A DNA stretch of 64,000 bases. Source: Streptantibioticus ferralitis. Its GTDB lineage: Bacteria > Actinomycetota > Actinomycetes > Streptomycetales > Streptomycetaceae. The DNA lies in contig NZ_JARHTQ010000001.1 in assembly GCF_029223525.1 (NCBI RefSeq), positions 558,001-622,000 of the forward strand, written 5' to 3'. A program made the translations under genes and the position numbers. Below, in pieces: positions 1 to 64,000 of the stretch; position 1 is the stretch's first letter, and each line of letters opens with the position of its first letter. A model generated the notes under the pieces. It made no database searches, was not told the origin of the DNA, and worked only from the letters and a program-made list of their open reading frames with translations.

Positions 1-552
1 CAGGCAGCGGTAGCAGGGCCCGTACTCGCTCCAGAAGACCGACGCCTGGCCGTCGAAGCGGTAGATGGAGCCCCACACGTACGGCTTGTTCAGCAGCACG
101 CAGGCGTCGTTGACCAGGTAGCGGGTCGCGAAGTTGTCCGTACCGTCGACGATCAGGTCGTACTGGGCGAAGATCTCCTTCACGTTCTCCGCCTCAAGGC
201 GCTCCTGGTGGAGAACGACGTTCACATACGGGTTGATACCCAGCACCGAGTCCCGCGCCGACTCGGCCTTGGAGCGGCCGATGTCGGACTGGCTGTGGAT
301 GATCTGGCGCTGCAGGTTCGACTCATCGACCTCGTCGAACTCAACGATGCCGAGCGTGCCCACGCCCGCGGCGGCGAGGTACATCAGCGCCGGGGAGCCA
401 AGGCCGCCGGCGCCGACACACAGCACCTTCGCGTTCTTCAGCCGCTTCTGCCCGTCCATCCCCACATCGGGGATGATCAGGTGACGGGAGTACCTGCGGA
501 CCTCGTCGACGGTGAGCTCGGCAGCCGGCTCAACCAGGGGTGGCAGCGACAC
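1..552 (-). CDS. moeZ: MoeZ adenylyltransferase/sulfurtransferase, N-terminal part (cut by window edge)
   Basis: The first 184 codons of an E1-like (ThiF/MoeB fold) adenylyltransferase; the rest lies beyond base 1. In this family the protein adenylates the C-terminal Gly-Gly of small sulfur carriers (MoaD, ThiS, CysO) and, through a C-terminal rhodanese domain not visible here, passes on sulfur for molybdopterin, thiamine and cysteine synthesis in the cytosol. Visible: the N-terminal LTVDEVRRYSRHLI block, the nucleotide loop GAGGLGSP at residues 47-54, the DGTDNFATRY segment, and the first zinc CxxC (CYRC) near residue 180. The start is GTG at 550-552, preceded by GGAG. A CRISPR-repeat-like palindrome lies about 40 nt upstream. 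Confidence 0.93.
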   Translation of the reverse strand, partial: MSLPPLVEPAAELTVDEVRRYSRHLIIPDVGMDGQKRLKNAKVLCVGAGGLGSPALMYLAAAGVGTLGIVEFDEVDESNLQRQIIHSQSDIGRSKAESARDSVLGINPYVNVVLHQERLEAENVKEIFAQYDLIVDGTDNFATRYLVNDACVLLNKPYVWGSIYRFDGQASVFWSEYGPCYRCL

Positions 553-585
553 GGGGACTCCGTTGGTCGGTTTGACGATACGGTA

Positions 586-614
586 GGGCCCACCCCCGCG
601 TGAGCGGGGACAGC
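586..614. promoter_or_regulatory. Solitary CRISPR-repeat-like palindrome upstream of moeZ
   Basis: A perfect 6-bp inverted repeat, CCCCGC (594-599) and GCGGGG (604-609), encloses a GTGA loop and is flanked by GGGCCCA. Core and flanks resemble the 28-29-nt repeats of type I-E CRISPR arrays in actinomycetes, as I recall them. No second copy follows at the usual ~61-nt period, so it is not an array. It lies between the spherulin-like gene and moeZ, both on the minus strand, and could equally be a terminator or attenuator hairpin. Confidence 0.35.
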
Positions 615-733
615 GCCTTCCTCGTAACACTGCCACGTCCGTCGGCATTCCGAGACACCCGTTCCGATGTGCGAGACACTTCGCGCTCATATGCCGGGCA
701 GGGGCGGATACAAGGGCGAAATGCCGCTGCGGG

Positions 734-1465
734 TCACCGGCTCGGCGGCGGTTGGTCGTGCAACATTTCCACCGCCTCGTCCCAGTAGCTGGGCAGCTCA
801 CGCCAGGGATCCGTACCGCCCCCGCCGTCCTGGTCGGTGAAGTGCACCGTCGCCGCGCCCTGCCAGCGGGCGATCCGCATCGCCGTCTCAAGATGCGGTC
901 GCGGCACGCTGTGCACCAGATGACAGAACCGCTCAGGCGGGTGGTCCGCCGTCCACTCGGGCGCCTGCGACCAGCGGTACCGCGTCCACGGACCGAGATA
1001 CGTCACCAGCTGATCGGCGGCCTCGGCATACCCGGGATGGGGGTGGATGCCATGGCCCAGCACCAGATGGCTGTCCGCGCCGTCCGCCATCGCATGCAGG
1101 GTCGCGATCACCCGGCGGCACTCCGGCAGCCAGTCGCGGTCGGTCGGCGCCTGGTCCAGGTAGAAGCCGGTGATGCCGTACCAGTCCATGAAGTGATGGG
1201 CCTCGCCGACGAGTTGCGCGAAGGTTCGGCCGCCGTACGCGGTGTTCAGCCGCCCGAGCACCCGTACTCCGGCGGTGCGCAACCGGTCGACGGCCCCCGC
1301 GAACCGCGGGTCGCGGCGCCGCGCCGGGCCGCCTGCGGTGTCGGCGACGACCCAGTGCAGCGGGGCGTCGGACCGGGCGAGCTCGACCCACTCGACGGCG
1401 GCCGGACCGGCGTGGACGGGGACGCCGAAGCCCGCCAGCGCGGTGCCGGACGTCAGATGCGGCAT
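734..1465 (-). CDS. Spherulin-4-like glycoside hydrolase (GH114/PelA-hydrolase type)
   Basis: A 243-aa protein of the spherulation-specific family 4, related to GH114/GH135/GH166 endo-galactosaminidase domains such as the hydrolase domain of PelA. Such enzymes act on partly deacetylated galactosamine polymers during exopolysaccharide export. Family-like strands are visible: FGVPVHAGP at the start, WVVADTAGGP, VLGRLNTAYGGR, then GITGFYLDQAPTD, whose acidic residues would sit in the active site of a TIM barrel. No signal peptide is evident, so cytoplasmic action or non-classical export must be assumed. The ATG lies inside the end of the upstream epimerase gene (13-nt overlap) behind a GGAGG site, so the two are translationally coupled. 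Confidence 0.75.
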   Translation of the reverse strand: MPHLTSGTALAGFGVPVHAGPAAVEWVELARSDAPLHWVVADTAGGPARRRDPRFAGAVDRLRTAGVRVLGRLNTAYGGRTFAQLVGEAHHFMDWYGITGFYLDQAPTDRDWLPECRRVIATLHAMADGADSHLVLGHGIHPHPGYAEAADQLVTYLGPWTRYRWSQAPEWTADHPPERFCHLVHSVPRPHLETAMRIARWQGAATVHFTDQDGGGGTDPWRELPSYWDEAVEMLHDQPPPSR

Positions 1466-2370
1466 GCCGCCTCCATCCAGATGTCCGCCAGGGACTCATC
1501 GAGGCCGATCCGCGGCCGCCAGCCCAGCCGGTCGCGCGCGGTGCGCACATCGGCCTGCTGCCAGGCGCCGCAGCCGTCGGGGTACGGGGCGGAGCCCGCG
1601 GTCGGCAGCGCCGCCGACTCGTCCAGCTCGTGCAGTGCGCCGCCGAAGCCCGCGGCGCGCGCGAGATGGGCGACGGCGTCCCGCAGCCGGACCGCCCGTC
1701 CGGTGCCGATGTTGACCACCCCCTGGGCGGCGGACAGCGAAGCGGCATGCACGGCACGTGCGACATCCCGTACGTCGACGAAGTCGCGCTGCATGCCGAG
1801 ACCGCCGAGCTTCAGGTCCCCGTCGCCGTTCTGCATCGCGCGGCGCAGCGCCTCGGCCAGCCGCCCCAGCGGGGAGGCGGGCGGGGTGCCGGGGCCGACC
1901 GGCGAGAAGACCCGCAGCACGATGGCGTCGAGTCCGGAGCCGAGGACGAGTTCGGTGGCGGCCAGCTTGCTCACCCCGTACGGGCCGCCGGGGCGCGGCA
2001 CCGCGTCCTCGCCGGTCGAGGAACCGGTGGGCGAGGGGCCGTACTCGGAGGCGCAGCCGAGGTGGACCAGGCGGGCGCCGCAACTGCTGCGGCGCAGCGC
2101 CTCGCAGACCGTGGCGACGGCGACGGTGTTGTGCCGGGTCAGATCGCGGGCCCCGCCACGGGTGGCGCCCGCGCAGTTGACGACGGTGCCCGGGTGGACG
2201 GCGTCGAAGAAGCGGGCGAGCGCGCCGGGACTGCCGCTGGACAGGTCGAAGCGGACGTCGGAGTCGTCACGGCGGCCGAGCGCGGTGAGTTGGACGGCGG
2301 GGTCGGCGAGCAGACGCTCGGCCACATGGCGGCCGAGGAACCCGTCGGCCCCGAGCAGCAGCACTCTCAT
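1453..2370 (-). CDS. NAD-dependent epimerase/dehydratase (extended SDR)
   Basis: A 305-aa extended short-chain dehydrogenase/reductase. Seen: the N-terminal Rossmann motif GADGFLG from residue 8, the active-site pair YxxxK in GPYGVSKLAATE, and the downstream FSPVGPG and QRDFVDVRDVA blocks typical of nucleotide-sugar epimerases and dehydratases. Members interconvert NDP-sugars in the cytoplasm; in Pel clusters an epimerase supplies UDP-GalNAc, a plausible role here because the neighbours are a spherulin-like hydrolase and a PelF glycosyltransferase. The exact substrate cannot be read from sequence. The start is ATG, with a weak GGGGCGGC upstream. Confidence 0.85.
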   Translation of the reverse strand: MRVLLLGADGFLGRHVAERLLADPAVQLTALGRRDDSDVRFDLSSGSPGALARFFDAVHPGTVVNCAGATRGGARDLTRHNTVAVATVCEALRRSSCGARLVHLGCASEYGPSPTGSSTGEDAVPRPGGPYGVSKLAATELVLGSGLDAIVLRVFSPVGPGTPPASPLGRLAEALRRAMQNGDGDLKLGGLGMQRDFVDVRDVARAVHAASLSAAQGVVNIGTGRAVRLRDAVAHLARAAGFGGALHELDESAALPTAGSAPYPDGCGAWQQADVRTARDRLGWRPRIGLDESLADIWMEAACRI

Positions 2371-2565
2371 CGGGCGCCGCCCCGGCTCGGCCGTACGCCG
2401 ACGGACAGTGTCATGGGGCCGCCCGCCGCCGGGGCGACGGCCCGGGTGTCCGCGGGTGCCTGGCCGCCGACCGTTCGGCCACCGGGACCACTCGCGCCGG
2501 CAGGCCGCTGATGCAACGTCATTTCTCTTTCTCCTCAGGGGGCTTGCATGGATCTGCGAGATGGA
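2371..2565. other. Intergenic stretch inside the polysaccharide cluster
   Basis: 195 nt separate the epimerase start from the stop of the upstream membrane protein; all genes here are on the minus strand. It contains a T/C-rich run (TTTCTCTTTCTCCTC on the plus strand, about 2522-2536) that reads as a purine-rich GAGGAGAAAGAGAAA on the coding strand, followed by no ATG-led frame I can support. It may hold an internal promoter for the epimerase and hydrolase pair. Confidence 0.3.
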
Positions 2566-3729
2566 TCACCGGACCACTGCCCGGTCGGCGAGGGCAGGGG
2601 GGACGGCGATGGCGGTGGCGCGGTCGCTGCCGTGGGCGCAGGCGCGGCCGAGGACGGACATCGCGTACCCGGTCAGGGCGAGCGCGGCGGCGGTACACGC
2701 GACGGCCTGGACGGATCCCGGCCCCCCGGCCGCGATCAGGGCGTGCGACGGCGCGCCCAGGGGCCGCAGCGCCGGTACGTGCCGGAGCAGTTCCGCGGCG
2801 AGGGCGACGGCCTCGACGGCGCAGGCGCCGCCGGTGCCCGCCGCGGCCGCGGCGGGAAAGCCGTGTACGGCGAGGAGTTGGGCGGTGAACAGCAGCACCC
2901 CGAGCATCACCGAGCCGCCCAGCGCCACCAGATCGGGGCGCGCGCCCGGGGCCAGTACCGGGTAGGCGACGGCGAGCAGCGTGGACAGCGCCACGGTGAA
3001 CAGGCCGAGCGTGGCGAGGAGCAACGGCCGCACCCCGGCGGCGAACTCGGTCAGCCCATGGCTGTCGGCCAGCACCGCCCTGGCCCGCAGCGCGAACCGC
3101 CGCGCGCACCAGGCGGCGGGCAGCAGCGCGAGGGCGCGCGCCAGGAACCCGGCGGCGGCAGCGGGATCGAGGAGCCCTCCGGGCCCGCCCTGTGCCATGA
3201 GCAACCGCGGCCCGTAGAGCGCGAAGGCGAGCAGCCAGCAGATCCACCAGGCGGTGCCACGGGTGGTGGCGGCACGCAGCGGTCCGCGGCGTAAGGCGGC
3301 ACGGGCCGCCGCGATGACGAGCAGCACCGCGCCACCGCCGATGACGGCTGCGCGGGCCGGGTGGGCATCGAGGGTGTGCGCCGCGGCGATCGCCATCGCG
3401 CAGATGACCCCGGGCAGCAGATGCACGCCAACCTGACGTGCCGTCACCTTAACTGCGCCGGACTCGCCACTCTGTACCTCGGCGGGGGATTCGTGCGGCA
3501 CGCGTGCGTAGAGCTCCTCGGCGAGCGAGAAGACATCCCGGTGCCGGTAGGAAGCGGCGGTGCGGTCGGTGACGCCGTGTGCCTCCAGCCCGGCGGCGAT
3601 CTCCAACGGGTCGACGGCGGTGGCGCACAGCTCGTAGTGGCGGCGTATCAGGACCAGCACGGGATCGGCCGGTCCGCGGCGGCGTGCCGACGGCTCGGCC
3701 GGATCCGGCACCGCGCAGGGCTCGGTCAT
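2566..3729 (-). CDS. Polytopic membrane protein of the PelF cluster, unknown function
   Basis: A 387-aa protein that I do not recognise by family. The first ~110 residues are soluble and include an acidic/aromatic stretch (YRHRDVFSLAEELYARVP); about eight hydrophobic segments follow, for example LLPGVICAMAIAAAHTL, TAWWICWLLAFALYG, LLLATLGLFTVALSTLLAV and LVALGGSVMLGVLLFTAQLLA. The chosen ATG overlaps the PelF stop in an ATGA (3726-3729), so it is co-translated with the glycosyltransferase; the long upstream extension of the frame is not used. Position suggests a polymer-export partner, where PelG sits in Pel loci, but it is shorter than PelG and has no clear PelG signature. The role is inference. 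Confidence 0.8.
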   Translation of the reverse strand: MTEPCAVPDPAEPSARRRGPADPVLVLIRRHYELCATAVDPLEIAAGLEAHGVTDRTAASYRHRDVFSLAEELYARVPHESPAEVQSGESGAVKVTARQVGVHLLPGVICAMAIAAAHTLDAHPARAAVIGGGAVLLVIAAARAALRRGPLRAATTRGTAWWICWLLAFALYGPRLLMAQGGPGGLLDPAAAAGFLARALALLPAAWCARRFALRARAVLADSHGLTEFAAGVRPLLLATLGLFTVALSTLLAVAYPVLAPGARPDLVALGGSVMLGVLLFTAQLLAVHGFPAAAAAGTGGACAVEAVALAAELLRHVPALRPLGAPSHALIAAGGPGSVQAVACTAAALALTGYAMSVLGRACAHGSDRATAIAVPPALADRAVVR

Positions 3730-5453
3730 GCGTTCTCTCCCAGCGGCAGACCGGCGGGGGCGCCCACGACGGCCGGTTGGCGTGGTGCCTCGCGGGCCCA
3801 GGCGGGGGCCCGCGAGGCGCCGTGGTGGGCGCCGGGCGCGGGTCTCCAACTACCGGGCAGGTGCGCTTCGGCGGGCAGCGCGAAGGGGGCGGACGCGGTC
3901 CGGGTGGCGGCCGGTCGGCGGTGTGCGACGAGGTCGAGGTAGATCTCCCGGAACGCGGCCACGTTCTGCTCCGCGGTGAACAGTTCCAGTGCCCGGGCGC
4001 GTGCCGCTGCGCCGAGGCGCGCGCGGCGGTGCGGGTCGTGCAGCAACTCGGTGCACGCTTCCGCGAGGGCGGTCGGATTGCGCGGCGGCACGACCAGTCC
4101 GGTGCCGCCGATGACCTCGCGCACCGCGCCCACATCGGTGGAGACGGTGGCCCGTGCGCAGAACATCGCCTCGACCAGGGTGGCCGGGAATCCCTCGACG
4201 ACGCTGGAGAGCACCACCAGGCCGCCGGCCGCGTAGGCGTCGGCGAGGGTCGGCACATACGGCGAGCCGATCTCCTCGAAGGTGACCGGGCTCTCCCCGG
4301 GGGTGCGGCTGTCGGCGGCCTCGTCCGGGAACAGCTGGGCGGCCAGCACCCGGCACTGCGCCAGGTAGTCGGCCCGGCCTCCGCCCGAGATGATCCGCAG
4401 TCTGGCCCTCGGCACCGCGGTATGGATACGGGCGAACGCGTGCAGCAGCGCCACCAGGTCCTTCGCGGGCTCGACCCGGCCCACCCACACCAGGGTCGGG
4501 TCGTCGGCGTCCGGTGCCCCGGACTCGGCGGCCTCGCCGACGGCGGCGAGCTGCCCGGCGTCGATGCCGGGGTGGACGGTCCTGATCTTCGTACGGGGTG
4601 CGCCGCAACGCTCCTGCCAACGGCGGATGTGGCCGTTGCCGGGAGTGAGCAGGGCGGCCGCGCGGTAGCTCTCGGTGGCGAGCCGCCGGTGCAGCGCCGC
4701 CAGCAGAACCCTTACCCGCACCGGGAGTTGGCCATCCGGGCCGTCGAGGTAGTGCTCCCGGAGCCGGACACCGTATTCGGTGACCAGCAGTGGCGTACCG
4801 CAGAAGTGGGCGGCGAGCAGACCCGGCAGGGTGGCCGGCCCCCCGGAGGTGGCGTGGCAGAGGTCGACGCCGCCCAGTGTGGTCTCGCCGTACCAGGGCG
4901 CGGACAGCGGACGCAGGGCGCGCTCCAGCGACTCGCTCGCGGTCAGCAGGTCGTGGACGGTGGCGCCGCCGAGGAGCGGGGCGGCGCCAGGTGCCCGGCA
5001 GGCCGCTTCCAGCGCTTGTACGGCCGGTTCCGAGCGGAGCGCGCCCGGCAGGCCGCCGTGCTCGCGGGCCAGTTCGGCGAGGCCGTACAGGCTGTTGGCG
5101 AAACGGTCCGCCAGATCGGCGGAGCCGGGTGCGGCCGGTGTTTCAGGGGTGTCCGGGCGGGCGGTGAGGGTCGCGACGAGCTCCCGGTAGCAGCCCAGGA
5201 AGCGTCGGCGGAGCGGACGGCCGCGCAGCGGGGTGTGCTCGCCCGGCGCCGGTCCCCACAGCGGACGGGTGTACACCGCCCGTACGCCCGGGTAGCGTCC
5301 GGCCCATCGTTCCGCGGTGTCCTGCGGGTCGCGGCAGAGCGCGTACACCTCGAACTCCTGGTCCGTGAGCCCGCGGACCAGCCGGTCGCACCATGCCAGA
5401 GGGTCGCCCTTGGGGCGCCGCTTGGCACCCTCCGTCAGCAACGCTATGCGCAT
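3726..5453 (-). CDS. pelF: PelF-type GT4 glycosyltransferase (DUF3492)
   Basis: A 575-aa glycosyltransferase: an N-terminal DUF3492 region (MRIALLTEG at the start, then PLAWCDRLVRGL) followed by a GT-B family-4 domain. Seen: LLTPGNGHIRRW, the acceptor/donor elements VHPGID and LVWVGRVEPAKD, then GSPYVPTLADAYAAGGLVVLSSVVEGFPATLVEAM with its EGFP motif and the ExxxxxxxE spacing of GT4 enzymes. PelF uses UDP-GalNAc-type donors to polymerise the cationic Pel polysaccharide at the inner membrane. The ATG at 5453 has GAAGGGG upstream; the frame continues 5' but shows no domain there. It opens a four-gene minus-strand operon with the membrane protein, epimerase and spherulin-like hydrolase. Confidence 0.85.
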   Translation of the reverse strand: MRIALLTEGAKRRPKGDPLAWCDRLVRGLTDQEFEVYALCRDPQDTAERWAGRYPGVRAVYTRPLWGPAPGEHTPLRGRPLRRRFLGCYRELVATLTARPDTPETPAAPGSADLADRFANSLYGLAELAREHGGLPGALRSEPAVQALEAACRAPGAAPLLGGATVHDLLTASESLERALRPLSAPWYGETTLGGVDLCHATSGGPATLPGLLAAHFCGTPLLVTEYGVRLREHYLDGPDGQLPVRVRVLLAALHRRLATESYRAAALLTPGNGHIRRWQERCGAPRTKIRTVHPGIDAGQLAAVGEAAESGAPDADDPTLVWVGRVEPAKDLVALLHAFARIHTAVPRARLRIISGGGRADYLAQCRVLAAQLFPDEAADSRTPGESPVTFEEIGSPYVPTLADAYAAGGLVVLSSVVEGFPATLVEAMFCARATVSTDVGAVREVIGGTGLVVPPRNPTALAEACTELLHDPHRRARLGAAARARALELFTAEQNVAAFREIYLDLVAHRRPAATRTASAPFALPAEAHLPGSWRPAPGAHHGASRAPAWAREAPRQPAVVGAPAGLPLGENA

Positions 5454-5735
5454 CCGCGCACCCCTTCGTGACCTGGGACAAGACGACGTGGGTGACGCTA
5501 TGCCGACATGCCGGTGGCGCGACGGACGGTTGTCCGCCGCGCCACCAAAAGGGGTGAACGGTCGTAACTTTCCCGGCACGGCGGCGTTCTGGGCGCTAGC
5601 GCGTCCGGTTCGATCTTGGTGGGGTTGCGGCCGGTTTGCACCGCCGGTCCCCGGCGCGGTGGCCCGGCGGTGCCGGACCGGCCGCAACCCCCTGACGGAT
5701 CCCCCGGAGGGAACCGGACGCAACCCCTGGCGGAT
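5454..5735. other. Intergenic region between importer and polysaccharide operon
   Basis: 282 nt between the end of the importer ATPase gene and the PelF start, both on the minus strand. It must contain the polysaccharide operon promoter. Two near-identical tracts, GGTTGCGGCC-type and TTGCGTCCGG-type, repeat around 5625-5725 (CCGGCCGCAACCCC and CCGGACGCAACCCC on the plus strand), each beside a CCTGACGGATCC or CCTGGCGGATTC block. They could form a repeat-type terminator or a binding site. No gene is evident. Confidence 0.35.
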
Positions 5736-7496
5736 TCACCGAGCGCCGGCACGGGCGGCTCGGCGGGCCGCTGACTCCGTCGGGTCCAGTACCGGGACCG
5801 CGGCCAACAGGCCCTTGGTGTAGGAATGTTGCGGGGAGTCGTACACCTCGTCGACTCTGCCGTGCTCCACCACCTGACCGGCCCGCATCACCGCGACCCG
5901 GTCGCTCACCTGCCGTACGACGGCCAGGTCGTGTGCGATGAAGACCAGCGAGAGTCCAAGATCACGCTGCAACTCGCCGAGCAGTTCCACGACCTGCGCC
6001 TGCGTCGTCACATCGAGCGCGGAGACCGGCTCATCGCACACGATGAGCTTCGGTTCCGGAGCGAGGGCCCGGGCGATGCCGACCCGCTGCCGCTGGCCGC
6101 CGGAGAACTCGTGCGGATAGCGGTGGTACCAGTCGGGATCGAGCCCCACGCGTTCCAGCAGCTCACCGACGCGTGCCCGGATCCGCCGCTCGTCCCGTTC
6201 GCCCGCCGCACGCAGCGGATCGGCGATGGACTCCCCGATGCTGCGGCGCGGATTGAGCGAGGAGACCGGGTCCTGGAAGACCATCTGCAACTCATGCCGC
6301 AGCGGGCGCAGCGCCTTCTCGCCGAGCGCCCCGATGTCCTGTCCCCGGTACCGGAGTTGGCCACCGGTGGGATCCAGCAGCCGCACCAGCATCCGGCCGA
6401 GCGTTGTCTTGCCGGACCCCGACTCGCCGACCACGCCCAGCGTCTCGCCCTCACGCACGGTGAGCGACACCCCGTCGACGGCTGTGACCGTTGCCCCGCG
6501 GCGCCCGAACTCCCTGCGCAGGCCGTCCGCTTCGAGCAGTACGTCACCGTCCGCGCCGACCGGACCGACGGCCGCCGAAGCCCCACCGGACACCGGCGCC
6601 GCCGGTGCCTCAGCGGCGTCCCCGCCGTCAGACGTGGCGGCCGCGCCACCAGTGCCCGCCGCCACCGCGGCCACCGGCCCCCGCTTGTCGACCGGGTGGA
6701 CCGGCGCGTCCACCCTCGGCACCGCCGCCAGCAGTGCGCGGGTGTACGGCTCGCGCGGTGTGCCCAGCACCTCGGCGACCGTGCCGCGTTCCACGGCCCG
6801 GCCGTCCTTCATCACCAGGACGTGGTCGACGCTGCCCGCGACCACCCCCAGATCGTGGGTGACCAGCAGCAGCCCGGCGCCGGTCTCAGCACGCAGGTCA
6901 TGCAGCAGATCGAGGATCTGCGCCTGCACGGTGACGTCCAGCGCGGTCGTCGGCTCGTCGGCGATCAGCAGCCGCGGCTCACAGGCCAGCGCCATCGCGA
7001 TCAGCACGCGCTGCCGCATGCCGCCGCTGAACTCGTGCGGCCGTGACCGGGCCCGGCGCGCCGCGTCCGGGATGCCGACCCGGTCGAGCACCTCGACGGC
7101 GCGGGCCCGCGCCGCCCGCCGGGTGACCTTCCGGTGCACCCGGTAGACCTCGGCGATCTGGTCGCCGACCGGATGGTACGGGTCGAGCGCGGAGAGCGGG
7201 TCCTGGAAGACCATGGCCGCCAACTCGCCGCGCACCCGGCGCAGTTCGCCGTCGTCGGCGCCGACCACGTCCACGTCCGCCACCCGCACCGACCCGGTCA
7301 GCCGGGCACCGGTCCCCCGGTGCAGCCCGAGCAGCCCGAACGCGACGGTGCTCTTGCCGGAACCGGACTCGCCGACGATGCCGAGCGCCTTCCCGGCCTC
7401 CAGGGTGAAGTCCAGACCGTCGACGGCCCGGACGTAGGAGTCCGCCACCGGGAACTCGACCGTGAGCCCGCGGACCTCCACCAGATGCTCGCTCAC
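5736..7496 (-). CDS. Oligopeptide ABC transporter, fused dual ATP-binding protein (DppD-DppF type)
   Basis: A 586-aa chain with two complete ABC nucleotide-binding domains joined by an Ala/Gly/Pro-rich linker. Domain 1: Walker [11 protein letters not shown]-loop VFQDPLSALDPY, signature FSGGMRQR, Walker [13 protein letters not shown], switch LVTHDLG. Domain 2: [49 protein letters not shown]. Such fused ATPases power oligopeptide or nickel importers from the cytoplasmic face. The GTG start overlaps the permease stop by 4 nt (GTGA), making it the last gene of a four-gene coupled operon (lipoprotein, DppC, DppB, ATPase). The fusion contrasts with the separate ATPases of the bldK operon at the other end of the window. 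Confidence 0.93.
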   Translation of the reverse strand: MSEHLVEVRGLTVEFPVADSYVRAVDGLDFTLEAGKALGIVGESGSGKSTVAFGLLGLHRGTGARLTGSVRVADVDVVGADDGELRRVRGELAAMVFQDPLSALDPYHPVGDQIAEVYRVHRKVTRRAARARAVEVLDRVGIPDAARRARSRPHEFSGGMRQRVLIAMALACEPRLLIADEPTTALDVTVQAQILDLLHDLRAETGAGLLLVTHDLGVVAGSVDHVLVMKDGRAVERGTVAEVLGTPREPYTRALLAAVPRVDAPVHPVDKRGPVAAVAAGTGGAAATSDGGDAAEAPAAPVSGGASAAVGPVGADGDVLLEADGLRREFGRRGATVTAVDGVSLTVREGETLGVVGESGSGKTTLGRMLVRLLDPTGGQLRYRGQDIGALGEKALRPLRHELQMVFQDPVSSLNPRRSIGESIADPLRAAGERDERRIRARVGELLERVGLDPDWYHRYPHEFSGGQRQRVGIARALAPEPKLIVCDEPVSALDVTTQAQVVELLGELQRDLGLSLVFIAHDLAVVRQVSDRVAVMRAGQVVEHGRVDEVYDSPQHSYTKGLLAAVPVLDPTESAARRAARAGAR

Positions 7497-8482
7497 GTCA
7501 GGACCACCCGTCGGTCGGCCACCGCGTAGAGCACGTCCGCGATGGCGTTGGCGACTACCACACAGAAGCCGGTGACCATGACCAGTCCGACGACGACCGG
7601 CAGGTCGAGGACGTTCACCGAGTACACCATCAGCTTTCCGAGGCCCGGCAGCCCGAACAGCGACTCGGTCAGCACGGCGCTGCCGAACATCGTGCCCAGG
7701 TCCAGGGCGGACAGCGCGATCACCGGGCTGAGCGCACCGCGCAGCGCGTGCCGGGTCACCAGCCGCCGCTCGCTGACGCCGTAGGCCCGGAAGGTCCTGA
7801 TGTGGTCCTCGGCGAGCGTCTCCAGCATCGAGGACCGGGTCAGCCGCGCGTACTTGGCGGATTCGATCAGCGCCAGCGACACCCACGGCAGCAGCAGTCC
7901 CCAGAACCACTGCTGCGGATCCTCGCTGAGTGCCACATAGCTGGGGAACGGCAGCCACTGCAGGTAGGCGCAGAACAGCAGGAGCAGCAGCAGCCCGATG
8001 ATGAACACCGGGATGGCCGTCCCGGCCAGCGTCAGCGAGGTCAGCACGCGTTCGGTGAACCGTCCGCGACGCAGTACCGACAGCAGTCCGCTGCCCACAC
8101 CGAGCAGCAGCCAGATCACCATGGCACCGAGCGCCAGCGACGCGGTCACCGGCAGCCGGTTGAGGATCATGCTGGTGACCTGCTCGTTGGTCCGGTACGA
8201 GATCCCCAGGCAGGGCGCGTCGCAGTGCAGTACCCCCGCGCCCGAGCTGAAGTCGCGCCCGGCGAACACGCCCTTGAGGAAGTGCGCGTACTGCAGGTAC
8301 ACCGGCTCGTTGATCCCCAACTGGCCGCGCAGTTGCCGCACCTGGACCGGGCTGCACTTCAAGCCGCAGGCCAGCTGGGCCGGGTCGCCGGGTGCGATGT
8401 AGAAGACCGCGTAGATGATCACGGTCAGCGCGAACAGCACGGTGACCATGCCGATGATCCGGCGGATCAGATATCCGGTCAT
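7493..8482 (-). CDS. Oligopeptide ABC transporter permease, DppB type
   Basis: A 329-aa inner-membrane permease with about six membrane segments, starting with the classic MTGYLIRRIIGM end and TM1. The coupling loop is present as HALRGALSPVIALSALDLGTMFGSAVLTE, the BPD_transp EAA-like motif. The first external loop is unusual: it carries CGLKC and HCDAPC, four cysteines that could form disulfides outside the membrane, and the BldKC permease at 61151 has the same two motifs. The ATG overlaps the stop of the DppC gene (ATGA, 8479-8482), and its own stop overlaps the ATPase start. Confidence 0.92.
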   Translation of the reverse strand: MTGYLIRRIIGMVTVLFALTVIIYAVFYIAPGDPAQLACGLKCSPVQVRQLRGQLGINEPVYLQYAHFLKGVFAGRDFSSGAGVLHCDAPCLGISYRTNEQVTSMILNRLPVTASLALGAMVIWLLLGVGSGLLSVLRRGRFTERVLTSLTLAGTAIPVFIIGLLLLLLFCAYLQWLPFPSYVALSEDPQQWFWGLLLPWVSLALIESAKYARLTRSSMLETLAEDHIRTFRAYGVSERRLVTRHALRGALSPVIALSALDLGTMFGSAVLTESLFGLPGLGKLMVYSVNVLDLPVVVGLVMVTGFCVVVANAIADVLYAVADRRVVLT

Positions 8483-9423
8483 GCCGCCCCCTTGGTGCCG
8501 ACCCTGACCCGGGATGCCGCCCGTGGGTCCAGTGCGGTGCGGACCGCGTCGCCGACGACGGTGAACGCCAGCGTGGTGGCGAACAGCATCAGCGCGGGCA
8601 GCAGCACATAGGTCGGGTCGGCACGGAACCAGGTGGTCGCGGTGGAGAGCATCTGCCCCCAGGAGGAGGTCGGCGGTTTGACGCCGACGCCGAGGAAGGA
8701 CAGCCCCGCCTCGCTCACCACGTTCGACGGCAGCAGCAGGGCCGCGTAGGTGATCACCGGCGCGGCGATGGACGGGAGCAGTTCGCGGCGGGCGATCCGC
8801 CAGCGCGAGGACCCGCCGAGCCGCGCGGCGGCCACGTAGTCGAGTTCCCTGAGCGTCAGGGTCTGCGCGCGCACCACCCGGGCGGTGCCGCCCCATCCCA
8901 GCAGTCCGATGACCAGCATCAGCAGTACGGGCCGGGGGAAGCCGGAGGGCACCACGGCCATCAGCGCGATGGAGAAGACCAGCGTGGGCAGCGCGAGCAT
9001 CACATCGGTGGTGCTGCTGAGCAGGTGGTCCAGGAAGCGGTTGCCCAGCCCCGCGGCGAGTCCGACGGCGACGCCGATCAGCACCTGCACGACCGTCGAT
9101 CCCACCGCGACCAGCAGCGAGATCTGCGCCCCGTAGACCAGCCGGGCGAACACATCGCGGCCGGTGCCCGGTTCCACCCCGAGCCAGTGATCGGCGCTGA
9201 CCCCGCCGAACGAGCCGATGGGCACGCCGCCGGACGCCGAGTTGACCAGCGTGTCGTGGTAGGTGGTCGGGTCCTGGCCCTCGATGGCGGTCAGCAGCGG
9301 TGCGGCCAGGGCGATCACCACCAGGGCGGCGAGCACGATCGCGGCCGTGAGGGCGGCGCGCTGGGAGCGCAGCCGCCGCCACACCTGCGCCACCCCGGCC
9401 AACAGTCCGGTCGGAGAGCTCAC
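8479..9423 (-). CDS. Oligopeptide ABC transporter permease, DppC type
   Basis: A 314-aa permease with an N-terminal membrane segment (AAIVLAALVVIALAAPLL), a periplasmic region ending in WLGVEPGTGRDVFARLVYGAQ, the usual DppC hallmark, and about five further segments. The EAA loop is RELDYVAAARLGGSSRWRIARRELLPS. It forms the heterodimeric channel with the DppB-type permease. The start is GTG, overlapping the stop of the substrate-binding lipoprotein gene by 4 nt (9420-9423); longer upstream frames are shadows of that gene. Confidence 0.92.
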   Translation of the reverse strand: MSSPTGLLAGVAQVWRRLRSQRAALTAAIVLAALVVIALAAPLLTAIEGQDPTTYHDTLVNSASGGVPIGSFGGVSADHWLGVEPGTGRDVFARLVYGAQISLLVAVGSTVVQVLIGVAVGLAAGLGNRFLDHLLSSTTDVMLALPTLVFSIALMAVVPSGFPRPVLLMLVIGLLGWGGTARVVRAQTLTLRELDYVAAARLGGSSRWRIARRELLPSIAAPVITYAALLLPSNVVSEAGLSFLGVGVKPPTSSWGQMLSTATTWFRADPTYVLLPALMLFATTLAFTVVGDAVRTALDPRAASRVRVGTKGAA

Positions 9424-11147
9424 TTGACCGCGACCTGCGAGACGTCGAGCACACCGGTCCAGTCGCTGATCACGACGTTGCGGATGTCCTTGCCGTACAG
9501 CCGCTTGTAGACCGGGTGGAACAGCGGGATGGTCAGCGCCTGCTGGCCGATCTTCTGGTCCAGCGCGCCCCAGCGCTTGGCGGCGGCCGCGTGGTCGGTC
9601 AGCTTGTTGATCGCGTCGATCTCGTCGTTCACCGAGCTGTCGTTGAACTGCGCGCTGTTGAAGTTCGAGCCGTCGGAGACGATCTGCCGACCATCGAAGA
9701 TCGGGGCGAGGAACGGTCCGCCGGACGGCCAGTCGGCGCCCCAACCGGCCAGGAAGAAGCCCGGCTCGGTCTTGATCGAGTGGATGGTCTGCTTGTAGCC
9801 GCTGTCCTGGACCGCGTTGAGCTTGACGGTGATCCCGGCCGCCTTCAGGCCGTCCTGGACGGCGGTGGCGATGTCCGGGCCGTACTGGTCGGCGTTGGAG
9901 CTGGAGTGCGTCAGGGTGATGGTCAGCCCGTCGGGGTAGCCCGCCTCCTTCAGCAGTTCCCTGGCCTTGGCCGGGTCACCGGTCCGGCCCGCCGGGAACG
10001 GGTCGTACGGCGTGTAGCCGAAGGCCGACTGGTTGGGCAGGAAGGTGGTGGCCGCCTCGGCGAGCGAGGAGCCACCCGCGGCGTTGACCACCGAGGTGCG
10101 GTTGAGCGCGTAGGCGATGGCCTCGCGCACCTTGGGGTTGTCGAACGGCTTCACCTTGGTGTTGAACGCCAGGTAGTCGGTGTAGCCGAAGTGGCCGGTG
10201 CCGACCCGGGCGGCGAGCTGCTTGTCGTTGCCGACCTGGGCGAGCTCGGAGGGGCCGAGGTTGGTGTCGGTGGTGACGGCGGCGGCGTCCGCGCCGGAAC
10301 CGGTGGACAGCCGCTGGTTGATCACCGCGGGGTCGAGCCCGGACTGCACGTCGACGGTGTCCGGGTACGCCTTGCGCTGGTCGTCGGTCTTGGTCGACCA
10401 GTACGGATTGCGCTTGAGGACGAGGTGGGTGCCGTCGTTCTCGTTCCTGACGACCTCGTACGGGCCGGAGGAGATCGGGTGCTCGGCGTACTTCACCCCG
10501 GTGTCCTTGGCCTTGGGCACCGGCGCGAACTGGGTCGCGGTGGCGAGGTAGGGGAAGTCGCCCTCGGGCTTGTTGAGGTGGAAGACGATCGTCTTGTCGT
10601 CCGGCGTCTCGATGGAGTCCAGGCCCTTGCCCGTCTTGGCATCAGCTGCGGCCTTGTACGGACCCTGGTAGTTCTGCGCACCGGCCAGCCAGTCGCGGAA
10701 GTAGGGCGGGCCGCCGGAGAGCTCAGGGGCGAAGGACCGCTCGATCCCGTACTTGATGTCGGCGCTGGTGATCGCCGAGCCGTCCTCGTACTTCAGTCCG
10801 TCCTTGAGGTGGTACGTCCACACCGTGGCGTCCTTCGACGGGGTGCCGGTGTCGGTGGCGAGGTCGGGGACGACCTTGGTGCCGGCCGCGCCGTTGATCC
10901 GGGCGCGGGTGGTGAGGGTGCGGAAGACCAGCGAAGGAACGTTTCCGCCGCCGGAGGTGTACTCACGCGCCGGGTCGAACTTGTCCTGCGGGTCCTGGTT
11001 GAGGATGGTCAGCGTGCCGCCGGAGTGCGGTGTGGCGCCGGCTCCGGCGTCCCCGCTCTTCGGGCCGCATGCCGCGGCCCCTCCGGCCAGGGCCACGGTG
11101 ACGGCCGCCGCGGCGACGCGGCGGGAAATGCGGGGACTTCTGGACAT
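9420..11147 (-). CDS. Oligopeptide-binding lipoprotein (SBP family 5)
   Basis: A 575-aa extracellular solute-binding protein. The signal peptide ends in a lipobox, GGAAAC at about residues 22-27, so the mature protein would be lipid-anchored outside the membrane. Family-5 landmarks: GGTLTILNQDPQDKFDP, the hallmark TVWTYHLKDGLKYEDGSAIT, then AEHPISSGPYEV, VREAIAYALNR and YPDGLTITLT. It captures oligopeptides for the permease pair encoded just downstream. The same YHLKDGLKYEDGSAIT string occurs in BldKB at 59241, so the two binding proteins belong to one actinobacterial subgroup. The start is ATG, with GAAAGG upstream and a promoter candidate at 11389-11417. Confidence 0.93.
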   Translation of the reverse strand: MSRSPRISRRVAAAAVTVALAGGAAACGPKSGDAGAGATPHSGGTLTILNQDPQDKFDPAREYTSGGGNVPSLVFRTLTTRARINGAAGTKVVPDLATDTGTPSKDATVWTYHLKDGLKYEDGSAITSADIKYGIERSFAPELSGGPPYFRDWLAGAQNYQGPYKAAADAKTGKGLDSIETPDDKTIVFHLNKPEGDFPYLATATQFAPVPKAKDTGVKYAEHPISSGPYEVVRNENDGTHLVLKRNPYWSTKTDDQRKAYPDTVDVQSGLDPAVINQRLSTGSGADAAAVTTDTNLGPSELAQVGNDKQLAARVGTGHFGYTDYLAFNTKVKPFDNPKVREAIAYALNRTSVVNAAGGSSLAEAATTFLPNQSAFGYTPYDPFPAGRTGDPAKARELLKEAGYPDGLTITLTHSSSNADQYGPDIATAVQDGLKAAGITVKLNAVQDSGYKQTIHSIKTEPGFFLAGWGADWPSGGPFLAPIFDGRQIVSDGSNFNSAQFNDSSVNDEIDAINKLTDHAAAAKRWGALDQKIGQQALTIPLFHPVYKRLYGKDIRNVVISDWTGVLDVSQVAVK

Positions 11148-11388
11148 GGGAAATGGCCTTTCGCTGCCGGAGTTTCATGCGTACGGAAAGCGGGCGGCGG
11201 CGAGGTCAGGGCAGAACAGGCACTGCGCCCGCGGAGGAGGCGTCCCCACCGAGGGCAGCGGGCCGCTGCGGGGTGGGAACCGGCGGGGTCAACGACAGTG
11301 AACGTCGGACACGCAGTGCTCGGCCACGCCGATGAGCGCCAGCTTGATCGCGGCGCGCTCGGTGACATGGCTTCTGGGCATGACCAGA

Positions 11389-11417
11389 AGATTGAAGGAT
11401 TTCTTTGGGAATGTCAA
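11389..11417 (-). promoter_or_regulatory. Candidate vegetative promoter for the oligopeptide importer operon
   Basis: On the minus strand a perfect -35 TTGACA (plus-strand 11412-11417) is followed after 17 nt by CAATCT (11389-11394), in a locally AT-rich stretch unusual for this genome. This would start transcription near 11382 and leave a leader of about 230 nt before the lipoprotein start at 11147. No other gene in this orientation lies between. The -10 is only moderate. Confidence 0.45.
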
Positions 11418-11436
11418 AGCAAGACTGATGGAAACC

Positions 11437-12453
11437 TCAGTCCGAGGTGGGGAACGGCCATGGATTCGGTCGGCAGGTGCGGCCGTCCGTGGTCAGGGAC
11501 TTCGTCTGCTGCATCATCACCGGAGCCAGCGCGCCCTGCTTCGCACACTGCTCGTGATCGTGGCCCAGCCGGTGCCCCACCTCGTGGTTGATCAGCATCT
11601 GCCGGTACATGTGCATCTTGTCGGGGCCGTAGGTGTCCGAACCCTGCGCCCAGCGATAGGCGTTGATCATTACCCGATCGGTGGCCGCGGAGTCACAGGA
11701 GACGTTCTCGTCCAATGTGTCCAGACCCGACTTCGCACACCACTTCCCGGTGGTGACCGGACTCGCCAGTGTGATCACGAAATCCGGTGTCCCGGAGGAG
11801 ACGCGCTCGAAAGTCCGAGTACCGCCGTGTCCCCAACTCCGGTCGTCGTTGAGGGTCTTCTGTACCGCGTCGGCGAAAAGCCGCCCGTCCAGCGGCAGCC
11901 CCTTCTCCACATCCACCCGGTAACGCAGCACCTGCCCACGACCCGGCGCCGGGTCGTGCCCCGGAACGGCGTCGAAGCCGCCGCGCAGCGCGAGTTCGGC
12001 GTCCAGCGGATAGCGCTGGGCCATCGCCTGTTCGTAGCCGGCCGGTGCGGGGGTGGCCCGGTGGTCAGAACGGGACGCCTCACCACCGTCGACCCGACCG
12101 GCGTTCCCCTTGGCGGCGTCGGTCGCGCCGTCCGTGCGGCCGCCGCCGGTGAACTGCCCGGCGACCACCACGGCCAGCGCGGTGACGACGGCAGCCGCGG
12201 CGACTCCGGTGACGGTACGGCCCTTGCGGATCCGCCTGCGGGGCGGCGACGGCGGATCGGACGCGACCCGCCGAACCGGCGCCGCGTCAGGTGATGGCAC
12301 GTCACCTGGGGTGAACTCCCGCCGGGGCCCCGGGACTTGCGGCGCGAAGGGCTGCGTCGCGGGCCTGCGGCGGCGGCCGGTTCCCGGCGCCGCGGCGGTG
12401 CTGGGGTCGGCGGCGCGCACATCGGTACGGCCGGTCGCGCTATGGCGTCCCAC
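11437..12453 (-). CDS. DUF3152 membrane-anchored putative zinc metalloprotease
   Basis: A 338-aa protein: a Pro/Arg-rich cytoplasmic N-terminus of ~80 residues, one membrane segment (VTGVAAAAVVTALAVVVAGQF), then an external DUF3152 domain. The domain contains NHEVGHRLGHDHEQC, which fits the metzincin zinc motif HExxHxxGxxH, and the downstream PVMMQQT could act as a Met-turn. These features suggest a protease facing outside; activity is inference. Four cysteines in the domain could pair outside the cell. It follows the alpha/beta hydrolase gene by 19 nt in the same orientation. The M. tuberculosis counterpart (Rv3207c) is beside moeZ, whereas here ~10 kb intervene. Confidence 0.9.
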   Translation of the reverse strand: MGRHSATGRTDVRAADPSTAAAPGTGRRRRPATQPFAPQVPGPRREFTPGDVPSPDAAPVRRVASDPPSPPRRRIRKGRTVTGVAAAAVVTALAVVVAGQFTGGGRTDGATDAAKGNAGRVDGGEASRSDHRATPAPAGYEQAMAQRYPLDAELALRGGFDAVPGHDPAPGRGQVLRYRVDVEKGLPLDGRLFADAVQKTLNDDRSWGHGGTRTFERVSSGTPDFVITLASPVTTGKWCAKSGLDTLDENVSCDSAATDRVMINAYRWAQGSDTYGPDKMHMYRQMLINHEVGHRLGHDHEQCAKQGALAPVMMQQTKSLTTDGRTCRPNPWPFPTSD

Positions 12454-12472
12454 GAGGGCGATCAGCTCCTGT

Positions 12473-13477
12473 TCAGGGCCTGTGCGAGGTGGCGGCGTCC
12501 GCCCGGTGGTCCTCCGCGAGCAGATCGCGGAAGGCCCTGGCCACCAGCTGCGGGTGCTCCATCATCGACACATGGCCGCCGTCCGGGATGGACAGCAGCC
12601 GCGAGTCACGGAACGCCCTCGTGGCCCGCTGCGCCGTCCGGAACGACACCAGCTTGTCCCGTCCGCCGTACACCAGCAGCGTGGGCACCAGCACCCGCTC
12701 CGCCTGCCGCCACAGCGAGTGCTGCCCGCCGAGGGTGTAGGCGTTCACGAGCCCGCGGGTGGAGCGCACCATCGCGTCCCAGAAGTACGGCAGCGCGATC
12801 CGCCGCTCGTACTCCCGCGCGTCCTCCTGGAACTCCTGCTCGCTGATCATGGAGGGGTCGCCGTAGCAGAGCGAGATCAGCTCACGGGTGCGCCGCTCCT
12901 TCGACCAGTCGCGGGTCGCCCGCACATACAGCTGCGGGATTCCGGGGACGGAGGCCAGGGCGGTGGGCCAGGCGGTGCGCTGCGGGGGGAGTTCGGGCAG
13001 TGCCGGTGAGACCAGGGTGAGGGTGCGCACCAGGTCGGGGCGGAGTGCCGCGATCCGCGTGGCGATCGTGCCGCCCATCGAGTTGCCGACCAGATGGACC
13101 GGCCCGCGTCTTTCCGACTCCAGCAGTCCGACGACGGCTCGCGCGTGCCCGTTGATCGAGTAGTCCCCGTTGTCCGGCGGTGGCGAGAAGCCGAAGCCGG
13201 GCAGATCGACCGCCTCACCGTCCACCGTGTCCGCGAGCAGGTCCATCAGCGCGGACCAGTTCTGCGAGGAGCCGCCGAGCCCGTGCACGAACAGCGTGGG
13301 CGCCAGTCCGGCGGCGCGCGGCGCCCGGGTCCGTACGGTCAGCGACATTCCGGACAGCGAAACCGTCCGCAGCGTCTCGCCGCCATCGGCCGACACTCCC
13401 CCCGGGGGGACCGTCTGGGCCGTTTCGGCCACCGCGGCATCGGCCGCTGCGGTATCGGGCGACTCGGTCGAGGACAT
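12473..13477 (-). CDS. Alpha/beta-fold hydrolase
   Basis: A 334-aa alpha/beta hydrolase. Seen: oxyanion segment LFVHGLGGSSQNW, nucleophile elbow GNSMGG, acid candidate in LVYGGRDKLV and catalytic histidine in IPDGGHVSMMEHP. The substrate is unknown; sequence type fits small esterases and C-C hydrolases. There is a ~45-residue low-complexity N-terminus. The ATG at 13477 is preceded on the coding strand by TAATAT with six bases between, so the transcript may be leaderless. It is followed after 19 nt by the DUF3152 gene, probably one operon, and divergent from the small acidic protein. Confidence 0.9.
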   Translation of the reverse strand: MSSTESPDTAAADAAVAETAQTVPPGGVSADGGETLRTVSLSGMSLTVRTRAPRAAGLAPTLFVHGLGGSSQNWSALMDLLADTVDGEAVDLPGFGFSPPPDNGDYSINGHARAVVGLLESERRGPVHLVGNSMGGTIATRIAALRPDLVRTLTLVSPALPELPPQRTAWPTALASVPGIPQLYVRATRDWSKERRTRELISLCYGDPSMISEQEFQEDAREYERRIALPYFWDAMVRSTRGLVNAYTLGGQHSLWRQAERVLVPTLLVYGGRDKLVSFRTAQRATRAFRDSRLLSIPDGGHVSMMEHPQLVARAFRDLLAEDHRADAATSHRP

Positions 13478-13583
13478 GGAGCAATATTACGAGCCGATCA
13501 CGTCGCGCTCCGTGTGGCAGCCCTCACACGGCCGCCCGCCGTCTTTGGCTCGCATGCCATGCTGCGCCCGTGGGCACCCTCTC

Positions 13584-13607
13584 CTAGGCTCGTAGCTAGG
13601 CTCCTAG
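13584..13607 (+). repeat. Two tandem 12-bp repeats with -10-like cores
   Basis: CTAGGCTCGTAG (13584-13595) is followed at once by CTAGGCTCCTAG (13596-13607), differing at one base. Each contains TAGGCT, a good Streptomyces -10 hexamer. They sit 30-53 bp upstream of the small acidic ORF and in the divergent region with the hydrolase, so they may be a duplicated promoter element or a tandem operator. Confidence 0.5.
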
Positions 13608-13636
13608 CCACGAGGTCGTCAGGCCGAGGAGGTGTC

Positions 13637-13816
13637 ATGTCGGAAGAACAGCTCGCTGCCGATCTGGAGGCCAACGAGGCAGATGCCGCCGAGCAGCAGC
13701 TCGACGTTCTGGAGAACGACGAGGCCGCGGCCGAGCCGGTCCCCGACGAGGCGAACGAAGCCGACGCCGCCGAACAGCATCGGTCCGTTCCGCTGGACGA
13801 AGACGACTACCGCTGA
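13637..13816 (+). CDS. Small acidic protein with duplicated NEADAAEQ motif
   Basis: A 59-aa, strongly acidic protein without cysteines or a membrane segment. The string ANEADAAEQ occurs twice (near residues 13-21 and 40-48), the second copy being followed by VPLDEDDYR at the C-terminus. This pattern is familiar from short hypothetical proteins of Streptomyces, but I know no function. The ATG is preceded by a strong GAGGAGG, supporting a real gene. It is transcribed away from the hydrolase and is the first gene of a plus-strand run with TetR and DUF3107. Confidence 0.75.
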   Translation: MSEEQLAADLEANEADAAEQQLDVLENDEAAAEPVPDEANEADAAEQHRSVPLDEDDYR

Positions 13817-13995
13817 CAAGACAGCCCAAAGCGGCTGCGCTGCGGGCTCCGGGTACGTACCAGGGGATGAGATTCTGCGTCCGCGCCAGGCACAGTCCCG
13901 TTACCGAAAAGTACGATGTCCAGCGCATGCACGGTATTGCCGCACATGCCACCACACACTTCGCAAGGACGTCAGTGCAAGCATTGGGAGGCGGC

Positions 13996-14637
13996 GTGAC
14001 AGCCATCGAGCAGACCGAGGCGCGCCCGCGAGGGACGCGTCTGCCGCGCCGCGCCCGACGCAACCAGTTGCTGGGCGCGGCCCAGGAGGTCTTCGTCGCG
14101 CAGGGCTACCACGCGGCGGCGATGGACGACATCGCCGAGCGCGCCGGGGTCAGCAAGCCCGTGCTCTACCAGCACTTCCCGGGCAAGCTGGAGCTCTACC
14201 TGGCCCTGCTCGACCAGCACTGCGAGGCCCTGGTGCAGGCCGTACGGGCCGCACTCGCCTCGACCACGGACAACAAGAAGCGCGTCGAGGCGACCATGCA
14301 CGCCTACTTCGCCTACGTCGAGGACGAGGGCGGCGCCTTCCGGCTGGTCTTCGAGTCCGACCTGACCAACGAGCCGGCCGTACGGGAGCGCGTGGACAAG
14401 GTGGCGCTGGACTGCGCCGAGGCGATCAGCGAGGTGATCGCCGAGGACACCGGTCTCGCTGAGGAGCAGTCGATGCTGCTGGCGGTGGGCCTCGGCGGCG
14501 TCTCGCAGGTCGTCGCCCGCTACTGGCTGTCCAGCGGCAGCCCCATCCCGCGCGACCAGGCGGTGCAGCTGCTGACCTCGCTGGCCTGGCGCGGCATCGC
14601 GGGCTTCCCGCTGCACGGGGCCGAGGGCCAGCACTGA
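13996..14637 (+). CDS. TetR family transcriptional regulator
   Basis: A 213-aa TetR repressor. The helix-turn-helix is RRNQLLGAAQEVFVAQGYHAAAMDDIAERAGVSKPVLYQHFPGK-like (pieces: AAMDDIAERAGVSK, LYQHFPGK), about residues 20-65; the rest is the helical ligand and dimer domain. The start is GTG with GGGAGG six bases upstream; the longer frame to 13867 is unlikely. M. tuberculosis has a TetR gene (Rv3208) next to a DUF3107 gene as here, so the pair is conserved. The ligand and targets are unknown. Confidence 0.92.
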   Translation: MTAIEQTEARPRGTRLPRRARRNQLLGAAQEVFVAQGYHAAAMDDIAERAGVSKPVLYQHFPGKLELYLALLDQHCEALVQAVRAALASTTDNKKRVEATMHAYFAYVEDEGGAFRLVFESDLTNEPAVRERVDKVALDCAEAISEVIAEDTGLAEEQSMLLAVGLGGVSQVVARYWLSSGSPIPRDQAVQLLTSLAWRGIAGFPLHGAEGQH

Positions 14638-14717
14638 CACCCCGTTCCGGGCAGTAATGTTGGCCGCGTACGGCGCGGTTGTCGCGCACACCGCCAGACC
14701 ATCGGAGGGAAAAAGCC

Positions 14718-14945
14718 GTGGAGGTCAAGATCGGCGTGCAGAACGCGCCGCGCGAGATCAACATCGAGAGCGCGCAGTCTCCCGAGGAGATCGAGAAGGC
14801 CGTAGCCGCGGCCCTGGGCGGCACCGAGAAGCTGCTGGTGCTGTCCGACGAGCACGGCCGGAAGGTCCTCGTACCGGCCGAGCGGCTGGCATACGTGGAG
14901 ATCGGCGAGCCCTCGAAGCACAAGGTGGGATTCGGCGCACTGTAA
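14718..14945 (+). CDS. DUF3107 family protein
   Basis: A 75-aa cytosolic protein of the actinobacterial DUF3107 family (Rv3208A/TB9.4 type). It begins VEVKIGVQNAPREI and ends HKVGFGAL; the middle contains GTEKLLVLSDEHGRKVLVP. The start is GTG with GGAGG nine bases upstream. No function is known. It follows the TetR gene by 80 nt and is closed by a strong terminator at 14965-15004. Confidence 0.9.
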   Translation: MEVKIGVQNAPREINIESAQSPEEIEKAVAAALGGTEKLLVLSDEHGRKVLVPAERLAYVEIGEPSKHKVGFGAL

Positions 14946-14964
14946 CAGCGCGTCTCGCGGTCTG

Positions 14965-15004
14965 ACGGCGGCCGACCCGGCGATGTGACCGGGTCGGCCG
15001 CCGT
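14965..15004 (+). terminator. Intrinsic terminator after the TetR-DUF3107 unit
   Basis: A perfect 16-bp stem, ACGGCGGCCGACCCGG (14965-14980) and its complement (14989-15004), with loop CGATGTGA, is followed by TCGTTTGG. The T-run is short, as is usual for Streptomyces. Confidence 0.85.
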
Positions 15005-15100
15005 TCGTTTGGGCACCCCGTCCCCGTGGGTAGTACCGGAAGCGTCTGATTTACGACTGGTTACGACGTTGTGCCGGACGTAAGGGCCGCGGGAGGACGC

Positions 15101-15373
15101 ATGGTCTGGGAAGCACTGGGCAGCGCGATCGTCGGGCTGGGCGCGGGCTGGGCGGCGCTCCGGCTGTTCCCGCTGCGCTTCCCGTCCCGCGCCCTCACCC
15201 TGGTGACCGGCCTGGTGGCTGCCCTGCTCGGCTGTCTGATCACGCGCTTCGTGGTCGGGCCCGACAACGCCGCGGTGACCCTGCTGGCCGCCCTCGGTGT
15301 AGCCGTCGCCCTGCTGTCGCTACTGGTCCGCGACCCCCGGCAACGCCGATCAGCCATTCCGCGGGCGGCGTGA
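15101..15373 (+). CDS. Small two- to three-TM membrane protein
   Basis: A 90-aa hydrophobic protein, family not recognised. Hydrophobic segments: ALGSAIVGLGAGWAALRLF, ALTLVTGLVAALLGCLITRF and AAVTLLAALGVAVALLSLLV, then a basic tail (RDPRQRRSAIPRAA). The ATG at 15101 has GGGAGGA nine bases upstream; an earlier in-frame GTG lacks such a site. It lies between the DUF3107 terminator and a convergent ferritin-like gene. Confidence 0.75.
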   Translation: MVWEALGSAIVGLGAGWAALRLFPLRFPSRALTLVTGLVAALLGCLITRFVVGPDNAAVTLLAALGVAVALLSLLVRDPRQRRSAIPRAA

Positions 15374-15425
15374 CGGCGGTTCCGGCCGCCACGCGACCCC
15401 GACGAAGATCCCGCCCAGCGTGCCG

Positions 15426-16166
15426 CTAGGCGGCCAGGCCGAGCGCCGCCATGCGCTTGGTGTGCGCCTCCGTGATCCGGGTGAACATCCGGCCCACCTC
15501 CGCGAGGTCGAAGCCGTCCGCCACACCGCCCACCAGCATCGTCGACAGCGCGTCGCGCTCGGCGACCACCCGCTGCGCCTGCGACAGGGCCTCGCCCATC
15601 AGCCGCCGCGCCCACAGCGCCAGTCGGCCGCCCACCCGCGGTTCGGCCTCGATGGCGGCCCGTACCTTCTCCACCGCGAAACTGGCGTGCCCGGTGTCGT
15701 CCAGCACACCCAGAACCAGGCCGCGGGTGTCGGAATCGAGCCGGGCGGCGACCTCACGGTAGAAGTCACTGGCGATCGAGTCGCCCACATACGCCTTGAC
15801 CAGGCCCTCCAGCCAGTCCGAGGGGGCGGTCTGCCGGTGGAAGCCGTCCAGCGCGGCGGCGAACGGCTCCATCGCGCCCGTCGGGTCCTCGCCAATCTCC
15901 GCGAGGCGGTTGCGCAGCCGTTCGAAATGGCCGAACTCGGCCGACGCCATTTTCGCCAGCTCCGCCTTGTCCGCGAGGGTCGGCGCGAGTTTGGCGTCCT
16001 CCGCAAGCCGTTCGAACGCGGCCAGCTCGCCGTAGGCCAGGGCGCCCAGCAGGTCGACGACCGCGGCCCGGTACTGCGGGTCGGCGGCGGCGGTGGCCCA
16101 GTCCTGGGCGGCGATCCCGGTGGCGGGGGTCTGGGCGGTTGTGGTGCTCTCGTCAGGCGTCTCCAT
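15426..16166 (-). CDS. Ferritin-like fold protein (MiaE-like diiron helical bundle)
   Basis: A 246-aa all-helical protein of the ferritin-like superfamily, close in type to Rv3210c. Candidate metal ligands are in GALAYGELAAFERLAEDA, ASAEFGHFERLRNRL (ExxH-like) and LDDTGHASFAVEKV, the E-(ExxH)2 pattern of diiron carboxylate proteins such as tRNA hydroxylase MiaE. The reaction is not known. ATG at 16166 was chosen; a GTG three codons earlier is possible. It is divergent from the DEAD-box helicase gene, as in M. tuberculosis. Confidence 0.82.
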   Translation of the reverse strand: METPDESTTTAQTPATGIAAQDWATAAADPQYRAAVVDLLGALAYGELAAFERLAEDAKLAPTLADKAELAKMASAEFGHFERLRNRLAEIGEDPTGAMEPFAAALDGFHRQTAPSDWLEGLVKAYVGDSIASDFYREVAARLDSDTRGLVLGVLDDTGHASFAVEKVRAAIEAEPRVGGRLALWARRLMGEALSQAQRVVAERDALSTMLVGGVADGFDLAEVGRMFTRITEAHTKRMAALGLAA

Positions 16167-16380
16167 GATGGGCACAATAGTCCGCCTGCGGGAACGAGAA
16201 ACCCCCTGTCAGGCGCGTTCCGGCCGGACCGCGCCGGTCGGATCCGCCAGTCGCGCCGGTCGGCCGGGGCCGTGCGGCATGGGCTGGGCGGCGGTGCTGG
16301 GCGCGGCAGGACCGGTCGCGGCGAACGTTTTCCCGAATCCGAGCCAAATCCGTCCTCGGCGGCTGGGCGTTTCCCGGGGT

Positions 16381-16668
16381 ACAGTGGTAGTGGCCCGCCG
16401 AGTCTTCGCGGATACGGCAGGCTTTCGCATGAATGCGGATGCCCGGTCGGTGGCCCGATCGGCTCCGAACCGACCGTCCTGCCCACCTCCCGGTGGGAGG
16501 GGCCCGCTCGCGGCACGTGTGAGGGCCGCGGTCCCGCGCTCCCGGCCATCTAGGGCCAGTCCTTCGGCCCTGAGGCCGTACGACAGCTCCGGCGCGGTCA
16601 GCATCCGATGGACGGATGCTCGACCCCCCTCACCGCACAGTGCCGCGCTCATAGAAGAGGCAAGCATC
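16381..16668 (+). promoter_or_regulatory. Structured 5' leader of the DEAD-box helicase gene
   Basis: This stretch (part of the 502-nt gap 16167-16668) holds four stem-loops in the helicase direction: CGGTCGG 16444-16450 with 16470-16476; CCCACC 16482-16487 with 16492-16497; AGGGCC 16552-16557 with 16566-16571; and a perfect 8-bp AGCATCCG/CGGATGCT at 16600-16620. The last ends ~48 nt before the helicase reading frame. Helicase mRNAs often have regulated leaders; autoregulation or cold-responsive folding is a reasonable inference. The remaining part, 16167-16380, must hold the ferritin-like gene promoter. Confidence 0.55.
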
Positions 16669-18768
16669 CTGTCCACCACGACTTTCCGTGATCTGGGGAT
16701 TCTCCCCGAAACCGCCGAGGCGCTCGAAGCCGTCGGCATCACCACTCCGTTCCCCATCCAAGAGATGACGCTCCCGGTCGCGCTGGCCGGCAACGACGTC
16801 ATCGGCCAGGCCAAGACCGGTACCGGCAAGACGCTCGGCTTCGGCCTGCCGCTGCTTGAGCGCGTCACCGTGCCCGTCGATGTCGAGGCCGGCCGGGCGA
16901 AGCCCGAGGCGCTGTCCGACAGCCCGCAGGCGCTGGTCGTCGTCCCCACCCGCGAGTTGTGCACGCAGGTCACCAACGACCTGCTGACCGCGGGCAAGGT
17001 CCGCAACGTCCGGGTGCTGGCGATCTACGGCGGCCGGGCCTACGAGCCGCAGGTCGAGGCGCTCAGGAACGGTGTCGACGTGGTCGTCGGCACCCCTGGC
17101 CGACTGCTGGACCTCGCGGGCCAGCGCAAGCTCGACCTCGCGTCGGTCCGGGCGCTGGTGCTCGACGAGGCCGACGAGATGCTCGACCTGGGCTTCCTGC
17201 CCGATGTCGAGAAGATCATGGACATGCTGCCGAAGAAGCGGCAGACCATGCTGTTCTCGGCCACCATGCCCGGTCAGGTCATCTCGCTCGCCCGCCGCTA
17301 CATGTCGCAGCCCACGCACATCCGCGCCACCGCGCCGGACGACGAGGGCGCGACCGTGGCCAACATCACCCAGCACGTCTTCCGTGCGCACTCGCTCGAC
17401 AAGCCCGAGCTGGTGGCCCGCGTGCTGCAGGCCGAAGGTCGCGGGCTGGCGATGATCTTCTGCCGCACCAAGCGCACCGCCGCTGACATCGCCGAGCAGT
17501 TGTCCCGCCGCGGCTTCGCCTCCGGCGCCGTGCACGGCGACCTCGGGCAGGGCGCGCGCGAGCAGGCGCTGCGCGCGTTCCGCAACGGCAAGGTCGACGT
17601 GCTGGTGTGTACGGACGTCGCGGCGCGCGGTATCGACGTCGACGGCGTGACGCATGTCATCAACTACCAGACGCCCGAGGATGAGAAAACGTACCTGCAC
17701 CGGGTCGGCCGCACCGGCCGCGCGGGCGCGTCCGGTACCGCGATCACCCTGGTCGACTGGGATGACATCCCGCGCTGGCAGCTGATCAACAAGGCGCTTG
17801 ACCTGCCGTTCAACGAGCCGGAGGAGACGTACTCCACCTCCCCGCACCTGTACGAGGCGCTGGGCATCCCGGCCGGAACCACCGGCGTGCTGCCGCGCTC
17901 CTCGCGCACCCGGGCCGGACTGGCCGCCGAGGAGCTCGAGGACCTCGGCGAGACCGGCGGTCGCACCCGCGGCCGTAAGCCCAACGCCGACACCGACCGC
18001 CCGAAGCGCGAGCGCACCCCCCGCCAGCGCCGCCGTACCCGCGGCGGCCAGCCGGCGGAGGCGGCGGTGGCCACCACCGAGGCCGCCACTCCGGCGGCCG
18101 AGGAGTCGCGCCCGGCCCCGCGCCGTCGTCGCCGCACCCGCGTCGGCGCGGCCGTCGCGACGGCCGCGCCGACGGTGGAGTCGACGCTGTCCGACGCCGA
18201 GCCGGCCGAAGCGGCGAGCGTCGCGGCGCAGACGCCCGTCGAGGAGGCCGCACCGGCACCCCGCCGCCGCACCCGCAAGGCCGCAGCCGCCCCCGAAGCG
18301 ACCACCGTCGAAACCGTCACCGAGGAAGCGGCACCGGCACCCCGCCGCCGCACCCGCAAGGCCACCGCAGCCCCCGAAGCGACCACCGTCGAGACGGTCA
18401 CCGAGGAGGCCGCACCGGCACCCCGCCGCCGCACCCGCAAGGCCGCAGCCGCCCCCGAGGTGACGGACGCGACCGAAACCGTCACCGAGGAAGCCGCACC
18501 GGCACCCCGCCGCCGCACCCGCAAGACCGCGGCAGTCAAGGTGACGGACGCAGCCGAAGCCGTCGCCGAGGAAGCCGCACCGGCGGCCCGGCGCGCCCGC
18601 AAGGCGACCGCGGCCAAGGCGGTCGACGGCGAGGAGGCCGCGCCCCGGCGCCGTACCCGCAAGGCCGCGGCCGTCGTGGTGGAGGCTGCCGCGGAGGACG
18701 CCGCACCGGCGCCCCGGCGTCGTACCCGCAAGGCGACCGAGGCCACCGAGGCGGCCGCTGAGGTGTGA
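16669..18768 (+). CDS. DEAD/DEAH-box RNA helicase with repeat-rich basic tail
   Basis: A 699-aa ATP-dependent RNA helicase of the RhlE/DeaD type. Motifs in order: Q motif (FPIQEMTLP), I AKTGTGKT, Ia PTRELCTQV, Ib GTPGRLLD, II LDEADEMLD, III FSATMP, IV MIFCRTKR, V TDVAARGIDV, VI HRVGRTGRAG. It unwinds RNA in ribosome assembly or RNA decay. After residue ~430 the chain becomes Ala/Pro/Glu/Arg-rich and ends in tandem APAPRRRTRK units, likely an RNA-binding disordered tail. No ATG, GTG or TTG fits just before FRDLGILPETAEAL; CTG at 16669 (or ATC at 16666), about 8 nt after AGAAGAGG, is the best start. A GTG near 16519 without a ribosome site is the alternative. Confidence 0.88.
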   Translation: MSTTTFRDLGILPETAEALEAVGITTPFPIQEMTLPVALAGNDVIGQAKTGTGKTLGFGLPLLERVTVPVDVEAGRAKPEALSDSPQALVVVPTRELCTQVTNDLLTAGKVRNVRVLAIYGGRAYEPQVEALRNGVDVVVGTPGRLLDLAGQRKLDLASVRALVLDEADEMLDLGFLPDVEKIMDMLPKKRQTMLFSATMPGQVISLARRYMSQPTHIRATAPDDEGATVANITQHVFRAHSLDKPELVARVLQAEGRGLAMIFCRTKRTAADIAEQLSRRGFASGAVHGDLGQGAREQALRAFRNGKVDVLVCTDVAARGIDVDGVTHVINYQTPEDEKTYLHRVGRTGRAGASGTAITLVDWDDIPRWQLINKALDLPFNEPEETYSTSPHLYEALGIPAGTTGVLPRSSRTRAGLAAEELEDLGETGGRTRGRKPNADTDRPKRERTPRQRRRTRGGQPAEAAVATTEAATPAAEESRPAPRRRRRTRVGAAVATAAPTVESTLSDAEPAEAASVAAQTPVEEAAPAPRRRTRKAAAAPEATTVETVTEEAAPAPRRRTRKATAAPEATTVETVTEEAAPAPRRRTRKAAAAPEVTDATETVTEEAAPAPRRRTRKTAAVKVTDAAEAVAEEAAPAARRARKATAAKAVDGEEAAPRRRTRKAAAVVVEAAAEDAAPAPRRRTRKATEATEAAAEV
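18241..18768 (+). repeat. In-frame tandem repeats in the helicase tail
   Basis: Units of 81-84 nt begin at 18241, 18322, 18403 and 18487, with three shorter, degenerate units after that. Each encodes EEAAPAPRRRTRK followed by an Ala/Thr/Val-rich spacer. DNA identity between the first three units is high, so unit number could change by recombination. The product alternates an acidic head with a basic RRRTRK patch. Confidence 0.85.
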
Positions 18769-18780
18769 CGTTCACTCATG

Positions 18781-18820
18781 ACGTGTGCCGGTTCCCGCAA
18801 GGGAGCCGGCACACGTCTTT
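18781..18820 (+). terminator. Strong intrinsic terminator after the helicase gene
   Basis: A 16-bp stem (18781-18796 with 18801-18816, one G-U pair) is capped by a GCAA tetraloop and followed by CTTT. The ACGTGTGCCGG arm makes it one of the most stable hairpins in the window. Confidence 0.88.
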
Positions 18821-18899
18821 CGGCTCGTTCGGCACCGGCGTGGCCGTTGGCTCACTCAGTGTTTTTCCGCACGCCGTCTGCCCCACGTAGTCTCGCCGC

Positions 18900-19808
18900 A
18901 TGAGTCGACCGCCCATGCTCGAACTGCCGCAATCCGTGCGCGCGTACCGTCTTCCGACCGCCCGTGGGTCGTTCGCCGTGTTGGACGCGGGGGACGCGCG
19001 GCGTGGCACGGCCTTGCTGGTGCCGGGGTTCACCGGCAGCAAGGAGGACTTCAACGGGCTGCTTGAGCCACTGGCCGATGCGGGCTGGCGAGTTGTCGCG
19101 GTGGACGGCCGTGGCCAGCACGAGACCGGCGGGCCGGGCGACGAAAGCGCCTACGCACTGCGGGAGTTGGCGGCCGATGTGGTCGCGCAGGCCGAGGCGC
19201 TGGGCACGGGCCGGGTGCATCTGGTGGGGCATTCGTTCGGCGGGCTGGTGAGCCGGGCGGCCGTGCTCGGCGGGGCCGGGCCATGGGCATCGCTGACGCT
19301 GATGAGCTCCGGACCGGCCGCGATCGACACCGGCCAGCAGGAGCGGACGAAGATGCTGCTCGACGCGCTCGCGGTGATGGACATGGAGGGCATCTGGCGG
19401 GCCATGCAGGAGCTCGACGTCCAGGAGGCGGGCCCGGCCGGAGCCACTGCCACCGACCCGACCGCGGGCCCGGCCGCCACCGCACCGCGCACCGTGCAGC
19501 CGGGTCTCGATGAGTTCCTGCACCGGCGCTGGCTGGCGAACGTTCCGGAACTGCTGCTCGTGACCGGCCGCCAGATGCTGTCTGAGCCGGACCGGGTGGC
19601 GGAGCTGGCGGCGGTGGAGCTGCCGAAGCTGGTGGTCTCCGGTGAGGTCGACTACGCCTGGCCCACCGCGTGGCTGGACGCGATGGCGGAACGGCTCGGT
19701 GCCCGCCGCGAGGTGATCGCGGGCGCCGAACACTCCCCCAACGCCGAGCAGCCCGCGGCGACCGCGGCCGTGCTCGATGACTTCTGGGGCTCCGTCGAGC
19801 GCCCGTAG
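18900..19808 (+). CDS. Alpha/beta hydrolase
   Basis: A 302-aa alpha/beta hydrolase. Seen: LLVPGFTGSKEDF (oxyanion), VDGRGQHETGG, nucleophile elbow GHSFGG, SGEVDYAWP with the likely acid, and GAEHSPNAEQP with the catalytic histidine. An inserted lid of ~60 residues (AGATATDPTAGPAAT and around) is low-complexity. The substrate is unknown. The ATG at 18900 lies six bases after TAGTCT, so a leaderless transcript is plausible. Confidence 0.88.
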   Translation: MSRPPMLELPQSVRAYRLPTARGSFAVLDAGDARRGTALLVPGFTGSKEDFNGLLEPLADAGWRVVAVDGRGQHETGGPGDESAYALRELAADVVAQAEALGTGRVHLVGHSFGGLVSRAAVLGGAGPWASLTLMSSGPAAIDTGQQERTKMLLDALAVMDMEGIWRAMQELDVQEAGPAGATATDPTAGPAATAPRTVQPGLDEFLHRRWLANVPELLLVTGRQMLSEPDRVAELAAVELPKLVVSGEVDYAWPTAWLDAMAERLGARREVIAGAEHSPNAEQPAATAAVLDDFWGSVERP

Positions 19809-20032
19809 CAACCGGTAGAGCGGCGCTGACCAGGCATAATCCGCTGTCGCCCGTGCTGTCGTTAGGCCGGGAAAAAATTTCGTTAGCGTAGGGAATGTTT
19901 TCCCCAGTACATTCGTTGTACCCAGATGTAACGGGCACGACATCGCGTCGAAGCAGCCGCGACCTTCAATGAGGGAGTGTCCGCTTGTCAGAACCCCGTG
20001 GTCGACGCGGGACGGACGAAAGGGAGAAGCCC
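19809..20032 (+). promoter_or_regulatory. AT-rich promoter region of the 46-aa protein gene
   Basis: 224 nt containing AAAAAATTTCGTTAG and the hyphenated palindrome GGGAA-TGTT-TTCCC (19891-19904), then ACATTCGTTGTACCCAG. The AT content is far above the local average, and no ORF is supported. The palindrome is a candidate operator; the regulator is unknown. Confidence 0.45.
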
Positions 20033-20173
20033 ATGCGCTTCGAGATCATGCGACTCGACGATGCGAACGGCACCGCCGTGGACAGCACCGTGGTGGACGC
20101 CGCCTCCGTCAAGACGATTGTGCAACAGGCCGCCGCTACCGGCCAGCGCCTCTACATCCGCCCCGCGGAATAG
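20033..20173 (+). CDS. Conserved 46-aa Streptomyces protein
   Basis: A very small protein starting MRFEIMRLDD and ending GQRLYIRPAE, with a central VDAASVKTIVQQAA helix. I recognise the pattern as a short protein conserved in Streptomyces, but its function is not known to me. The ATG follows AGGGAGA by 6 nt; an upstream in-frame TTG (19985) is less likely. It is a single-gene unit with an AT-rich promoter and its own 13-bp-stem terminator, suggesting strong, separate expression. Confidence 0.8.
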   Translation: MRFEIMRLDDANGTAVDSTVVDAASVKTIVQQAAATGQRLYIRPAE

Positions 20174-20183
20174 GACGAACGAC

Positions 20184-20215
20184 GAGCGCCCCGTACATCG
20201 CGGTACGGGGCGCTC
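20184..20215. terminator. Bidirectional terminator between the small ORF and marC
   Basis: A perfect 13-bp stem GAGCGCCCCGTAC (20184-20196) pairs with 20203-20215, loop ATCGCG. It lies between two convergent genes and can serve both. Confidence 0.85.
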
Positions 20216-20234
20216 TCGCGTATCTGCCGGCGGG

Positions 20235-20843
20235 TCAGCTTCCGCCGTGTACGAAGCCCATCACACCGTTGGCTACCTGCTGCACCGCGATCGCGGACAG
20301 CAGCATGCCGGACAGCCGGGTCACCAGCACCACACCGCCGTCCTTGATCAGCCGGATGATCGCCAGCGAGTAGCGCATCGTCAGCCAGAGCACCAGGTGC
20401 ATGGCGATGATCGCCGCCCACACCGACAGCTGCTGGCCCGCGCCCTTGGCGTGCTGCACGGCGAGGATCACCGTGACGATGGCGCCGGGGCCGGCCAGCA
20501 GCGGCATGCCGAGCGGCACCAGCGCGACGTTCACGTCCTTGGTCTGGGTCGGCTCGTCCGCCTTGCCGGTCAGCAGGTCCAAGGCGATCAGCAGCAGCAG
20601 CAGTCCGCCGGAGATCCGCAGCGCGGGCACCGAGACATGCAGATAGTTGAGGATCTGCTGACCGCAGACGGCGAAGACCGCGATCACACCGAAGGCCACC
20701 AGCACGGCCTGCAGTGCCATCCGGCGCTGGACCTTGACGGCGCGCCCGCCGGTGAGGGCGATGAAGATCGGAGTGATTCCGGGTGGGTCCATGATCACGA
20801 ATAGCGTGACAAATACTGACCCGAAGAGGGTGACGTCGAACAT
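20235..20843 (-). CDS. MarC family integral membrane protein
   Basis: A 202-aa polytopic protein of the MarC (UPF0056) family with six predicted membrane segments. Landmarks: FVIMDPPGITPIFIALT near the start (the family DP-G-PIF motif), LRISGGLLLLLIALDLL in the middle, and VPLGMPLLAGPGAIVTVI, the second PLAGPG motif. The family is transporter-like, but its substrate is not established, and an early link to antibiotic resistance was not confirmed. ATG start; convergent with the 46-aa protein gene. Confidence 0.92.
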   Translation of the reverse strand: MFDVTLFGSVFVTLFVIMDPPGITPIFIALTGGRAVKVQRRMALQAVLVAFGVIAVFAVCGQQILNYLHVSVPALRISGGLLLLLIALDLLTGKADEPTQTKDVNVALVPLGMPLLAGPGAIVTVILAVQHAKGAGQQLSVWAAIIAMHLVLWLTMRYSLAIIRLIKDGGVVLVTRLSGMLLSAIAVQQVANGVMGFVHGGS

Positions 20844-20948
20844 GTTGAGTGGTGCTTTCCGCGATCGGAGGTTGTGCGGCGGCGCGGCAGGACGCGACGG
20901 GACGCTTCGGGTACGGGGAAGAGAGGAGCCGAGGTCAGGTAAGCGGCG

Positions 20949-21806
20949 CTAGATGGCGCTGATGGGAACGGCGCCGGTCGCCCGGCGGAAGATCTCCCGG
21001 TAGACCTCGGGGTCCGTGGTGTACTCGCCCAGGCGACAGCTCTTGCGGCTGCCGTGGTAGTCGCTCGACCCGGTGATCAGCAGATCCAGCTCGTCGGCGA
21101 GCGAGCGGAGCCGGGCGCGGGTGGGTTCGTCGTGGTCCATGTGGTCGACTTCAAGGCCGTCGAGACCGGCCGCGGCGAGTTCGGCTATGACGCTCTCGGG
21201 CACGGTCTGCCCCCGCTTCGCGGCGCCGGGGTGCGCGAACACCGCGACTCCGCCCGCGCCCTTGACCAGCCGGATGGCGTCGAACGGGTCGAACTCGTGC
21301 TTCTCGACGTACGCCCGTCCGCCGTTCGCCAGCCACTCGTCGGTGAAGGCGTCGCTGACGGTGGGTACGACGCCGAGTTCGACCATCGCGGTCGCCACAT
21401 GCGGCCGCCCCACGGCGCCGTCACCGGCGATCTCGGCGACCCGCTCCCAGGTCACCGGCACGCCGAGTTCGCGCAGCTTGGCGACCATGCCCTGGGCGCG
21501 CGGTACCCGGTCGTCACGGACCAGTTCACGCTCGCGGGCCAACTCGGGCTCAGCGCGGTCGAACAGGTAGGCCAGCATGTGCATGCTGACGCCACCGATC
21601 CGGCAGGACAACTCGGCGCCGGTGACCAGGGTGAAGGGCGTGTCCAGCGCGCGTACCGCGGCCGTCGCCTCGTCGTGTCCGCCGACCGTGTCGTGATCGG
21701 TCAGCGCGACGACGTCAAGACCGGTCGCTACGGCGTTGCGTACCAGCTCAGTGGGGGTGTCCGTACCGTCTGAGGCGGTGGAGTGGGTGTGCAGGTCGAT
21801 GCGCAC
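20949..21806 (-). CDS. PHP-domain metal-dependent phosphoesterase
   Basis: A 285-aa PHP hydrolase. Metal-binding motifs in order: HTHSTASDGT (residues 6-15), LTDHDT, GAELSC, HPGAAKRG and SSDYHGS. These match stand-alone PHP enzymes of the YciV/RNase AM type, which hydrolyse 3',5'-bisphosphonucleotides or RNA 5' ends, so a role in nucleotide salvage or RNA turnover is likely. ATG start; probably its own transcript, 105 nt upstream of marC. Confidence 0.9.
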   Translation of the reverse strand: MRIDLHTHSTASDGTDTPTELVRNAVATGLDVVALTDHDTVGGHDEATAAVRALDTPFTLVTGAELSCRIGGVSMHMLAYLFDRAEPELARERELVRDDRVPRAQGMVAKLRELGVPVTWERVAEIAGDGAVGRPHVATAMVELGVVPTVSDAFTDEWLANGGRAYVEKHEFDPFDAIRLVKGAGGVAVFAHPGAAKRGQTVPESVIAELAAAGLDGLEVDHMDHDEPTRARLRSLADELDLLITGSSDYHGSRKSCRLGEYTTDPEVYREIFRRATGAVPISAI

Positions 21807-21939
21807 GGCGCTGACTCCTTACTGCCTCGATCACGGACACGGCCGCCGCGGACTTCAGTCGGCCTAGGTCACCTTGAAAAGCCAAGGATAACGGCCATGG
21901 CAACCCTTGAATCCCAGGAGTCCAAGCAGTGGGACAGAC

Positions 21940-22578
21940 TCAGTCCAGCAGCCGCGGCGACAGCGCTCCGCAGGGCAGCAGATCGATCTCCGCTCCCGCC
22001 TCGCGTAGATCGGTCAGTATCAGCTCGTCGTACATCAGCAGCCCCGACTGTTCGGGCCAGACGATCGCCCACAGCCACAGGCCGAACGCCTCGCCCGCGA
22101 AGACCGCGCGGTCGGCGGGCGAGTTGGCGACATGCCACAGCGGCGTCGGGCGGCCCGCGGCCAGCACCTTGGCGTGCGGCGGCTGGTCCACCGGCATCCC
22201 CGGCCCCGGATCGGGCCCGGGAATGCCCGCGTAGCGGGCGCCGAGCCCGACCCCCAGTTCCTCCGCCACGAGCAGCAGTTCTCCCGGGCCCCCGAGCGGC
22301 CCGGGCCCTGAGCACGCGACGGCGGTGGCCCGGCCGCCGCTGCGGTCGTCCCCGGCGCAGGCGACCCCGGTGAACAGCCAGCCGACGGGCAGCGGCCACG
22401 GCATCCACACCGGCACCCGCGCACGGCGCACCACCACACTGAGCGCCTCGACGCTCGGCGGTACGACAGGTTGCAGCGGGTGCACACTGCCGTGAACGTC
22501 ACACTGCCAGGAATCCGCGAAGAGGCCGGGCGCCCGCACCCGGCGCCCGCACTTTGGGCAACTGGGTTCGCCCCTCAT
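21940..22578 (-). CDS. DUF6758 family protein
   Basis: A 212-aa protein conserved in Streptomyces (DUF6758). The N-terminus MRGEPSCPKCGRRV with CDVHGSVHP gives Cys and His residues for a small zinc ribbon; the remainder is Pro/Gly-rich with an aromatic block FGLWLWAIVWPEQSGLL. ATG at 22578 puts the CxxC right at the N-terminus, whereas the longer frame adds no family sequence. The function is unknown. It lies 93 nt downstream of the SUFU-domain gene in the same direction. Confidence 0.82.
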   Translation of the reverse strand: MRGEPSCPKCGRRVRAPGLFADSWQCDVHGSVHPLQPVVPPSVEALSVVVRRARVPVWMPWPLPVGWLFTGVACAGDDRSGGRATAVACSGPGPLGGPGELLLVAEELGVGLGARYAGIPGPDPGPGMPVDQPPHAKVLAAGRPTPLWHVANSPADRAVFAGEAFGLWLWAIVWPEQSGLLMYDELILTDLREAGAEIDLLPCGALSPRLLD

Positions 22579-22671
22579 AGCGCCCCACGGTCCTCTTCCC
22601 TTCGGCCTCGCGTCAAGGACGATCACCCGTCCGCAGCGGGTCGCCGGGAATCCGGGCCGGGTACCCGGGCG

Positions 22672-23265
22672 CTAATCCCCCAACTGGACGGTCCCGCGCA
22701 CCGGGTCGCGTAGATCCGTACCGGCGGACAGCCAGCGGTCGTGCAGAGCGGCCGCGCCGTGCACGCGCTTCCACGCGGCCTCGTTCGGGGTCATCGGAAG
22801 CAACGGGAAGAAACGCACCGGATCCATGGGCGGATCCAGCGGCAGGTCTTCGACCAGGCCGCCGGGCTCGGCGACCAGCACGGCGGAGAACGGCGCGCCC
22901 GGCCAGAGGGGGTCACCGACGTCCAGGGACGCGCCCGGTGCCACCACGATGCCCTCGACCTGCGGGGAGGCGGCCAGTGTCGCAAGCGGGCGGAGCAGCT
23001 TGTCGGTGTCTGCGTATCCCGTCCGCACCGTCAGGATCAGCTCGGCGCGCGGGCCGCGTACCGGGTCTGAGGTGACGGATGTGGGGTCGCTCATCGGCTG
23101 CCGGGACATCCCGAGGGTCGCGTAACGCACCACGCCCGTCTCCGCGTCGGAGAACCGCAGCACCTCGATGCGCTCGGTGCCGAGGAAGGTCACCGCCGCC
23201 CGGGCGTCCGGCTCGCCGAACGCCGTACGCAGTCGTGCCTCCGTCAACTCCAGCACATCAGACAT
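22672..23265 (-). CDS. Suppressor of fused (SUFU) domain protein
   Basis: A 197-aa SUFU-like domain protein. Typical elements: VTFLGTERIEVLRFSDAETGVVRYATLGMS near the start and the late FFPLLPMTPNEAAWKR block, where SUFU proteins have a conserved xLLPIxxxExxxxK pattern. Bacterial SUFU proteins often occur as immunity proteins to secreted toxins, but I see no toxin gene here, so the role is open. ATG at 23265; upstream in-frame sequence is not conserved in type. Divergent from corA. Confidence 0.85.
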   Translation of the reverse strand: MSDVLELTEARLRTAFGEPDARAAVTFLGTERIEVLRFSDAETGVVRYATLGMSRQPMSDPTSVTSDPVRGPRAELILTVRTGYADTDKLLRPLATLAASPQVEGIVVAPGASLDVGDPLWPGAPFSAVLVAEPGGLVEDLPLDPPMDPVRFFPLLPMTPNEAAWKRVHGAAALHDRWLSAGTDLRDPVRGTVQLGD

Positions 23266-23656
23266 ACCGCGAGCATAGATCGCGGTGCGGGCGCACCGGC
23301 CCCAGGCCCTGGCGGACACCGGCCGGAAGGGCCGCTTGGTAGTGTTTGGGCGCTTGTCGCCGGGAAACCTGACGGCGGCGCGATCGCTGGACAGCGGTGC
23401 CCCCATGGGGACCGGCCGGAGGAGGTGGGGCTGCGATGGATCCCGGTCGACCGTGCAGTACCAGCAGCCCTTCCGCACAGCGCCCGGCGTACCCGCGCGT
23501 CAACACGTCCGCGCACGCACTCATCTGACGGCCGCTCCCCGGCCGCGTACCGCTCCCCCGCCGTCCGCGGGGCGGCGGTCCCGCTGTTCCGGAAGGGCTG
23601 CGATCCGGTAGCCGATCGGAACAGCCTCGGGCGGTCCGCCCGTGAAGGAGCCCCAG
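23266..23656 (+). promoter_or_regulatory. 391-nt divergent region and probable corA leader
   Basis: No gene is evident. In the corA direction there are compact stems: GTCGCCG...CGGCG (about 23357-23379), CGCTG-GAC-AGCGG (about 23386-23398) and CCCC-AT-GGGG (about 23402-23411), then GGAGGAGG. The clustering recalls a structured leader, but I could not match it to the M-box or another known magnesium or c-di-AMP riboswitch. Confidence 0.35.
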
Positions 23657-24766
23657 ATGCCGATGATCCGCGACCTGCGTTCGGCGGTACGTCCCAGCAC
23701 CCGCGAGAGCGCCGACCGCGCACCGCTGAGCGCACCCGGCGCGGCCAGCCCGGTGGTCGACTGCGCGGTGTACCGAGCGGGCCGCCGCCGCACCGGGCAG
23801 GTCACCCCGCGCGAGGCGCTGGACCTGGTGCGCGAGACCGGCGAGGGGTTCGTATGGATCGGGCTGCACGAGCCCGGCGAGCGGGAACTCGCCGGAATCG
23901 CGGGCGAGTTCGGGCTGCACCCGCTGGCCGTCGAGGACGCGGTGCACGCCCACCAGCGGCCGAAGCTGGAGCGCTACGACGAGACGCTGTTCACCGTCTT
24001 CAAGACCATCGACTACGTCGAGCACGCCGAGCTCACCGCGACCAGCGACATCGTGCGGACCGGTGAGGTGATGGCCTTCACCGGCCAGGACTTCGTGATC
24101 ACCGTCCGGCACGGGGGCCACGGCGCCCTGGGTTCGCTGCGCCAGCGGCTGGAGTCCGAGCCCGAGTTGCTGGCCAAAGGTCCGGGGACGGTGCTGCACG
24201 CGATCGCCGACCAGGTGGTGGACGACTACCTCCTGGTCGCCGAATCCCTACGGCAGGACATCGACGACATGGAGATCGACGTCTTCTCCGACCCCGGCAC
24301 CCGACCCGCGAACCGCGGCGGCGGCGACCCGGCCGGGCGGATCTACCAGCTCAAGCGCGAGGTACTGGAGTTCAAGCGCGCCGTCACCCCGCTGCTGCGC
24401 CCCCTGCGGCTGCTGTGCGAGCGGCCGATGCCGTCGATCGCCCCGGACGCCCGGGAGTACTTCCGTGATGTGGCCGACCACTTGGCGCGCGTACATGAGC
24501 AGGTGACCGCCTTCGACGATCTGCTCAACTCGATCCTGCAGGCGAACCTGGCGCAGGCGACCGTCGCGCAGAACGAGGACATGCGCAAGATCACCGCCTG
24601 GGCGGCCATCCTCGCCGTTCCGACGATGATCACCGGTGTGTACGGCATGAACTTCGAGCACATGCCGGAACTGCGCACCCGCTACGGCTACTACGTGGTA
24701 CTCGCCGCCACCGTGCTGATCTGCGCGGTCGTCCACCGCGGCTTCCGGCGCAACGGCTGGCTGTGA
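23657..24766 (+). CDS. corA: CorA family magnesium/cobalt transporter
   Basis: A 369-aa CorA channel. The large cytoplasmic domain is followed by two C-terminal membrane segments; the filter motif is present as YGMNFEHMPEL after TM1 (AAILAVPTMITGV), and TM2 is YYVVLAATVLICAVVH, leaving a short basic tail HRGFRRNGWL. It works as a pentamer that lets Mg2+ in. ATG at 23657 has AAGGAG eight bases before it; a GTG five codons earlier overlaps that site and is rejected. M. tuberculosis corA (Rv1239c) lies near an MgtE-like gene, as here. Confidence 0.93.
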   Translation: MPMIRDLRSAVRPSTRESADRAPLSAPGAASPVVDCAVYRAGRRRTGQVTPREALDLVRETGEGFVWIGLHEPGERELAGIAGEFGLHPLAVEDAVHAHQRPKLERYDETLFTVFKTIDYVEHAELTATSDIVRTGEVMAFTGQDFVITVRHGGHGALGSLRQRLESEPELLAKGPGTVLHAIADQVVDDYLLVAESLRQDIDDMEIDVFSDPGTRPANRGGGDPAGRIYQLKREVLEFKRAVTPLLRPLRLLCERPMPSIAPDAREYFRDVADHLARVHEQVTAFDDLLNSILQANLAQATVAQNEDMRKITAWAAILAVPTMITGVYGMNFEHMPELRTRYGYYVVLAATVLICAVVHRGFRRNGWL

Positions 24767-24775
24767 CCGTCCGCC

Positions 24776-25744
24776 TCAGACCCCCGGCTCCGGCGGCAGC
24801 GGCGCCGGGGTGCTCCGCTCGGACCGGATGACCAGCGCGAGCCCGGCGAGGATCACCAGCAGCGCCGGATACGCGGCCGCGGGCGGCGTCTGGCCGAGCC
24901 ACAGCGCGGCGATCAGCGCCGCGCCGGGCGTCTCCAGCAGGATCGCGGTGGAGGTGACGGAGGGTCCGAGGCCGCGCACCACCCGGTTGATCAGCGAATG
25001 CCCGAGCAGTTGCGCGGCGATGGTCAGCGCGGCCAGCTTCAGCCAGGTCTGCGCGCCGTATCCGCTGCCCAGCGACGCCCCCGACACCAGACACACCACC
25101 AGCAGCACCACCGCGGTCGTGGCGTAGCAGACGAAGGTGTACGCGGAGGTGCTGACGGTACGCCGCACTTCCGCGCCGAGCAGTACGTACCCGGCCGCCG
25201 CGATGCCGCCGCCGAGCGCGAGCGCGTCGCCCGCGAGCGCCCGTGTCGACAGCGACAGGTCCACCCCGGAGACCATCAGCACACCGGTGAACGCCAGCGC
25301 CGCCCCCGCCCACACCAGGCCCGGCTGGTGCCGCCCGCGCAGCCTGAGGATCACTGTGGTCCAGATCGGGGTGGTGGTGGCCAGTGCGGTGGACGACGCC
25401 ACCGAGGTCATCGACAGACTCGGCAGCCACAGCCCGAAGTGCAGCGCCAGGATCACTCCGGCCGCCATCGACATGAGCACCGCCCGCCGTCCCATGCGCC
25501 GCAACTCCCCGCGCCCGCGCAGCAGGACGAACGGGCTGAGCGCGCCGACGGCCATCGCGTTGCGCCAGAAGGCGATGGCGAGCGCGGGGGCGGCGGTGGC
25601 CGCGATCAGTGGCGCGGACAGCGACACCCCGGATATCGCCACCGCCAGCAGCAGTAGGTCGATCCGCCGCGCCCCGGCGGCAGTCGGGGCCACGTCCTGC
25701 CGAACCGACGAGCGATCGGGCGTGACACGGGATCCAGCGGACAC
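24776..25744 (-). CDS. EamA/DMT family transporter
   Basis: A 322-aa integral membrane protein of the drug/metabolite transporter superfamily with ten hydrophobic segments in two EamA halves (for example PLIAATAAPALAIAFWRN in the first half, SVTSTAILLETPGAALIAALWLGQ in the second, the repeat hallmark). Such proteins export amino acids or metabolites. The start is GTG at 25742-25744. The gene converges on corA with only 9 nt between the stops. The substrate cannot be inferred. Confidence 0.9.
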   Translation of the reverse strand: MSAGSRVTPDRSSVRQDVAPTAAGARRIDLLLLAVAISGVSLSAPLIAATAAPALAIAFWRNAMAVGALSPFVLLRGRGELRRMGRRAVLMSMAAGVILALHFGLWLPSLSMTSVASSTALATTTPIWTTVILRLRGRHQPGLVWAGAALAFTGVLMVSGVDLSLSTRALAGDALALGGGIAAAGYVLLGAEVRRTVSTSAYTFVCYATTAVVLLVVCLVSGASLGSGYGAQTWLKLAALTIAAQLLGHSLINRVVRGLGPSVTSTAILLETPGAALIAALWLGQTPPAAAYPALLVILAGLALVIRSERSTPAPLPPEPGV

Positions 25745-25908
25745 GAGGCGTGACTCTCTTCGGAGGAAGTGGATGCGCGGAACCGTTTCAGATTAGGGCC
25801 TGTCCTGCGGATCCGCCGATCCCCAGCGGGACGTCGGCTGGTTCTCGCAGCCGCCGGTCCGAGCCGGACGGCTGCCGCAGTACCGGGGCCGACAGGCATA
25901 CTTCTGGC

Positions 25909-26478
25909 ATGACGGAGACGGGACAGACCGGGCAGCCGGGTGAGCACCTCCTGCTGGATCGGGCGTTGATCGAGGAGGCCGCCAAGAAGTCCGGGCTGCT
26001 CTGGGTGCGCGGCACCGAGGGCGCCGTGGCGCTGTGGCACCTGTGGCACGACGGCGCCGTGTGCCTGGTCGGCGGCGGCCCCGGAGAGCAGCCGCTGCCC
26101 GGGCTCGCCGAGGGCGGTACGGCCACCGTGACCGTCCGCAGCAAGGACAAGGGCGGCCGGCTCGTCTCCTTCGACGCGCACGTCAGCGAACTGGCACCGC
26201 ACAGCGAGGCCTGGCAGTCGGCCGTGGAGGAGCTGAAGGGCAAGCGGCTCAACGCACCGGACGCCGACACCATGACGGAGCGCTGGGCACGGGAGTGCCG
26301 GGTGCTGCGGCTGGAACCGTCCGGGTCGGCCACCGAACGGCCCGGCGCGATGCCGGACGACAGCGGCGCCGCCGCGCCGGTACCCACCCCGGCGACCACC
26401 CGCCGACCGATCCCGGCCGCGCTGCCCCGGCTGCTGTTCGGCAGGCGGGGGCCCAAGCGGGCACTCAGGAACCGTTGA
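25909..26478 (+). CDS. Hypothetical protein, possible FMN split-barrel type
   Basis: A 189-aa cytosolic protein. The N-terminal 120 residues (ALIEEAAKKSGLLWVRG, ALWHLWHDGAVCLVGGG, ATVTVRSKDKGGRLVSF) have the strand pattern of pyridoxamine-oxidase-like split barrels; the last ~70 residues are Pro/Ala-rich and end in a basic RRGPKRALRNR. The family assignment is weak. The ATG at 25909 is seven bases after a CATACT hexamer, compatible with a leaderless start. Its last 14 nt overlap the convergent lipoprotein gene. Confidence 0.7.
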   Translation: MTETGQTGQPGEHLLLDRALIEEAAKKSGLLWVRGTEGAVALWHLWHDGAVCLVGGGPGEQPLPGLAEGGTATVTVRSKDKGGRLVSFDAHVSELAPHSEAWQSAVEELKGKRLNAPDADTMTERWARECRVLRLEPSGSATERPGAMPDDSGAAAPVPTPATTRRPIPAALPRLLFGRRGPKRALRNR

Positions 26479-27118
26479 CCTTCCCGTAGTCCAGCACCCG
26501 GCCGCTGTCCGGCGCCCGCAGGGTGAACTCCTCGCCCCAGCCGGTGAGCTGGAGCGATCCCGCCCCGCCGGACCGCTCGTACCGCAGCGGGTACGGGCGG
26601 CCTCTGAGTGAAACGTCCAGCGTTCCACCGGGCGAGGTGACGGCGATGGTGGGAGTGCCGCCGACCGAACGGTGCGCGCCGCGGGCCGGGTTCGGCCCCA
26701 GCGCGAACAGTCCGTCGAGCAGCTCCCTTTTGTCGGTGAAGCAGGACAGCCGCTGGTACGCGGGATCGCCGGTGGGCACCTTGACGTACTTGTCGCCCAG
26801 CTTGCCGGTCAGCCGTGCGTCCTTGAGGTAGAGGTCGGTGCCGACCCGCAGCAGCTCGTAGTGGTCGCGGTCGGTGCTGACCTGGCCGCTTCCGGCGTCG
26901 GTGGCGAGGCGCATGTCGAGCCGGTAGGTCTGGCCGCCGCTGCTGACGGAGCCGGACAGACGCACGGTGTCCGCCTGTTCCGCGGCGCCCCGCGCCTCGG
27001 AGACTATGACGGTGGGTGCCAGTCTGCCGACGCCGTTGGTCCCCTGATCGGCGTCGCCGCACCCCATCAGCAGCGACCCGGCCAGCACACACAGGGCCGT
27101 CCGGCGGGCGGCAGTCAC
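26465..27118 (-). CDS. Putative lipoprotein (LppX/LprG-like size)
   Basis: A 217-aa protein with a lipoprotein signal: TALCVLAGSLLMGC, with the lipid-modified cysteine at residue 20. The mature part is beta-rich (VRLSGSVSSGGQTYRLDMRLA, LYLKDARLTGKLGDKYVKVP), resembling the actinobacterial LppX/LprAFG lipid-carrier fold, an inference from pattern only. The start is GTG. The 3' end overlaps the convergent upstream gene by 14 nt. Confidence 0.82.
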   Translation of the reverse strand: MTAARRTALCVLAGSLLMGCGDADQGTNGVGRLAPTVIVSEARGAAEQADTVRLSGSVSSGGQTYRLDMRLATDAGSGQVSTDRDHYELLRVGTDLYLKDARLTGKLGDKYVKVPTGDPAYQRLSCFTDKRELLDGLFALGPNPARGAHRSVGGTPTIAVTSPGGTLDVSLRGRPYPLRYERSGGAGSLQLTGWGEEFTLRAPDSGRVLDYGKVNGS

Positions 27119-27285
27119 TTAGCGTCCCCCTCCGTTGCATTGAGTAGTGACCGGACCGTACAGCCCACGCCATGCCCTCCACCACCCCTGCCGCACGCCG
27201 CGCCCTCCACCACCGCAGCTCAGGCCGTTACTCTTGCCTCTGGTCATTTGATCCTTCCCCCAGTGGCACGTATCGGAGGCTCGGC

Positions 27286-28584
27286 ATGGTCGCAGGAGCC
27301 CCGCGGGTATTCATCTCTCACCTGTCGGGTGTCGCCGTCTTCGACCCCAACGGCGATCAGGTCGGACGGGTCCGGGACGTCGTCGTCATGCTCCGGGTCG
27401 GCGGACGGCCGCCCCGGGTACTCGGCCTGGTGGTGGAGGTGGTCAGCCGCCACCGGATCTTCCTGCCCATGACGCGGGTCACCAGCCTGGAGTCCGGCCA
27501 GGTCATCACCACGGGCGTGGTGAACATGCGGCGCTTCGAGCAGCGCGCCGCGGAAACGCTTGTCCTCGGCGAACTGCTGGACCGGCGGGTGCGGCTGGTG
27601 GAGAACGACGAGGAGGTGACCGTCCTCGACGTGGCGATGAGCCAGCTCACGGCCCGCCGCGACTGGGAGATCGACAAGGTCTTCGTCCGCCGCGGCAAGG
27701 GCGGTGCGCTGCGTCGGCGCGGGGAGGCGCGGACCGTCGAGTGGTCGGCGGTCACCGGTTTCTCGGTGGAGGAACACGATCAGGGCGCGGCGAACCTGCT
27801 GGCCACCTTCGAGCAGCTGCGCCCGGCCGACCTGGCCAACGTGCTGCACCATCTGTCGGCCAAGCGGCGCTCCGAGGTCGCCGCCGCCCTCGACGACGAC
27901 CGGCTCGCCGACGTGCTGGAGGAGCTGCCGGACGACGACCAGGTGGAGATCCTGGGCAAGCTGGCCGAGGAGCGCGCCGCCGACGTGCTGGAGGCGATGG
28001 ATCCGGACGACGCCGCCGACCTGCTGTCCGAGCTGCCCGAGGACGACCAGGAACGGCTGCTGAAGCTGATGCAGCCGCAGGACGCGGCCGACATGCGGCG
28101 GCTGATGTCGTACGAGGAGCGCACCGCGGGCGGTCTGATGACCACCGAGCCGATCGTGCTGCGCCCGGACGCCTCGGTCGCCGACGCGCTCGCCCGGGTC
28201 CGCAACAAGGACCTGACCCCGGCACTCGCCGCCCAGGTGTACGTGTGCCGGCCGCCGGACGAGACGCCGACCGGCAAGTACCTCGGTGTGGTGCACTTCC
28301 AACGGCTGCTGCGCGAACCGCCGTTCACCCTCGTCGGCTCGATAGTGGACACCGATCTGCAGCCGCTGCCGCCGGACACCCCGCTGCCCGGGGTGACCAG
28401 CTATCTCGCGACGTACAACATGGTGGCGGCGCCGGTCGTCGACGAGAGCGGATCGCTGCTGGGCGCGGTCACCGTGGATGACGTACTGGACCATCTGCTG
28501 CCGGACGACTGGCGTGAGGTGTCGGTCGTCGAGATGCCGCAGGAGCTGACGCCCGCAAGCGAAGACGGAGGAGGTCGCGCATGA
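27286..28584 (+). CDS. PRC-barrel/MgtE-N/CBS protein lacking the transport domain
   Basis: A 432-aa cytosolic protein. N-terminus: PRC-barrel-like (RVFISHLSGVAVFDPNGDQVGRV). Middle: superhelical MgtE intracellular N-domain with repeated DDDRLADVLEELPDDD and DPDDAADLLSELPEDDQ units. C-terminus: two CBS domains (MTTEPIVLRPDASVADAL; SYLATYNMVAAPVVDESGSLLGAVTVDDVLDHLL). The MgtE membrane domain is absent, so it is not a channel by itself and more likely a Mg2+ or nucleotide sensor. ATG with CGGAGG upstream. The DUF1003 gene starts in an ATGA overlap, so the two are co-translated. Confidence 0.9.
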   Translation: MVAGAPRVFISHLSGVAVFDPNGDQVGRVRDVVVMLRVGGRPPRVLGLVVEVVSRHRIFLPMTRVTSLESGQVITTGVVNMRRFEQRAAETLVLGELLDRRVRLVENDEEVTVLDVAMSQLTARRDWEIDKVFVRRGKGGALRRRGEARTVEWSAVTGFSVEEHDQGAANLLATFEQLRPADLANVLHHLSAKRRSEVAAALDDDRLADVLEELPDDDQVEILGKLAEERAADVLEAMDPDDAADLLSELPEDDQERLLKLMQPQDAADMRRLMSYEERTAGGLMTTEPIVLRPDASVADALARVRNKDLTPALAAQVYVCRPPDETPTGKYLGVVHFQRLLREPPFTLVGSIVDTDLQPLPPDTPLPGVTSYLATYNMVAAPVVDESGSLLGAVTVDDVLDHLLPDDWREVSVVEMPQELTPASEDGGGRA

Positions 28585-29150
28585 CCATGGAACGGACCAA
28601 GGCGACTGCCTCTGGAACGGCCCGCTCCAGGGTCCGTCTGGACGTACCGCGCGAGGCGCGGATCAGCGTGCTGCCCGCCTACGATCCGGAGACCTTCGGA
28701 CGGCTGTCGGAGCGCGTCGCCCGCTTCCTCGGAACCGGACGGTTCCTGATCTGGATGAGCGTCCTGCTCATCCTGTGGGTGCTGTGGAACACCTCGGCCC
28801 CCGACAGTCTGCGGTTCGACAGCTACCCGTTCATCTTCATGAACCTGGCGCTCTCCCTGCAGGCGGCCTACGCGGCCCCGCTGATCCTGCTCGCGCAGAA
28901 CCGGCAGGACGACCGCGACCGGGTCAACCTGGAGCAGGACCGCAGGCGCAACGAGCGCAGCATCGCGGACACCGAGTACCTCAGCCGCGAGATCGCCGCG
29001 CTGCGGATGAACATGGGCGAGGTCGCCACCCGCGACTGGATCCGCTCCGAGTTGCAGGACATGCTCAAGGAGCTGGAGGAACGCCGGTTGGCGGACGCGG
29101 TGCAGCCCGCGCACCGGAGTGACGAAGCCGACGGGACACCCCGCCCGTAG
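28581..29150 (+). CDS. DUF1003 membrane protein
   Basis: A 189-aa DUF1003 protein. Two membrane segments (FLIWMSVLLILWVLWNT; YPFIFMNLALSLQAAYAAPLILLAQNRQ) are followed by a charged helix (DRDRVNLEQDRRRNERSIADTEYLSREIAALR), likely a coiled coil in the cytoplasm. The family has been linked to cation or osmotic tolerance but has no settled function. It overlaps the MgtE-N gene by 4 nt (ATGA), indicating that the two products work together. Confidence 0.9.
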   Translation: MTMERTKATASGTARSRVRLDVPREARISVLPAYDPETFGRLSERVARFLGTGRFLIWMSVLLILWVLWNTSAPDSLRFDSYPFIFMNLALSLQAAYAAPLILLAQNRQDDRDRVNLEQDRRRNERSIADTEYLSREIAALRMNMGEVATRDWIRSELQDMLKELEERRLADAVQPAHRSDEADGTPRP

Positions 29151-29179
29151 GACCGTTCCGTCGCCGTACCATCAGTCGT

Positions 29180-30388
29180 ATGGCTACCGACACGTACGGC
29201 GCCCACCCGTCGCCCGATCACCACCCCTCATCGAAGCCCTCCGGGCTGCCGCCCCGTCCTGCCACGGACGCGGTGCGCGCCGCGCTGGCGACGGTGAACG
29301 ACCCCGAGATCAACAAGCCCATCACCGATCTCGGCATGGTGAAATCCGTGGACATCGCCGACAGCGGTGTGGTCCGGGTCGGTGTCTACCTGACGGTGTC
29401 CGGCTGCCCGCTGCGCGACAAGATCACCAGCCTGGTGACCGACGCGGTCTCCAAGGTGGCGGGCGTGGCCGGGGTCGAGGTCGAGCTGGACGTGATGAGC
29501 GACGAGCAGCGCCGCGAGCTCACGGCGTCGCTGCGCGGCGGCCAGGCCGAGCGGGAGATCCCGTTCGCCAGGCCGGGGTCGCTGACCCGGGTCTACGCGG
29601 TGGCCTCCGGCAAGGGTGGCGTCGGCAAGTCCTCGGTGACCGTCAACCTGGCCGCCGCGATGGCCGCCGACGGCCTCAAGGTGGGCGTGGTCGACGCCGA
29701 CATCTACGGCCACTCGGTGCCGCGCATGCTGGGCGCGGAGGGCCGTCCGACCCAGGTGGAGAACATGATCATGCCGCCGTCGGCGAACGGCGTGAAGGTC
29801 ATCTCCATCGGCATGTTCACCCCGGGCAACGCACCGGTGGTATGGCGCGGCCCGATGCTGCACCGGGCACTGCAGCAGTTCCTCGCCGACGTCTACTGGG
29901 GCGATCTGGACGTGCTGCTGCTCGACCTGCCGCCCGGCACCGGCGACATCGCGATCTCGGTGGCACAGCTGATCCCGAACGCCGAGATCCTGGTGGTGAC
30001 GACGCCTCAGCAGGCGGCCGCCGAGGTGGCCGAGCGAGCGGGCAGCATCGCCGTGCAGACCCATCAGAAGATCGTCGGCGTGATCGAGAACATGTCCGGC
30101 ATGCCGTGCCCGCACTGCGGCGAGATCGTCGACGTCTTCGGCACCGGCGGCGGCCAGCGGGTCGCCGAGGGCCTCACCAAGGTCACCGGCACCAACGTGC
30201 CGGTGCTCGGCGCGATCCCGATCGACGTACGGCTGCGTGAGGGCTCGGACGACGGCCGCCCCGTCGTGCTCTGCGACGGGGAGTCCCCGGCCGGATCCGC
30301 GCTGCGCACCATCGCGGGCAAGCTCGGTGGCCGCCAGCGCGGTCTCTCCGGGATGTCGCTGGGCATCACGCCGCGCAACAAGTTCTGA
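29180..30388 (+). CDS. mrp: Mrp/ApbC-type P-loop ATPase, iron-sulfur carrier
   Basis: A 402-aa protein of the Mrp/NBP35 family: an N-terminal MIP18/DUF59 domain (ALATVNDPEINKPITDLGMV, VYLTVSGCPL) and a P-loop domain with deviant Walker A SGKGGVGKSS, then DADIYGHSVPRML. The CxxC that holds a bridging [4Fe-4S] cluster is in MSGMPCPHCGE. It delivers Fe-S clusters to target proteins in the cytosol. ATG at 29180 follows TACCAT by seven bases, a possible leaderless start, although the gene is only 29 nt after DUF1003. Confidence 0.94.
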   Translation: MATDTYGAHPSPDHHPSSKPSGLPPRPATDAVRAALATVNDPEINKPITDLGMVKSVDIADSGVVRVGVYLTVSGCPLRDKITSLVTDAVSKVAGVAGVEVELDVMSDEQRRELTASLRGGQAEREIPFARPGSLTRVYAVASGKGGVGKSSVTVNLAAAMAADGLKVGVVDADIYGHSVPRMLGAEGRPTQVENMIMPPSANGVKVISIGMFTPGNAPVVWRGPMLHRALQQFLADVYWGDLDVLLLDLPPGTGDIAISVAQLIPNAEILVVTTPQQAAAEVAERAGSIAVQTHQKIVGVIENMSGMPCPHCGEIVDVFGTGGGQRVAEGLTKVTGTNVPVLGAIPIDVRLREGSDDGRPVVLCDGESPAGSALRTIAGKLGGRQRGLSGMSLGITPRNKF

Positions 30389-30415
30389 CCCTTCGGGCGT
30401 CACCGCCTGCCCGGG

Positions 30416-31102
30416 CTACCCCTGGTAGGCGGTGATGTCCCGTACGACGGCGAACGCCAGCCCGTAGGCGCTCATACCGCGCCCGTAGGCGCCCAGGTGC
30501 GCCCCCTGCGCCGAACCGGCCAGCACCCAGCCGTACTCCGACTCGCGGTAGCGGAACGGCGTCGGCACGCCGTCGACCGGCAGCGTCAGCGTCGACCAGG
30601 CGGGCCCGGACAGATCGTCCGCCAGTTCCCAGGCGATCGCTGTCTGCTGCTCCAACCAGTCCTGCCGCAGTGACCGCTCCATCCGCTGCGGCCACGTACA
30701 CGACAACAGCCCGGAACCGGCGAGCCAGGCCGCTGACGACTCCGAGGTGGCATCCAGTACGCCGGTGCCGTCCGCGCTGCTCCGCACCGGCCGGTGCGCG
30801 AGGGTGACGACCACGGCGAACCGCTGGGCGTCGGGTGCCGGATCCGCCATGGGCAGCGAGGCCTTCAGCGTCGGCGCGTCGCCGTGACCGAGCGCACCGT
30901 GCTCCACCGTGCCGTCCGCGCTGGTGCCCACCTGCATCAGCCAGCGCGGCCCGGCGAAGGACTGGTCCAGCCCGTACCAGGGAAAGGACGCCAGCAGGTA
31001 GCCGTCCACCGGACGGCTGCCGTCCAGCGCCTTGCCGCCTACCACCCCCGGTTCCCGCCCGTCCCTCGATGCCGTCGCCCCCGCACGACCCGTGGTTTCC
31101 AC
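30416..31102 (-). CDS. Hypothetical protein
   Basis: A 228-aa protein with no membrane segment or signal peptide; I do not recognise the family. Notable are aromatic blocks DGYLLASFPWYGLDQSFAG and RYRESEYGWVLAGSAQG, and a WPQRMERSLRQDWLEQQ helix. The start is GTG with GGAGGAGG eight bases upstream. It is 160 nt downstream of tatB on the same strand and converges on mrp. Confidence 0.75.
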   Translation of the reverse strand: METTGRAGATASRDGREPGVVGGKALDGSRPVDGYLLASFPWYGLDQSFAGPRWLMQVGTSADGTVEHGALGHGDAPTLKASLPMADPAPDAQRFAVVVTLAHRPVRSSADGTGVLDATSESSAAWLAGSGLLSCTWPQRMERSLRQDWLEQQTAIAWELADDLSGPAWSTLTLPVDGVPTPFRYRESEYGWVLAGSAQGAHLGAYGRGMSAYGLAFAVVRDITAYQG

Positions 31103-31199
31103 CGCGGCGCCTCCTCCATGCCCTGACGTCTCATCGGCCGACGCGGGATGCGCCGGCCGATGCGCCCCACCCCTCGGGCGAATCCCAAAACCAATCCAA

Positions 31200-31238
31200 A
31201 GGTTGTGGACAACCTAAGGGAGAATAGCCACCCTTAGG
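31200..31238. terminator. Two overlapping hairpins downstream of tatB
   Basis: AGGTTGT-GG-ACAACCT (31200-31215) and CCTAAGGG (31213-31220) with CCCTTAGG (31231-31238) share the bases CCT at 31213-31215, so only one can form fully. They follow the tatB stop. The second is a plausible terminator on the minus strand, the first an alternative or anti-terminator fold. Confidence 0.5.
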
Positions 31239-31262
31239 TGGCGATCCGGGCAGGTGGTCGAC

Positions 31263-31721
31263 TCAGGTGGCATCCGCGTCGAACGGCGGGTGCTCGCCGG
31301 GGCGCAGCGGCTCGCTCTTGTGGAGGCGGTCGGAGCCGTTGACGGGCGCGGCGGCGGAACCGCTGTCGCGATCCCCCGCGGAGCGCACCGTGCGGCCGCC
31401 CTCCTGGACGGCGTCCTTCACCGTCGCCATCTCGTCCTTGAGGTCGAAGCTGTTGCGGATCTCCTTCAGCCCCAGGTTGTCGTTGTCCAGCAGGTTCTTG
31501 CGGACGAACGTCTTGGGGTTGAGGTCCTCGAACTCGAAGTCCTTGAACTCCGGGCCCAGCTCATTGCGGATGTCCTCCTTGGCGCTGTCGGAGAACTCAC
31601 GGAGCTTGCGGATCATCCGGCTGGCGTCCTGGATCAGTTTGGGCAGCTTGTCCGGCCCGAAAATGATCACAGCGAGGAGCGCGATAGCAACAAAATCCAA
31701 AGGACTTATGTTGAAGAACAC
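31263..31721 (-). CDS. tatB: Sec-independent (twin-arginine) translocase TatB
   Basis: A 152-aa TatB. A single N-terminal membrane helix (VAIALLAVIIFGPDKLPKL) contains the FGPDKLP hinge, followed by an amphipathic helix (ASRMIRKLREFSDSAKEDIRNELG) and a charged, disordered tail. It forms the receptor complex with TatC for folded proteins with RR signals. The start is GTG at 31719-31721. As in M. tuberculosis (Rv1224), it lies downstream of htrA in the sigE gene group. Confidence 0.92.
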   Translation of the reverse strand: MFFNISPLDFVAIALLAVIIFGPDKLPKLIQDASRMIRKLREFSDSAKEDIRNELGPEFKDFEFEDLNPKTFVRKNLLDNDNLGLKEIRNSFDLKDEMATVKDAVQEGGRTVRSAGDRDSGSAAAPVNGSDRLHKSEPLRPGEHPPFDADAT

Positions 31722-31856
31722 CGTTGCAGCTCCTTGGGACGTCTTTGAACACCAACGGTACCCGTCCGCGACGGCGGCTCGGGAGGGTGCCCGGTGAACG
31801 TCGGGTGCGTCGGGGGCGACGAGCGGCCGTGCTCGGCGCCGTCGCCCCCGGGCCGG

Positions 31857-33692
31857 TCATCCGCTGGTCGAGCCGCCCAGCACCAGGTCGACCGTGCGGG
31901 GCGCCGCGTCACCGCTCTTGACCGTCAGCTGGACGTGGTCGCCGGGCCGGTGGCTGCGGGTCCGCACGATCAACTCCGCACCGGTGTGCACCGGTTGGCC
32001 GTCCACCTGCGTGACGACGTCACCGGGCTTGAGTCCGGCGTTGGCGCCGGGGCCGCCGGGGGTGACGGCGGGCGCGCCGTTGGTGCCCTTGTCGGCGATC
32101 CGCGCGCCGTCGCCGTTGTAGCGCATGTCGACGGTCACCCCGATCACCGGGTGGGTGGCCTTACCGGTGTTGATCAGCTCCTCGGCGACGCGCTTCGCCT
32201 GGTTGATGGGAATGGCGAAACCCAGCCCTATGCTGCCGCCCTGGCTTGCCGCACCGTCCGGGGAGCCGTTGCCCGACGAGCGGATCGCGCTGTTGATGCC
32301 GATGACCTGGCCCTGGGAGTTCACCAGCGGGCCGCCGGAGTTGCCGGGATTGATCGGTGCGTCGGTCTGGAGCGCGTTGACGTAGCTGACGTCGCTGCTG
32401 CCGGCCGACCCGCCGCCTGCGGTGATCGGGCGGTCCTTGGCGCTGATGATGCCCGAGGTGACCGTGCCCTCCAGGTCGTACGGGGCACCGATGGCGACTA
32501 CCGGGTCGCCGACCCGTACCGACTCGGAGTTGCCGAGGGTGAGCGGTTTGAGGCCGGACACACCGCTGACCTTGATGACGGCGAGGTCGTCCCCGGTGTC
32601 CCGGCCGACGATCGTCGCCTTGTGCACGCCACCGCCGCTCAATGTCACCGAGATGTCGCCGCTGGAGGCCGCCGGTGCCACCACGTGGTTGTTGGTGAGG
32701 ATGTGTCCGTCGGCGTCCAGGACGAACCCGGTGCCGGTGCCTTCCTCGCTGTTGCCCATGACGTGGATGTAGACCACCCCCGGCAGCGTGGCGGCGGCGA
32801 TCCCGGCCACCGTCCCGGGCGCCCGGCCTCCGTGGTCGGCGGGAGCCTGCGGCAGGCTGACGGCCGTTCCGGTGCCCCGCCGTTCCAGGTACGCGCCGGT
32901 GATCCCGCCGAAGGCACCGGCCAGCAGGGCGACCAGCACGGCGGCGACCACCAGTCGGCCGCGCCGCTTGGGCGCGCCCGGCCCCGCCGGTGCCGGTGGG
33001 ACGGGCGGGGCCCAGGGGTCATACCGGTGCCAGCCGCCCTGGCCCGTATGCACCGGGTCCGCGCTCGGCGGGGGCGCGACCGGCGGCGGCGCGGCGGGAT
33101 GCTGCACCGGCGGCGCCGGTGCCCAGGGGCCGGGGCGGCCGTAGGGCGGCGTTCCGTACGGATCGGCCGGGTGCTGCGGCCCGGCGGCCGCCACCGGGCC
33201 GACGCTCACGCCGTGTGCGGGGGTCGCGTAGGGGTTCCCCGCAACGGGTTCGGACGGCGGGACCTCGGGCGCTGGGCCGTGCGGGTGCGGCTGGTCGGCG
33301 GGGGCGGCGCCGGACGCCGGGACGGCCGGGGAGTCGGTGGGCGCCGCCGGGCCCGTGGACGCGGCGGTCTCGGCGGCCCCGGCCGGGGACACGGTCCCAC
33401 CCGGTTCGCCCTTCGCCAGCGACGGCCCGGGCTCAGCGGCGGGCGGGGCGTCGGCGGGCGCCGCGCTCTCCTCGGGCACGGCCTCCGCGCCCGGAGCGGG
33501 CGGCTTCGGCGGCTCCGGCCGGTCGGCGGTCGATTGCTCCGTTCGGGGGGCCGGGGCGGGCGCGTCGGGCCCGGTGGCTGACGGCTGCGGCGTTGGATCC
33601 GCAGCCTCCTGTGACCGCGGCGTCGGGCCCTTGGCGCCGTCCCCCCGCGGGCGACTCCACCAGTGCGGCCGGGCGGCCTTCCCCTCGTCCAT
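31857..33692 (-). CDS. htrA: HtrA/DegP-like S1C serine protease with PDZ domain
   Basis: A 611-aa membrane-anchored protease. A ~270-residue Pro/Ala-rich cytoplasmic region precedes one membrane helix (LVVAAVLVALLAGAFGGITGAYL). The trypsin-like domain shows all catalytic residues: His in LTNNHVV, Asp in DDLAVIKV, Ser in NPGNSGGPL. A PDZ domain follows (GLKPGDVVTQVDGQPV). It degrades misfolded envelope proteins. ATG at 33692 has GGGGAG upstream; the frame extends further without family sequence. It follows sigE and rseA in the same order as Rv1221-Rv1223, so SigE control is likely. Confidence 0.92.
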   Translation of the reverse strand: MDEGKAARPHWWSRPRGDGAKGPTPRSQEAADPTPQPSATGPDAPAPAPRTEQSTADRPEPPKPPAPGAEAVPEESAAPADAPPAAEPGPSLAKGEPGGTVSPAGAAETAASTGPAAPTDSPAVPASGAAPADQPHPHGPAPEVPPSEPVAGNPYATPAHGVSVGPVAAAGPQHPADPYGTPPYGRPGPWAPAPPVQHPAAPPPVAPPPSADPVHTGQGGWHRYDPWAPPVPPAPAGPGAPKRRGRLVVAAVLVALLAGAFGGITGAYLERRGTGTAVSLPQAPADHGGRAPGTVAGIAAATLPGVVYIHVMGNSEEGTGTGFVLDADGHILTNNHVVAPAASSGDISVTLSGGGVHKATIVGRDTGDDLAVIKVSGVSGLKPLTLGNSESVRVGDPVVAIGAPYDLEGTVTSGIISAKDRPITAGGGSAGSSDVSYVNALQTDAPINPGNSGGPLVNSQGQVIGINSAIRSSGNGSPDGAASQGGSIGLGFAIPINQAKRVAEELINTGKATHPVIGVTVDMRYNGDGARIADKGTNGAPAVTPGGPGANAGLKPGDVVTQVDGQPVHTGAELIVRTRSHRPGDHVQLTVKSGDAAPRTVDLVLGGSTSG

Positions 33693-33829
33693 GTTCTCCC
33701 CTGTTTCTGCGGGCCCCCGGTCACGGGAAGACTCAGCAGGCCTCTCCCACCTCACAGCCCACACCCGCGCCCCCGAAGGCGCAACGCGGCAGGCCACCCC
33801 TGGATTCAACCAGGTGCGCGGAAAGCAGG

Positions 33830-34741
33830 TCAGCGCGCGGGGCCGGTGCCCAGCAGCGGCAACGGAGACGGCGCCACCGACTGGGCGGTCAGCGGCATGG
33901 GAGGCTGCGGAACGGCCTCGGGGGTCGTCGAGGCCAGCTCCGAAACGACGGGGTGCGAAACCGGCCCGCGGCCACCCTGCGACCGCAGCAGCGGCGCGGA
34001 GGCCGACAACGGTGTCGCATGGGCCGCCGGTGCGCTGAGCACACCACCCGGCCGCTGGCGGCCGTCCAGCAGCGCGCCGTTGCTCCCGCCACTGAGCGGG
34101 GTCACCGCCGAGCCCGCGCCCGCGTCGGCCGCACCGCCGCCCTCGACGGCGGCGTCCAGCGGCAGCGCGCCACCCAGCGCGATCGCCGCCAGCGAGAACG
34201 CCCCGGCCGCCGCGAAGGCGAACCGCCGTCCACGCGAGGCCGACCGGTTGACCTCATGTATCCGGAACCGGAAGCTGTCCAGTCGCTCGCCGGAGGGCGT
34301 CAGCGCACTCGCCCCGCTCGGCGGAAGATACGCCTTGGCACCGTCCCTGCGGCCGAATGGCCGGTACTCGTCCCGAGTCCCCGACTCCTCCGGCGTGCCG
34401 AAGTCGTCCTCGGCCCCGAACAGGCCCCCGCCGAAGAACGGGCCGTCATCGCTTCCCGGGCCGCTGGCAGGCAGCCCCTGCAACCGGGCCAGCAGCCCCG
34501 CGGACAGCGCGGGGGGCATCGCCTCGGCGACCGCGTTCTTCAACCGCCGCTGCTCGTCGGCCTCGGCCTTGCACAGGTCGCAGGTGGCCAGATGGGCCGC
34601 CACACGCTCGCGGGTGTCGTCGCGCAGCTCACCGTCGACGAACGCCGCCAGGCGATCGCCCAGGTGCTCCTCCGCCGGTGAGCGTGAAGCGCCGGTACGC
34701 GCACCGCTCGCACCACTACGGAATGGGCCTGTGCCGCTCAC
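33830..34741 (-). CDS. rseA: Zinc-finger (ZAS) anti-sigma factor, RseA type
   Basis: A 303-aa anti-sigma factor. The N-terminal anti-sigma domain has the ZAS zinc motif HLATCDLC (HxxxCxxC) after [16 protein letters not shown], near residues 25-55. A membrane-like segment ([22 protein letters not shown]) follows at ~175, then an external Gly/Ala/Pro-rich part. It would hold SigE inactive at the membrane until stress. The GTG start overlaps the sigE stop in GTGA (34738-34741), giving tightly coupled 1:1 synthesis. The C-terminal half is much longer than in M. tuberculosis RseA. Confidence 0.9.
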
Positions 34742-35550
34742 GTTCTCCCCCGCGTCGCCGGTCCGCCGCTGCTCTGAGCGCCTGCCGTCACCTCGGCCAT
34801 CGCGCGCCCGGGGCGGGCGGCGGGCGCACGGTGCTGCAGGGCGCTGCGCAGGTGGGAGCGGCCGCGGTGAATACGGCTGCGAACGGTGCCCAACTTGACC
34901 CCGAGGGTGGCCGCGATCTCCTCGTACGACAGGCCCTCGATGTCGCACAGCACCACCGCCGCCCGGAACTCCGGCGCGAGGGTGTCCAGCGCCTGCTGGA
35001 CGTCCGCGTCGAAGTGGGTGTCGTTGAAGTGCTGCGCGGGCGACGGCTCTCGGCTGGGCAGTCGCTCAGCCGCGTCGTCACCGAGGGCGTCGAAACGGAT
35101 TCGCTGGCGGCGCCGCACCATGTCCAGGAACAGGTTGGTGGTGATGCGGTGCAGCCAGCCCTCGAAAGTGCCGGGCGTGTAGGTGGAAAGCGACCGGAAG
35201 ACACGGACGAAGACCTCCTGGGTGAGGTCCTCTGCGTCGTGCTGGTTGCCGGTCAGGCGGTAGGCGAGGCGGTAGACCCGTGCACTGTGCGTGCTGACGA
35301 TCTCCTCCCAGGTGGGCGGAGTCCACGTTTCACCATCGGTTCCGAAGGAGGCCGTGGTCGCGAACGACGCGGTGGCGTTCACGGGCGCGGTCTCGGAACC
35401 TGCGGTGGCGGCGGTGGGACGGTCAGCGGTCTCGTTCACGGATCTCGGCTGGCCGGCCGACCGACGGAAACGCCGAAGCACTCCCCGGTCACCGTCGACA
35501 GCCGCACCTCCCCTGTCGGCTCTGGTGGTGTCCAGTAGAGCCCCTACCAT
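34738..35550 (-). CDS. sigE: ECF sigma factor, SigE (M. tuberculosis type)
   Basis: A 270-aa extracytoplasmic-function sigma factor. Region 2: [29 protein letters not shown]-type (pieces: [35 protein letters not shown]). Region 4: [20 protein letters not shown] then [16 protein letters not shown]. These match M. tuberculosis SigE nearly word for word; note that the gene called sigE in S. coelicolor is a different one. ATG at 35550 has GAGGTGG upstream; about 85 residues precede region 2 and later starts are possible, as in M. tuberculosis. It is the first gene of the sigE-rseA-htrA-tatB group. Confidence 0.92.
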
Positions 35551-35761
35551 ATCCACCTCGCCCGTTAGCTCCGGATAAGCAACTTTGTCCCGGCTCTGGT
35601 CTGTTGGAACCGTTGACGGATACGGAAGTCCTGCGCGTCCTTCCTTACCCATCCCACCAGCGTCAACGCACGGTCCCCTCCACAGGTTCCCATCGGCAGC
35701 GGATACAGTCGCCGAGCGACTTACGCACGACCGCGGGGACATACGGGGACAGGAGAGGGCC
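35551..35761. promoter_or_regulatory. Divergent promoter region sigE / O-methyltransferase
   Basis: 211 nt between the divergent starts. It is relatively AT-rich around GGATAAGCAACTTTGTCC (35572-35589) and contains TTGGAACCGTTGACGGATACGG (two pieces: GGAACCGTTGAC from 35608 on). GGAAC is an ECF -35-like core, so sigE may control itself or its neighbour, but no matching -10 at ECF spacing was clear. Confidence 0.35.
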
Positions 35762-36397
35762 ATTACCGGCAACCGGCAGGCGAGCTGGGCGTTCGCGGAC
35801 GCCTTCGTCGCCGAGGACGAGGCGCTGCTACGGGCCCGGGAGCGCGCCCGTGAGATCGGCGTGCGCTCGGTCTCACCCGGCACCGGTGCCGCCCTGCGGA
35901 TGCTGGCCGCGGCCGCGGCCGCCCGGGTCGTCGCCGAGATCGGCACCGGAGTCGGGGTGTCGGGCATCCATCTGCTGCACGGGATGCGCGCGGACGGTGT
36001 GCTGACCACGGTGGACACCGAGCCGGACCGCCAGCAGCTGGCCCGCGAGGCCTACCGGGAGGCGGGCTTCGCGGCGAACCGGGCCCGGTTCATCCCCGGC
36101 CCCGCCCTGGACGTCCTGCCCAGGCTCGCGGACGGCGGCTACGACCTGGTCTTCTGCGACGGCGACCGGCTGGAGTACACGCAGTATCTGGCTGAATCGT
36201 TGCGCCTGCTGCGACCAGGGGGATTGGTCTGCTTCGAGGGGGTCTTCGCCCAGGGCCGGGCGATGGACGCCTCCCACCAGGAGACCGAGGTGCACGGGTT
36301 GCGCGAGGTGATGCGCGCGGTCCGGGACAGCACGGCCCTGGTGCCCGTACTGCTGCCCACCGACGACGGGCTGCTGTGCGCGGTGAAGAAGGGATAG
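35762..36397 (+). CDS. O-methyltransferase (SAM-dependent, Rv1220c type)
   Basis: A 211-aa class I SAM methyltransferase of the O-methyltransferase family-3/Rv1220c type. Seen: N-terminal [15 protein letters not shown] helix, [20 protein letters not shown] motif [13 protein letters not shown], motif [16 protein letters not shown], and YDLVFCDGD. The acceptor is unknown. No ATG, GTG or TTG lies close to the conserved start; ATT at 35762-35764 directly follows AGGAGAGGG at proper spacing and is the best initiation codon, while the upstream TTG-led extension to 35585 has no such site. Divergent from sigE, as in M. tuberculosis. Confidence 0.85.
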
Positions 36398-36415
36398 AAG
36401 GACAACCGACGAACA

Positions 36416-36467
36416 CGGCTCCGGGCTTTCGCGAACACATCACGGTGTCCACAAAAGCCCGGAGCCG
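36416..36467. terminator. Long bidirectional terminator
   Basis: Arms CGGCTCCGGGCTTT (36416-36429) and AAAGCCCGGAGCCG (36454-36467) pair perfectly over 14 bp; the 24-nt loop has a small inner ACAC/GTGT helix. AAAAATTT follows on the plus strand. It separates the convergent O-methyltransferase and DUF3117 genes. Confidence 0.88.
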
Positions 36468-36514
36468 AAAAATTTGAAGGTCCGAGCCGCTCGCACGACT
36501 CATGACGCCGTATT

Positions 36515-36682
36515 TCAGACGGTTACCTTCTCCAGGGCCTCGCCCAGGGCCTTGGCCTCATCGGGTGTCAGCTCGACGACGAGTCGCCCGCCGCCTTCGA
36601 GCGGAACGCGCATGACGATGCCCCGCCCCTCCTTTGTCACCTCGAGCGGGCCATCACCCGTCCGCGGCTTCATGGCCGCCAT
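36515..36682 (-). CDS. DUF3117 family protein
   Basis: A 55-aa protein, full length for DUF3117: MAAMKPRTGDGPLEVTKEG at the start, RGIVMRVPLEGGGRLVVEL in the middle, then TPDEAKALGEALEKV. It is highly conserved in actinobacteria (M. tuberculosis Rv1211) and has no known function. ATG with AGGAAGGGGA upstream. A single-gene unit between two terminator and promoter regions. Confidence 0.92.
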   Translation of the reverse strand: MAAMKPRTGDGPLEVTKEGRGIVMRVPLEGGGRLVVELTPDEAKALGEALEKVTV

Positions 36683-37001
36683 GCTCGTTCCCCTTCCTGA
36701 AACCAGCTCCTCGCAACCGGCGGCCCAGGCGCCGCCGGACTCGAACACATTGGTTCCAGGCCATTATCCCGCATGCCAGTCCCCTATGACCAACATCGGG
36801 GACAGGCCACGCGACGACACCCTCTCGCAAAACCACCCAATCCGGCGAGGCTGCTGCGATACTCCCGCCCCGCGTTCCGCTTCTCGGCGAGCGGAACGAC
36901 GAGGATTCTTTGATCCAGGTCACATGTTCGCCTGTGCGATCTCCGGCATGCTGACCGATGCGCACACCGCGCGACAGCCGCGATGGAGGGGACTGACTGC
37001 C
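36683..37001 (+). promoter_or_regulatory. 319-nt region upstream of the enoyl-CoA hydratase, with a CRP-like site
   Basis: The segment TTTGATCCAGGTCACA (36909-36924) matches the enteric CRP palindrome TGTGATCTAGATCACA at 13 of 16 positions and the GTG-N6-GNCAC core of Streptomyces Crp nearly fully. It lies 78-93 bp before the hydratase ATG. The rest contains the DUF3117 promoter and no gene I can support. Confidence 0.45.
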
Positions 37002-37796
37002 ATGGCCGACACCGTGCTCTACGAGGTGACCGAAGGGCTCGCGACCATCACCTTGAACCGGCCCGAGGCGATGAACGCCCTCAATACCGAGACCAAGGTC
37101 GCACTGCGGGACACCCTGCGGGAAGCGGGCGCGGACCAGTCCGTACGGGCGGTACTGCTCACGGCGACCGGGCGGGCGTTCTGCGTCGGCCAGGATCTCA
37201 AGGAGCATGTGAGCTCACTGCAGCAGCCGACCGCGGGCGGCAAGACGATGAGCACGGTCCACGAGCACTACAACCCGATCGTCACGGCGATCGCGACCAT
37301 GCCCAAGCCGGTCGTCGCCGGGGTCAACGGGGTCGCGGCGGGCGCGGGCGCGGGCTTCGCCTTCGCCGCCGACTACCGGGTGGTGGCGGACTCCGCCAGC
37401 TTCAACACGTCCTTCGCCGGGGTCGCGCTGACCGCGGACTCGGGAGCGTCCTGGACCCTGCCGCGCCTCATCGGCCCGGCGCGCGCCGCCGACCTGCTGA
37501 TGTTCCCGCGCACGATCGGCGCCCAGGAGGCGTTTGAACTGGGCGTCGCGCAGAAGGTGGTCCCGGCCGAGGAACTGGCCGCCACCGCACTGGCGGTGGC
37601 CCGCGAGCTGGCCCAGGGCCCGACGGTCGCCTACGCGGCGATCAAGGAGTCGCTCGCCTACGCGGCCGCCCACTCCCTGATCGAGACCCTGGCCAAGGAG
37701 GACGAGCTCCAGGAGCGGGCCGGAACCTCCGCGGACCACAAGATCGCGGTCGAGGCCTTCCTGAAGAAGGAGCGGCCCACGTACGTGGGCCGCTAG
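37002..37796 (+). CDS. Enoyl-CoA hydratase/isomerase family protein
   Basis: A 264-aa crotonase-fold enzyme. Seen: ITLNRPEAMNALNTE, the first oxyanion part AFCVGQDLKEH, and the second VNGVAAGAGAGFAFAADYRV. The family hydrates or isomerises enoyl-CoA esters in the cytosol; the GQDLKE string and absence of the usual catalytic Glu pair in the second motif (GASWTLPRLIGPARA has no Glu) point to a PaaG-like isomerase, an inference. ATG with GGAGGGG upstream; a CRP-like site lies in its promoter region. The stop codon directly abuts the long inverted repeat. Confidence 0.88.
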   Translation: MADTVLYEVTEGLATITLNRPEAMNALNTETKVALRDTLREAGADQSVRAVLLTATGRAFCVGQDLKEHVSSLQQPTAGGKTMSTVHEHYNPIVTAIATMPKPVVAGVNGVAAGAGAGFAFAADYRVVADSASFNTSFAGVALTADSGASWTLPRLIGPARAADLLMFPRTIGAQEAFELGVAQKVVPAEELAATALAVARELAQGPTVAYAAIKESLAYAAAHSLIETLAKEDELQERAGTSADHKIAVEAFLKKERPTYVGR

Positions 37797-38153
37797 CGGT
37801 TCGCCCGCGCTGGCGGTCAGCCGGTTTCCCTCCGGGGGGTTGTGGTTGCGGTGAGGGGAATTGCCCTCCCTCCCTCCCACCCGTTGGCGCGATCGTCTGG
37901 GCACCGTTGCGCGAGGCGGGTTCGTGGGTCGGGAACGTGCCGGGGTGTCCCCGCAGCGACCCCATGAAGCACCGTCACTGTGAACTCGAAGCTGGAGTGA
38001 GGAGACACCCCGGCGCGCCCCCGACCCCACGGCGGCCGTGCGCAACGGCAAGCTTGCGGACCCGGCATCGGGTGGGAGGGAGGGCAATTTCCCTCACCGC
38101 AACCACAACCGCACCCGGAGGGAAACCGGCTGGCCGCCGGCGCGGGCGAACCG
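37797..38153. repeat. Long imperfect inverted repeat filling a convergent intergenic region
   Basis: Left arm 37797-~37950 and right arm ~38002-38153 are reverse complements with high identity over ~150 bp each. Both begin CGGTTCGCCCGCGC/CGGTTCGCCCGCGCC and share GCCGGTTTCCCTCCGG, GGTTGTGGTTGCGGTGAGGG, ATTGCCCTCCCTCC, CCGTTGCGC and GCCGGGGTGTC, with small indels (an extra TCCC unit on the left, TGC on the right). About 50 nt in the centre are unpaired. The arms start exactly one base after the hydratase stop and one base before the tag stop. No ORF is supported inside. Confidence 0.9.
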
Positions 38154-38750
38154 TCAACGGGCGTGGCAGCCCAGCAGATGGTCGTTGACCAGCCCGCACG
38201 CTTGCATCAGGGCGTACGCCGTCGTGGGACCGACGAAGCGGAAGCCCCGCTTCTTGAGGTCCTTGGCCAGCGCGGTGGACTCCACCGTGGTGGCCGGCAC
38301 ATCCGCGATGGTGCGCGGCGCCGGGCGGCTGCCGGGATCCGGCGCGTAGGACCAGATCAGCGCGTCCAGACCGCCGCCGTAGGACTCCTCGACATCGAGG
38401 GCGGCGCGGGCGTTCGCTATGGCCGCGTCGATCTTGGCCCGGTTCCGGATGATTCCGGAATCGGCGAGCAGGCGCTCCCGGTCGGCGTCGGTGAACCTGG
38501 CGACCGTCTCCAGGTGGAAGTCCGCGAAGGCGGCACGGAACCCCTCCCGGCGGCGCAGGATGGTCAGCCAGGACAGACCGGACTGGAACGCCTCCAGGCA
38601 CAGCCGCTCGTACAGCTGGTCGCCGCCGTGCAGCGGACGTCCCCACTCGGCGTCGTGGTACGTCCGGTAGTCCTCGTAGCCGTCGGCGTCCCGCGCCCAG
38701 GGGCAGCGGAACAGCCCGTCGGCGCCCTTGATGGTCCCGCCCTCACTCAT
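38154..38750 (-). CDS. tag: DNA-3-methyladenine glycosylase I
   Basis: A 198-aa Tag enzyme that removes 3-methyladenine from alkylated DNA. Seen: FRCPWA near residue 14, YHDAEWGRPLHGGDQLYERL, the active-site region AFQSGLSWLTILRRREGFR, and the C-terminal zinc-binding HLLGCH. The zinc ligands expected from E. coli Tag (Cys near the start, His in YHDAEW, His and Cys at the end) are present. ATG; its first 8 nt overlap the DivIVA-like gene. The M. tuberculosis homologue (Rv1210) lies next to a similar small gene. Confidence 0.94.
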   Translation of the reverse strand: MSEGGTIKGADGLFRCPWARDADGYEDYRTYHDAEWGRPLHGGDQLYERLCLEAFQSGLSWLTILRRREGFRAAFADFHLETVARFTDADRERLLADSGIIRNRAKIDAAIANARAALDVEESYGGGLDALIWSYAPDPGSRPAPRTIADVPATTVESTALAKDLKKRGFRFVGPTTAYALMQACGLVNDHLLGCHAR

Positions 38751-39111
38751 GGGGCTGCTCCCCGCCCGACGCGGCGTCCCCCGGCTGGTCCTTCGCCAGC
38801 GACGGAGCGCCGAGCGCCGCGTCCTGGGCGCCCGCCAGCGCGGCCTCCAACTCGGCGATGCGCGCGTCCCGTTCGGCCAGTTCGGCGGCGAGCCGGTCGA
38901 GTACGTCGTCGACCGCGTCCATGCGGTAGCCGCGCAGTGTCACGGCGAGCCGCAGGTCGTCGATGTCGGCGCGGCTGACCGGCCGATCGGCGGGCAAGGG
39001 GTCCTCCAGGCGGTCAGGCTCGGCGTCGCGGAGCGTGCCCCCCTCACCGAGCACCGCGACGGCGACGGCGCCGACCACCGCGACCAGCGCGATGAGCATG
39101 AACCAGAACAA
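38743..39111 (-). CDS. DivIVA-domain-like small membrane protein
   Basis: A ~122-aa protein: one N-terminal membrane helix (FWFMLIALVAVVGAVAVAVL), then RLAVTLRGYRMDAVDDVLDRLAAELAERDARIAELE, a DivIVA-type motif plus coiled coil, then a low-complexity tail. DivIVA proteins bind curved membrane and organise tip growth; this short version may be a membrane-tethered partner. TTG at 39111 with GGGAGAG eight bases before was chosen; a GTG ten codons earlier (39141) lacks a ribosome site. Overlaps tag by 8 nt. Confidence 0.8.
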   Translation of the reverse strand: MFWFMLIALVAVVGAVAVAVLGEGGTLRDAEPDRLEDPLPADRPVSRADIDDLRLAVTLRGYRMDAVDDVLDRLAAELAERDARIAELEAALAGAQDAALGAPSLAKDQPGDAASGGEQPHE

Positions 39112-39314
39112 GACGATCTCTCCCGGGTCCGGCCTCAGCACGTGAAGCGTCGGTGCCTTTGGTGTCCAAGTGTCCGCCCTGATCGTGCCATGCCGCGCTG
39201 TGCGCGATGGTCCGGTGGGCGACGGGTAGGGTCGCGAGCGGGCGCATCGAGGAGTGGCGGCACCGGGTGAAGCGCCCGGCGCCGGGGTCGCCCGATCAAG
39301 GAGGGCGTAAAGGC

Positions 39315-40175
39315 ATGCTGCGGCTGGGGAAGCGCGAGTTCGGGGACCACGAGCCGGTGATCATGGCGATCGTGAACCGGACGCCCGACTCCTTCTACGA
39401 CCAGGGCGCCACCTTCGCCGACGAGGCCGCGCTCTCGCGTGTGGCCCAGGCGGTGTCAGAGGGTGCTGCCATCATCGACATCGGCGGGGTCAAGGCAGGT
39501 CCCGGGGAGGAGGTGTCGGCCGAGGAGGAGATCCGTCGTACGGCGGCGTTCGTCGCCGAGGTCCGCAAGCAGCACCCGGACGTGGTCATCAGCGTCGACA
39601 CCTGGCGGCACGAGGTCGGGACGGCGGTCTGCGAGGCGGGCGCGGACCTGATCAACGACGCGTGGGGCGGGGTGGACCCCAAGCTGGCCGAGGTCGCGGC
39701 GCGCTATGGAGTGGGCCTGGTGTGCACGCACGCGGGTGGCGCCGAGCCGCGCACCCGTCCGCACCGGGTGGGATACGAGGATCTGATGGCCGACATCCTG
39801 CGGGTCACGCTGGGGTTGGCCGAACGGGCGGTGGACCTGGGTGTGCCCCGGGACGGGATCCTGATCGACCCCGGCCATGACTTCGGCAAGAACACCCGGC
39901 ACTCGCTGGAGGCGACCCGGCGGCTCGGCGAGATGGTGGGCACCGGGTGGCCGGTGCTGGTCTCGCTGTCGAACAAGGACTTCGTGGGTGAGACGCTGGA
40001 CAAGCCGGTCAAGGAGCGGCTCCTGGGCACACTGGCGACCACCGCCGTCTCGGCCTGGCTGGGCGCACGGGTCTACCGGGTGCACGAGATCGCGGAGACC
40101 CGGCAGGTGCTGGACATGGTGGCGTCCATCGCGGGCCACCGCACTCCGGCGGTGGCCCGTCGCGGGCTGGCGTAA
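39315..40175 (+). CDS. folP: Dihydropteroate synthase-like protein (FolP2 type, motifs altered)
   Basis: A 286-aa TIM-barrel protein of the dihydropteroate synthase family. The first motif reads VNRTPDSFYDQGATF instead of the usual NVTPDSFSDGG, and the loop that binds substrates reads IIDIGGVKAGPGEE instead of IDIGGESTRPGA. ISVDTWRHEV and LINDAWGG are also variant, but LIDPGHDFGKN is intact. The same changes are found in M. tuberculosis FolP2, reported not to act as a folate synthase, so a true DHPS reaction is doubtful. ATG at 39315. It is followed by a convergent LOG-family gene, as near Rv1205-Rv1207. Confidence 0.85.
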   Translation: MLRLGKREFGDHEPVIMAIVNRTPDSFYDQGATFADEAALSRVAQAVSEGAAIIDIGGVKAGPGEEVSAEEEIRRTAAFVAEVRKQHPDVVISVDTWRHEVGTAVCEAGADLINDAWGGVDPKLAEVAARYGVGLVCTHAGGAEPRTRPHRVGYEDLMADILRVTLGLAERAVDLGVPRDGILIDPGHDFGKNTRHSLEATRRLGEMVGTGWPVLVSLSNKDFVGETLDKPVKERLLGTLATTAVSAWLGARVYRVHEIAETRQVLDMVASIAGHRTPAVARRGLA

Positions 40176-40184
40176 CCAGCGGCT

Positions 40185-40217
40185 CCGGCCGCGGAGTTGG
40201 AGCAACCTCGCGGCCGG
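40185..40217. terminator. Bidirectional terminator between folP and the LOG gene
   Basis: A 15-bp stem (40185-40199 with 40203-40217, two mismatches) has loop GAG, with perfect outer 9 bp CCGGCCGCG/CGCGGCCGG. It sits in the 66-nt convergent gap. Confidence 0.75.
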
Positions 40218-40241
40218 TTCGGCGCCGGAAGCGGACCGGGT

Positions 40242-41096
40242 CTATGCGTCCGCTTCCTTGGTGGCGAGTTTGACCGCCTCGTCCACGTCGTCGGTCAGAT
40301 GGAACAGCTCCAGGTCGTGGCGGGACGCCTTGCCCTCCGCGACGAGGGTGTCCCGCATCCAGTCCACCAGGCCCCGCCAGTACGCCGTGCCGAACAGCAC
40401 GATCGGGAAGCGGGTGACCTTCTTGGTCTGGACCAACGTCAACGCCTCGAAGAGCTCGTCGAGCGTGCCGAAACCGCCCGGCAGGACGATGAACCCCTGC
40501 GCGTACTTGACGAACATCGTCTTGCGCACGAAGAAGTAGCGGAAGTTGATGCCTACGTCCACATACGGGTTGAGGCCCTGCTCGAAGGGCAGCTCGATGC
40601 CCAGCCCGACCGAGGCGCCGCCCGCCTCGCAGGCGCCCTTGTTGGCACCCTCCATGGCACCGGGTCCACCACCGGTGATCACCGCGTACCCGGCCCCGGC
40701 CAGGGCCCGCCCGATCCGTACCGCCGCCAGGTACTCGGGGGAGTCGACCGGGGTGCGCGCGGACCCGAACACGCTGATCGCGGGTCCGAGCTCGGCGAGC
40801 GCGCCGAAGCCCTCCACGAACTCGGACTGGATGCGCATGACCCGCCAGGGATCGCCGTGCAGCCAGTCCGTCGGCCCCTGCGAGTCCAGCAGCCGCTGGT
40901 CCGTGGTGCCTGCCTGGACCTGACCGCGGCGCCGCACCACCGGGCCGGTGTGCCGCTCCGGCCAGCTGTGGCCGTACGGGATGCTCTCGGCGGCCTCGTT
41001 CGCCGCCGCGGCCGCCTCCTGCGCCTCGCGCCAGCCGCGCTCCCGCCCCGGGTCCTCCGCGTTGCCGCCACTCTCGCCGCTGGCGCCCTTGTCCAT
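40242..41096 (-). CDS. TIGR00730 family Rossmann-fold protein (LOG-like)
   Basis: A 284-aa protein of the LOG family, cytokinin riboside 5'-monophosphate phosphoribohydrolases. Seen: ISVFGSARTP, VITGGGPGAMEGANKGACEAGG and the catalytic PGGFGTLDELFE (PGGxGTxxE). Family members split AMP-type nucleotides to base plus ribose 5-phosphate; the M. tuberculosis member (Rv1205) makes cytokinins. An ~95-residue N-terminal extension is charged and contains HSWPERHTGPVVRRRG. ATG start. Confidence 0.9.
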   Translation of the reverse strand: MDKGASGESGGNAEDPGRERGWREAQEAAAAANEAAESIPYGHSWPERHTGPVVRRRGQVQAGTTDQRLLDSQGPTDWLHGDPWRVMRIQSEFVEGFGALAELGPAISVFGSARTPVDSPEYLAAVRIGRALAGAGYAVITGGGPGAMEGANKGACEAGGASVGLGIELPFEQGLNPYVDVGINFRYFFVRKTMFVKYAQGFIVLPGGFGTLDELFEALTLVQTKKVTRFPIVLFGTAYWRGLVDWMRDTLVAEGKASRHDLELFHLTDDVDEAVKLATKEADA

Positions 41097-41162
41097 GGCG
41101 TACTCCCTCCTGCACCCGGCCCGTACCGGGCCACCGATTGCAGCGTACGTACCCAGGAACCG

Positions 41163-42230
41163 CTATGCGCTCAGCCAGTGGCGCAGCCGCTCCTCGCACT
41201 CCAGGATGGCCGAGGTGACCACGTGCTCCTCGCGGGTGTGCGCGAGCTTCGGGTCGCCGGGCCCGTAGTTGACCGCCGGGATGCCCAGTGCGGAGAAGCG
41301 GGCCACATCGGTCCAGCCGTCCTTCGGCGCGGGGGTGCCCCCGATCGCCGCTACGAACGCGGCCGCGGCCGGCTGCGACAGTCCGGGCAGGGCGCCCGGC
41401 GCGGAGTCGGTGGGCACGACCGTGAAGCCGTCGAAGACCTCGCGGACGTGCGCGAGGGCCTCTTCCTCCGAACGGTTGGGCGCGAAGCGGTAGTTGACGG
41501 TCACCGCGCAGTTGTCGGGGATGACGTTGGTGGCGTGGCCGCCCTCGATCAGTACGGCGTTCAGGCCCTCGCGGTAGGTGAGCCCGTCGATCTCCACCCG
41601 CCGCGGCTGGTAGGCCGCCAGCCGCTCCAGGATCGGTGCGGCGGCGTGGATGGCGTTCTCGCCGAGCCAGCTACGCGCCGAGTGGGCGCGGCGGCCGGTG
41701 GTCTCGACGCGCACCCGCAAGGTGCCCTGGCAACCGCCCTCGACCTGCGCGTCGGTGGGTTCCATGAGCACCGCGAAGTCGCCGGTCAGCCGCTCGGGGT
41801 GGTGCTCGGCCAGCCGCTTCAGGCCGTTGAACTCGGCCGCGATCTCCTCGGCGTCGTAGAAGACGAAGGTCAGGTCGCGGTTGGGGTCCGTCAGGGTCGC
41901 GGCCAGGCGCAGCTGGACCGCGACGCCGGACTTCATGTCGCTGGTGCCGCACCCGTGCAGCACGCCGTCCACCAGCCGCGACGGCACGTTGTCGGCGATC
42001 GGCACGGTGTCGATGTGCCCGGCGAGCACCACCCGCTCGGCGCGTCCGAGGTCGGTACGGGCCACCACGGCGTCACCGTCCCGCTCGACGGTCAGGTGCG
42101 GCAGGGTACGCAGGGCCTGCTCGACGGCGTCGGCGAGCGCCTTCTCCTCGCGGCTGACCGAAGGGATGTCGACGAGCTGTGCCGTGAGGGCCGCCGCGTC
42201 CTGGCTGAGATCGAGTGCGGGTGTGCTCAT
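41163..42230 (-). CDS. dapE: Succinyl-diaminopimelate desuccinylase
   Basis: A 355-aa M20 metallopeptidase-fold enzyme that cleaves N-succinyl-LL-diaminopimelate on the way to lysine and peptidoglycan cross-links. Zinc ligands and partners: [24 protein letters not shown] (catalytic Glu), LMEPTD, and the C-terminal HTREEHV. The dimerisation domain contains [19 protein letters not shown] start. DapC, the preceding enzyme of the same succinylase branch, is ~1.8 kb away on the same strand. Confidence 0.94.
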
Positions 42231-42308
42231 GTCGGCGACCCTACCTGGGGCAGGTGTCGTCGGGTCCGGGGATTTGGGGGCTCGGCGGGCTCAAGTACGG
42301 TGTGGTCC

Positions 42309-43283
42309 GTGCCCCTGCCCCAGCCATCGCACCAGCCTCTCCAGGGCACTCGTGCCCCGCGCGGCCGCCGCACCCGGTGGACGGCCGCGCTGCTGGCGCT
42401 GCTCACGGTGGTGGGATACGTGGTCTTCGTGGACTGGACCGGCTCGCACGGTCTGGACTGCTTCGTCGAGGCGAACGGCACCCGGCTCGGGCTGCAGCAG
42501 CCGCAGGCGGCGAACGCGGCGACGATCGGCGCCGTGGCGTCCTCTCGCGACCTGCCGGAGCGGGCGCTGACCATAGCCCTGGCGACGGCGATGCAGGAGT
42601 CGAAGCTGCACAACATCAAGGGCGGCGACCGCGACTCGCTGGGCCTGTTCCAGCAGCGCCCCTCGCAGGGCTGGGGCACCGCGCAGCAGATCATGGACCC
42701 GGTCTACTCGGCCAGCGAGTTCTTCGACGAGTTGGTCAAGATCCCCGGCTATTCACGGCTGCCACTGACCGCCGCCGCGCAGCGGGTGCAGCACAGCGGT
42801 TTCCCGCAGGCGTACGCCAAGCACGAGGCGGATGCCTCGATGCTGGCCGCGGCGCTGTACGGACGGGCCCCGAGCCTGAGCTGCCGGGTGCCCTCGGGCG
42901 GCAGCGCGGGCGATCCGGCGGCGGTACGGCAGCGGCTGGCGCGGGAGTTCGGCGCCCAGGTGCTGGAGCGGCAGGGCACCACGGACGGGACCCCGGCCGA
43001 CGTCCCCGGAGCGGCGGCCCCCAGCACCACCCCCAAGGACACCGACGGCCCCACGGTGACCGTGCCCGGCGACGCGGTCGCCGATCCGACGGACGAGGAC
43101 GCGACGCAGCACGGCTGGGCGCTGGCGCAGTGGGCGGTGGCCCACGCACCGCAGTTGCGGATCGCCGAGGTCGCTTATCGGGGCCGGGTTTGGCGCGCAA
43201 AGGAATCCGGCAGCGGGTGGGTGAAGGACCCGTCACGGCCCGGACATTCGTACGGGGACGTTCGAATCACCGTCGAGCACTAG
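42309..43283 (+). CDS. Membrane-anchored lytic-transglycosylase-like protein
   Basis: A 324-aa protein: short basic N-terminus (APRGRRTRW), one membrane segment (TAALLALLTVVGYVVFVDW), then an external domain with ALATAMQESKLHNIKGGD, GLFQQRPSQGWGT and a later ALYGRAP, the pattern of Slt/goose-lysozyme folds with a catalytic Glu in AMQES. A Pro/Thr-rich linker and a C-terminal TQHGWALAQWAVAHA block follow. Cell-wall remodelling is likely. The GTG at 42309 lies seven bases after TACGGT, fitting a leaderless transcript; another GTG three codons earlier is possible. Divergent from dapE. Confidence 0.82.
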   Translation: MPLPQPSHQPLQGTRAPRGRRTRWTAALLALLTVVGYVVFVDWTGSHGLDCFVEANGTRLGLQQPQAANAATIGAVASSRDLPERALTIALATAMQESKLHNIKGGDRDSLGLFQQRPSQGWGTAQQIMDPVYSASEFFDELVKIPGYSRLPLTAAAQRVQHSGFPQAYAKHEADASMLAAALYGRAPSLSCRVPSGGSAGDPAAVRQRLAREFGAQVLERQGTTDGTPADVPGAAAPSTTPKDTDGPTVTVPGDAVADPTDEDATQHGWALAQWAVAHAPQLRIAEVAYRGRVWRAKESGSGWVKDPSRPGHSYGDVRITVEH

Positions 43284-43581
43284 CCGCGCAAAAGTGCGGA
43301 TGTTACCCCGCAAGGGGAATGCACGGCACTCCACAAGGCCCAGGGAGCACCCCCCGGCCGCATTCCCCCATACCCCCCAACCCCCTTGCGCAGCTTGCAC
43401 TGTGACGTTTCTTCGACTGTCCGAGAACAAGCAGGAATGCCCTATTCTCCCGAAAGTCTATTATGCGACGCATTGCCAACTCTTTACTTCGAACGACCGC
43501 AACTTTAGGGCGTCTCACGCGGTAGTCACGGCGTCCGCCTGCGGACGTCTCATGTCCTCATCTCTCCGTAAAAGGAGCACC
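43284..43581 (+). promoter_or_regulatory. Relatively AT-rich upstream region of a small secreted protein gene
   Basis: 298 nt without a gene. GC falls well below average in 43405-43510 (for example CCCTATTCTCCC, GTCTATTATGCG, CTCTTTACTTCG). TATTAT at about 43460 is a near-consensus -10. The region ends in AAAAGGAG before the next start. Confidence 0.4.
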
Positions 43582-43968
43582 ATGTCTCTCCCCCTCAAGC
43601 GTCGGATCGCCCGGGCCGCCCTGCTGGTGGCGGCGGCCGCCCCCGTCATCGGGATGGGCGCCAGCGCGGCACAGGCCGCCGAGCTGCCCGAGGCGGCGAC
43701 CGGGCTGAGCGGACTGAGCAGCCCGGAGACCATCCACAACGCCGACGCCGCCGTGCACAAGGCCGCGGGTGTGGTCAACGAGGCGGGCTCCCACGCGGCC
43801 AAGACGGTACTGCCCACCGCCACCGACGCCGTCGGCAAGACGGGCAAGGGCGCCGGCCCGACCGCCAACCAACTGGTCGGCCAGGCCAACCAGACGGTCA
43901 GCGGCGTCGTGGGCAGCACCGCCAACTCCGCCACCAGCAACGGCCTGCCCACCGGTTCGCTGGGTTGA
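43582..43968 (+). CDS. Small secreted Ala/Gly/Thr-rich protein
   Basis: A 128-aa protein with a clear Sec signal peptide: KRRIARAALLVAAAAPVIGMG ends at AQA before AELPEA, near residue 33. The mature part is low in hydrophobic residues and Cys-free, with periodic VVNEAGSHAAKTV, LVGQANQTVSGVVGS and a polar C-terminus. I do not recognise a fold; similar short secreted proteins are common in Streptomyces. ATG with AAAGGAG seven bases upstream. It has an AT-rich promoter and a perfect 34-bp palindrome as terminator, which suggests high expression. Confidence 0.8.
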   Translation: MSLPLKRRIARAALLVAAAAPVIGMGASAAQAAELPEAATGLSGLSSPETIHNADAAVHKAAGVVNEAGSHAAKTVLPTATDAVGKTGKGAGPTANQLVGQANQTVSGVVGSTANSATSNGLPTGSLG

Positions 43969-44001
43969 GCCGACCCGTCGTCGCTGTAACGCCCAACGCG
44001 T

Positions 44002-44035
44002 GAGGGCCCGGGGAGCGCGCGCTCCCCGGGCCCTC
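44002..44035. terminator. Perfect 34-bp palindromic terminator
   Basis: GAGGGCCCGGGGAGCGC (44002-44018) is followed directly by its exact complement (44019-44035). It lies between the convergent secreted-protein gene and dapC and can stop both. Confidence 0.88.
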
Positions 44036-44048
44036 ATGTGTGTGTGCC

Positions 44049-45149
44049 TTACGCGCCGCCGAGGCGCCGTACCGCCGCGGCCACCCGCTCGTCCGTGGCG
44101 GTGAACGCGATCCGTACGTTGCGCTCCCCCGCCGAACCGTAGAACTCGCCGGGCGCCACCAGGATGCCCTGCTTGGCCAGGTCGCCGACGGTGTCCCAGC
44201 ACGGTTCGTCGCGCGTCGCCCACAGGTAGAGCGATGCCTCGCTGTGCTCGATGCGGAAGCCGGCGCCCTCGAAGGCGGAACGCAGTGCGCTCCGGCGGCG
44301 GGCGTAGCGCTCGCGCTGGTCGTCGGCGTGCTGCTGGTCGCCGAGAGCCGCGATCATGGCCTGCTGTACCGGCGCCGGGACGATCAGCCCGAGGTGCTTG
44401 CGCACCGCCAGCAGTTCCTTGACCACCGCCGGATCGCCGGTGAGGAACGCCCCCCGGTACCCGGCGAAGTTGGACCGCTTGGACAGCGAGTGCACGGCGA
44501 CCAGGCCGTCATGGCTGCCCCCGCATACCTCGGGGTGCAGGATCGAGACCGGCTCGGTCTCCCAGCCCAGTTCGATGTAGCACTCGTCGGAGACCACCAG
44601 CACCCCGTGCTCGCGCGCCCAGGACACGATCCGGCGCAACTCGGCGGCGTCCAGAGTGCGGCCGGTCGGGTTGGAGGGGGTGTTGAGCCACAGCAGCCTG
44701 ACCCGTGCGGGGTCGAGGTCCGCGACCGGGTCCGCATAGGTGACGGCCTCGGCGCGGGCGACCAACGCCCCGATCTCGTAGGTCGGATAGGCGAGCTGCG
44801 GATATCCGACCTGATCGCCCTCGCGCAGGTCGAGCAGCATCGGCAGCAGGCCGACGAGTTCCTTGGAGCCGATCAGCGGCAGCACGGCGGCGGGCTCGGC
44901 GGCGACCGCCAGCCGGCGGTGCAGCCAGCCCGCGACCGCCTCGCGCAGCGCAGCGGTGCCGTACGTCAACGGATAGCCGGGACTGTCGGCCGCGCTGCTC
45001 AGCGCCTGCTGGATGACGGCCGGGACCGGGTCGACAGGGGTACCGACCGACAGGTCCACCACACCGTCAGGGTGCGCGGCGGCCGCTGTCTTGTAGGGCT
45101 CAAGGCGGTCCCAGGGAAAGACCGGAAGGCGGTCAGTCACTCGCGCCAC
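44049..45149 (-). CDS. dapC: Succinyldiaminopimelate aminotransferase
   Basis: A 366-aa class I/II PLP aminotransferase that makes N-succinyl-diaminopimelate, the step before DapE. Seen: LPVFPWDRLEPYK at the start, the NTPSNPTGRTL asparagine motif, SDECYIELGW with the PLP-pairing Asp, and the Schiff-base lysine in SLSKRSNFAGYRG. Similar proteins in Streptomyces are also annotated as glutamate-prephenate aminotransferase. The start is GTG, preceded closely by the ferredoxin gene; the pair (fdxA, dapC) is conserved as Rv1177-Rv1178. Confidence 0.93.
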   Translation of the reverse strand: MARVTDRLPVFPWDRLEPYKTAAAAHPDGVVDLSVGTPVDPVPAVIQQALSSAADSPGYPLTYGTAALREAVAGWLHRRLAVAAEPAAVLPLIGSKELVGLLPMLLDLREGDQVGYPQLAYPTYEIGALVARAEAVTYADPVADLDPARVRLLWLNTPSNPTGRTLDAAELRRIVSWAREHGVLVVSDECYIELGWETEPVSILHPEVCGGSHDGLVAVHSLSKRSNFAGYRGAFLTGDPAVVKELLAVRKHLGLIVPAPVQQAMIAALGDQQHADDQRERYARRRSALRSAFEGAGFRIEHSEASLYLWATRDEPCWDTVGDLAKQGILVAPGEFYGSAGERNVRIAFTATDERVAAAVRRLGGA

Positions 45150-45180
45150 GTACAGCTCGCTTTCTCGCGTTCAACGGCGT

Positions 45181-45213
45181 CGGCCCCGTACGGCTGTGCG
45201 CTGTACGGGACCG
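45181..45213 (-). terminator. Hairpin between fdxA and dapC
   Basis: CGGCCCCGTAC (45181-45191) pairs with GTACGGGACCG (45203-45213) over 11 bp with one mismatch. As both genes run on the minus strand it may attenuate ferredoxin transcripts entering dapC. Confidence 0.6.
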
Positions 45214-45253
45214 ACACCATGATCGATCGCTATGCGGACCGGTATCAGCCGTC

Positions 45254-45583
45254 TTACTCGTGGTCCTGGTTCTGCGGAGGCAGGGCGGCGATGAACGGGT
45301 GGTCACGCTCGATCAGGCCCAGCTTGGAGGCACCACCGGGCGAACCGAGCTCGTCGAAGAACTCGACGTTCGCCTTGTAGTAGTCCTTCCACTCCTCCGG
45401 GGTGTCGTCCTCGTAGAAGATCGCCTCCACCGGGCAGACGGGCTCACAGGCCCCACAGTCGACGCATTCGTCCGGGTGGATGTACAAGGACCGCGAGCCC
45501 TCGTAGATGCAGTCGACGGGGCACTCCTCGATGCATGCCTTGTCCTTGACGTCGACACAAGGCTGCGCGATGACGTAGGTCAC
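45254..45583 (-). CDS. fdxA: Seven-iron ferredoxin
   Basis: A 109-aa ferredoxin with one [3Fe-4S] and one [4Fe-4S] cluster. The cysteines are in QPCVDVKDKACIEECPVDC near the start and CVDCGACEPVCP in the middle; the C-terminal ~45 residues (EEWKDYYKANVEFFDELGSP) are the extension typical of actinobacterial FdxA/FdxC. It carries electrons to P450s and other cytosolic enzymes. The start is GTG at 45581-45583; upstream in-frame sequence is unrelated. Confidence 0.94.
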   Translation of the reverse strand: MTYVIAQPCVDVKDKACIEECPVDCIYEGSRSLYIHPDECVDCGACEPVCPVEAIFYEDDTPEEWKDYYKANVEFFDELGSPGGASKLGLIERDHPFIAALPPQNQDHE

Positions 45584-45719
45584 GCTGTCGTTCCTCCTCG
45601 ATAGGGCCGGCGGACCGATTGCGGCTCCGCCGCGTGGCGCGCGGGAGCGCGGCGTCGATGCCCACCTCCTAGTATCTCCGTTCCCGAGCTGCATACGAAC
45701 AAGAGGGGTTGACCGAACT

Positions 45720-46736
45720 GTGGAGTTCGCTGGCGGTGGACGGCTCGAAGTCCGCATTACCCCCTCTGACGTGGGAAAACGTGTATCCGTGCGGAGAGTA
45801 GCGGAGATCGTTGGCGGCCGCCCGGTGTTCTCCGACGTCGTCGGGCTTCTCACATCGTGGGCCAACGGTGTGCTGATCGTCACACGACGGAACGGCGGGG
45901 CCGTCCACATCGCGGAACAGACGCTGGCGGCGGGCAAGATCGTCCCCGACCGCCCGGCCCGCCCGCGCCGCGCGACCCCGCCCGTCGCCACCGCGCACGA
46001 GCTGCAGGAACTCGCCTCGCGCGGCTGGCCCGCGCTGGACACCGAGCGGCTCGGCGACTGGACGCTCCGGGCCTCCGCGGGGTTCACCAGGCGGGCCAAC
46101 TCCGTGCTGCCGCTGGGCGATCCGGGGCTGCCCCTCGACGCGGCGATCCAGCGGGTCCGCGACTGGTACGGCGAGCGCGGGCTGGTGCCCTACGTCCAGG
46201 TAGCCACCGGAACGATGGATTCCGATGAGCGGCTTGACGCGGAGTTGGCCCGGGACGGCTGGACCGCGGAGGCGTTCACCCTGGTCTGCACCGGCCCGAT
46301 CGCGCCGGTCGCGGACGGTCCCGGCGCCGAGCGGGTGACGCTCAGCCGGGTGCCGGACGCCGCCTGGCTGAGCCGCTACCACCGCACCGGCGAGCTGGCC
46401 GCGACGGCCGTGCGGGTACTGACCGGGGGACCGTCGGTGTGGTTCGCGACGATCCCCGGTGGCGCGCAGGGACCGGCCGCGATCGGTCGCTGCGTGGCGG
46501 ACGGGCGCTGGGCGCAGTTCGGCGCGGTGGAGGTCGATCCGCAGTACCGGCGTGCCGGGCTGGCGACCGCTGTGATGGCGGCACTGGCGCGCAGGGCATT
46601 GGATGAAGGCGCCACAGGCGGGTATCTCCAAGTGGAAGAGGAGAACGAGGGAGCCCGCGCGCTCTACGAGCGCATGGGCTTCACCACCCACCACGGGTAC
46701 CACTACCGCCGCGCCGCGCAGGGTGGCACCAGGTAG
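45720..46736 (+). CDS. GNAT family N-acetyltransferase with N-terminal extra domain
   Basis: A 338-aa protein. The first ~90 residues form a small SH3-like barrel (VRITPSDVGKRVSVRRVAEIVGGRPVF-type, pieces: VSVRRVAEIV, VLIVTRRNGG), the C-terminal half is a GNAT domain with EVDPQYRRAGLATAVMAALARRA (acetyl-CoA binding R/QxxGxG/A) and ENEGARALYERMGF. The acceptor is unknown. The start is GTG at 45720 with AAGAGGGG upstream. The next gene follows 9 nt later, so the two form an operon; divergent from fdxA. Confidence 0.9.
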   Translation: MEFAGGGRLEVRITPSDVGKRVSVRRVAEIVGGRPVFSDVVGLLTSWANGVLIVTRRNGGAVHIAEQTLAAGKIVPDRPARPRRATPPVATAHELQELASRGWPALDTERLGDWTLRASAGFTRRANSVLPLGDPGLPLDAAIQRVRDWYGERGLVPYVQVATGTMDSDERLDAELARDGWTAEAFTLVCTGPIAPVADGPGAERVTLSRVPDAAWLSRYHRTGELAATAVRVLTGGPSVWFATIPGGAQGPAAIGRCVADGRWAQFGAVEVDPQYRRAGLATAVMAALARRALDEGATGGYLQVEEENEGARALYERMGFTTHHGYHYRRAAQGGTR

Positions 46737-46745
46737 GCGGCTCGT

Positions 46746-47591
46746 ATGGACAACATCCTCGACAGGCGGCGCCGGTTCGCTGAGGCCGCGCGCGGGGACC
46801 GACCCGACCTCGCGCTGCTGTGCCTGCTGCTCGGCGCGGAGGCCGGACCGGGCGTCGACGACGCCGCGATCGCCGGCGCGCTGAGCGAACTGGACCGGCT
46901 GGCCGACGAGGTCGCCTGCCACCGCACCGGTTACGGACCCGGTGCCTGGGCCGGGGCGCTGGCAGAGGTGCTCGGCGGGCGGCATGGATTCCGTGGCCTG
47001 CCCTCGGACTACCAGCGGCTGGAGTCCTCACTCCTGCACCATGTGCTGCGGCGCAGGCGTGGGCTGCCGATCCTGCTGTCGGTGGTGTGGATCGAGGTCG
47101 GGCGACGGCTGGACGCCCCGGTGTACGGGGTCGGGCTGCCCGGCCACTTCGTGGTCGGGATCGGCGACCCGGACGGCGGGCACGTACTGGTCGACCCGTT
47201 CAGCGGCGGGCGTCAACTGACCGCCGAGGACGCCGAACTCCTGGTGGCCGGCGCCATCGGCACGCCCGGCGCGACGCTGTCCGCCGCCATGTTCGCTCCC
47301 ACGGAACCGTTGGACATCGTCGCCCGGGTGCTCAACAACATCCGGGCGTGGGCCGCCGCCCGCCCTGAGCACAGCGGGGTGCAGCTGTGGGCGATCGACC
47401 TGGCCCTGCTGCTGCCCCACCATCCCGCCGGACTGCGCCTGGAACGCGCCCAACTACTGGTGCAGCGCGGCGAGTTCGCCATCGGCGCGACCGAGATGGA
47501 GGCCTACGCGGAGTTGGTGGCCGCCATGGATCCGGCGGTGGCCGAAACCATCCGCTTGCGAGCCCGCTCGGCACGCGCCCTGCTCAACTGA
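46746..47591 (+). CDS. SirB1/transglutaminase-like family protein
   Basis: A 281-aa protein of the SirB1 (transglutaminase-like core, TPR-containing) family. Seen: LHHVLRRRRGLPILLSVVWIEVGRRLD, PVYGVGLPGHFVVGI and HVLVDPFSGGRQL, the family core; no Cys is found at the GxxxLL position where true transglutaminases have it, so no cross-linking activity is expected. C-terminal helices resemble TPR. ATG; nine nucleotides after the GNAT gene. The function is unknown. Confidence 0.87.
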   Translation: MDNILDRRRRFAEAARGDRPDLALLCLLLGAEAGPGVDDAAIAGALSELDRLADEVACHRTGYGPGAWAGALAEVLGGRHGFRGLPSDYQRLESSLLHHVLRRRRGLPILLSVVWIEVGRRLDAPVYGVGLPGHFVVGIGDPDGGHVLVDPFSGGRQLTAEDAELLVAGAIGTPGATLSAAMFAPTEPLDIVARVLNNIRAWAAARPEHSGVQLWAIDLALLLPHHPAGLRLERAQLLVQRGEFAIGATEMEAYAELVAAMDPAVAETIRLRARSARALLN

Positions 47592-47608
47592 CCTGCCGGC
47601 ACAGCTGG

Positions 47609-48217
47609 TCAGAGCCAGCCCTTCTCACGGGCGATGCGGACCGCCTCGGAGCGGTTGCGGGCCCTGGTCTTCTGGATGGCGGTGGACAGATAGTTGCGCA
47701 CGGTGCCCTCCGACAGGTGCAGGGCCCTGGCGATCTCGGAGTTGACCGCGCCATCGGCTGCCGCGCGCAGCACATCGCGCTCCCGGGCGGTCAGCGGATC
47801 GGCGCCTTCGGCGAGTGCCGCGGCCGCCAGCGTGGGGTCTATGACCTTCTCGCCACGCAGCACCACCCGCCGTACCGCGTCGGCGAGTTGGGCCGCCGGG
47901 GCGTCCTTGACGAGGAAGGCGTCCGCGCCCTGCTCCATGGCGCGGCGCAGATAGCCCGGCCGTCCGAACGTCGTGACGATGACGACCTTGACCTGCGGCA
48001 GTTCCTTGCGGAGCAGCGCGGCGGCGTCAATGCCGGTGAGTCCCGGCATCTCGATGTCGAGCAACGCCACATCCACCGCGTGCTCGCGGGCCGCGGCGAC
48101 CACCTCATCGCCGCGCGCGACCTGCGCGACCACGTCGATGTCCTCCTCCAGTCCGAGCAACGTCGCCAACGCCTCTCGAACCATTGACTGGTCCTCGGCC
48201 AGCAGCACCCTGATCAT
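47609..48217 (-). CDS. NarL/LuxR-type response regulator
   Basis: A 202-aa response regulator. The receiver has the acidic pair LLAEDQ at the start, phospho-acceptor Asp in LLDIEMPG (~residue 54) and Lys in FLVKD; the C-terminal LuxR helix-turn-helix is LTARERDVLRAAADG then EIARALHLSEGTVRNYLSTAI. It likely binds the palindrome at 51333-51354. It is the last gene of a minus-strand operon with an ABC exporter and a histidine kinase; ATG start. Confidence 0.93.
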   Translation of the reverse strand: MIRVLLAEDQSMVREALATLLGLEEDIDVVAQVARGDEVVAAAREHAVDVALLDIEMPGLTGIDAAALLRKELPQVKVVIVTTFGRPGYLRRAMEQGADAFLVKDAPAAQLADAVRRVVLRGEKVIDPTLAAAALAEGADPLTARERDVLRAAADGAVNSEIARALHLSEGTVRNYLSTAIQKTRARNRSEAVRIAREKGWL

Positions 48218-48262
48218 TGCTGCAGCCTAGCGAGTGGCCAGAACACCCGGCAGGGCTGTGGA

Positions 48263-49537
48263 TCAGGCCTGTGGATAACCCGTTCCCCCGGGGGCGGCCG
48301 CCGAGCCCTCGGCCGAGCCGGGCCGCTCCTGACGCACCGCACGCAGGGGTACATAGGCGCTCAGTGCGAAGCCGCCGCGCTTCGAGGTGCCGGTGTGCAG
48401 TCGTCCGCCGGAGAGCATCAGCCGCTCCTCAAGGCCGTTCAGGCCGTTGCCCGCGTGGCGGCCACGGCCGGGTCCGCGGCCGTCGTCGCCGATCTCCAGA
48501 CGCAGATACCGGCCCTCATCGGCCTCCCAGACCTCGTCCAGGACCAGCGAGCAGCGGCTGGCGCCGCTGTGCCGGATCACATTGGTCACCGCCTCGCGCA
48601 ACGCCCAGGCCAGCGCTCCCTGCTCCTCGACGCCGAGCCCCGGGTACTGGTCCTCCAACGGCAGGTCGAGCGAGGGGGAGACCTCCACCTCCACCCCCGC
48701 GGTGCGCAGGGCGGTGCGTGCCCCGGCGAGCTCGACGCCGACGTTCGGCCGGCGATAGCCGCTGACCGCCTCCCGTACGTCGACCAGCGCCTGCCTGCTG
48801 ACCTGCTCGATATCGGCGACCTGCTTGGCCGCGTCCTGCGGCTTGTCCGGCAGCATCCGCCCGGCCAGCTCGCTCTTGAGCGTGATCAGGGAGAGCGAGT
48901 GCCCCAGCAGATCGTGGAGATCGCGGGCCAGCCGCAACCGCTCCTCGGCCGCCGCGAGCCGGGCGACGGTCTCCCGCGCCTCCCGCAGCTCACGCACCAT
49001 CCGGCCCATCTGGCCCACGCCCATCATCGCCGCACCGCCCAGCAACGCGGGGAAGAACAGCGAATAGACCTCCCATTGCCTGGTGCCGAGCCCCGTACCG
49101 ACCAGCAGGATCGTCACCGCGCAGAACGGCACCGCCCACAGAGCCTGCCGTGGCGGCAGCATCACGCCGGCGCTGATCGTCACATAGGTGAACATCACCA
49201 ACCACGGCGGACCGAGGGTGAGGGACAGGGTCAGCGCGAGCGCGAACAGCCAGCAGGCGATGGCCAGTTGCCACCAGCTGAGCGGGTGGCGGCGCCGCTG
49301 GTTCAGCAGCAGGTACAGATACGGCCCGACGAACAGTGCCAGCCCCAGCCAGCCCAGTGTGACCGCCACCGCCGTGTGCCGTCCGGAGGTCAGATCGCCC
49401 ACCGCCGACCCCAGGTAGAGCAGGTAGACGAGCGCCCAGCACAGCTTGCTCCACTGCTGCAAGCGGTTCTCCGGGGCGCGCCCCATGGTTGCGAGCGGCA
49501 GGTCCCGGACCGCACTCGTGTCCATACGCTCGTCCAC
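48263..49537 (-). CDS. DesK-like sensor histidine kinase
   Basis: A 424-aa kinase. About six membrane helices fill the first ~190 residues (for example LCWALVYLLYLGSAVG, LAIACWLFALALTLSLTLG), with almost no external loop, as in membrane-thickness sensors of the DesK type. The HisKA_3 box RLRLARDLHDLLGHSLSL holds the phospho-His; the ATPase part has LREAVTNVIRHSGA and IGDDGRGPGRGRHAGNGLNGL. GTG at 49537, six bases after GGAG, is preferred; an ATG two codons earlier would touch that site. Its partner regulator follows 45 nt later. Confidence 0.92.
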   Translation of the reverse strand: MDERMDTSAVRDLPLATMGRAPENRLQQWSKLCWALVYLLYLGSAVGDLTSGRHTAVAVTLGWLGLALFVGPYLYLLLNQRRRHPLSWWQLAIACWLFALALTLSLTLGPPWLVMFTYVTISAGVMLPPRQALWAVPFCAVTILLVGTGLGTRQWEVYSLFFPALLGGAAMMGVGQMGRMVRELREARETVARLAAAEERLRLARDLHDLLGHSLSLITLKSELAGRMLPDKPQDAAKQVADIEQVSRQALVDVREAVSGYRRPNVGVELAGARTALRTAGVEVEVSPSLDLPLEDQYPGLGVEEQGALAWALREAVTNVIRHSGASRCSLVLDEVWEADEGRYLRLEIGDDGRGPGRGRHAGNGLNGLEERLMLSGGRLHTGTSKRGGFALSAYVPLRAVRQERPGSAEGSAAAPGGTGYPQA

Positions 49538-49552
49538 CGTCATCTCCTGCCC

Positions 49553-49594
49553 CTTATGCCTCAAGGGTGTCCTCTTACGCCTTAAGGGTGTCCT
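49553..49594. repeat. 21-bp tandem duplication of the permease gene end
   Basis: CTTATGCCTCAAGGGTGTCC(T) at 49553-49573 and CTTACGCCTTAAGGGTGTCC(T) at 49574-49594 differ at two bases. On the coding strand they encode KDTLKA-stop and, behind it in the same frame, EDTLEA-stop. The last six codons plus stop of the ABC-2 permease are thus repeated just before the kinase ribosome site. Confidence 0.9.
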
Positions 49595-50330
49595 TGCGGT
49601 ACAGCCAGGCCGCCCCACCAGCGAAGATCAGCAGGTAGGCGACGAGCAGCGAGACGTCTCGCAGATGCGGGGCGTCGCCCTGCTCGATCGCGTGGCCGAG
49701 ACCGGCGTACGCGTAGGTGGGCAGCCACTTGGCTATGTTCTGCAGCCACTGCGGGAAGACCGTGGACGGCATCCACAGGCCCCCGAGGATCGACAGCCCG
49801 AAGTAGGTGATCATCGTGATCGGACGGACCGCGTCGCCGGTGGCTATGTAGCCGATGGCCACACCGAGGGCGGCGAACACCATGCTGCCGGCCCAGATGG
49901 AGAAGGTGAGGGCGGCCCACTGCCAGGCGTCCAAACGGACGCCCTTGGCCGTGGCCGCGACCAGTTCCACGATCACGATCGACGGCAGCGTGACGGTCGC
50001 GGCCGAGGCGATCTTGGAGATCACATACCCGCGGCCGGGCAGCGAGGTCAGCCGCAGCTGGCGGACCCAGCCCTTCTCCCGCTCCTTGGCGATCCGCTCG
50101 CTGTTGCCCATCAGTACGGCGGTGAGCGCACCGAAGGAGGCCATCGCCACCATGTAGTACAGCTGCATCGTCAGGTGGCTGTGCGGGATCACGTCCGACT
50201 TGCCGGACGAGCCGGAGATCAGCAGGAAGAGCGTGGTCGGGTAGATCACCGTGAAGAACATGAACTTCTTGTTGCGCAGCGTGCGCGTGATCTCCAACTT
50301 GATCAGAGCACCGGAGGCGAAGGTGTTCAT
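49575..50330 (-). CDS. ABC-2 type transporter permease
   Basis: A 251-aa permease with six hydrophobic segments (for example FMFFTVIYPTTLFLLISG, YMVAMASFGALTAVLMG, ITMITYFGLSILGGLWMPSTVFPQW, SLLVAYLLIFAGGAAWLY). The internal GNSERIAKEREKGWVRQLRLTSL loop is the coupling helix region of drug and lipid exporters. With the ATPase it would export antibiotics, lipids or peptides. The ATG overlaps the ATPase stop by 4 nt (50327-50330). Confidence 0.92.
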   Translation of the reverse strand: MNTFASGALIKLEITRTLRNKKFMFFTVIYPTTLFLLISGSSGKSDVIPHSHLTMQLYYMVAMASFGALTAVLMGNSERIAKEREKGWVRQLRLTSLPGRGYVISKIASAATVTLPSIVIVELVAATAKGVRLDAWQWAALTFSIWAGSMVFAALGVAIGYIATGDAVRPITMITYFGLSILGGLWMPSTVFPQWLQNIAKWLPTYAYAGLGHAIEQGDAPHLRDVSLLVAYLLIFAGGAAWLYRKDTLKA

Positions 50331-51277
50331 CGTGCCGCCTCCTCAGCGGTCGCAGCGTCGGTGATCGCGATGAAGGCCTGCTCAAGGCCGAGCCCGGCGA
50401 CCTCCAGATTGCGGGGGTACAGGCCCAGGCCGTAGATGGCGTGCGTGGTCGCGTCCGCGTCGGTCGACTGGATGCGCACCGTGCGCCCGGAGACGCTGAG
50501 CGAGGTCAGGAACGGCAGACCGCGCAGCGCGGCCTCGTCGACCTGGCCGTCGATGTCGAAGACGATCCGGCGGGCACCGGCCTTCGCCTTGATCTCGGCG
50601 GCGGAGCCGTCGGCGAGTATCCGGCCGCGGTGCAAGACGATCACCCGGTCGGCGATCGCGTCCGCCTCCTCCAGGTAATGGGTGGCGAACAGGACCGTAC
50701 GGCCCTGCGCCGCCTGCTCGCGCATCGTGGCCCAGAAGCTCTGCCGCACGGTGACGTCCATCCCCGTGGTGGGCTCGTCCAGGATGATCAGATCGTTGGC
50801 TCCGGCGGTGGCGATCGCGAACCGCACTCGCTGCTCCTGGCCGCCGGACAGCTTGTTGACCATCCGGTCGGCGATCTCGGTGATCCCGGCGTTCTGCAGC
50901 ACCCGCTGCACCGGGTAGGCCTTCGGGTGCAGGTCACAGGCGAGCTTCACCAGTTCGCGGACCTTCACCTCCTCCATGAGGCCGCCGCTTTGCAGCATCG
51001 CACCGACCCTGCCCTGGGCGATCGCCCGCGCCGGAGTGGTGCCGAAGACCTCGACGGTCCCGGAGTCCGCGTTGCGCAGGCCGAGCAGCAGGTCGAGGGT
51101 GGTGGACTTGCCCGCGCCGTTCGGCCCGAGCAGCGCGACCGTCTCGCCTGCGTGCAGATCGAGGTTGACGTCGTTGACGGCCTTCACCTGGCCGAAGGTC
51201 TTGTTCACCTGCGAGAAGCGGACGGCCGGGGTGGCCGTGTCCCGCTTCTGCGTCGTCGGTGCGGCTGTTGCGCTCAT
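50327..51277 (-). CDS. ABC transporter ATP-binding protein (DrrA-like)
   Basis: A 316-aa ATPase: Walker A GPNGAGKST, Q-loop MLQSGGLMEEVK, signature LSGGQEQRVRFA, Walker B LIILDEPTTGMD, switch FATHYLEEAD, then a ~80-residue C-terminal accessory domain as in DrrA-type exporters. It energises the ABC-2 permease encoded next (ATGA overlap). First gene of the ATPase-permease-kinase-regulator operon; ATG. The palindrome at 51333-51354 lies 56-77 bp upstream. Confidence 0.93.
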   Translation of the reverse strand: MSATAAPTTQKRDTATPAVRFSQVNKTFGQVKAVNDVNLDLHAGETVALLGPNGAGKSTTLDLLLGLRNADSGTVEVFGTTPARAIAQGRVGAMLQSGGLMEEVKVRELVKLACDLHPKAYPVQRVLQNAGITEIADRMVNKLSGGQEQRVRFAIATAGANDLIILDEPTTGMDVTVRQSFWATMREQAAQGRTVLFATHYLEEADAIADRVIVLHRGRILADGSAAEIKAKAGARRIVFDIDGQVDEAALRGLPFLTSLSVSGRTVRIQSTDADATTHAIYGLGLYPRNLEVAGLGLEQAFIAITDAATAEEAAR

Positions 51278-51332
51278 GGTGACAAGCTTCGCGGCTTCCG
51301 CGATCCGCTGGCAGTGCCGCGCATCGTGTCCT

Positions 51333-51354
51333 GGGGATGACAGATGTCATACCC
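51333..51354. promoter_or_regulatory. Palindromic operator candidate for the ABC/two-component operon
   Basis: ATGACA-GA-TGTCAT (51337-51350) is a perfect 6+6 palindrome, extended by GGG...CCC with one mismatch to 22 bp. It lies upstream of the ATPase start at 51277 and after the preceding terminator. Inverted hexamers with a 2-nt centre suit a dimeric NarL/DesR regulator, so autoregulation by the operon's own regulator is a fair inference. Confidence 0.6.
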
Positions 51355-51382
51355 GCACCACGACAATGCTCCGACGGCCGCA

Positions 51383-51412
51383 CCCCCGCCGGGCCGGACG
51401 CCTCGGCGGGGG
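51383..51412 (-). terminator. Terminator after the large membrane-anchored protein gene
   Basis: CCCCCGCCG (51383-51391) pairs with CGGCGGGGG (51404-51412), loop of 12 nt, just beyond the stop at 51436 on the minus strand. Confidence 0.75.
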
Positions 51413-51435
51413 CGGTGAACACCGCTGGGCGGGCG

Positions 51436-53538
51436 CTAGTTCGCCACGTTCTGGATCACCGCGGTCTTGTCCGGCGCGGTCTTGCCGAGCGCGGGCAGCA
51501 TCGCCGACGCCACGTCCTGCGGGGTGACCGGCGTCTTGGTGCCGATGCCCCGCTCAAGGAGCACACCGTCGAAGGCGTTGCCGTAAAGCTCCTTCAGGAC
51601 CGCGAGGTCGATATGGAGCGTCAACTTCCCATTGCCCGGCGCGGGGATGATCGTGAGGATCTTGCTCAGCGACTTCTGCGGGCTGAACAGCACCGACTTC
51701 GTCCCGGCGGTCACCGTGATCTTCCCGGACATGGCCGGATCGCCGATGGCCTTGATCGCCTCGTTGATCGCGTCCTGGGTGACCCGCGGCTGATGTGTGG
51801 TGACGGCCAGCCCGACCGGGTCGTCCTTGCCGGTCTCGGCGCGCTGGGTGTAGGCGGCGGTGATCTTCTGTACGGAGGCGTCCGGGTCAACGGCCTGGTA
51901 CGGGGTGCCCGGTACGCCGACCGGCTTGCCGTCGACGAACTTCACCATGCCGTCGGAACCGCCGGTGCCGTTCCCCGAGCCGGACGACAGCGTCTGCAGT
52001 TGGCTGCGCAGCTTCTCCTGGTCGACGGTGACGGCGGGCGCCACCTGGTGCTTGCCGCCGAAGAGCGAACCGATCACCGAGATCGGGTTGTAGTCGCGGT
52101 GCGCGACATCGCGGACCGACGCCTGGGTGTCGATCGAGAGCCCGGCCAGTTGCGGTTTGAGTTCCTTGTCCTGGTTTCCGATGTGCACCTTGATCGGCGC
52201 GGTACCCCGGTCGCCCACGGCCGCGTCCAGCGCCTTGACCGCTTCGTCCTTGGTCTTGCCGCCGATGTCGACGCCCAGCACGGTCGTACCGTTCGGTACG
52301 TCGGCGTGGTCCATCAGCAGTCCGGCCGCGTAGGCGACGCCGACCACGGCCAGCACTCCGACCCCGGCGAGCACACGCTTGGAGCGGCCCTTCCGTGCGG
52401 GCCTGGCCTTGGACTTGGCCCCGGGCCCGGCGCCGTCGTCCGACGAACGGCCGGCCGGCTCCTTCGGCACCGAGGGCGGACCCGCCGCGGTCACCGCGGG
52501 GATCCCGCTGACCAGGGTGTCACCGGAGACGTGGTCGGCCAGGTCGTCCGACGGCCCGGCCGCACCGGTGCCGCCGCCCGTCCGGCCGAAGCCGCCGGGC
52601 GCCTCGGCGGAGCCCGACTGCGGCATATACATGCCGCCCGTCATCGGTCCGGTGGTGGGCCCACTGGGCACCTCGGGAATGTCGGGCGTCGCGCCGACAC
52701 CGCTCTGCGCCGACGGGAAGCCGGGGAACGGCACGCTGCCCGGCGGCGGTCCGGACTCGCCAGCCGCGGAACCCGGACTTCCGGGGGGCGGACCGCTCAG
52801 CCGCCCGCCGAACGGCTCCGACTGCGACCCCGCGCCAGGGAACGCCGGCTCGCCCGACGCCGGGGGACGCGGACCGGCTGGACTCCCGTTGAGATAGGGG
52901 ATGTTCGGCTGCCCGGCGCCTGGCGCACCCGTCCCCGCGCCGCCGGCGGCCGAAGTCGACGCACCGGTCGGCGTCGGCGGCTGCGGCCGGGCCGCGGACT
53001 GGCCGGAGGAGGCGGGCGGCTTGCGTGGCGCGAACCAGTCGCTGGTACCCGGCCCGCCCTTGTCCGTACCGCTCGCGCTGGCCGTCGCCGACTCCGCACC
53101 GCGGCCGGTGCCGGCGTCGTCCGCGCCCGGTGCGGTTCCGGAGGCACCCGGCGGCGTCGCGCTGGGCTTCGCGCGCAGCGCACCGGCCCGCTCCGAAACG
53201 GAAGCGGAACCGTCCTCGGCGCCCTCGCTGTCGGCCCCCTCGCCGACCGGGGTACGCATCACAACCGGAGGAATCGGGCGCGAACCCGGAATGTTGATCC
53301 GGATCCGGGTGGTCAGCGTGGTCTCGGTCTTCGGCTCTTCGGGCGTGGGCTCGGACGCCTCCTGGCCGCCCGTGCTCCCGGGGGCTCCCGGGATGCCCGC
53401 GGGTCCGCCGACGCGCGGCTCCTCCTGCGGATGCAGCGACGGATACTGGCGGGTTCCGTACGGCGGTGTCCCGGACGGGTACGCGGCGCCGCCGCGACCC
53501 TGGGGTCCTGAGGACGAACTGTCAGTTTCACGGCTCAA
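51436..53538 (-). CDS. Large membrane-anchored protein with VanW-type peptidoglycan-binding-like domain
   Basis: A 700-aa protein. About 400 residues of Pro/Gly/Ser-rich, low-complexity cytoplasmic sequence come first, then a basic patch (ARPARKGRSKR), one membrane helix (VLAGVGVLAVVGVAYAAGLL) and an external domain starting GTTVLGVDIGGKTKDEAVKAL, the repeat seen in peptidoglycan-binding-like domains of VanW proteins. Strand pairs such as GKITVTAGTKSVLFSP repeat later. A role at the cell wall is likely, with the long cytoplasmic part unexplained. TTG at 53536-53538 with GGGAG upstream; no better start exists. Confidence 0.82.
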   Translation of the reverse strand: MSRETDSSSSGPQGRGGAAYPSGTPPYGTRQYPSLHPQEEPRVGGPAGIPGAPGSTGGQEASEPTPEEPKTETTLTTRIRINIPGSRPIPPVVMRTPVGEGADSEGAEDGSASVSERAGALRAKPSATPPGASGTAPGADDAGTGRGAESATASASGTDKGGPGTSDWFAPRKPPASSGQSAARPQPPTPTGASTSAAGGAGTGAPGAGQPNIPYLNGSPAGPRPPASGEPAFPGAGSQSEPFGGRLSGPPPGSPGSAAGESGPPPGSVPFPGFPSAQSGVGATPDIPEVPSGPTTGPMTGGMYMPQSGSAEAPGGFGRTGGGTGAAGPSDDLADHVSGDTLVSGIPAVTAAGPPSVPKEPAGRSSDDGAGPGAKSKARPARKGRSKRVLAGVGVLAVVGVAYAAGLLMDHADVPNGTTVLGVDIGGKTKDEAVKALDAAVGDRGTAPIKVHIGNQDKELKPQLAGLSIDTQASVRDVAHRDYNPISVIGSLFGGKHQVAPAVTVDQEKLRSQLQTLSSGSGNGTGGSDGMVKFVDGKPVGVPGTPYQAVDPDASVQKITAAYTQRAETGKDDPVGLAVTTHQPRVTQDAINEAIKAIGDPAMSGKITVTAGTKSVLFSPQKSLSKILTIIPAPGNGKLTLHIDLAVLKELYGNAFDGVLLERGIGTKTPVTPQDVASAMLPALGKTAPDKTAVIQNVAN

Positions 53539-53676
53539 AGCAGGTTCTCCCGGTTAGCTTCGCCACCCGTCACGGCCATCCGCAGGCGGCTCGCCGGCGC
53601 GCACCACCATACTGGGCAGCGTCAGGCGCGGCCCGGCGACTGCCGATCCGACCACTGTCGACACGTCACACAGGGG

Positions 53677-54051
53677 TCATCGGGTACCAAGTCGGGCGCC
53701 CGGGACGCCTGGAGGGGTATGACGCGGTAGGGTGGCGCAGATCACGCCTGTCGCCATCCCGCCCAACAGGTAGATGTACGGGCCGAGGCCCGCAGCGAAC
53801 AGGAAGTCGCCTTCCGGGCGGGTGATGCTCAAGTACATGACCGTGATGAACCACAGCACGGTCGGTACCGCCGCACCCAGCCGGTTGCGGGTGAGTTGGG
53901 CACCACCGTAGAAGAGTCCCGCGCTGCCCGCCAGCGCGAGGATCAAACCCCCTGGGAACCAACCGTCCTGGACCAGCGCCCCGGCGGTGGCGACCAGTAC
54001 CCCGAGGGCCCCCAGGACCACGTACGACACAAAGCGCACGGCCGCGTTCAC
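53677..54051 (-). CDS. DUF6113 small membrane protein
   Basis: A 124-aa protein of the DUF6113 family with four membrane segments ([69 protein letters not shown]). The function is unknown. GTG start overlaps the mshB stop (GTGA, 54048-54051), and M. tuberculosis has a similar membrane gene beside mshB (Rv1171), so a link to mycothiol or sharing of expression is suggested. Confidence 0.88.
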
Positions 54052-54950
54052 ACCTCCGTTCCGGCGAAGAGGTCGTCAGCGCGCCCCGCGGGCTGCTGGC
54101 CTCGCACCATACGGTAGTACTCCATGGCGAACACCGGCTGACCAAGGTCGTTGGAAAGCGCGAAGAACGGACCGTCCACAGCGATCTGGGTCACGTGCGC
54201 CCGCATCGCCGCCGCCTTCCGCTGCGCGTACCGGGTGCCGTCGACGGCCACGGTCGCCTCGGCGTCGTCCACCACTCCCGGTACGTCATCGGCCGAGGCG
54301 ATGCCCTCGAACGGGATGTTCCCGCCCGCCGCCCGCAGCCGGGCGAAGCCCTCCTCGACGACGGAGCGCGGTACGCAGTTCCAGTAGACCCTGGCGATCG
54401 CGTGCGGCTCGCCGAGGTCCGGCCGGAAACCGGGTTCCGCCGCCAGATCCGCGGCGAGCATGGCGACCCGGTGGGCCTGGATGTGATCGGGATGCCCGTA
54501 TCCGCCATTCGGGTCATAGGCCACCATCACCTGCGGCCGTACCTCGCGGATCACGGCGACCAGATGCCCGGCCGCCTCCTCCACGTCCGCCTGCCAGAAG
54601 CAGCCGGGACGCTCGTTCTGTGCGGCGCCCATCATCCCGGAGTCGCGGTAGAGGCCGGGGCCGCCGAGGAAGCGGTGGTCGGTGACCCCGAGCTCACGCA
54701 TGGCGGCGGCCAGCTCGCCGATCCGGTGCTCACCGAGAGTGTTGTCCCGGTCGGCCGCGAGATGCGCGAGCTCGGGCGGGATGACCTCGCCCTCCTCGCC
54801 CAGGGTGCACGTCACCAACGTGACCTGGGCACCCTCTGCGGCGTACTTGGCCATGGTGGCGCCGTTGTTGATCGACTCGTCGTCCGGGTGAGCATGCACG
54901 AGGAGCAGTCGTCGCGCGGGCAGCCCATCCGGGCCAGCGGGTTCGGTCAT
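54048..54950 (-). CDS. mshB: MshB, GlcNAc-Ins deacetylase of mycothiol synthesis
   Basis: A 300-aa zinc deacetylase of the LmbE/PIG-L family that removes acetyl from GlcNAc-inositol, the second chemical step to mycothiol, the actinobacterial thiol. Zinc and catalytic residues: [14 protein letters not shown] near residue 18 and [13 protein letters not shown]; the [18 protein letters not shown] block is the MshB hallmark. ATG at 54950; the frame extends 15 codons upstream without family sequence. DUF6113 is co-translated behind it. Confidence 0.95.
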
Positions 54951-54975
54951 ACCTGCAGGGTATGGCCTGAGCCGA

Positions 54976-55170
54976 TCAGAACTTGAAGTTGCCAATCATG
55001 CTCGCCACGTTCGTGGTCAACTGCCGGATGGTCGGGGCCACCGAGGAGCTGGCGAGGAAGAACCCGAGCAGTACGCAGACGAGCGCGTGCAGGCCCTTCA
55101 GACCGGACTTGTTGACCAGCAGGACCACGATGATCAGCAGCAGCAGCACCGCCGAAATCGAGAGTGCCAC
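54976..55170 (-). CDS. 64-aa two-TM membrane protein
   Basis: A small protein with two hydrophobic helices, [20 protein letters not shown] and [17 protein letters not shown], and a polar C-terminal helix ([19 protein letters not shown]). The start is GTG at 55168-55170 with GGAGGTG upstream. Conserved-looking among Streptomyces, where similar short proteins occur, but I know no function. Twenty-five nt upstream of mshB on the same strand, so possibly part of that unit. Confidence 0.78.
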
Positions 55171-55558
55171 AGCGGCTCACCTCCAGGTACGCACCGACGG
55201 GACCTTGCCAACCGGGTATTACAACCTACGGCGACTGATCATAACTTTCCGTGAGTCCGCATACCTCGGTGCACAGAAGCACGTGGGGGCGCACGCTTGT
55301 GCGCACCTTCGGTGCGAGCGTCGTTCTCCTGGCTCGGCGACCCCGGTCTGCCTGGGTTGATGGCGTTTCGCCCGCAACCCCGGTGCTGCGCAGGCGGATT
55401 GGTGCCGTCACGGCGAGGGTTCCATCACCGTTGCGATGTGTTCGGGCTGGTGTTCAGGGAAGTGCCTCACCCTCCAACCGGCCACCACCTGCCACAGGCT
55501 GACGGTGACGGATGACCGGGAGGACAAAACCCCCAAACGCACCGGCTAGCGTCAGCGC
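55171..55558. other. 388-nt divergent region, no gene supported
   Basis: Between the small membrane gene and the S9 peptidase. Several short frames exist, none with a ribosome site and family sequence. It contains an AT-rich patch (ATTACAACCTACGG, ACTGATCATAACTTTCC, 55216-55250) fit for the minus-strand promoter, a GCGCAC-GCTT-GTGCGC hairpin at 55289-55304, and TAGCGT at 55547-55552, which is a -10-like hexamer six bases before the peptidase ATG (possible leaderless transcript). Confidence 0.4.
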
Positions 55559-57667
55559 ATGAGCTTCCCCAAACAACACGCCAGAACCCAGCGCTTCACG
55601 CTGGGCGCCCCCCGCACCTTCTCCCCTTCACCTGACGGCGAGCGCGTCGCCTTCCTGCGTTCACCGTCCGGCACCGAGCGGACCAATCTGCTGTGGGTAC
55701 TCGACACCGCCAGCGGCGAGTCGCGGATCGCCGCGGATCCGCGGGCCCTGCTCGCCGGGGCAGAAGAGGAGTTGAGCCCCGAGGAGCGCGCGCGGCGCGA
55801 GCGCAGTCGGGAGGGGTCGGCCGGAATCGTCGGCTACGCGGTGGACCGGGCCGTCGAGTTGGCCGCGTTCGCCCTCTCCGGGCGGCTGTTCGTCGCCGAG
55901 TTGCGCGCCGGCACCACCCGCGAACTCCTCGTCCCGGGACCGGTGGTCGACCCCCGCCCCTCCCCCGACGGCCGCCTTCTCGCCTACGTCGCACACAACG
56001 CCCTGCGGATCGTCGGCGCGGACGGCACCCACGACCGTGCGGTCGCGGAGCCGTCGGGCGCGGATCACAGCTGGGGGCTCGCGGAGTTCATCGCCGCCGA
56101 GGAGATGGGACGTACCCGCGGCTTCTGGTGGTCGCCCGACGGCGACCGGCTGCTGGTCGCGCACGTCGACACCTCGCCGGTGCTGCGGTGGTGGATCGCT
56201 GACCCGGCGCAGCCGTCCCGCCCCCCGGCCGAGGTCGGCTATCCGGCCGCCGGTACCCCGAACGCCGCGGTCACGCTGGCGTTGATCGGGCTCGACGGTT
56301 CCCGTACCGAGGTGACCTGGGACCGTGAGCGCTACCCGTACCTGGCCCATGTGCACTGGTCCGCGGCCGGTCCACCACTGCTGCTGGCGCAGTCCCGCGA
56401 CCAGCGCACACAGGTGTATCTGACGGTGGACCCGGCGACGGGTGAGACCACGACCGTGCTGAGCGAGACGGATCCGGTATGGCTGGAGCTCTTCACCGGT
56501 GCTCCGGCGTGGAGTTCGGAGGGCGCGCTGGTCCGGATCGCCGACCAGGCGGACGCCCGGGTGCTCATGGTGGCGGACCGGGCGCTGAGCGATGCGCGGT
56601 TGCACGTACGGGCCGTACTGGACGTGAGTGAGGACGACATCCTGGTGTCGGCTTCCGCCGGAGCGGGGGCGGCCGACCCGGAGATCGGCCAGGTGCATGT
56701 CTACCGGATCGGCGACGACGGGCCGCGGCGGCTGTCGCGGCCACCGGGTGTGCATTCGGCGGTGCGGGGCGGCCCGTTGACCGTTGTGTCCTCGGCGGCC
56801 ATGGAGCGTCCCGGCGCGCTGGTGCGGGTGCTGCGGGACGGCGAGGAGATCGCCCGGATCGCGTCGTACGCGGAGCAGCCGGTTCTGACGGCGCGGCCGA
56901 CGCTGGTCGAGGCGGGCGACCGCCGCATCCCGGCCGCCGTGGTGCTGCCGACCGGGTACCGCGCGTCGGACGGCCCGCTTCCGGTGCTGATGGATCCGTA
57001 CGGCGGTCCGCACGGTCAGCGGGTGGTCGCCGCTCACAACCCGCATCTGACCTCGCAGTGGTTCGCCGACCAGGGCTTCGCGGTGATCGTCGCGGACGGC
57101 CGTGGCACGCCGGGCCGCTCACCGGAGTGGGAGAAGTCGATCGCCGGTGACTTCGCGGGGGCGACGCTGGACGACCAGATCGACGCACTGCGGGCGCTGG
57201 CCGCCACCCACCCGCTGGACCTGGGCCGGGTCGGCATCCGCGGCTGGTCGTACGGCGGCTATCTGGCGGCGCTCGCGGTGCTGCGCCGTCCCGATGTGTT
57301 CCACGCGGGCGTCGCGGGTGCGCCGGTCACCGACTGGCGGCTGTACGACACCCACTACACCGAACGCTACCTGGGGCACCCGGCCGAGTCTCCGCAGGTT
57401 TACGACGCCAACTCGCTTGTTACGGAAGGCGGTTTGTCGGCACCAGCGGAACCGGTGAGGCCATTGATGATCATTCACGGTCTGGCCGATGACAACGTAG
57501 TCGCCGCACATACCCTGCGGTTTTCCTCGGCGCTGCTGGCCGCGGGCCGCCCACATGAAGTGCTGCCCTTGTCCGGCGTGACGCACATGACCCCGCAGGA
57601 GCAGGTGGCGGAGAACTTGCTGCTGCTCCAGGTGGACTTCCTCAGGAAGTCTTTGGGCATGGCGTAA
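55559..57667 (+). CDS. S9 family prolyl oligopeptidase-like serine peptidase
   Basis: A 702-aa cytosolic peptidase. The N-terminal ~440 residues form a DPP-IV-type beta-propeller (for example SFPKQHARTQRF, GRTRGFWWSPDGDRLL); the C-terminal part is the alpha/beta hydrolase with nucleophile GWSYGGYLA, Asp in IHGLADDNVV and His in SGVTHMTP. It splits short peptides, often after Pro or Ala. ATG at 55559 without a ribosome site, six bases after TAGCGT. No signal peptide. It lies upstream of the bldK oligopeptide importer, so a link to imported peptides is plausible. Confidence 0.92.
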   Translation: MSFPKQHARTQRFTLGAPRTFSPSPDGERVAFLRSPSGTERTNLLWVLDTASGESRIAADPRALLAGAEEELSPEERARRERSREGSAGIVGYAVDRAVELAAFALSGRLFVAELRAGTTRELLVPGPVVDPRPSPDGRLLAYVAHNALRIVGADGTHDRAVAEPSGADHSWGLAEFIAAEEMGRTRGFWWSPDGDRLLVAHVDTSPVLRWWIADPAQPSRPPAEVGYPAAGTPNAAVTLALIGLDGSRTEVTWDRERYPYLAHVHWSAAGPPLLLAQSRDQRTQVYLTVDPATGETTTVLSETDPVWLELFTGAPAWSSEGALVRIADQADARVLMVADRALSDARLHVRAVLDVSEDDILVSASAGAGAADPEIGQVHVYRIGDDGPRRLSRPPGVHSAVRGGPLTVVSSAAMERPGALVRVLRDGEEIARIASYAEQPVLTARPTLVEAGDRRIPAAVVLPTGYRASDGPLPVLMDPYGGPHGQRVVAAHNPHLTSQWFADQGFAVIVADGRGTPGRSPEWEKSIAGDFAGATLDDQIDALRALAATHPLDLGRVGIRGWSYGGYLAALAVLRRPDVFHAGVAGAPVTDWRLYDTHYTERYLGHPAESPQVYDANSLVTEGGLSAPAEPVRPLMIIHGLADDNVVAAHTLRFSSALLAAGRPHEVLPLSGVTHMTPQEQVAENLLLLQVDFLRKSLGMA

Positions 57668-58138
57668 CAACCGGCGAGGAATGGTTCAGGAGCCCTCCCG
57701 GGAATTCCGAACATTAGGACACCACTGGTGGTGGTGTCACTACCCGTAACGAAATTCTTCGGCGGCCTCGCGATGACCGCGGACCGACCAGGACACGGAC
57801 GATCGACCGGGGCATAAGTGATCACCCCGGTCGATCTACGACACCCGCACGGCCGTACGTTGTTCAACGTGGAGCGTCCGTATATCGGTGATGCGACAGT
57901 CAAGTTGCCGGAATGTTAAGTCAGTTGGTGCCCGTTTAGGCGTGTTCGCGCCAATGAATTGATCATTGTCAAGCACGCGTGCGCAGCAATCCGCAAAATC
58001 TTCGCTCAAGAAGCTGAAGAACGTCACTTTCCCAGGGTTCTCCCTCTTGACTCCGCGATGAATCCATTGCGAAAGTCCGCACAACCCGCGGCATTCACTC
58101 AAAGCCGCGTCGACCCACTGCGCGGGGATGGAAGCCCA
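57668..58138 (+). promoter_or_regulatory. 471-nt region before bldKA: terminators and operon promoter/leader
   Basis: First, the hairpins at 57718-57738 and 57801-57836 close the peptidase gene. The remaining ~300 nt are AT-rich for this genome (GGAATGTTAAGTCAGTTGG, AATGAATTGATCATTGTCAA) and include a TTGA-TCATTG-TCAA inverted repeat at about 57957-57970 and CTCTTGACTCC near 58046. It must contain the bldK promoter, but no single site is decisive. No ORF is supported. Confidence 0.5.
57801..57836 (+). terminator. Terminator after the S9 peptidase gene
   Basis: A perfect 12-bp stem GATCGACCGGGG (57801-57812) pairs with CCCCGGTCGATC (57825-57836), with a 12-nt loop. A smaller 8-bp hairpin (GACACCAC/GTGGTGTC, 57718-57738) precedes it. 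Confidence 0.8.
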
Positions 58139-59164
58139 ATGACCAGTCCTACTCAGGCAGCGACGGAGCCGGAGCCCGTTCCTGAGGACGCCACAGCGAG
58201 CAGTTCCGGTTCCAAGATCGCCCCGGAACTCATAGGGCGCTCCCCCAGGCAACTGGCCTGGCTCCGTTTCAAACGGGACCGGACCGGCATCATCTGCGCC
58301 GTCATCGTCGGTGTCTTCATTCTGATCGCGATCTTCGCGCCGGTGATCACCATGGTCACCGGCAAGGACCCCTACAAGCTCTACGGGCAGGACGACAACC
58401 TGCTCAACTCCTACGGGTACCCGCTCAAGCCCAACGGCGGCATCGACGGCACCCACTGGTTCGGCATCGAGCCCGGCCTGGGCCGGGACATCTTCGCACT
58501 GCTGGTGTACGGCATCCGCACCTCGTTGGGTATCGCGCTGTGCGTGACGATCCTGTCCGTCGTGGTGGGCGTGGCCTTCGGCCTGATCCAGGGGTACACC
58601 AGCGGCCGGACCGACTACTTCCTGGGTCGGTTCTCCGACCTGATGATGTCCTTCCCCCAGCAGTTGTTCTTCATCGCCTTCACCCCGGTCATCGCGGCGC
58701 TGTTCGTCAAACCCGGCAGCCAGGAGTCGACGACCATCCGCTTCATGGCCCTGGTACTGGTCCAGTTCGTACTGGGTTGGATGAGCCTGGGGCGTCTGGT
58801 GCGGGCTCAGGTGCTGAGCCTGCGCGAGCGCGAGTACATCGAGGCGGCCAAGCTCAGCGGCGCGTCGTCATGGCGCATCATCCGCAAGGAGCTGCTGCCC
58901 AACGTCTGGAGCACCATCCTGGTCCAGTCGACCCTGCTGCTCCCGATCAACGTCACCGCGGAGGCGGGGCTTTCGTACCTCGGCGTCGGCATGCAGAACC
59001 CGACGCCGGACTGGGGCCTGATGTTCCAGAGCGCGGCGCAGTACTACCAGTCCGACATCACCTACATGTTCTTCCCGGGCATCGCGATGGCCGTGTTCGT
59101 CATCGCCTTCAACCTGCTCGGGGACTCGGTCCGGGACGCTCTCGATCCCAAGACCATCCGTTGA
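58139..59164 (+). CDS. bldKA: BldKA-like oligopeptide ABC permease (DppC type)
   Basis: A 341-aa permease. N-terminal membrane segment (GIICAVIVGVFILIAIFAPVI), the DppC loop HWFGIEPGLGRDIFALLVYGIR, and the EAA loop REREYIEAAKLSGASSWRIIRKELLPN with five later segments. With BldKC it forms the channel. Gene order permease, lipoprotein, permease, ATPase, ATPase matches the S. coelicolor bldK locus. ATG at 58139 with GGAAG; the longer frame upstream lies in the leader. In S. coelicolor the system imports an extracellular oligopeptide signal needed for aerial mycelium. Confidence 0.88.
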   Translation: MTSPTQAATEPEPVPEDATASSSGSKIAPELIGRSPRQLAWLRFKRDRTGIICAVIVGVFILIAIFAPVITMVTGKDPYKLYGQDDNLLNSYGYPLKPNGGIDGTHWFGIEPGLGRDIFALLVYGIRTSLGIALCVTILSVVVGVAFGLIQGYTSGRTDYFLGRFSDLMMSFPQQLFFIAFTPVIAALFVKPGSQESTTIRFMALVLVQFVLGWMSLGRLVRAQVLSLREREYIEAAKLSGASSWRIIRKELLPNVWSTILVQSTLLLPINVTAEAGLSYLGVGMQNPTPDWGLMFQSAAQYYQSDITYMFFPGIAMAVFVIAFNLLGDSVRDALDPKTIR

Positions 59165-59240
59165 GTGTCCAAGGTCGCCGCAGCCGGGTCCCGGCAGGCC
59201 GACTTCCAGGCAGTCGCAGATCAGTGACAGGCAGGAATCC

Positions 59241-61010
59241 ATGAGAATGCGTAAGAGTCATTACGCCGCGATGCTGGCGGTGGGCGCGCTGAGCCTGAGC
59301 GCATGCAGCAGCGGGGGTGGCGGCGGTGGCGCCGGCGGTACGGCCGACGTCGCGAAGCCCACCGTCCAGCAGATCACGCTGGGCACCGCAGCCGACTCGC
59401 AGGGCCCGGCACCGGCGGTCGACGGGGCGAAGAAGGGCGGCACGGTCAACGACCTGGAGCAGTCCGACTTCAACCACCTCGACCCGGGCCAGCTCTACGT
59501 CAGCAACCAGCAGGCGATCGCCCCGCTGTACAGCCGTACGCTGACCAACTACAAGGTCGACCCGAAGTCCGGCAAGACCACCCTGGTCGGCGACCTGGCC
59601 ACCGACACCGGTGAGGCGTCGGCGGACAAGAAGACCTGGACGTACCACCTCAAGGACGGCCTCAAGTACGAGGACGGCTCCGCGATCACGTCCCAGGACA
59701 TCAAGTACGGCATCGAGCGGCTCTACGCGGACTTCGAGACCGAGGGCCCGATCTACGTCCAGACCTGGCTGTCCGGCACCGACTACCGCAAGGCCTACCA
59801 GGGCCCGTACAGCGGCAAGGACCTGCCGGATTCGGTGATCTCCACTCCGGACGACAAGACCATCGTCTTCCACTTCCAGGCCCCGCACGCGGACACCCCG
59901 TACGCGATGCAGATGCCGAACATCTCGCCGATCCCGAAGGCCAAGGACACCAAGCAGAAGTACGACCTGCACCCGGTCTCCACCGGTCCGTACAAGATCG
60001 AGACCTACAACCCGGGCAAGTCGCTGGTCCTCGCCCGCAACACCAACTGGGACCCGAAGACCGACCCGATCCGGGACGCCTACCCGGACAAGTGGAACTT
60101 CGAGATCAGCATCCCCGACCCGGGTCTGACCCAGCGCCTGATGGCCGAGTCCGGTCAGGACAAGTACTCCCTCACGCTCTCCCAGTCCGCCAACCCGACG
60201 CAGATGGCGACGATCCTCGGCGACCCGAAGTACAAGTCCCGTACGGTCAACCAGTACCAGCCGTTCGTCGACGTGCTCAGCATCAACACCTCGCGGGTCA
60301 AGGACGCGCGGGTGCGGCAGGCCATCGAGTACGCCTTCCCGATGAAGCAGATCCAGCAGACCCTGGGCGGCGAGGCGCAGGGCGAGATCGGCACCAACCT
60401 GATGAGCCCGACCATCGGCGGCTACAAGTCGTACGACCCGTTCGACAAGGTGACCCACCCCAACGGCGACCCGGAGAAGGCCAAGGCGCTGCTGAAGGAG
60501 GCCGGGGTCTCCAACCTGAAGCTGACCCTCGCCTTCGCCAACAACGAGAAGTGGCAGAACTTCGCCACCACGCTGAAGAACGGCCTCGCCAAGGCGGGCA
60601 TCGACCTGCAGCTCCAGGCGCTCGACCTGACCTCGTACTACACGCTGGTCGGCAAGGTGAACAACCCGTACGACCTGTACCGCACCGGATGGGGCGCGGA
60701 CTGGTCCAACGGCTCCACCGTGCTCCCGCCGACCGAGGACGGCCGACAGGTCGCCGACGGTCTGCCCAACTACTCGCACCTGAACGACTCGCACGTCAAC
60801 TCCGAGATCGACCGCATCAACGCGATCACCGACCTGAAGCAGCAGCAGGCCGCGTGGGAGCAGCTGTCGGAGTACATCGTCAAGAACGACGTCCCGTCCA
60901 TCCCGTACTTCTACGACAAGTTCTTCCAGATCTACGGTGACGGCCTCGGTGGCGTGACCTACAACCAGAACATCGGCGTGATCAACGCCAACACCGTGTA
61001 CGTGAAGTAG
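59241..61010 (+). CDS. bldKB: BldKB-like oligopeptide-binding lipoprotein
   Basis: A 589-aa family-5 solute-binding protein. Lipoprotein signal with lipobox LSAC, Cys at residue 22, then a Ser/Gly run. Landmarks: KKGGTVNDLEQSDFNHLDPG, TWTYHLKDGLKYEDGSAIT, LHPVSTGPYKIETYNPG, RVRQAIEYAFP and RTGWGADWSNGSTVLPP. It is the extracellular receptor of the BldK importer, about the size of S. coelicolor BldKB. ATG with GACAGG upstream, 76 nt after bldKA. Confidence 0.9.
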   Translation: MRMRKSHYAAMLAVGALSLSACSSGGGGGGAGGTADVAKPTVQQITLGTAADSQGPAPAVDGAKKGGTVNDLEQSDFNHLDPGQLYVSNQQAIAPLYSRTLTNYKVDPKSGKTTLVGDLATDTGEASADKKTWTYHLKDGLKYEDGSAITSQDIKYGIERLYADFETEGPIYVQTWLSGTDYRKAYQGPYSGKDLPDSVISTPDDKTIVFHFQAPHADTPYAMQMPNISPIPKAKDTKQKYDLHPVSTGPYKIETYNPGKSLVLARNTNWDPKTDPIRDAYPDKWNFEISIPDPGLTQRLMAESGQDKYSLTLSQSANPTQMATILGDPKYKSRTVNQYQPFVDVLSINTSRVKDARVRQAIEYAFPMKQIQQTLGGEAQGEIGTNLMSPTIGGYKSYDPFDKVTHPNGDPEKAKALLKEAGVSNLKLTLAFANNEKWQNFATTLKNGLAKAGIDLQLQALDLTSYYTLVGKVNNPYDLYRTGWGADWSNGSTVLPPTEDGRQVADGLPNYSHLNDSHVNSEIDRINAITDLKQQQAAWEQLSEYIVKNDVPSIPYFYDKFFQIYGDGLGGVTYNQNIGVINANTVYVK

Positions 61011-61150
61011 GAACCGCACCAGCCCGGTTCGCGAGCCGGTCCCGCCCCGTCCAGGCGGGACCGGCCGCGGACCGGCCGGGTCGGTCCGGAACCACTTCCC
61101 CCTGACCGTGCCGCCGACGCCGACGGCGCCCCCTACGGAAGATCCCGACC

Positions 61151-62128
61151 ATGCTCCGCTTTCTCGTACGCCGGGCGCTCGGCGCCATCGTCATCCTCGT
61201 TCTGATCAGCGCCGTCACCTACTTCCTCTTCTTCGCGCTGCCGGCCGACCCGGCACTGCTGTCCTGCGGCAAGAACTGCGGTCCGCAGGAGGTCGCGCTC
61301 ATCCACCACAACCTCGGGCTCGACCAACCGATCCCGGTGCAGTACTGGCACTACATGGTGGGCCTGTTCGTCGGCCGGGACATGCCGATAGGCCACTGCG
61401 ACGCCCCCTGCTTCGGCTTCTCGTTCGCCAACCAGCAGCCGGTGTGGGACATCATCAAGGACCGCTACCCCGACACCCTGACGCTCGCCATCATGGGCGC
61501 CGCCATCTTCCTGACCATCGGCGTCGGGCTCGGTCTGATCTCGGCGGCCAAGCAGGGCAAGCTGTTCGACAAGATCGCCAGCGGTGTCTCGCTGACCGGC
61601 CAGTCGGTGCAGATCTACTTCATCGGCCCGCTCGCCATCTACGTACTGGCCGACCAGCTGGGCTGGCTGGACCACGGCCATGACGTGGACTGGGCGCACA
61701 ACCCGGTCGGCTCCATCACCGGCATGCTCCTGCCCGCGCTCGTCATGTCCGTCATCTTCTGGTCCAACTACAGCCGCCAGACCAGGTCGTTGATGGTCGA
61801 GCAGCTGTCCGAGGAGCACGTCCGCACCGCCCGGGCCAAGGGCATGAGCTCCCGCTATGTGTTCTTCCGCTATGCGCTGCGCGGCGCGATGGGCCCGATC
61901 GTCACCATCTTCGGCATCGACCTGGGCTCGGTGTTCGGCGGGGCGATCATCACCGAGACCACGTTCGGCCTGCACGGCATCGGACAGCTGGCGGTCCAGG
62001 CGGTGCTGCAGACCGATCTGCCGCTGGAGATGGGCGTCATGCTGTTCGGCGCCACCGCCATCGTGATCTTCAACGTCCTGATCGACGCCTCCTACGCCTT
62101 CATCGACCCGCGGGTCCGGCTCGCATGA
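61151..62128 (+). CDS. bldKC: BldKC-like oligopeptide ABC permease (DppB type)
   Basis: A 325-aa permease starting MLRFLVRRALGAIVILVLIS. The first external loop holds CGKNC and HCDAPC, the same cysteine motifs as the DppB-type permease at 7493-8482, a likely disulfide-stabilised contact for the lipoprotein. The EAA-type loop is YALRGAMGPIVTIFGIDLGSVFGGAIITE. Pairs with BldKA. ATG; 140 nt after bldKB, and 64 nt before bldKD. Confidence 0.9.
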   Translation: MLRFLVRRALGAIVILVLISAVTYFLFFALPADPALLSCGKNCGPQEVALIHHNLGLDQPIPVQYWHYMVGLFVGRDMPIGHCDAPCFGFSFANQQPVWDIIKDRYPDTLTLAIMGAAIFLTIGVGLGLISAAKQGKLFDKIASGVSLTGQSVQIYFIGPLAIYVLADQLGWLDHGHDVDWAHNPVGSITGMLLPALVMSVIFWSNYSRQTRSLMVEQLSEEHVRTARAKGMSSRYVFFRYALRGAMGPIVTIFGIDLGSVFGGAIITETTFGLHGIGQLAVQAVLQTDLPLEMGVMLFGATAIVIFNVLIDASYAFIDPRVRLA

Positions 62129-62192
62129 GCGCCGCGAACCCCGCCGCCGACGCCGCCCCGCCCCCCGCACCGCTTCCGAGGAGACCCCTCAC

Positions 62193-63272
62193 ATGACCAC
62201 CCTCACCAGGCCCGAAGGGCAGGCATCGTCCCAGGACGCGGGCGCTCCGTTCCTCTCCGTGCGGGATCTGTACGTCCAGTTCGCCACCGAGGACGGAACC
62301 GTCAAGGCGGTGGACGGTCTCTCCTTCGACCTGGAGCGCGGCAGGACGCTCGGCATCGTCGGCGAGTCCGGATCGGGCAAGTCCGTCACCAACCTCGCCG
62401 TACTCGGACTGCACAACCCGCGCAACACCACCATCAGTGGTGAAATCGTGCTGGACGGCCAGGAGTTGACCGGGGCCTCAAGCAGGACGCTGGAGAAGCT
62501 GCGCGGCAACAAGATGGCGATGATCTTCCAGGACTCGCTGACCGCCCTCTCCCCGTACTACACCGTCGGACGGCAGATCTCCGAGCCGTTCCGCAAGCAC
62601 ACCGGGGCGAGCAAGAAGGAGGGGCGGGACCGGGCGATCGAGATGCTGCGCAAGGTCGGCATCCCACAGCCGCAGACCCGGGTGGACGACTACCCGCACC
62701 AGTTCTCCGGCGGTATGCGGCAGCGCGCGATGATCGCGCTCGCGCTGGTCTGCGACCCGGAGCTGCTGATCGCCGACGAGCCGACCACCGCGCTCGACGT
62801 GACGGTGCAGGCGCAGATCCTCGACCTGCTCAAGGACCTGCAGCAGGAGACCGGTACCGCGATCATCTTCATCACCCACGACCTGGGCGTGGTGGCCAAC
62901 GTCTGCGACGACGTACTGGTGATGTACGCCGGGCGGTGCGTGGAGCGGGGCAGCGTCCGGGAGATCCTCAAGACTCCGCAGCACCCCTACGCCTGGGGGC
63001 TGTTGAGCTCCATCCCGCGGTTGTCCGCCTCGGTGGACGTGCCGTTGCAACCGATCAAGGGCACACCGCCGAGTCTGCTCAACCCGCCGTCCGGCTGCCC
63101 GTTCCATCCGCGCTGCGCGTTCCGTGACCAGGTGGGCGGTACCCGTTGTCAGGACGAGCGTCCGCCGCTCGCGCTGGAGCATGGCAGGGGTTCCGCCTGC
63201 CACCTCCCGGCCGAGCAGAAGCAGTCCATCTTCGCCGAGCGGATCCAGCCGTTGCTGGGCCAAGCAGGCTGA
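62193..63272 (+). CDS. bldKD: BldKD-like oligopeptide ABC ATPase (DppD type)
   Basis: A 359-aa ATPase: Walker [11 protein letters not shown]-loop [12 protein letters not shown], signature FSGGMRQRA, Walker [13 protein letters not shown], switch FITHDLGV. The C-terminal OppD extension carries the [11 protein letters not shown]...C cysteines ([19 protein letters not shown]), known in this family to bind a [4Fe-4S] cluster. ATG with GAGGAG upstream. It forms a heterodimer with BldKE. Confidence 0.92.
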
Positions 63273-63293
63273 TCAGGAGCCGAGGAAAGACTG

Positions 63294-64000
63294 ATGAGCG
63301 ACCCCACAATGTCCCGGGCGGCGACCCCCGGACCCCCGAGCCCGACGACCCTGGAGAAGCCCGCCGCCGAACCGCGCGCCGGTGAAGCACTGCTGGAGGT
63401 GTCCGGGGTCACCAAGCACTTCCCGGTACTGGACGGCTTCCTGTTCAAGCGGCAGGTCGGTGCCGTCCAGGCGGTGGACGGGGTGGACTTCCACGTCCGG
63501 GCCGGTGAGGCACTCGGTCTGGTCGGCGAGTCGGGGTGCGGCAAGTCCACCACCGGGCGGTTGGTCACCCGGCTGCTGGAGCCGACCAGCGGCAGGATCA
63601 CCTACCGCGGCCAGGACATCACCCACGCCAACCGCAAGCAGCTCGCGCCGATCCGCTCCGAGATCCAGATGATCTTCCAGGATCCGTACGCGTCGCTCAA
63701 CCCGCGGCAGACCGTCGGCAACATCATCTCCGGTCCGATGGAGATCAACGGGATCAATCCGACCGGTGGCCGGGAGAAGCGGGTCCGCGAGCTGCTGGAG
63801 ACCGTGGGCCTCAACCCCGAGCACTACAACCGCTTTCCGCACGAGTTCTCCGGCGGTCAGCGGCAACGCATCGGAGTGGCCAGGGCGTTGGCGCTGGAGC
63901 CCAAGCTGATCGTCGCCGACGAACCGGTCTCCGCACTCGATGTGTCCATCCAGGCCCAGGTGGTCAACCTACTGCAGGACCTGCAGAACGAGCTGGGCAT
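63294..64000 (+). CDS. bldKE: BldKE-like oligopeptide ABC ATPase (DppF type), 3' end beyond window
   Basis: The first 235 residues of the second BldK ATPase. Walker [11 protein letters not shown]-loop [12 protein letters not shown], signature [10 protein letters not shown], Walker [13 protein letters not shown]; the switch histidine and C-terminal domain lie outside. Start ATG at 63294 with AGGAAAG upstream, 21 nt after bldKD. The N-terminal ~30 residues are Pro/Ala-rich. The frame is open to the window edge. Confidence 0.92.

Follow-up and report, generated by a model that had tools for sequence, protein, structure and literature searches.

The 64,000-nucleotide stretch of the Streptantibioticus ferralitis genome analyzed here (the window) contains two convergent genes, echA and tag, whose stop codons are separated by nothing but a very long imperfect palindrome, raising the question of what this sequence is and how it came to lie there. 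The reading that we favor, with a probability of roughly 0.64, is that the palindrome arose in this lineage through insertion of a non-autonomous palindromic element, which is dispersed in the Streptomycetaceae and whose mobility and spread in trans we infer.

Palindrome between echA and tag

The original prediction described an imperfect palindrome of about 357 bp filling the gap between two convergent stop codons, with arms that share long inverted blocks of identity, carry few indels, and start right after the stop of each gene, and our analysis bore out each of these points (Table 1). The last base of the echA stop codon (TAG) lies at 37796 and the first base of the tag stop codon (TCA on the forward strand) at 38154, and both ends of the palindrome abut these stops. 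Global alignment of the two halves of the 357 bp covered 166 columns, of which 143 were identical and 23 mismatched, with few indels, an identity far above the limit of about 60% that had been set for abandoning the prediction. The inverted-repeat blocks within the palindrome are 89%, 95%, 72%, and 83% identical, only two mismatches fall in the outer 40 bp of the arms, and the first 14 bp at each end, directly behind each stop codon, form a perfect inverted repeat. The folding energy of the palindrome is -297.9 kcal/mol, compared with -178.9 +/- 5.8 kcal/mol for 100 dinucleotide-shuffled sequences (z = -20.5), and in a palindrome scan of the whole window the echA/tag gap scored 154, the runner-up scoring 41. 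At 37771 to 37794, where echA ends and overlapping its stop, lies another inverted repeat, 12 bp long and free of mismatches (AGCGGCCCACGT/ACGTGGGCCGCT), which may represent a separate terminator-like hairpin.

Table 1. Features of the palindromic element and its flanking genes (window coordinates)
Feature	Coordinates	Strand	Remarks
Whole palindromic element	37797..38153	.	86% arm identity; fold z -20.5; spans the gap between convergent stops
Host gene, enoyl-CoA hydratase/isomerase (echA)	37002..37796	+	Native C-terminus and stop kept; ECH_1 E = 1e-57 (Pfam)
Host gene tag, DNA-3-methyladenine glycosylase I	38154..38750	-	Native C-terminus and stop kept; methyladenine glycosylase E = 4e-68 (Pfam)
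Left terminal inverted repeat CGGTTCGCCCGCGCTGGCGGTCAGCCGGTTTCCCTCCGGG	37797..37836	+	First 14 bp perfect against right end; matches Streptomyces cattleya-like terminal repeat
Right terminal inverted repeat	38114..38153	-	Same register behind tag stop codon
G-quadruplex-type motif CCCTCCCTCCCTCCCACCC, left arm	37864..37882	-	Read from sequence; same motif type ends G129 elements
G-quadruplex-type motif GGGTGGGAGGGAGGG, right arm	38070..38084	+	Read from sequence
Left arm module CCGTTGGC...CACCGTTGCGCG	37881..37915	+	Pairs with 38037-38072; recurs in other copies
Right arm module CGTGCGCAACGGC...GGCATCGGG	38037..38072	+	Elsewhere part of a ~105-bp unit, tandem-repeatable
Conserved core hairpin	37931..38023	+	Match to covariance model R2, 98.8 bits
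Invariant motif GTGTCCCCGCAG, 5' side of core internal loop	37945..37956	+	
Variable distal hairpin of core	37957..37998	+	
Invariant motif GAGGAGACAC, 3' side of core internal loop	37999..38008	+	

Copies elsewhere and their position relative to genes

A search of the whole 8.8-Mb genome of S. ferralitis (G000) with the 357-bp query hit 75 times, at dozens of places, and the best of these matches covered query positions 141 to 308, the center of the palindrome, at 80 to 87% identity. A covariance model of the core hairpin found at least 17 copies in G000, all at non-homologous intergenic loci, at least 17 in G007 (presumably Streptomyces cattleya), six in G002, and one in G001. When 32 loci were compared all against all, only 75 to 740 bp of noncoding sequence was common per locus, and no gene was shared. 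The copies in G000 are mosaics, built from a fixed core hairpin, inverted arms, and one-sided, repeatable units of about 105 bp, and their ends differ from copy to copy. At the echA/tag junction itself, the palindrome is not present in any of the five relatives compared: the spacer there measures about -4 bp in G009, whose stops overlap, and 8 bp in G007; G002 has 43 bp containing an ordinary hairpin, G014 has 172 bp, and the 314 bp found in G001 are unrelated in sequence. The two checks proposed with the original prediction, for dispersed copies and for homologous junctions that lack the palindrome, were thereby both answered in the affirmative. Comparison with the orthologous junctions shows that the C-termini of both EchA and Tag are native, and the palindrome is therefore a clean addition between the two stops in the G000 lineage; part of its exact fit between them can be attributed to the shortness of the ancestral spacer.

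Diverged family copies were seen at two junctions in G002 (L112 and L119) orthologous to the sites of two G000 copies (L050 and L043), which is evidence of vertical inheritance and decay; since some copies are orthologous across species, part of the spread is old and vertical, a point against the favored reading. At two sites in G000 (L043 and L045), the upstream genes seem to terminate within the element (GGTTCCGGGTAA), giving the impression that insertion had replaced their 3' ends. A second, unrelated palindrome family, with the core CCTGGACGCTGACGTGTATTTGCGGGCC...GGCCCGTAAACATACGGTCCAGG, was noticed in G002 (L102, C52:486711-486843; L117, C107:253018-253150). It occupies junctions in G002 at which G000 carries the first family (L039 and L040), and it occurs in 13 of 249 genomes of the Streptomycetaceae and not in G000.

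None of the 91 distinct sites of the element overlaps a predicted gene, genes in the relatives having been called with a simple codon-usage predictor trained on the element loci. Convergent gene pairs account for 35 of these sites, compared with 79 of 416 background pairs (p = 1.5e-4), and divergent pairs for only five, compared with 84 of the 416 (p = 4e-4); single hairpins within tandem gene pairs show no strand bias (18 versus 16). In two species, hairpins flank the same alpha/beta-hydrolase gene (L206 in G134 and L207 in G126), and copies also lie near homologues of this gene in three further genomes. Either the copies have persisted for a long time at a single locus, or these genomes have a hot spot in common.

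The G007 copies follow a plan in which a terminal repeat (GGTTCGCTCGCGCTGGCGGTCAGCC) is followed by a hairpin, about 143 bp of sequence, an inverted hairpin, and the inverted terminal repeat. Several of these cattleya-like copies carry the identical terminal repeat at both ends, and the same repeat matches both ends of the window copy. Seven G007 ends follow a stop codon in precisely the same register, stop-NGGT-TCGC or a close variant (L056, L057, L165, L168, L169, L170, and L222, the L168 end coming from a looser search than the other six), and the window copy ends in this register on both sides, as TAG-CGGT-TCGC and TGA-CGGT-TCGC. Under a crude uniform model with 50 positions, the chance that seven of the approximately 14 gene-end-facing G007 ends would fall in register is about 4e-9. 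Orthologues of the gene at L056 in G000, G009, and other genomes have the same gene end with a spacer of more than 100 bp behind it, showing that the position of the element at L056 was not forced by a short spacer. The native stop was verified by orthologues at two loci, L056 and echA/tag. Overall, these observations point to a preference of the element for the stop-codon boundary, insertion followed by selection being the alternative.

Conserved hairpin core in the Streptomycetaceae

The core pattern, GTGYCCCCGCAG-N32-62-GAGGAGRYAC, is present in 33 of 396 Streptomycetaceae genomes; these carriers represent five genera, the richest of them has 59 exact copies, and the reversed pattern, used as a control, matched once in total across the same 396 genomes. 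When 395 genomes were sampled from the class Actinomycetes, all carriers were Streptomycetaceae, the pattern being absent from each of the approximately 355 genomes outside that family. The motifs on the loop side of the hairpin are fixed, and the distal stem is common to the copies within a genome and different between genomes, yet still complementary, as in the genome-specific halves GGAATGCGC/GCGCATTCC, CAAACTGCA/TGCAGTTTG, GGACTTCGAA/TTCGAAGTCC, among others. The two halves of the stem match at 7.8 of 10 positions within a genome, compared with 5.4 when swapped (0/10000 permutations). Within the Streptantibioticus-type core, covariation of paired positions exceeded that of every shuffle. 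At each of the three widths compared, an arm also paired more fully with its own partner than with a partner taken from a different copy (0, 4, and 0 of 2000 permutations). Covariation tests of this kind can be inflated by kinship of the sequences, but kinship offers no explanation for a stem that is replaced in full from one genome to the next. The structure of the core was taken from single folds, RNAalifold having given a poor structure on the first, gapped alignment of the core.

Outside the core, the family varies in its surroundings. Inverted ends terminating at GGGTGGGCGGGCGGGAAA bound the units in G129, and three of these units (L209, L210, and L211) have inverted ends of approximately 220 bp enclosing 0.6 to 0.8 kb of internal GC-rich tandem repeats, the elements ending in G-quadruplex-type motifs followed by A-runs. 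A strict G-quadruplex motif is not general, being mostly missing near the hairpin in the G046 and G050 copies. Hairpins adjoin other short repeats (AGGGGCGCGGGGAACTGCGCGA; AGCCCGGCCGGCGTTTGAGGCC) in G050 (L234-L243), G046 (L224-L233), and G360 (L208, L214, and L257-L261), which suggests composite repeat clusters. In open-access papers, we found no description of these sequences or of corresponding palindromic, interspersed, or non-autonomous repeats of Streptomyces, and no Rfam family scored above its gathering score at the element, the only hits being tRNAs in the flank and miRNA-model matches far below the gathering score. The element family is an apparently undescribed noncoding dispersed repeat of the Streptomycetaceae.

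Possible mobility, rival explanations, and related repeats

How could such copies have spread? A candidate trans-acting enzyme would recognize the folded hairpin, the terminal repeats, or both, favor sites at stop codons, and spread copies, which would persist where neither a gene nor a promoter is broken. The symmetry of the arms would be kept through hairpin-templated (template-switch) repair, as is suggested by the left outer arm of the window copy, whose best match is the right arm of that very copy (91.7% over 84 bp, 118 bits), the next relative scoring 54 bits. Lying between convergent genes, the element would, as a by-product, block transcription both ways and give rise to RNase III-sensitive duplex RNA; the two-way block and the RNase III cleavage are likely, because a stem of over 100 pairs confronts any transcript entering from echA or tag. 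A role as a terminator or source of duplex RNA is a possible by-product. More tentative, and in our view somewhat less probable than even, is the idea that the family represents a new class of non-autonomous bacterial mobile element, in which the trans-acting enzyme reads a folded hairpin with an invariant internal loop and a stem that has co-diversified with the host lineage, and inserts the element immediately 3' of stops, leaving both flanking proteins intact.

Several origins were considered and set aside. Chance or an ordinary terminator was rejected on the strength of the fold statistics together with the dispersed copies. Autonomous transposons were rejected: the hairpins lying about 1.8 kb apart in two genomes enclose the alpha/beta-hydrolase gene and no transposase, and another hairpin pair encloses a two-component system. 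A phage or plasmid origin was likewise rejected, the window element and one G046 copy having matched nothing in phage or plasmid collections; the Streptantibioticus-type core pattern did not occur in viral contigs.

Evidence against the favored insertion reading comes from the search for a mover, which found none: among the copies inspected, which are part of all copies, no gene family travels with the element or recurs consistently beside it. Nor is there a target-site duplication at the window junction, where no direct repeat was seen at TAG/CGGTTCGC...GCGAACCG/TCA, and the ends vary within G000, unlike those of a clean transposon. These points also bear on the MITE-like palindromic element put forward in the original prediction. 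It is the best supported of the three options given there, the others being an inverted duplication of the 3' flank of a gene and a very large bidirectional terminator, since the element is dispersed and missing from the junction in relatives, and like MITEs, it is noncoding, with internal palindromy and terminal inverted repeats (14 bp perfect; 40 bp with two mismatches); unlike MITEs, it showed no target-site duplication at the window junction and no partner transposase among the copies inspected, and its ends are variable within G000.

The most serious competitor, which we nevertheless consider unlikely, is that the palindrome is kept for an RNA function, as a strong, strand-symmetric terminator or stabilizer of mRNA 3' ends between convergent genes, which gene conversion has spread and selection has retained. 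The 3' location of the copies, their excess between convergent genes and scarcity at divergent promoters, the compensatory changes that preserve the hairpin, and the ordinary hairpins in the echA/tag spacer of relatives all agree with such a function, as do the many overlapping convergent transcripts and RNase III-bound mRNAs of Streptomyces (PMC3765725, PMC5775266). However, the family is patchy even among the Streptomycetaceae and missing from the echA/tag junction of relatives, and termination requires neither terminal repeats nor an internal loop that stays invariant while the stem changes freely. In addition, the G+C-rich hairpin with a U-tract that marks an intrinsic terminator is not found at the element ends, and the single match in a terminator scan is marginal and lies within an arm. 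Another proposal of the original prediction, an inverted duplication of the 3' flank of one gene, which we considered as a local event with symmetry kept by template switching, accounts for the closeness of the left outer arm to its own right arm, but other genera and more than 17 unrelated loci also contain the core and the right arm, making this origin highly improbable. An artefact of assembly or chance has a negligible probability: several G000 contig ends do fall within copies (C56, C13, C42, and C49), indicating that these repeats trouble assemblers, but the fold is far outside the shuffled range and the family is also present in the single-contig genomes G126, G134, and G099 and in the two-contig genome G007.

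Among known repeats, the MIRU of mycobacteria are intergenic repeats at TGA stop codons with variable tandem units; they are shorter direct repeats with small open reading frames and form no giant palindrome. Compared by description, the element resembles MIRU in its tandem units and in its placement at stop codons (seven G007 ends and both window ends). The BOX elements of Streptococcus pneumoniae have a modular structure. Again compared by description, BOX elements and the element described here are both modular intergenic repeats with variable module number and a stable RNA fold, although BOX elements belong to a different phylum (cf. PMC3049150). Like the bidirectional terminators and cutoRNAs of Streptomyces, the element lies between convergent genes and would yield duplex RNA, but cutoRNAs are overlapping transcripts of two genes, whereas the element is a repeat (PMC3765725, PMC5775266).

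The closest parallel is with REP/BIME sequences, whose features (the GTAG and CGTC superfamilies, movement by RAYT, and REP dimers) we took from a published survey (PMC3733652). Like them, the element family consists of dispersed, extragenic hairpins without coding capacity that often occur in inverted pairs and combine a fixed unpaired motif with a lineage-specific stem. It is nevertheless very unlikely that the family belongs to the GTAG- or CGTC-tagged REP/BIME superfamilies and is mobilized by a RAYT, the Y1 tyrosine transposase. No Y1_Tnp gene was found in G000, G001, G002, or G007, and of 14 further carriers 12 lacked it, while in the other two the hairpin does not flank the gene; no GTAG or CGTC tag is found at the foot of the window core (37926-37945); the units measure 350 to 600 bp, compared with 20 to 40 bp, making them 5 to 10 times larger; and the survey lists no Streptomyces or other Actinobacteria (PMC3733652). 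The terminal repeats and the position behind stop codons set the element further apart. It is thus kin to the short interspersed palindromic repeats in general kind, and a new mobility mechanism may be involved.

The family appears to be a lineage-wide repeat in a heavily studied, antibiotic-producing group of bacteria, for which no description was found in the papers searched. If the element is mobile, this implies an enzyme with structured DNA or RNA as its substrate and a choice of stop codons as sites, which would help to explain genome expansion and could serve as a gentle tool for insertion; if insertion at stop codons is true, the site would be a safe one that leaves the flanking proteins whole. 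If it is not mobile, the family would instead be a large structured RNA or DNA element that alters transcript ends at dozens of loci.
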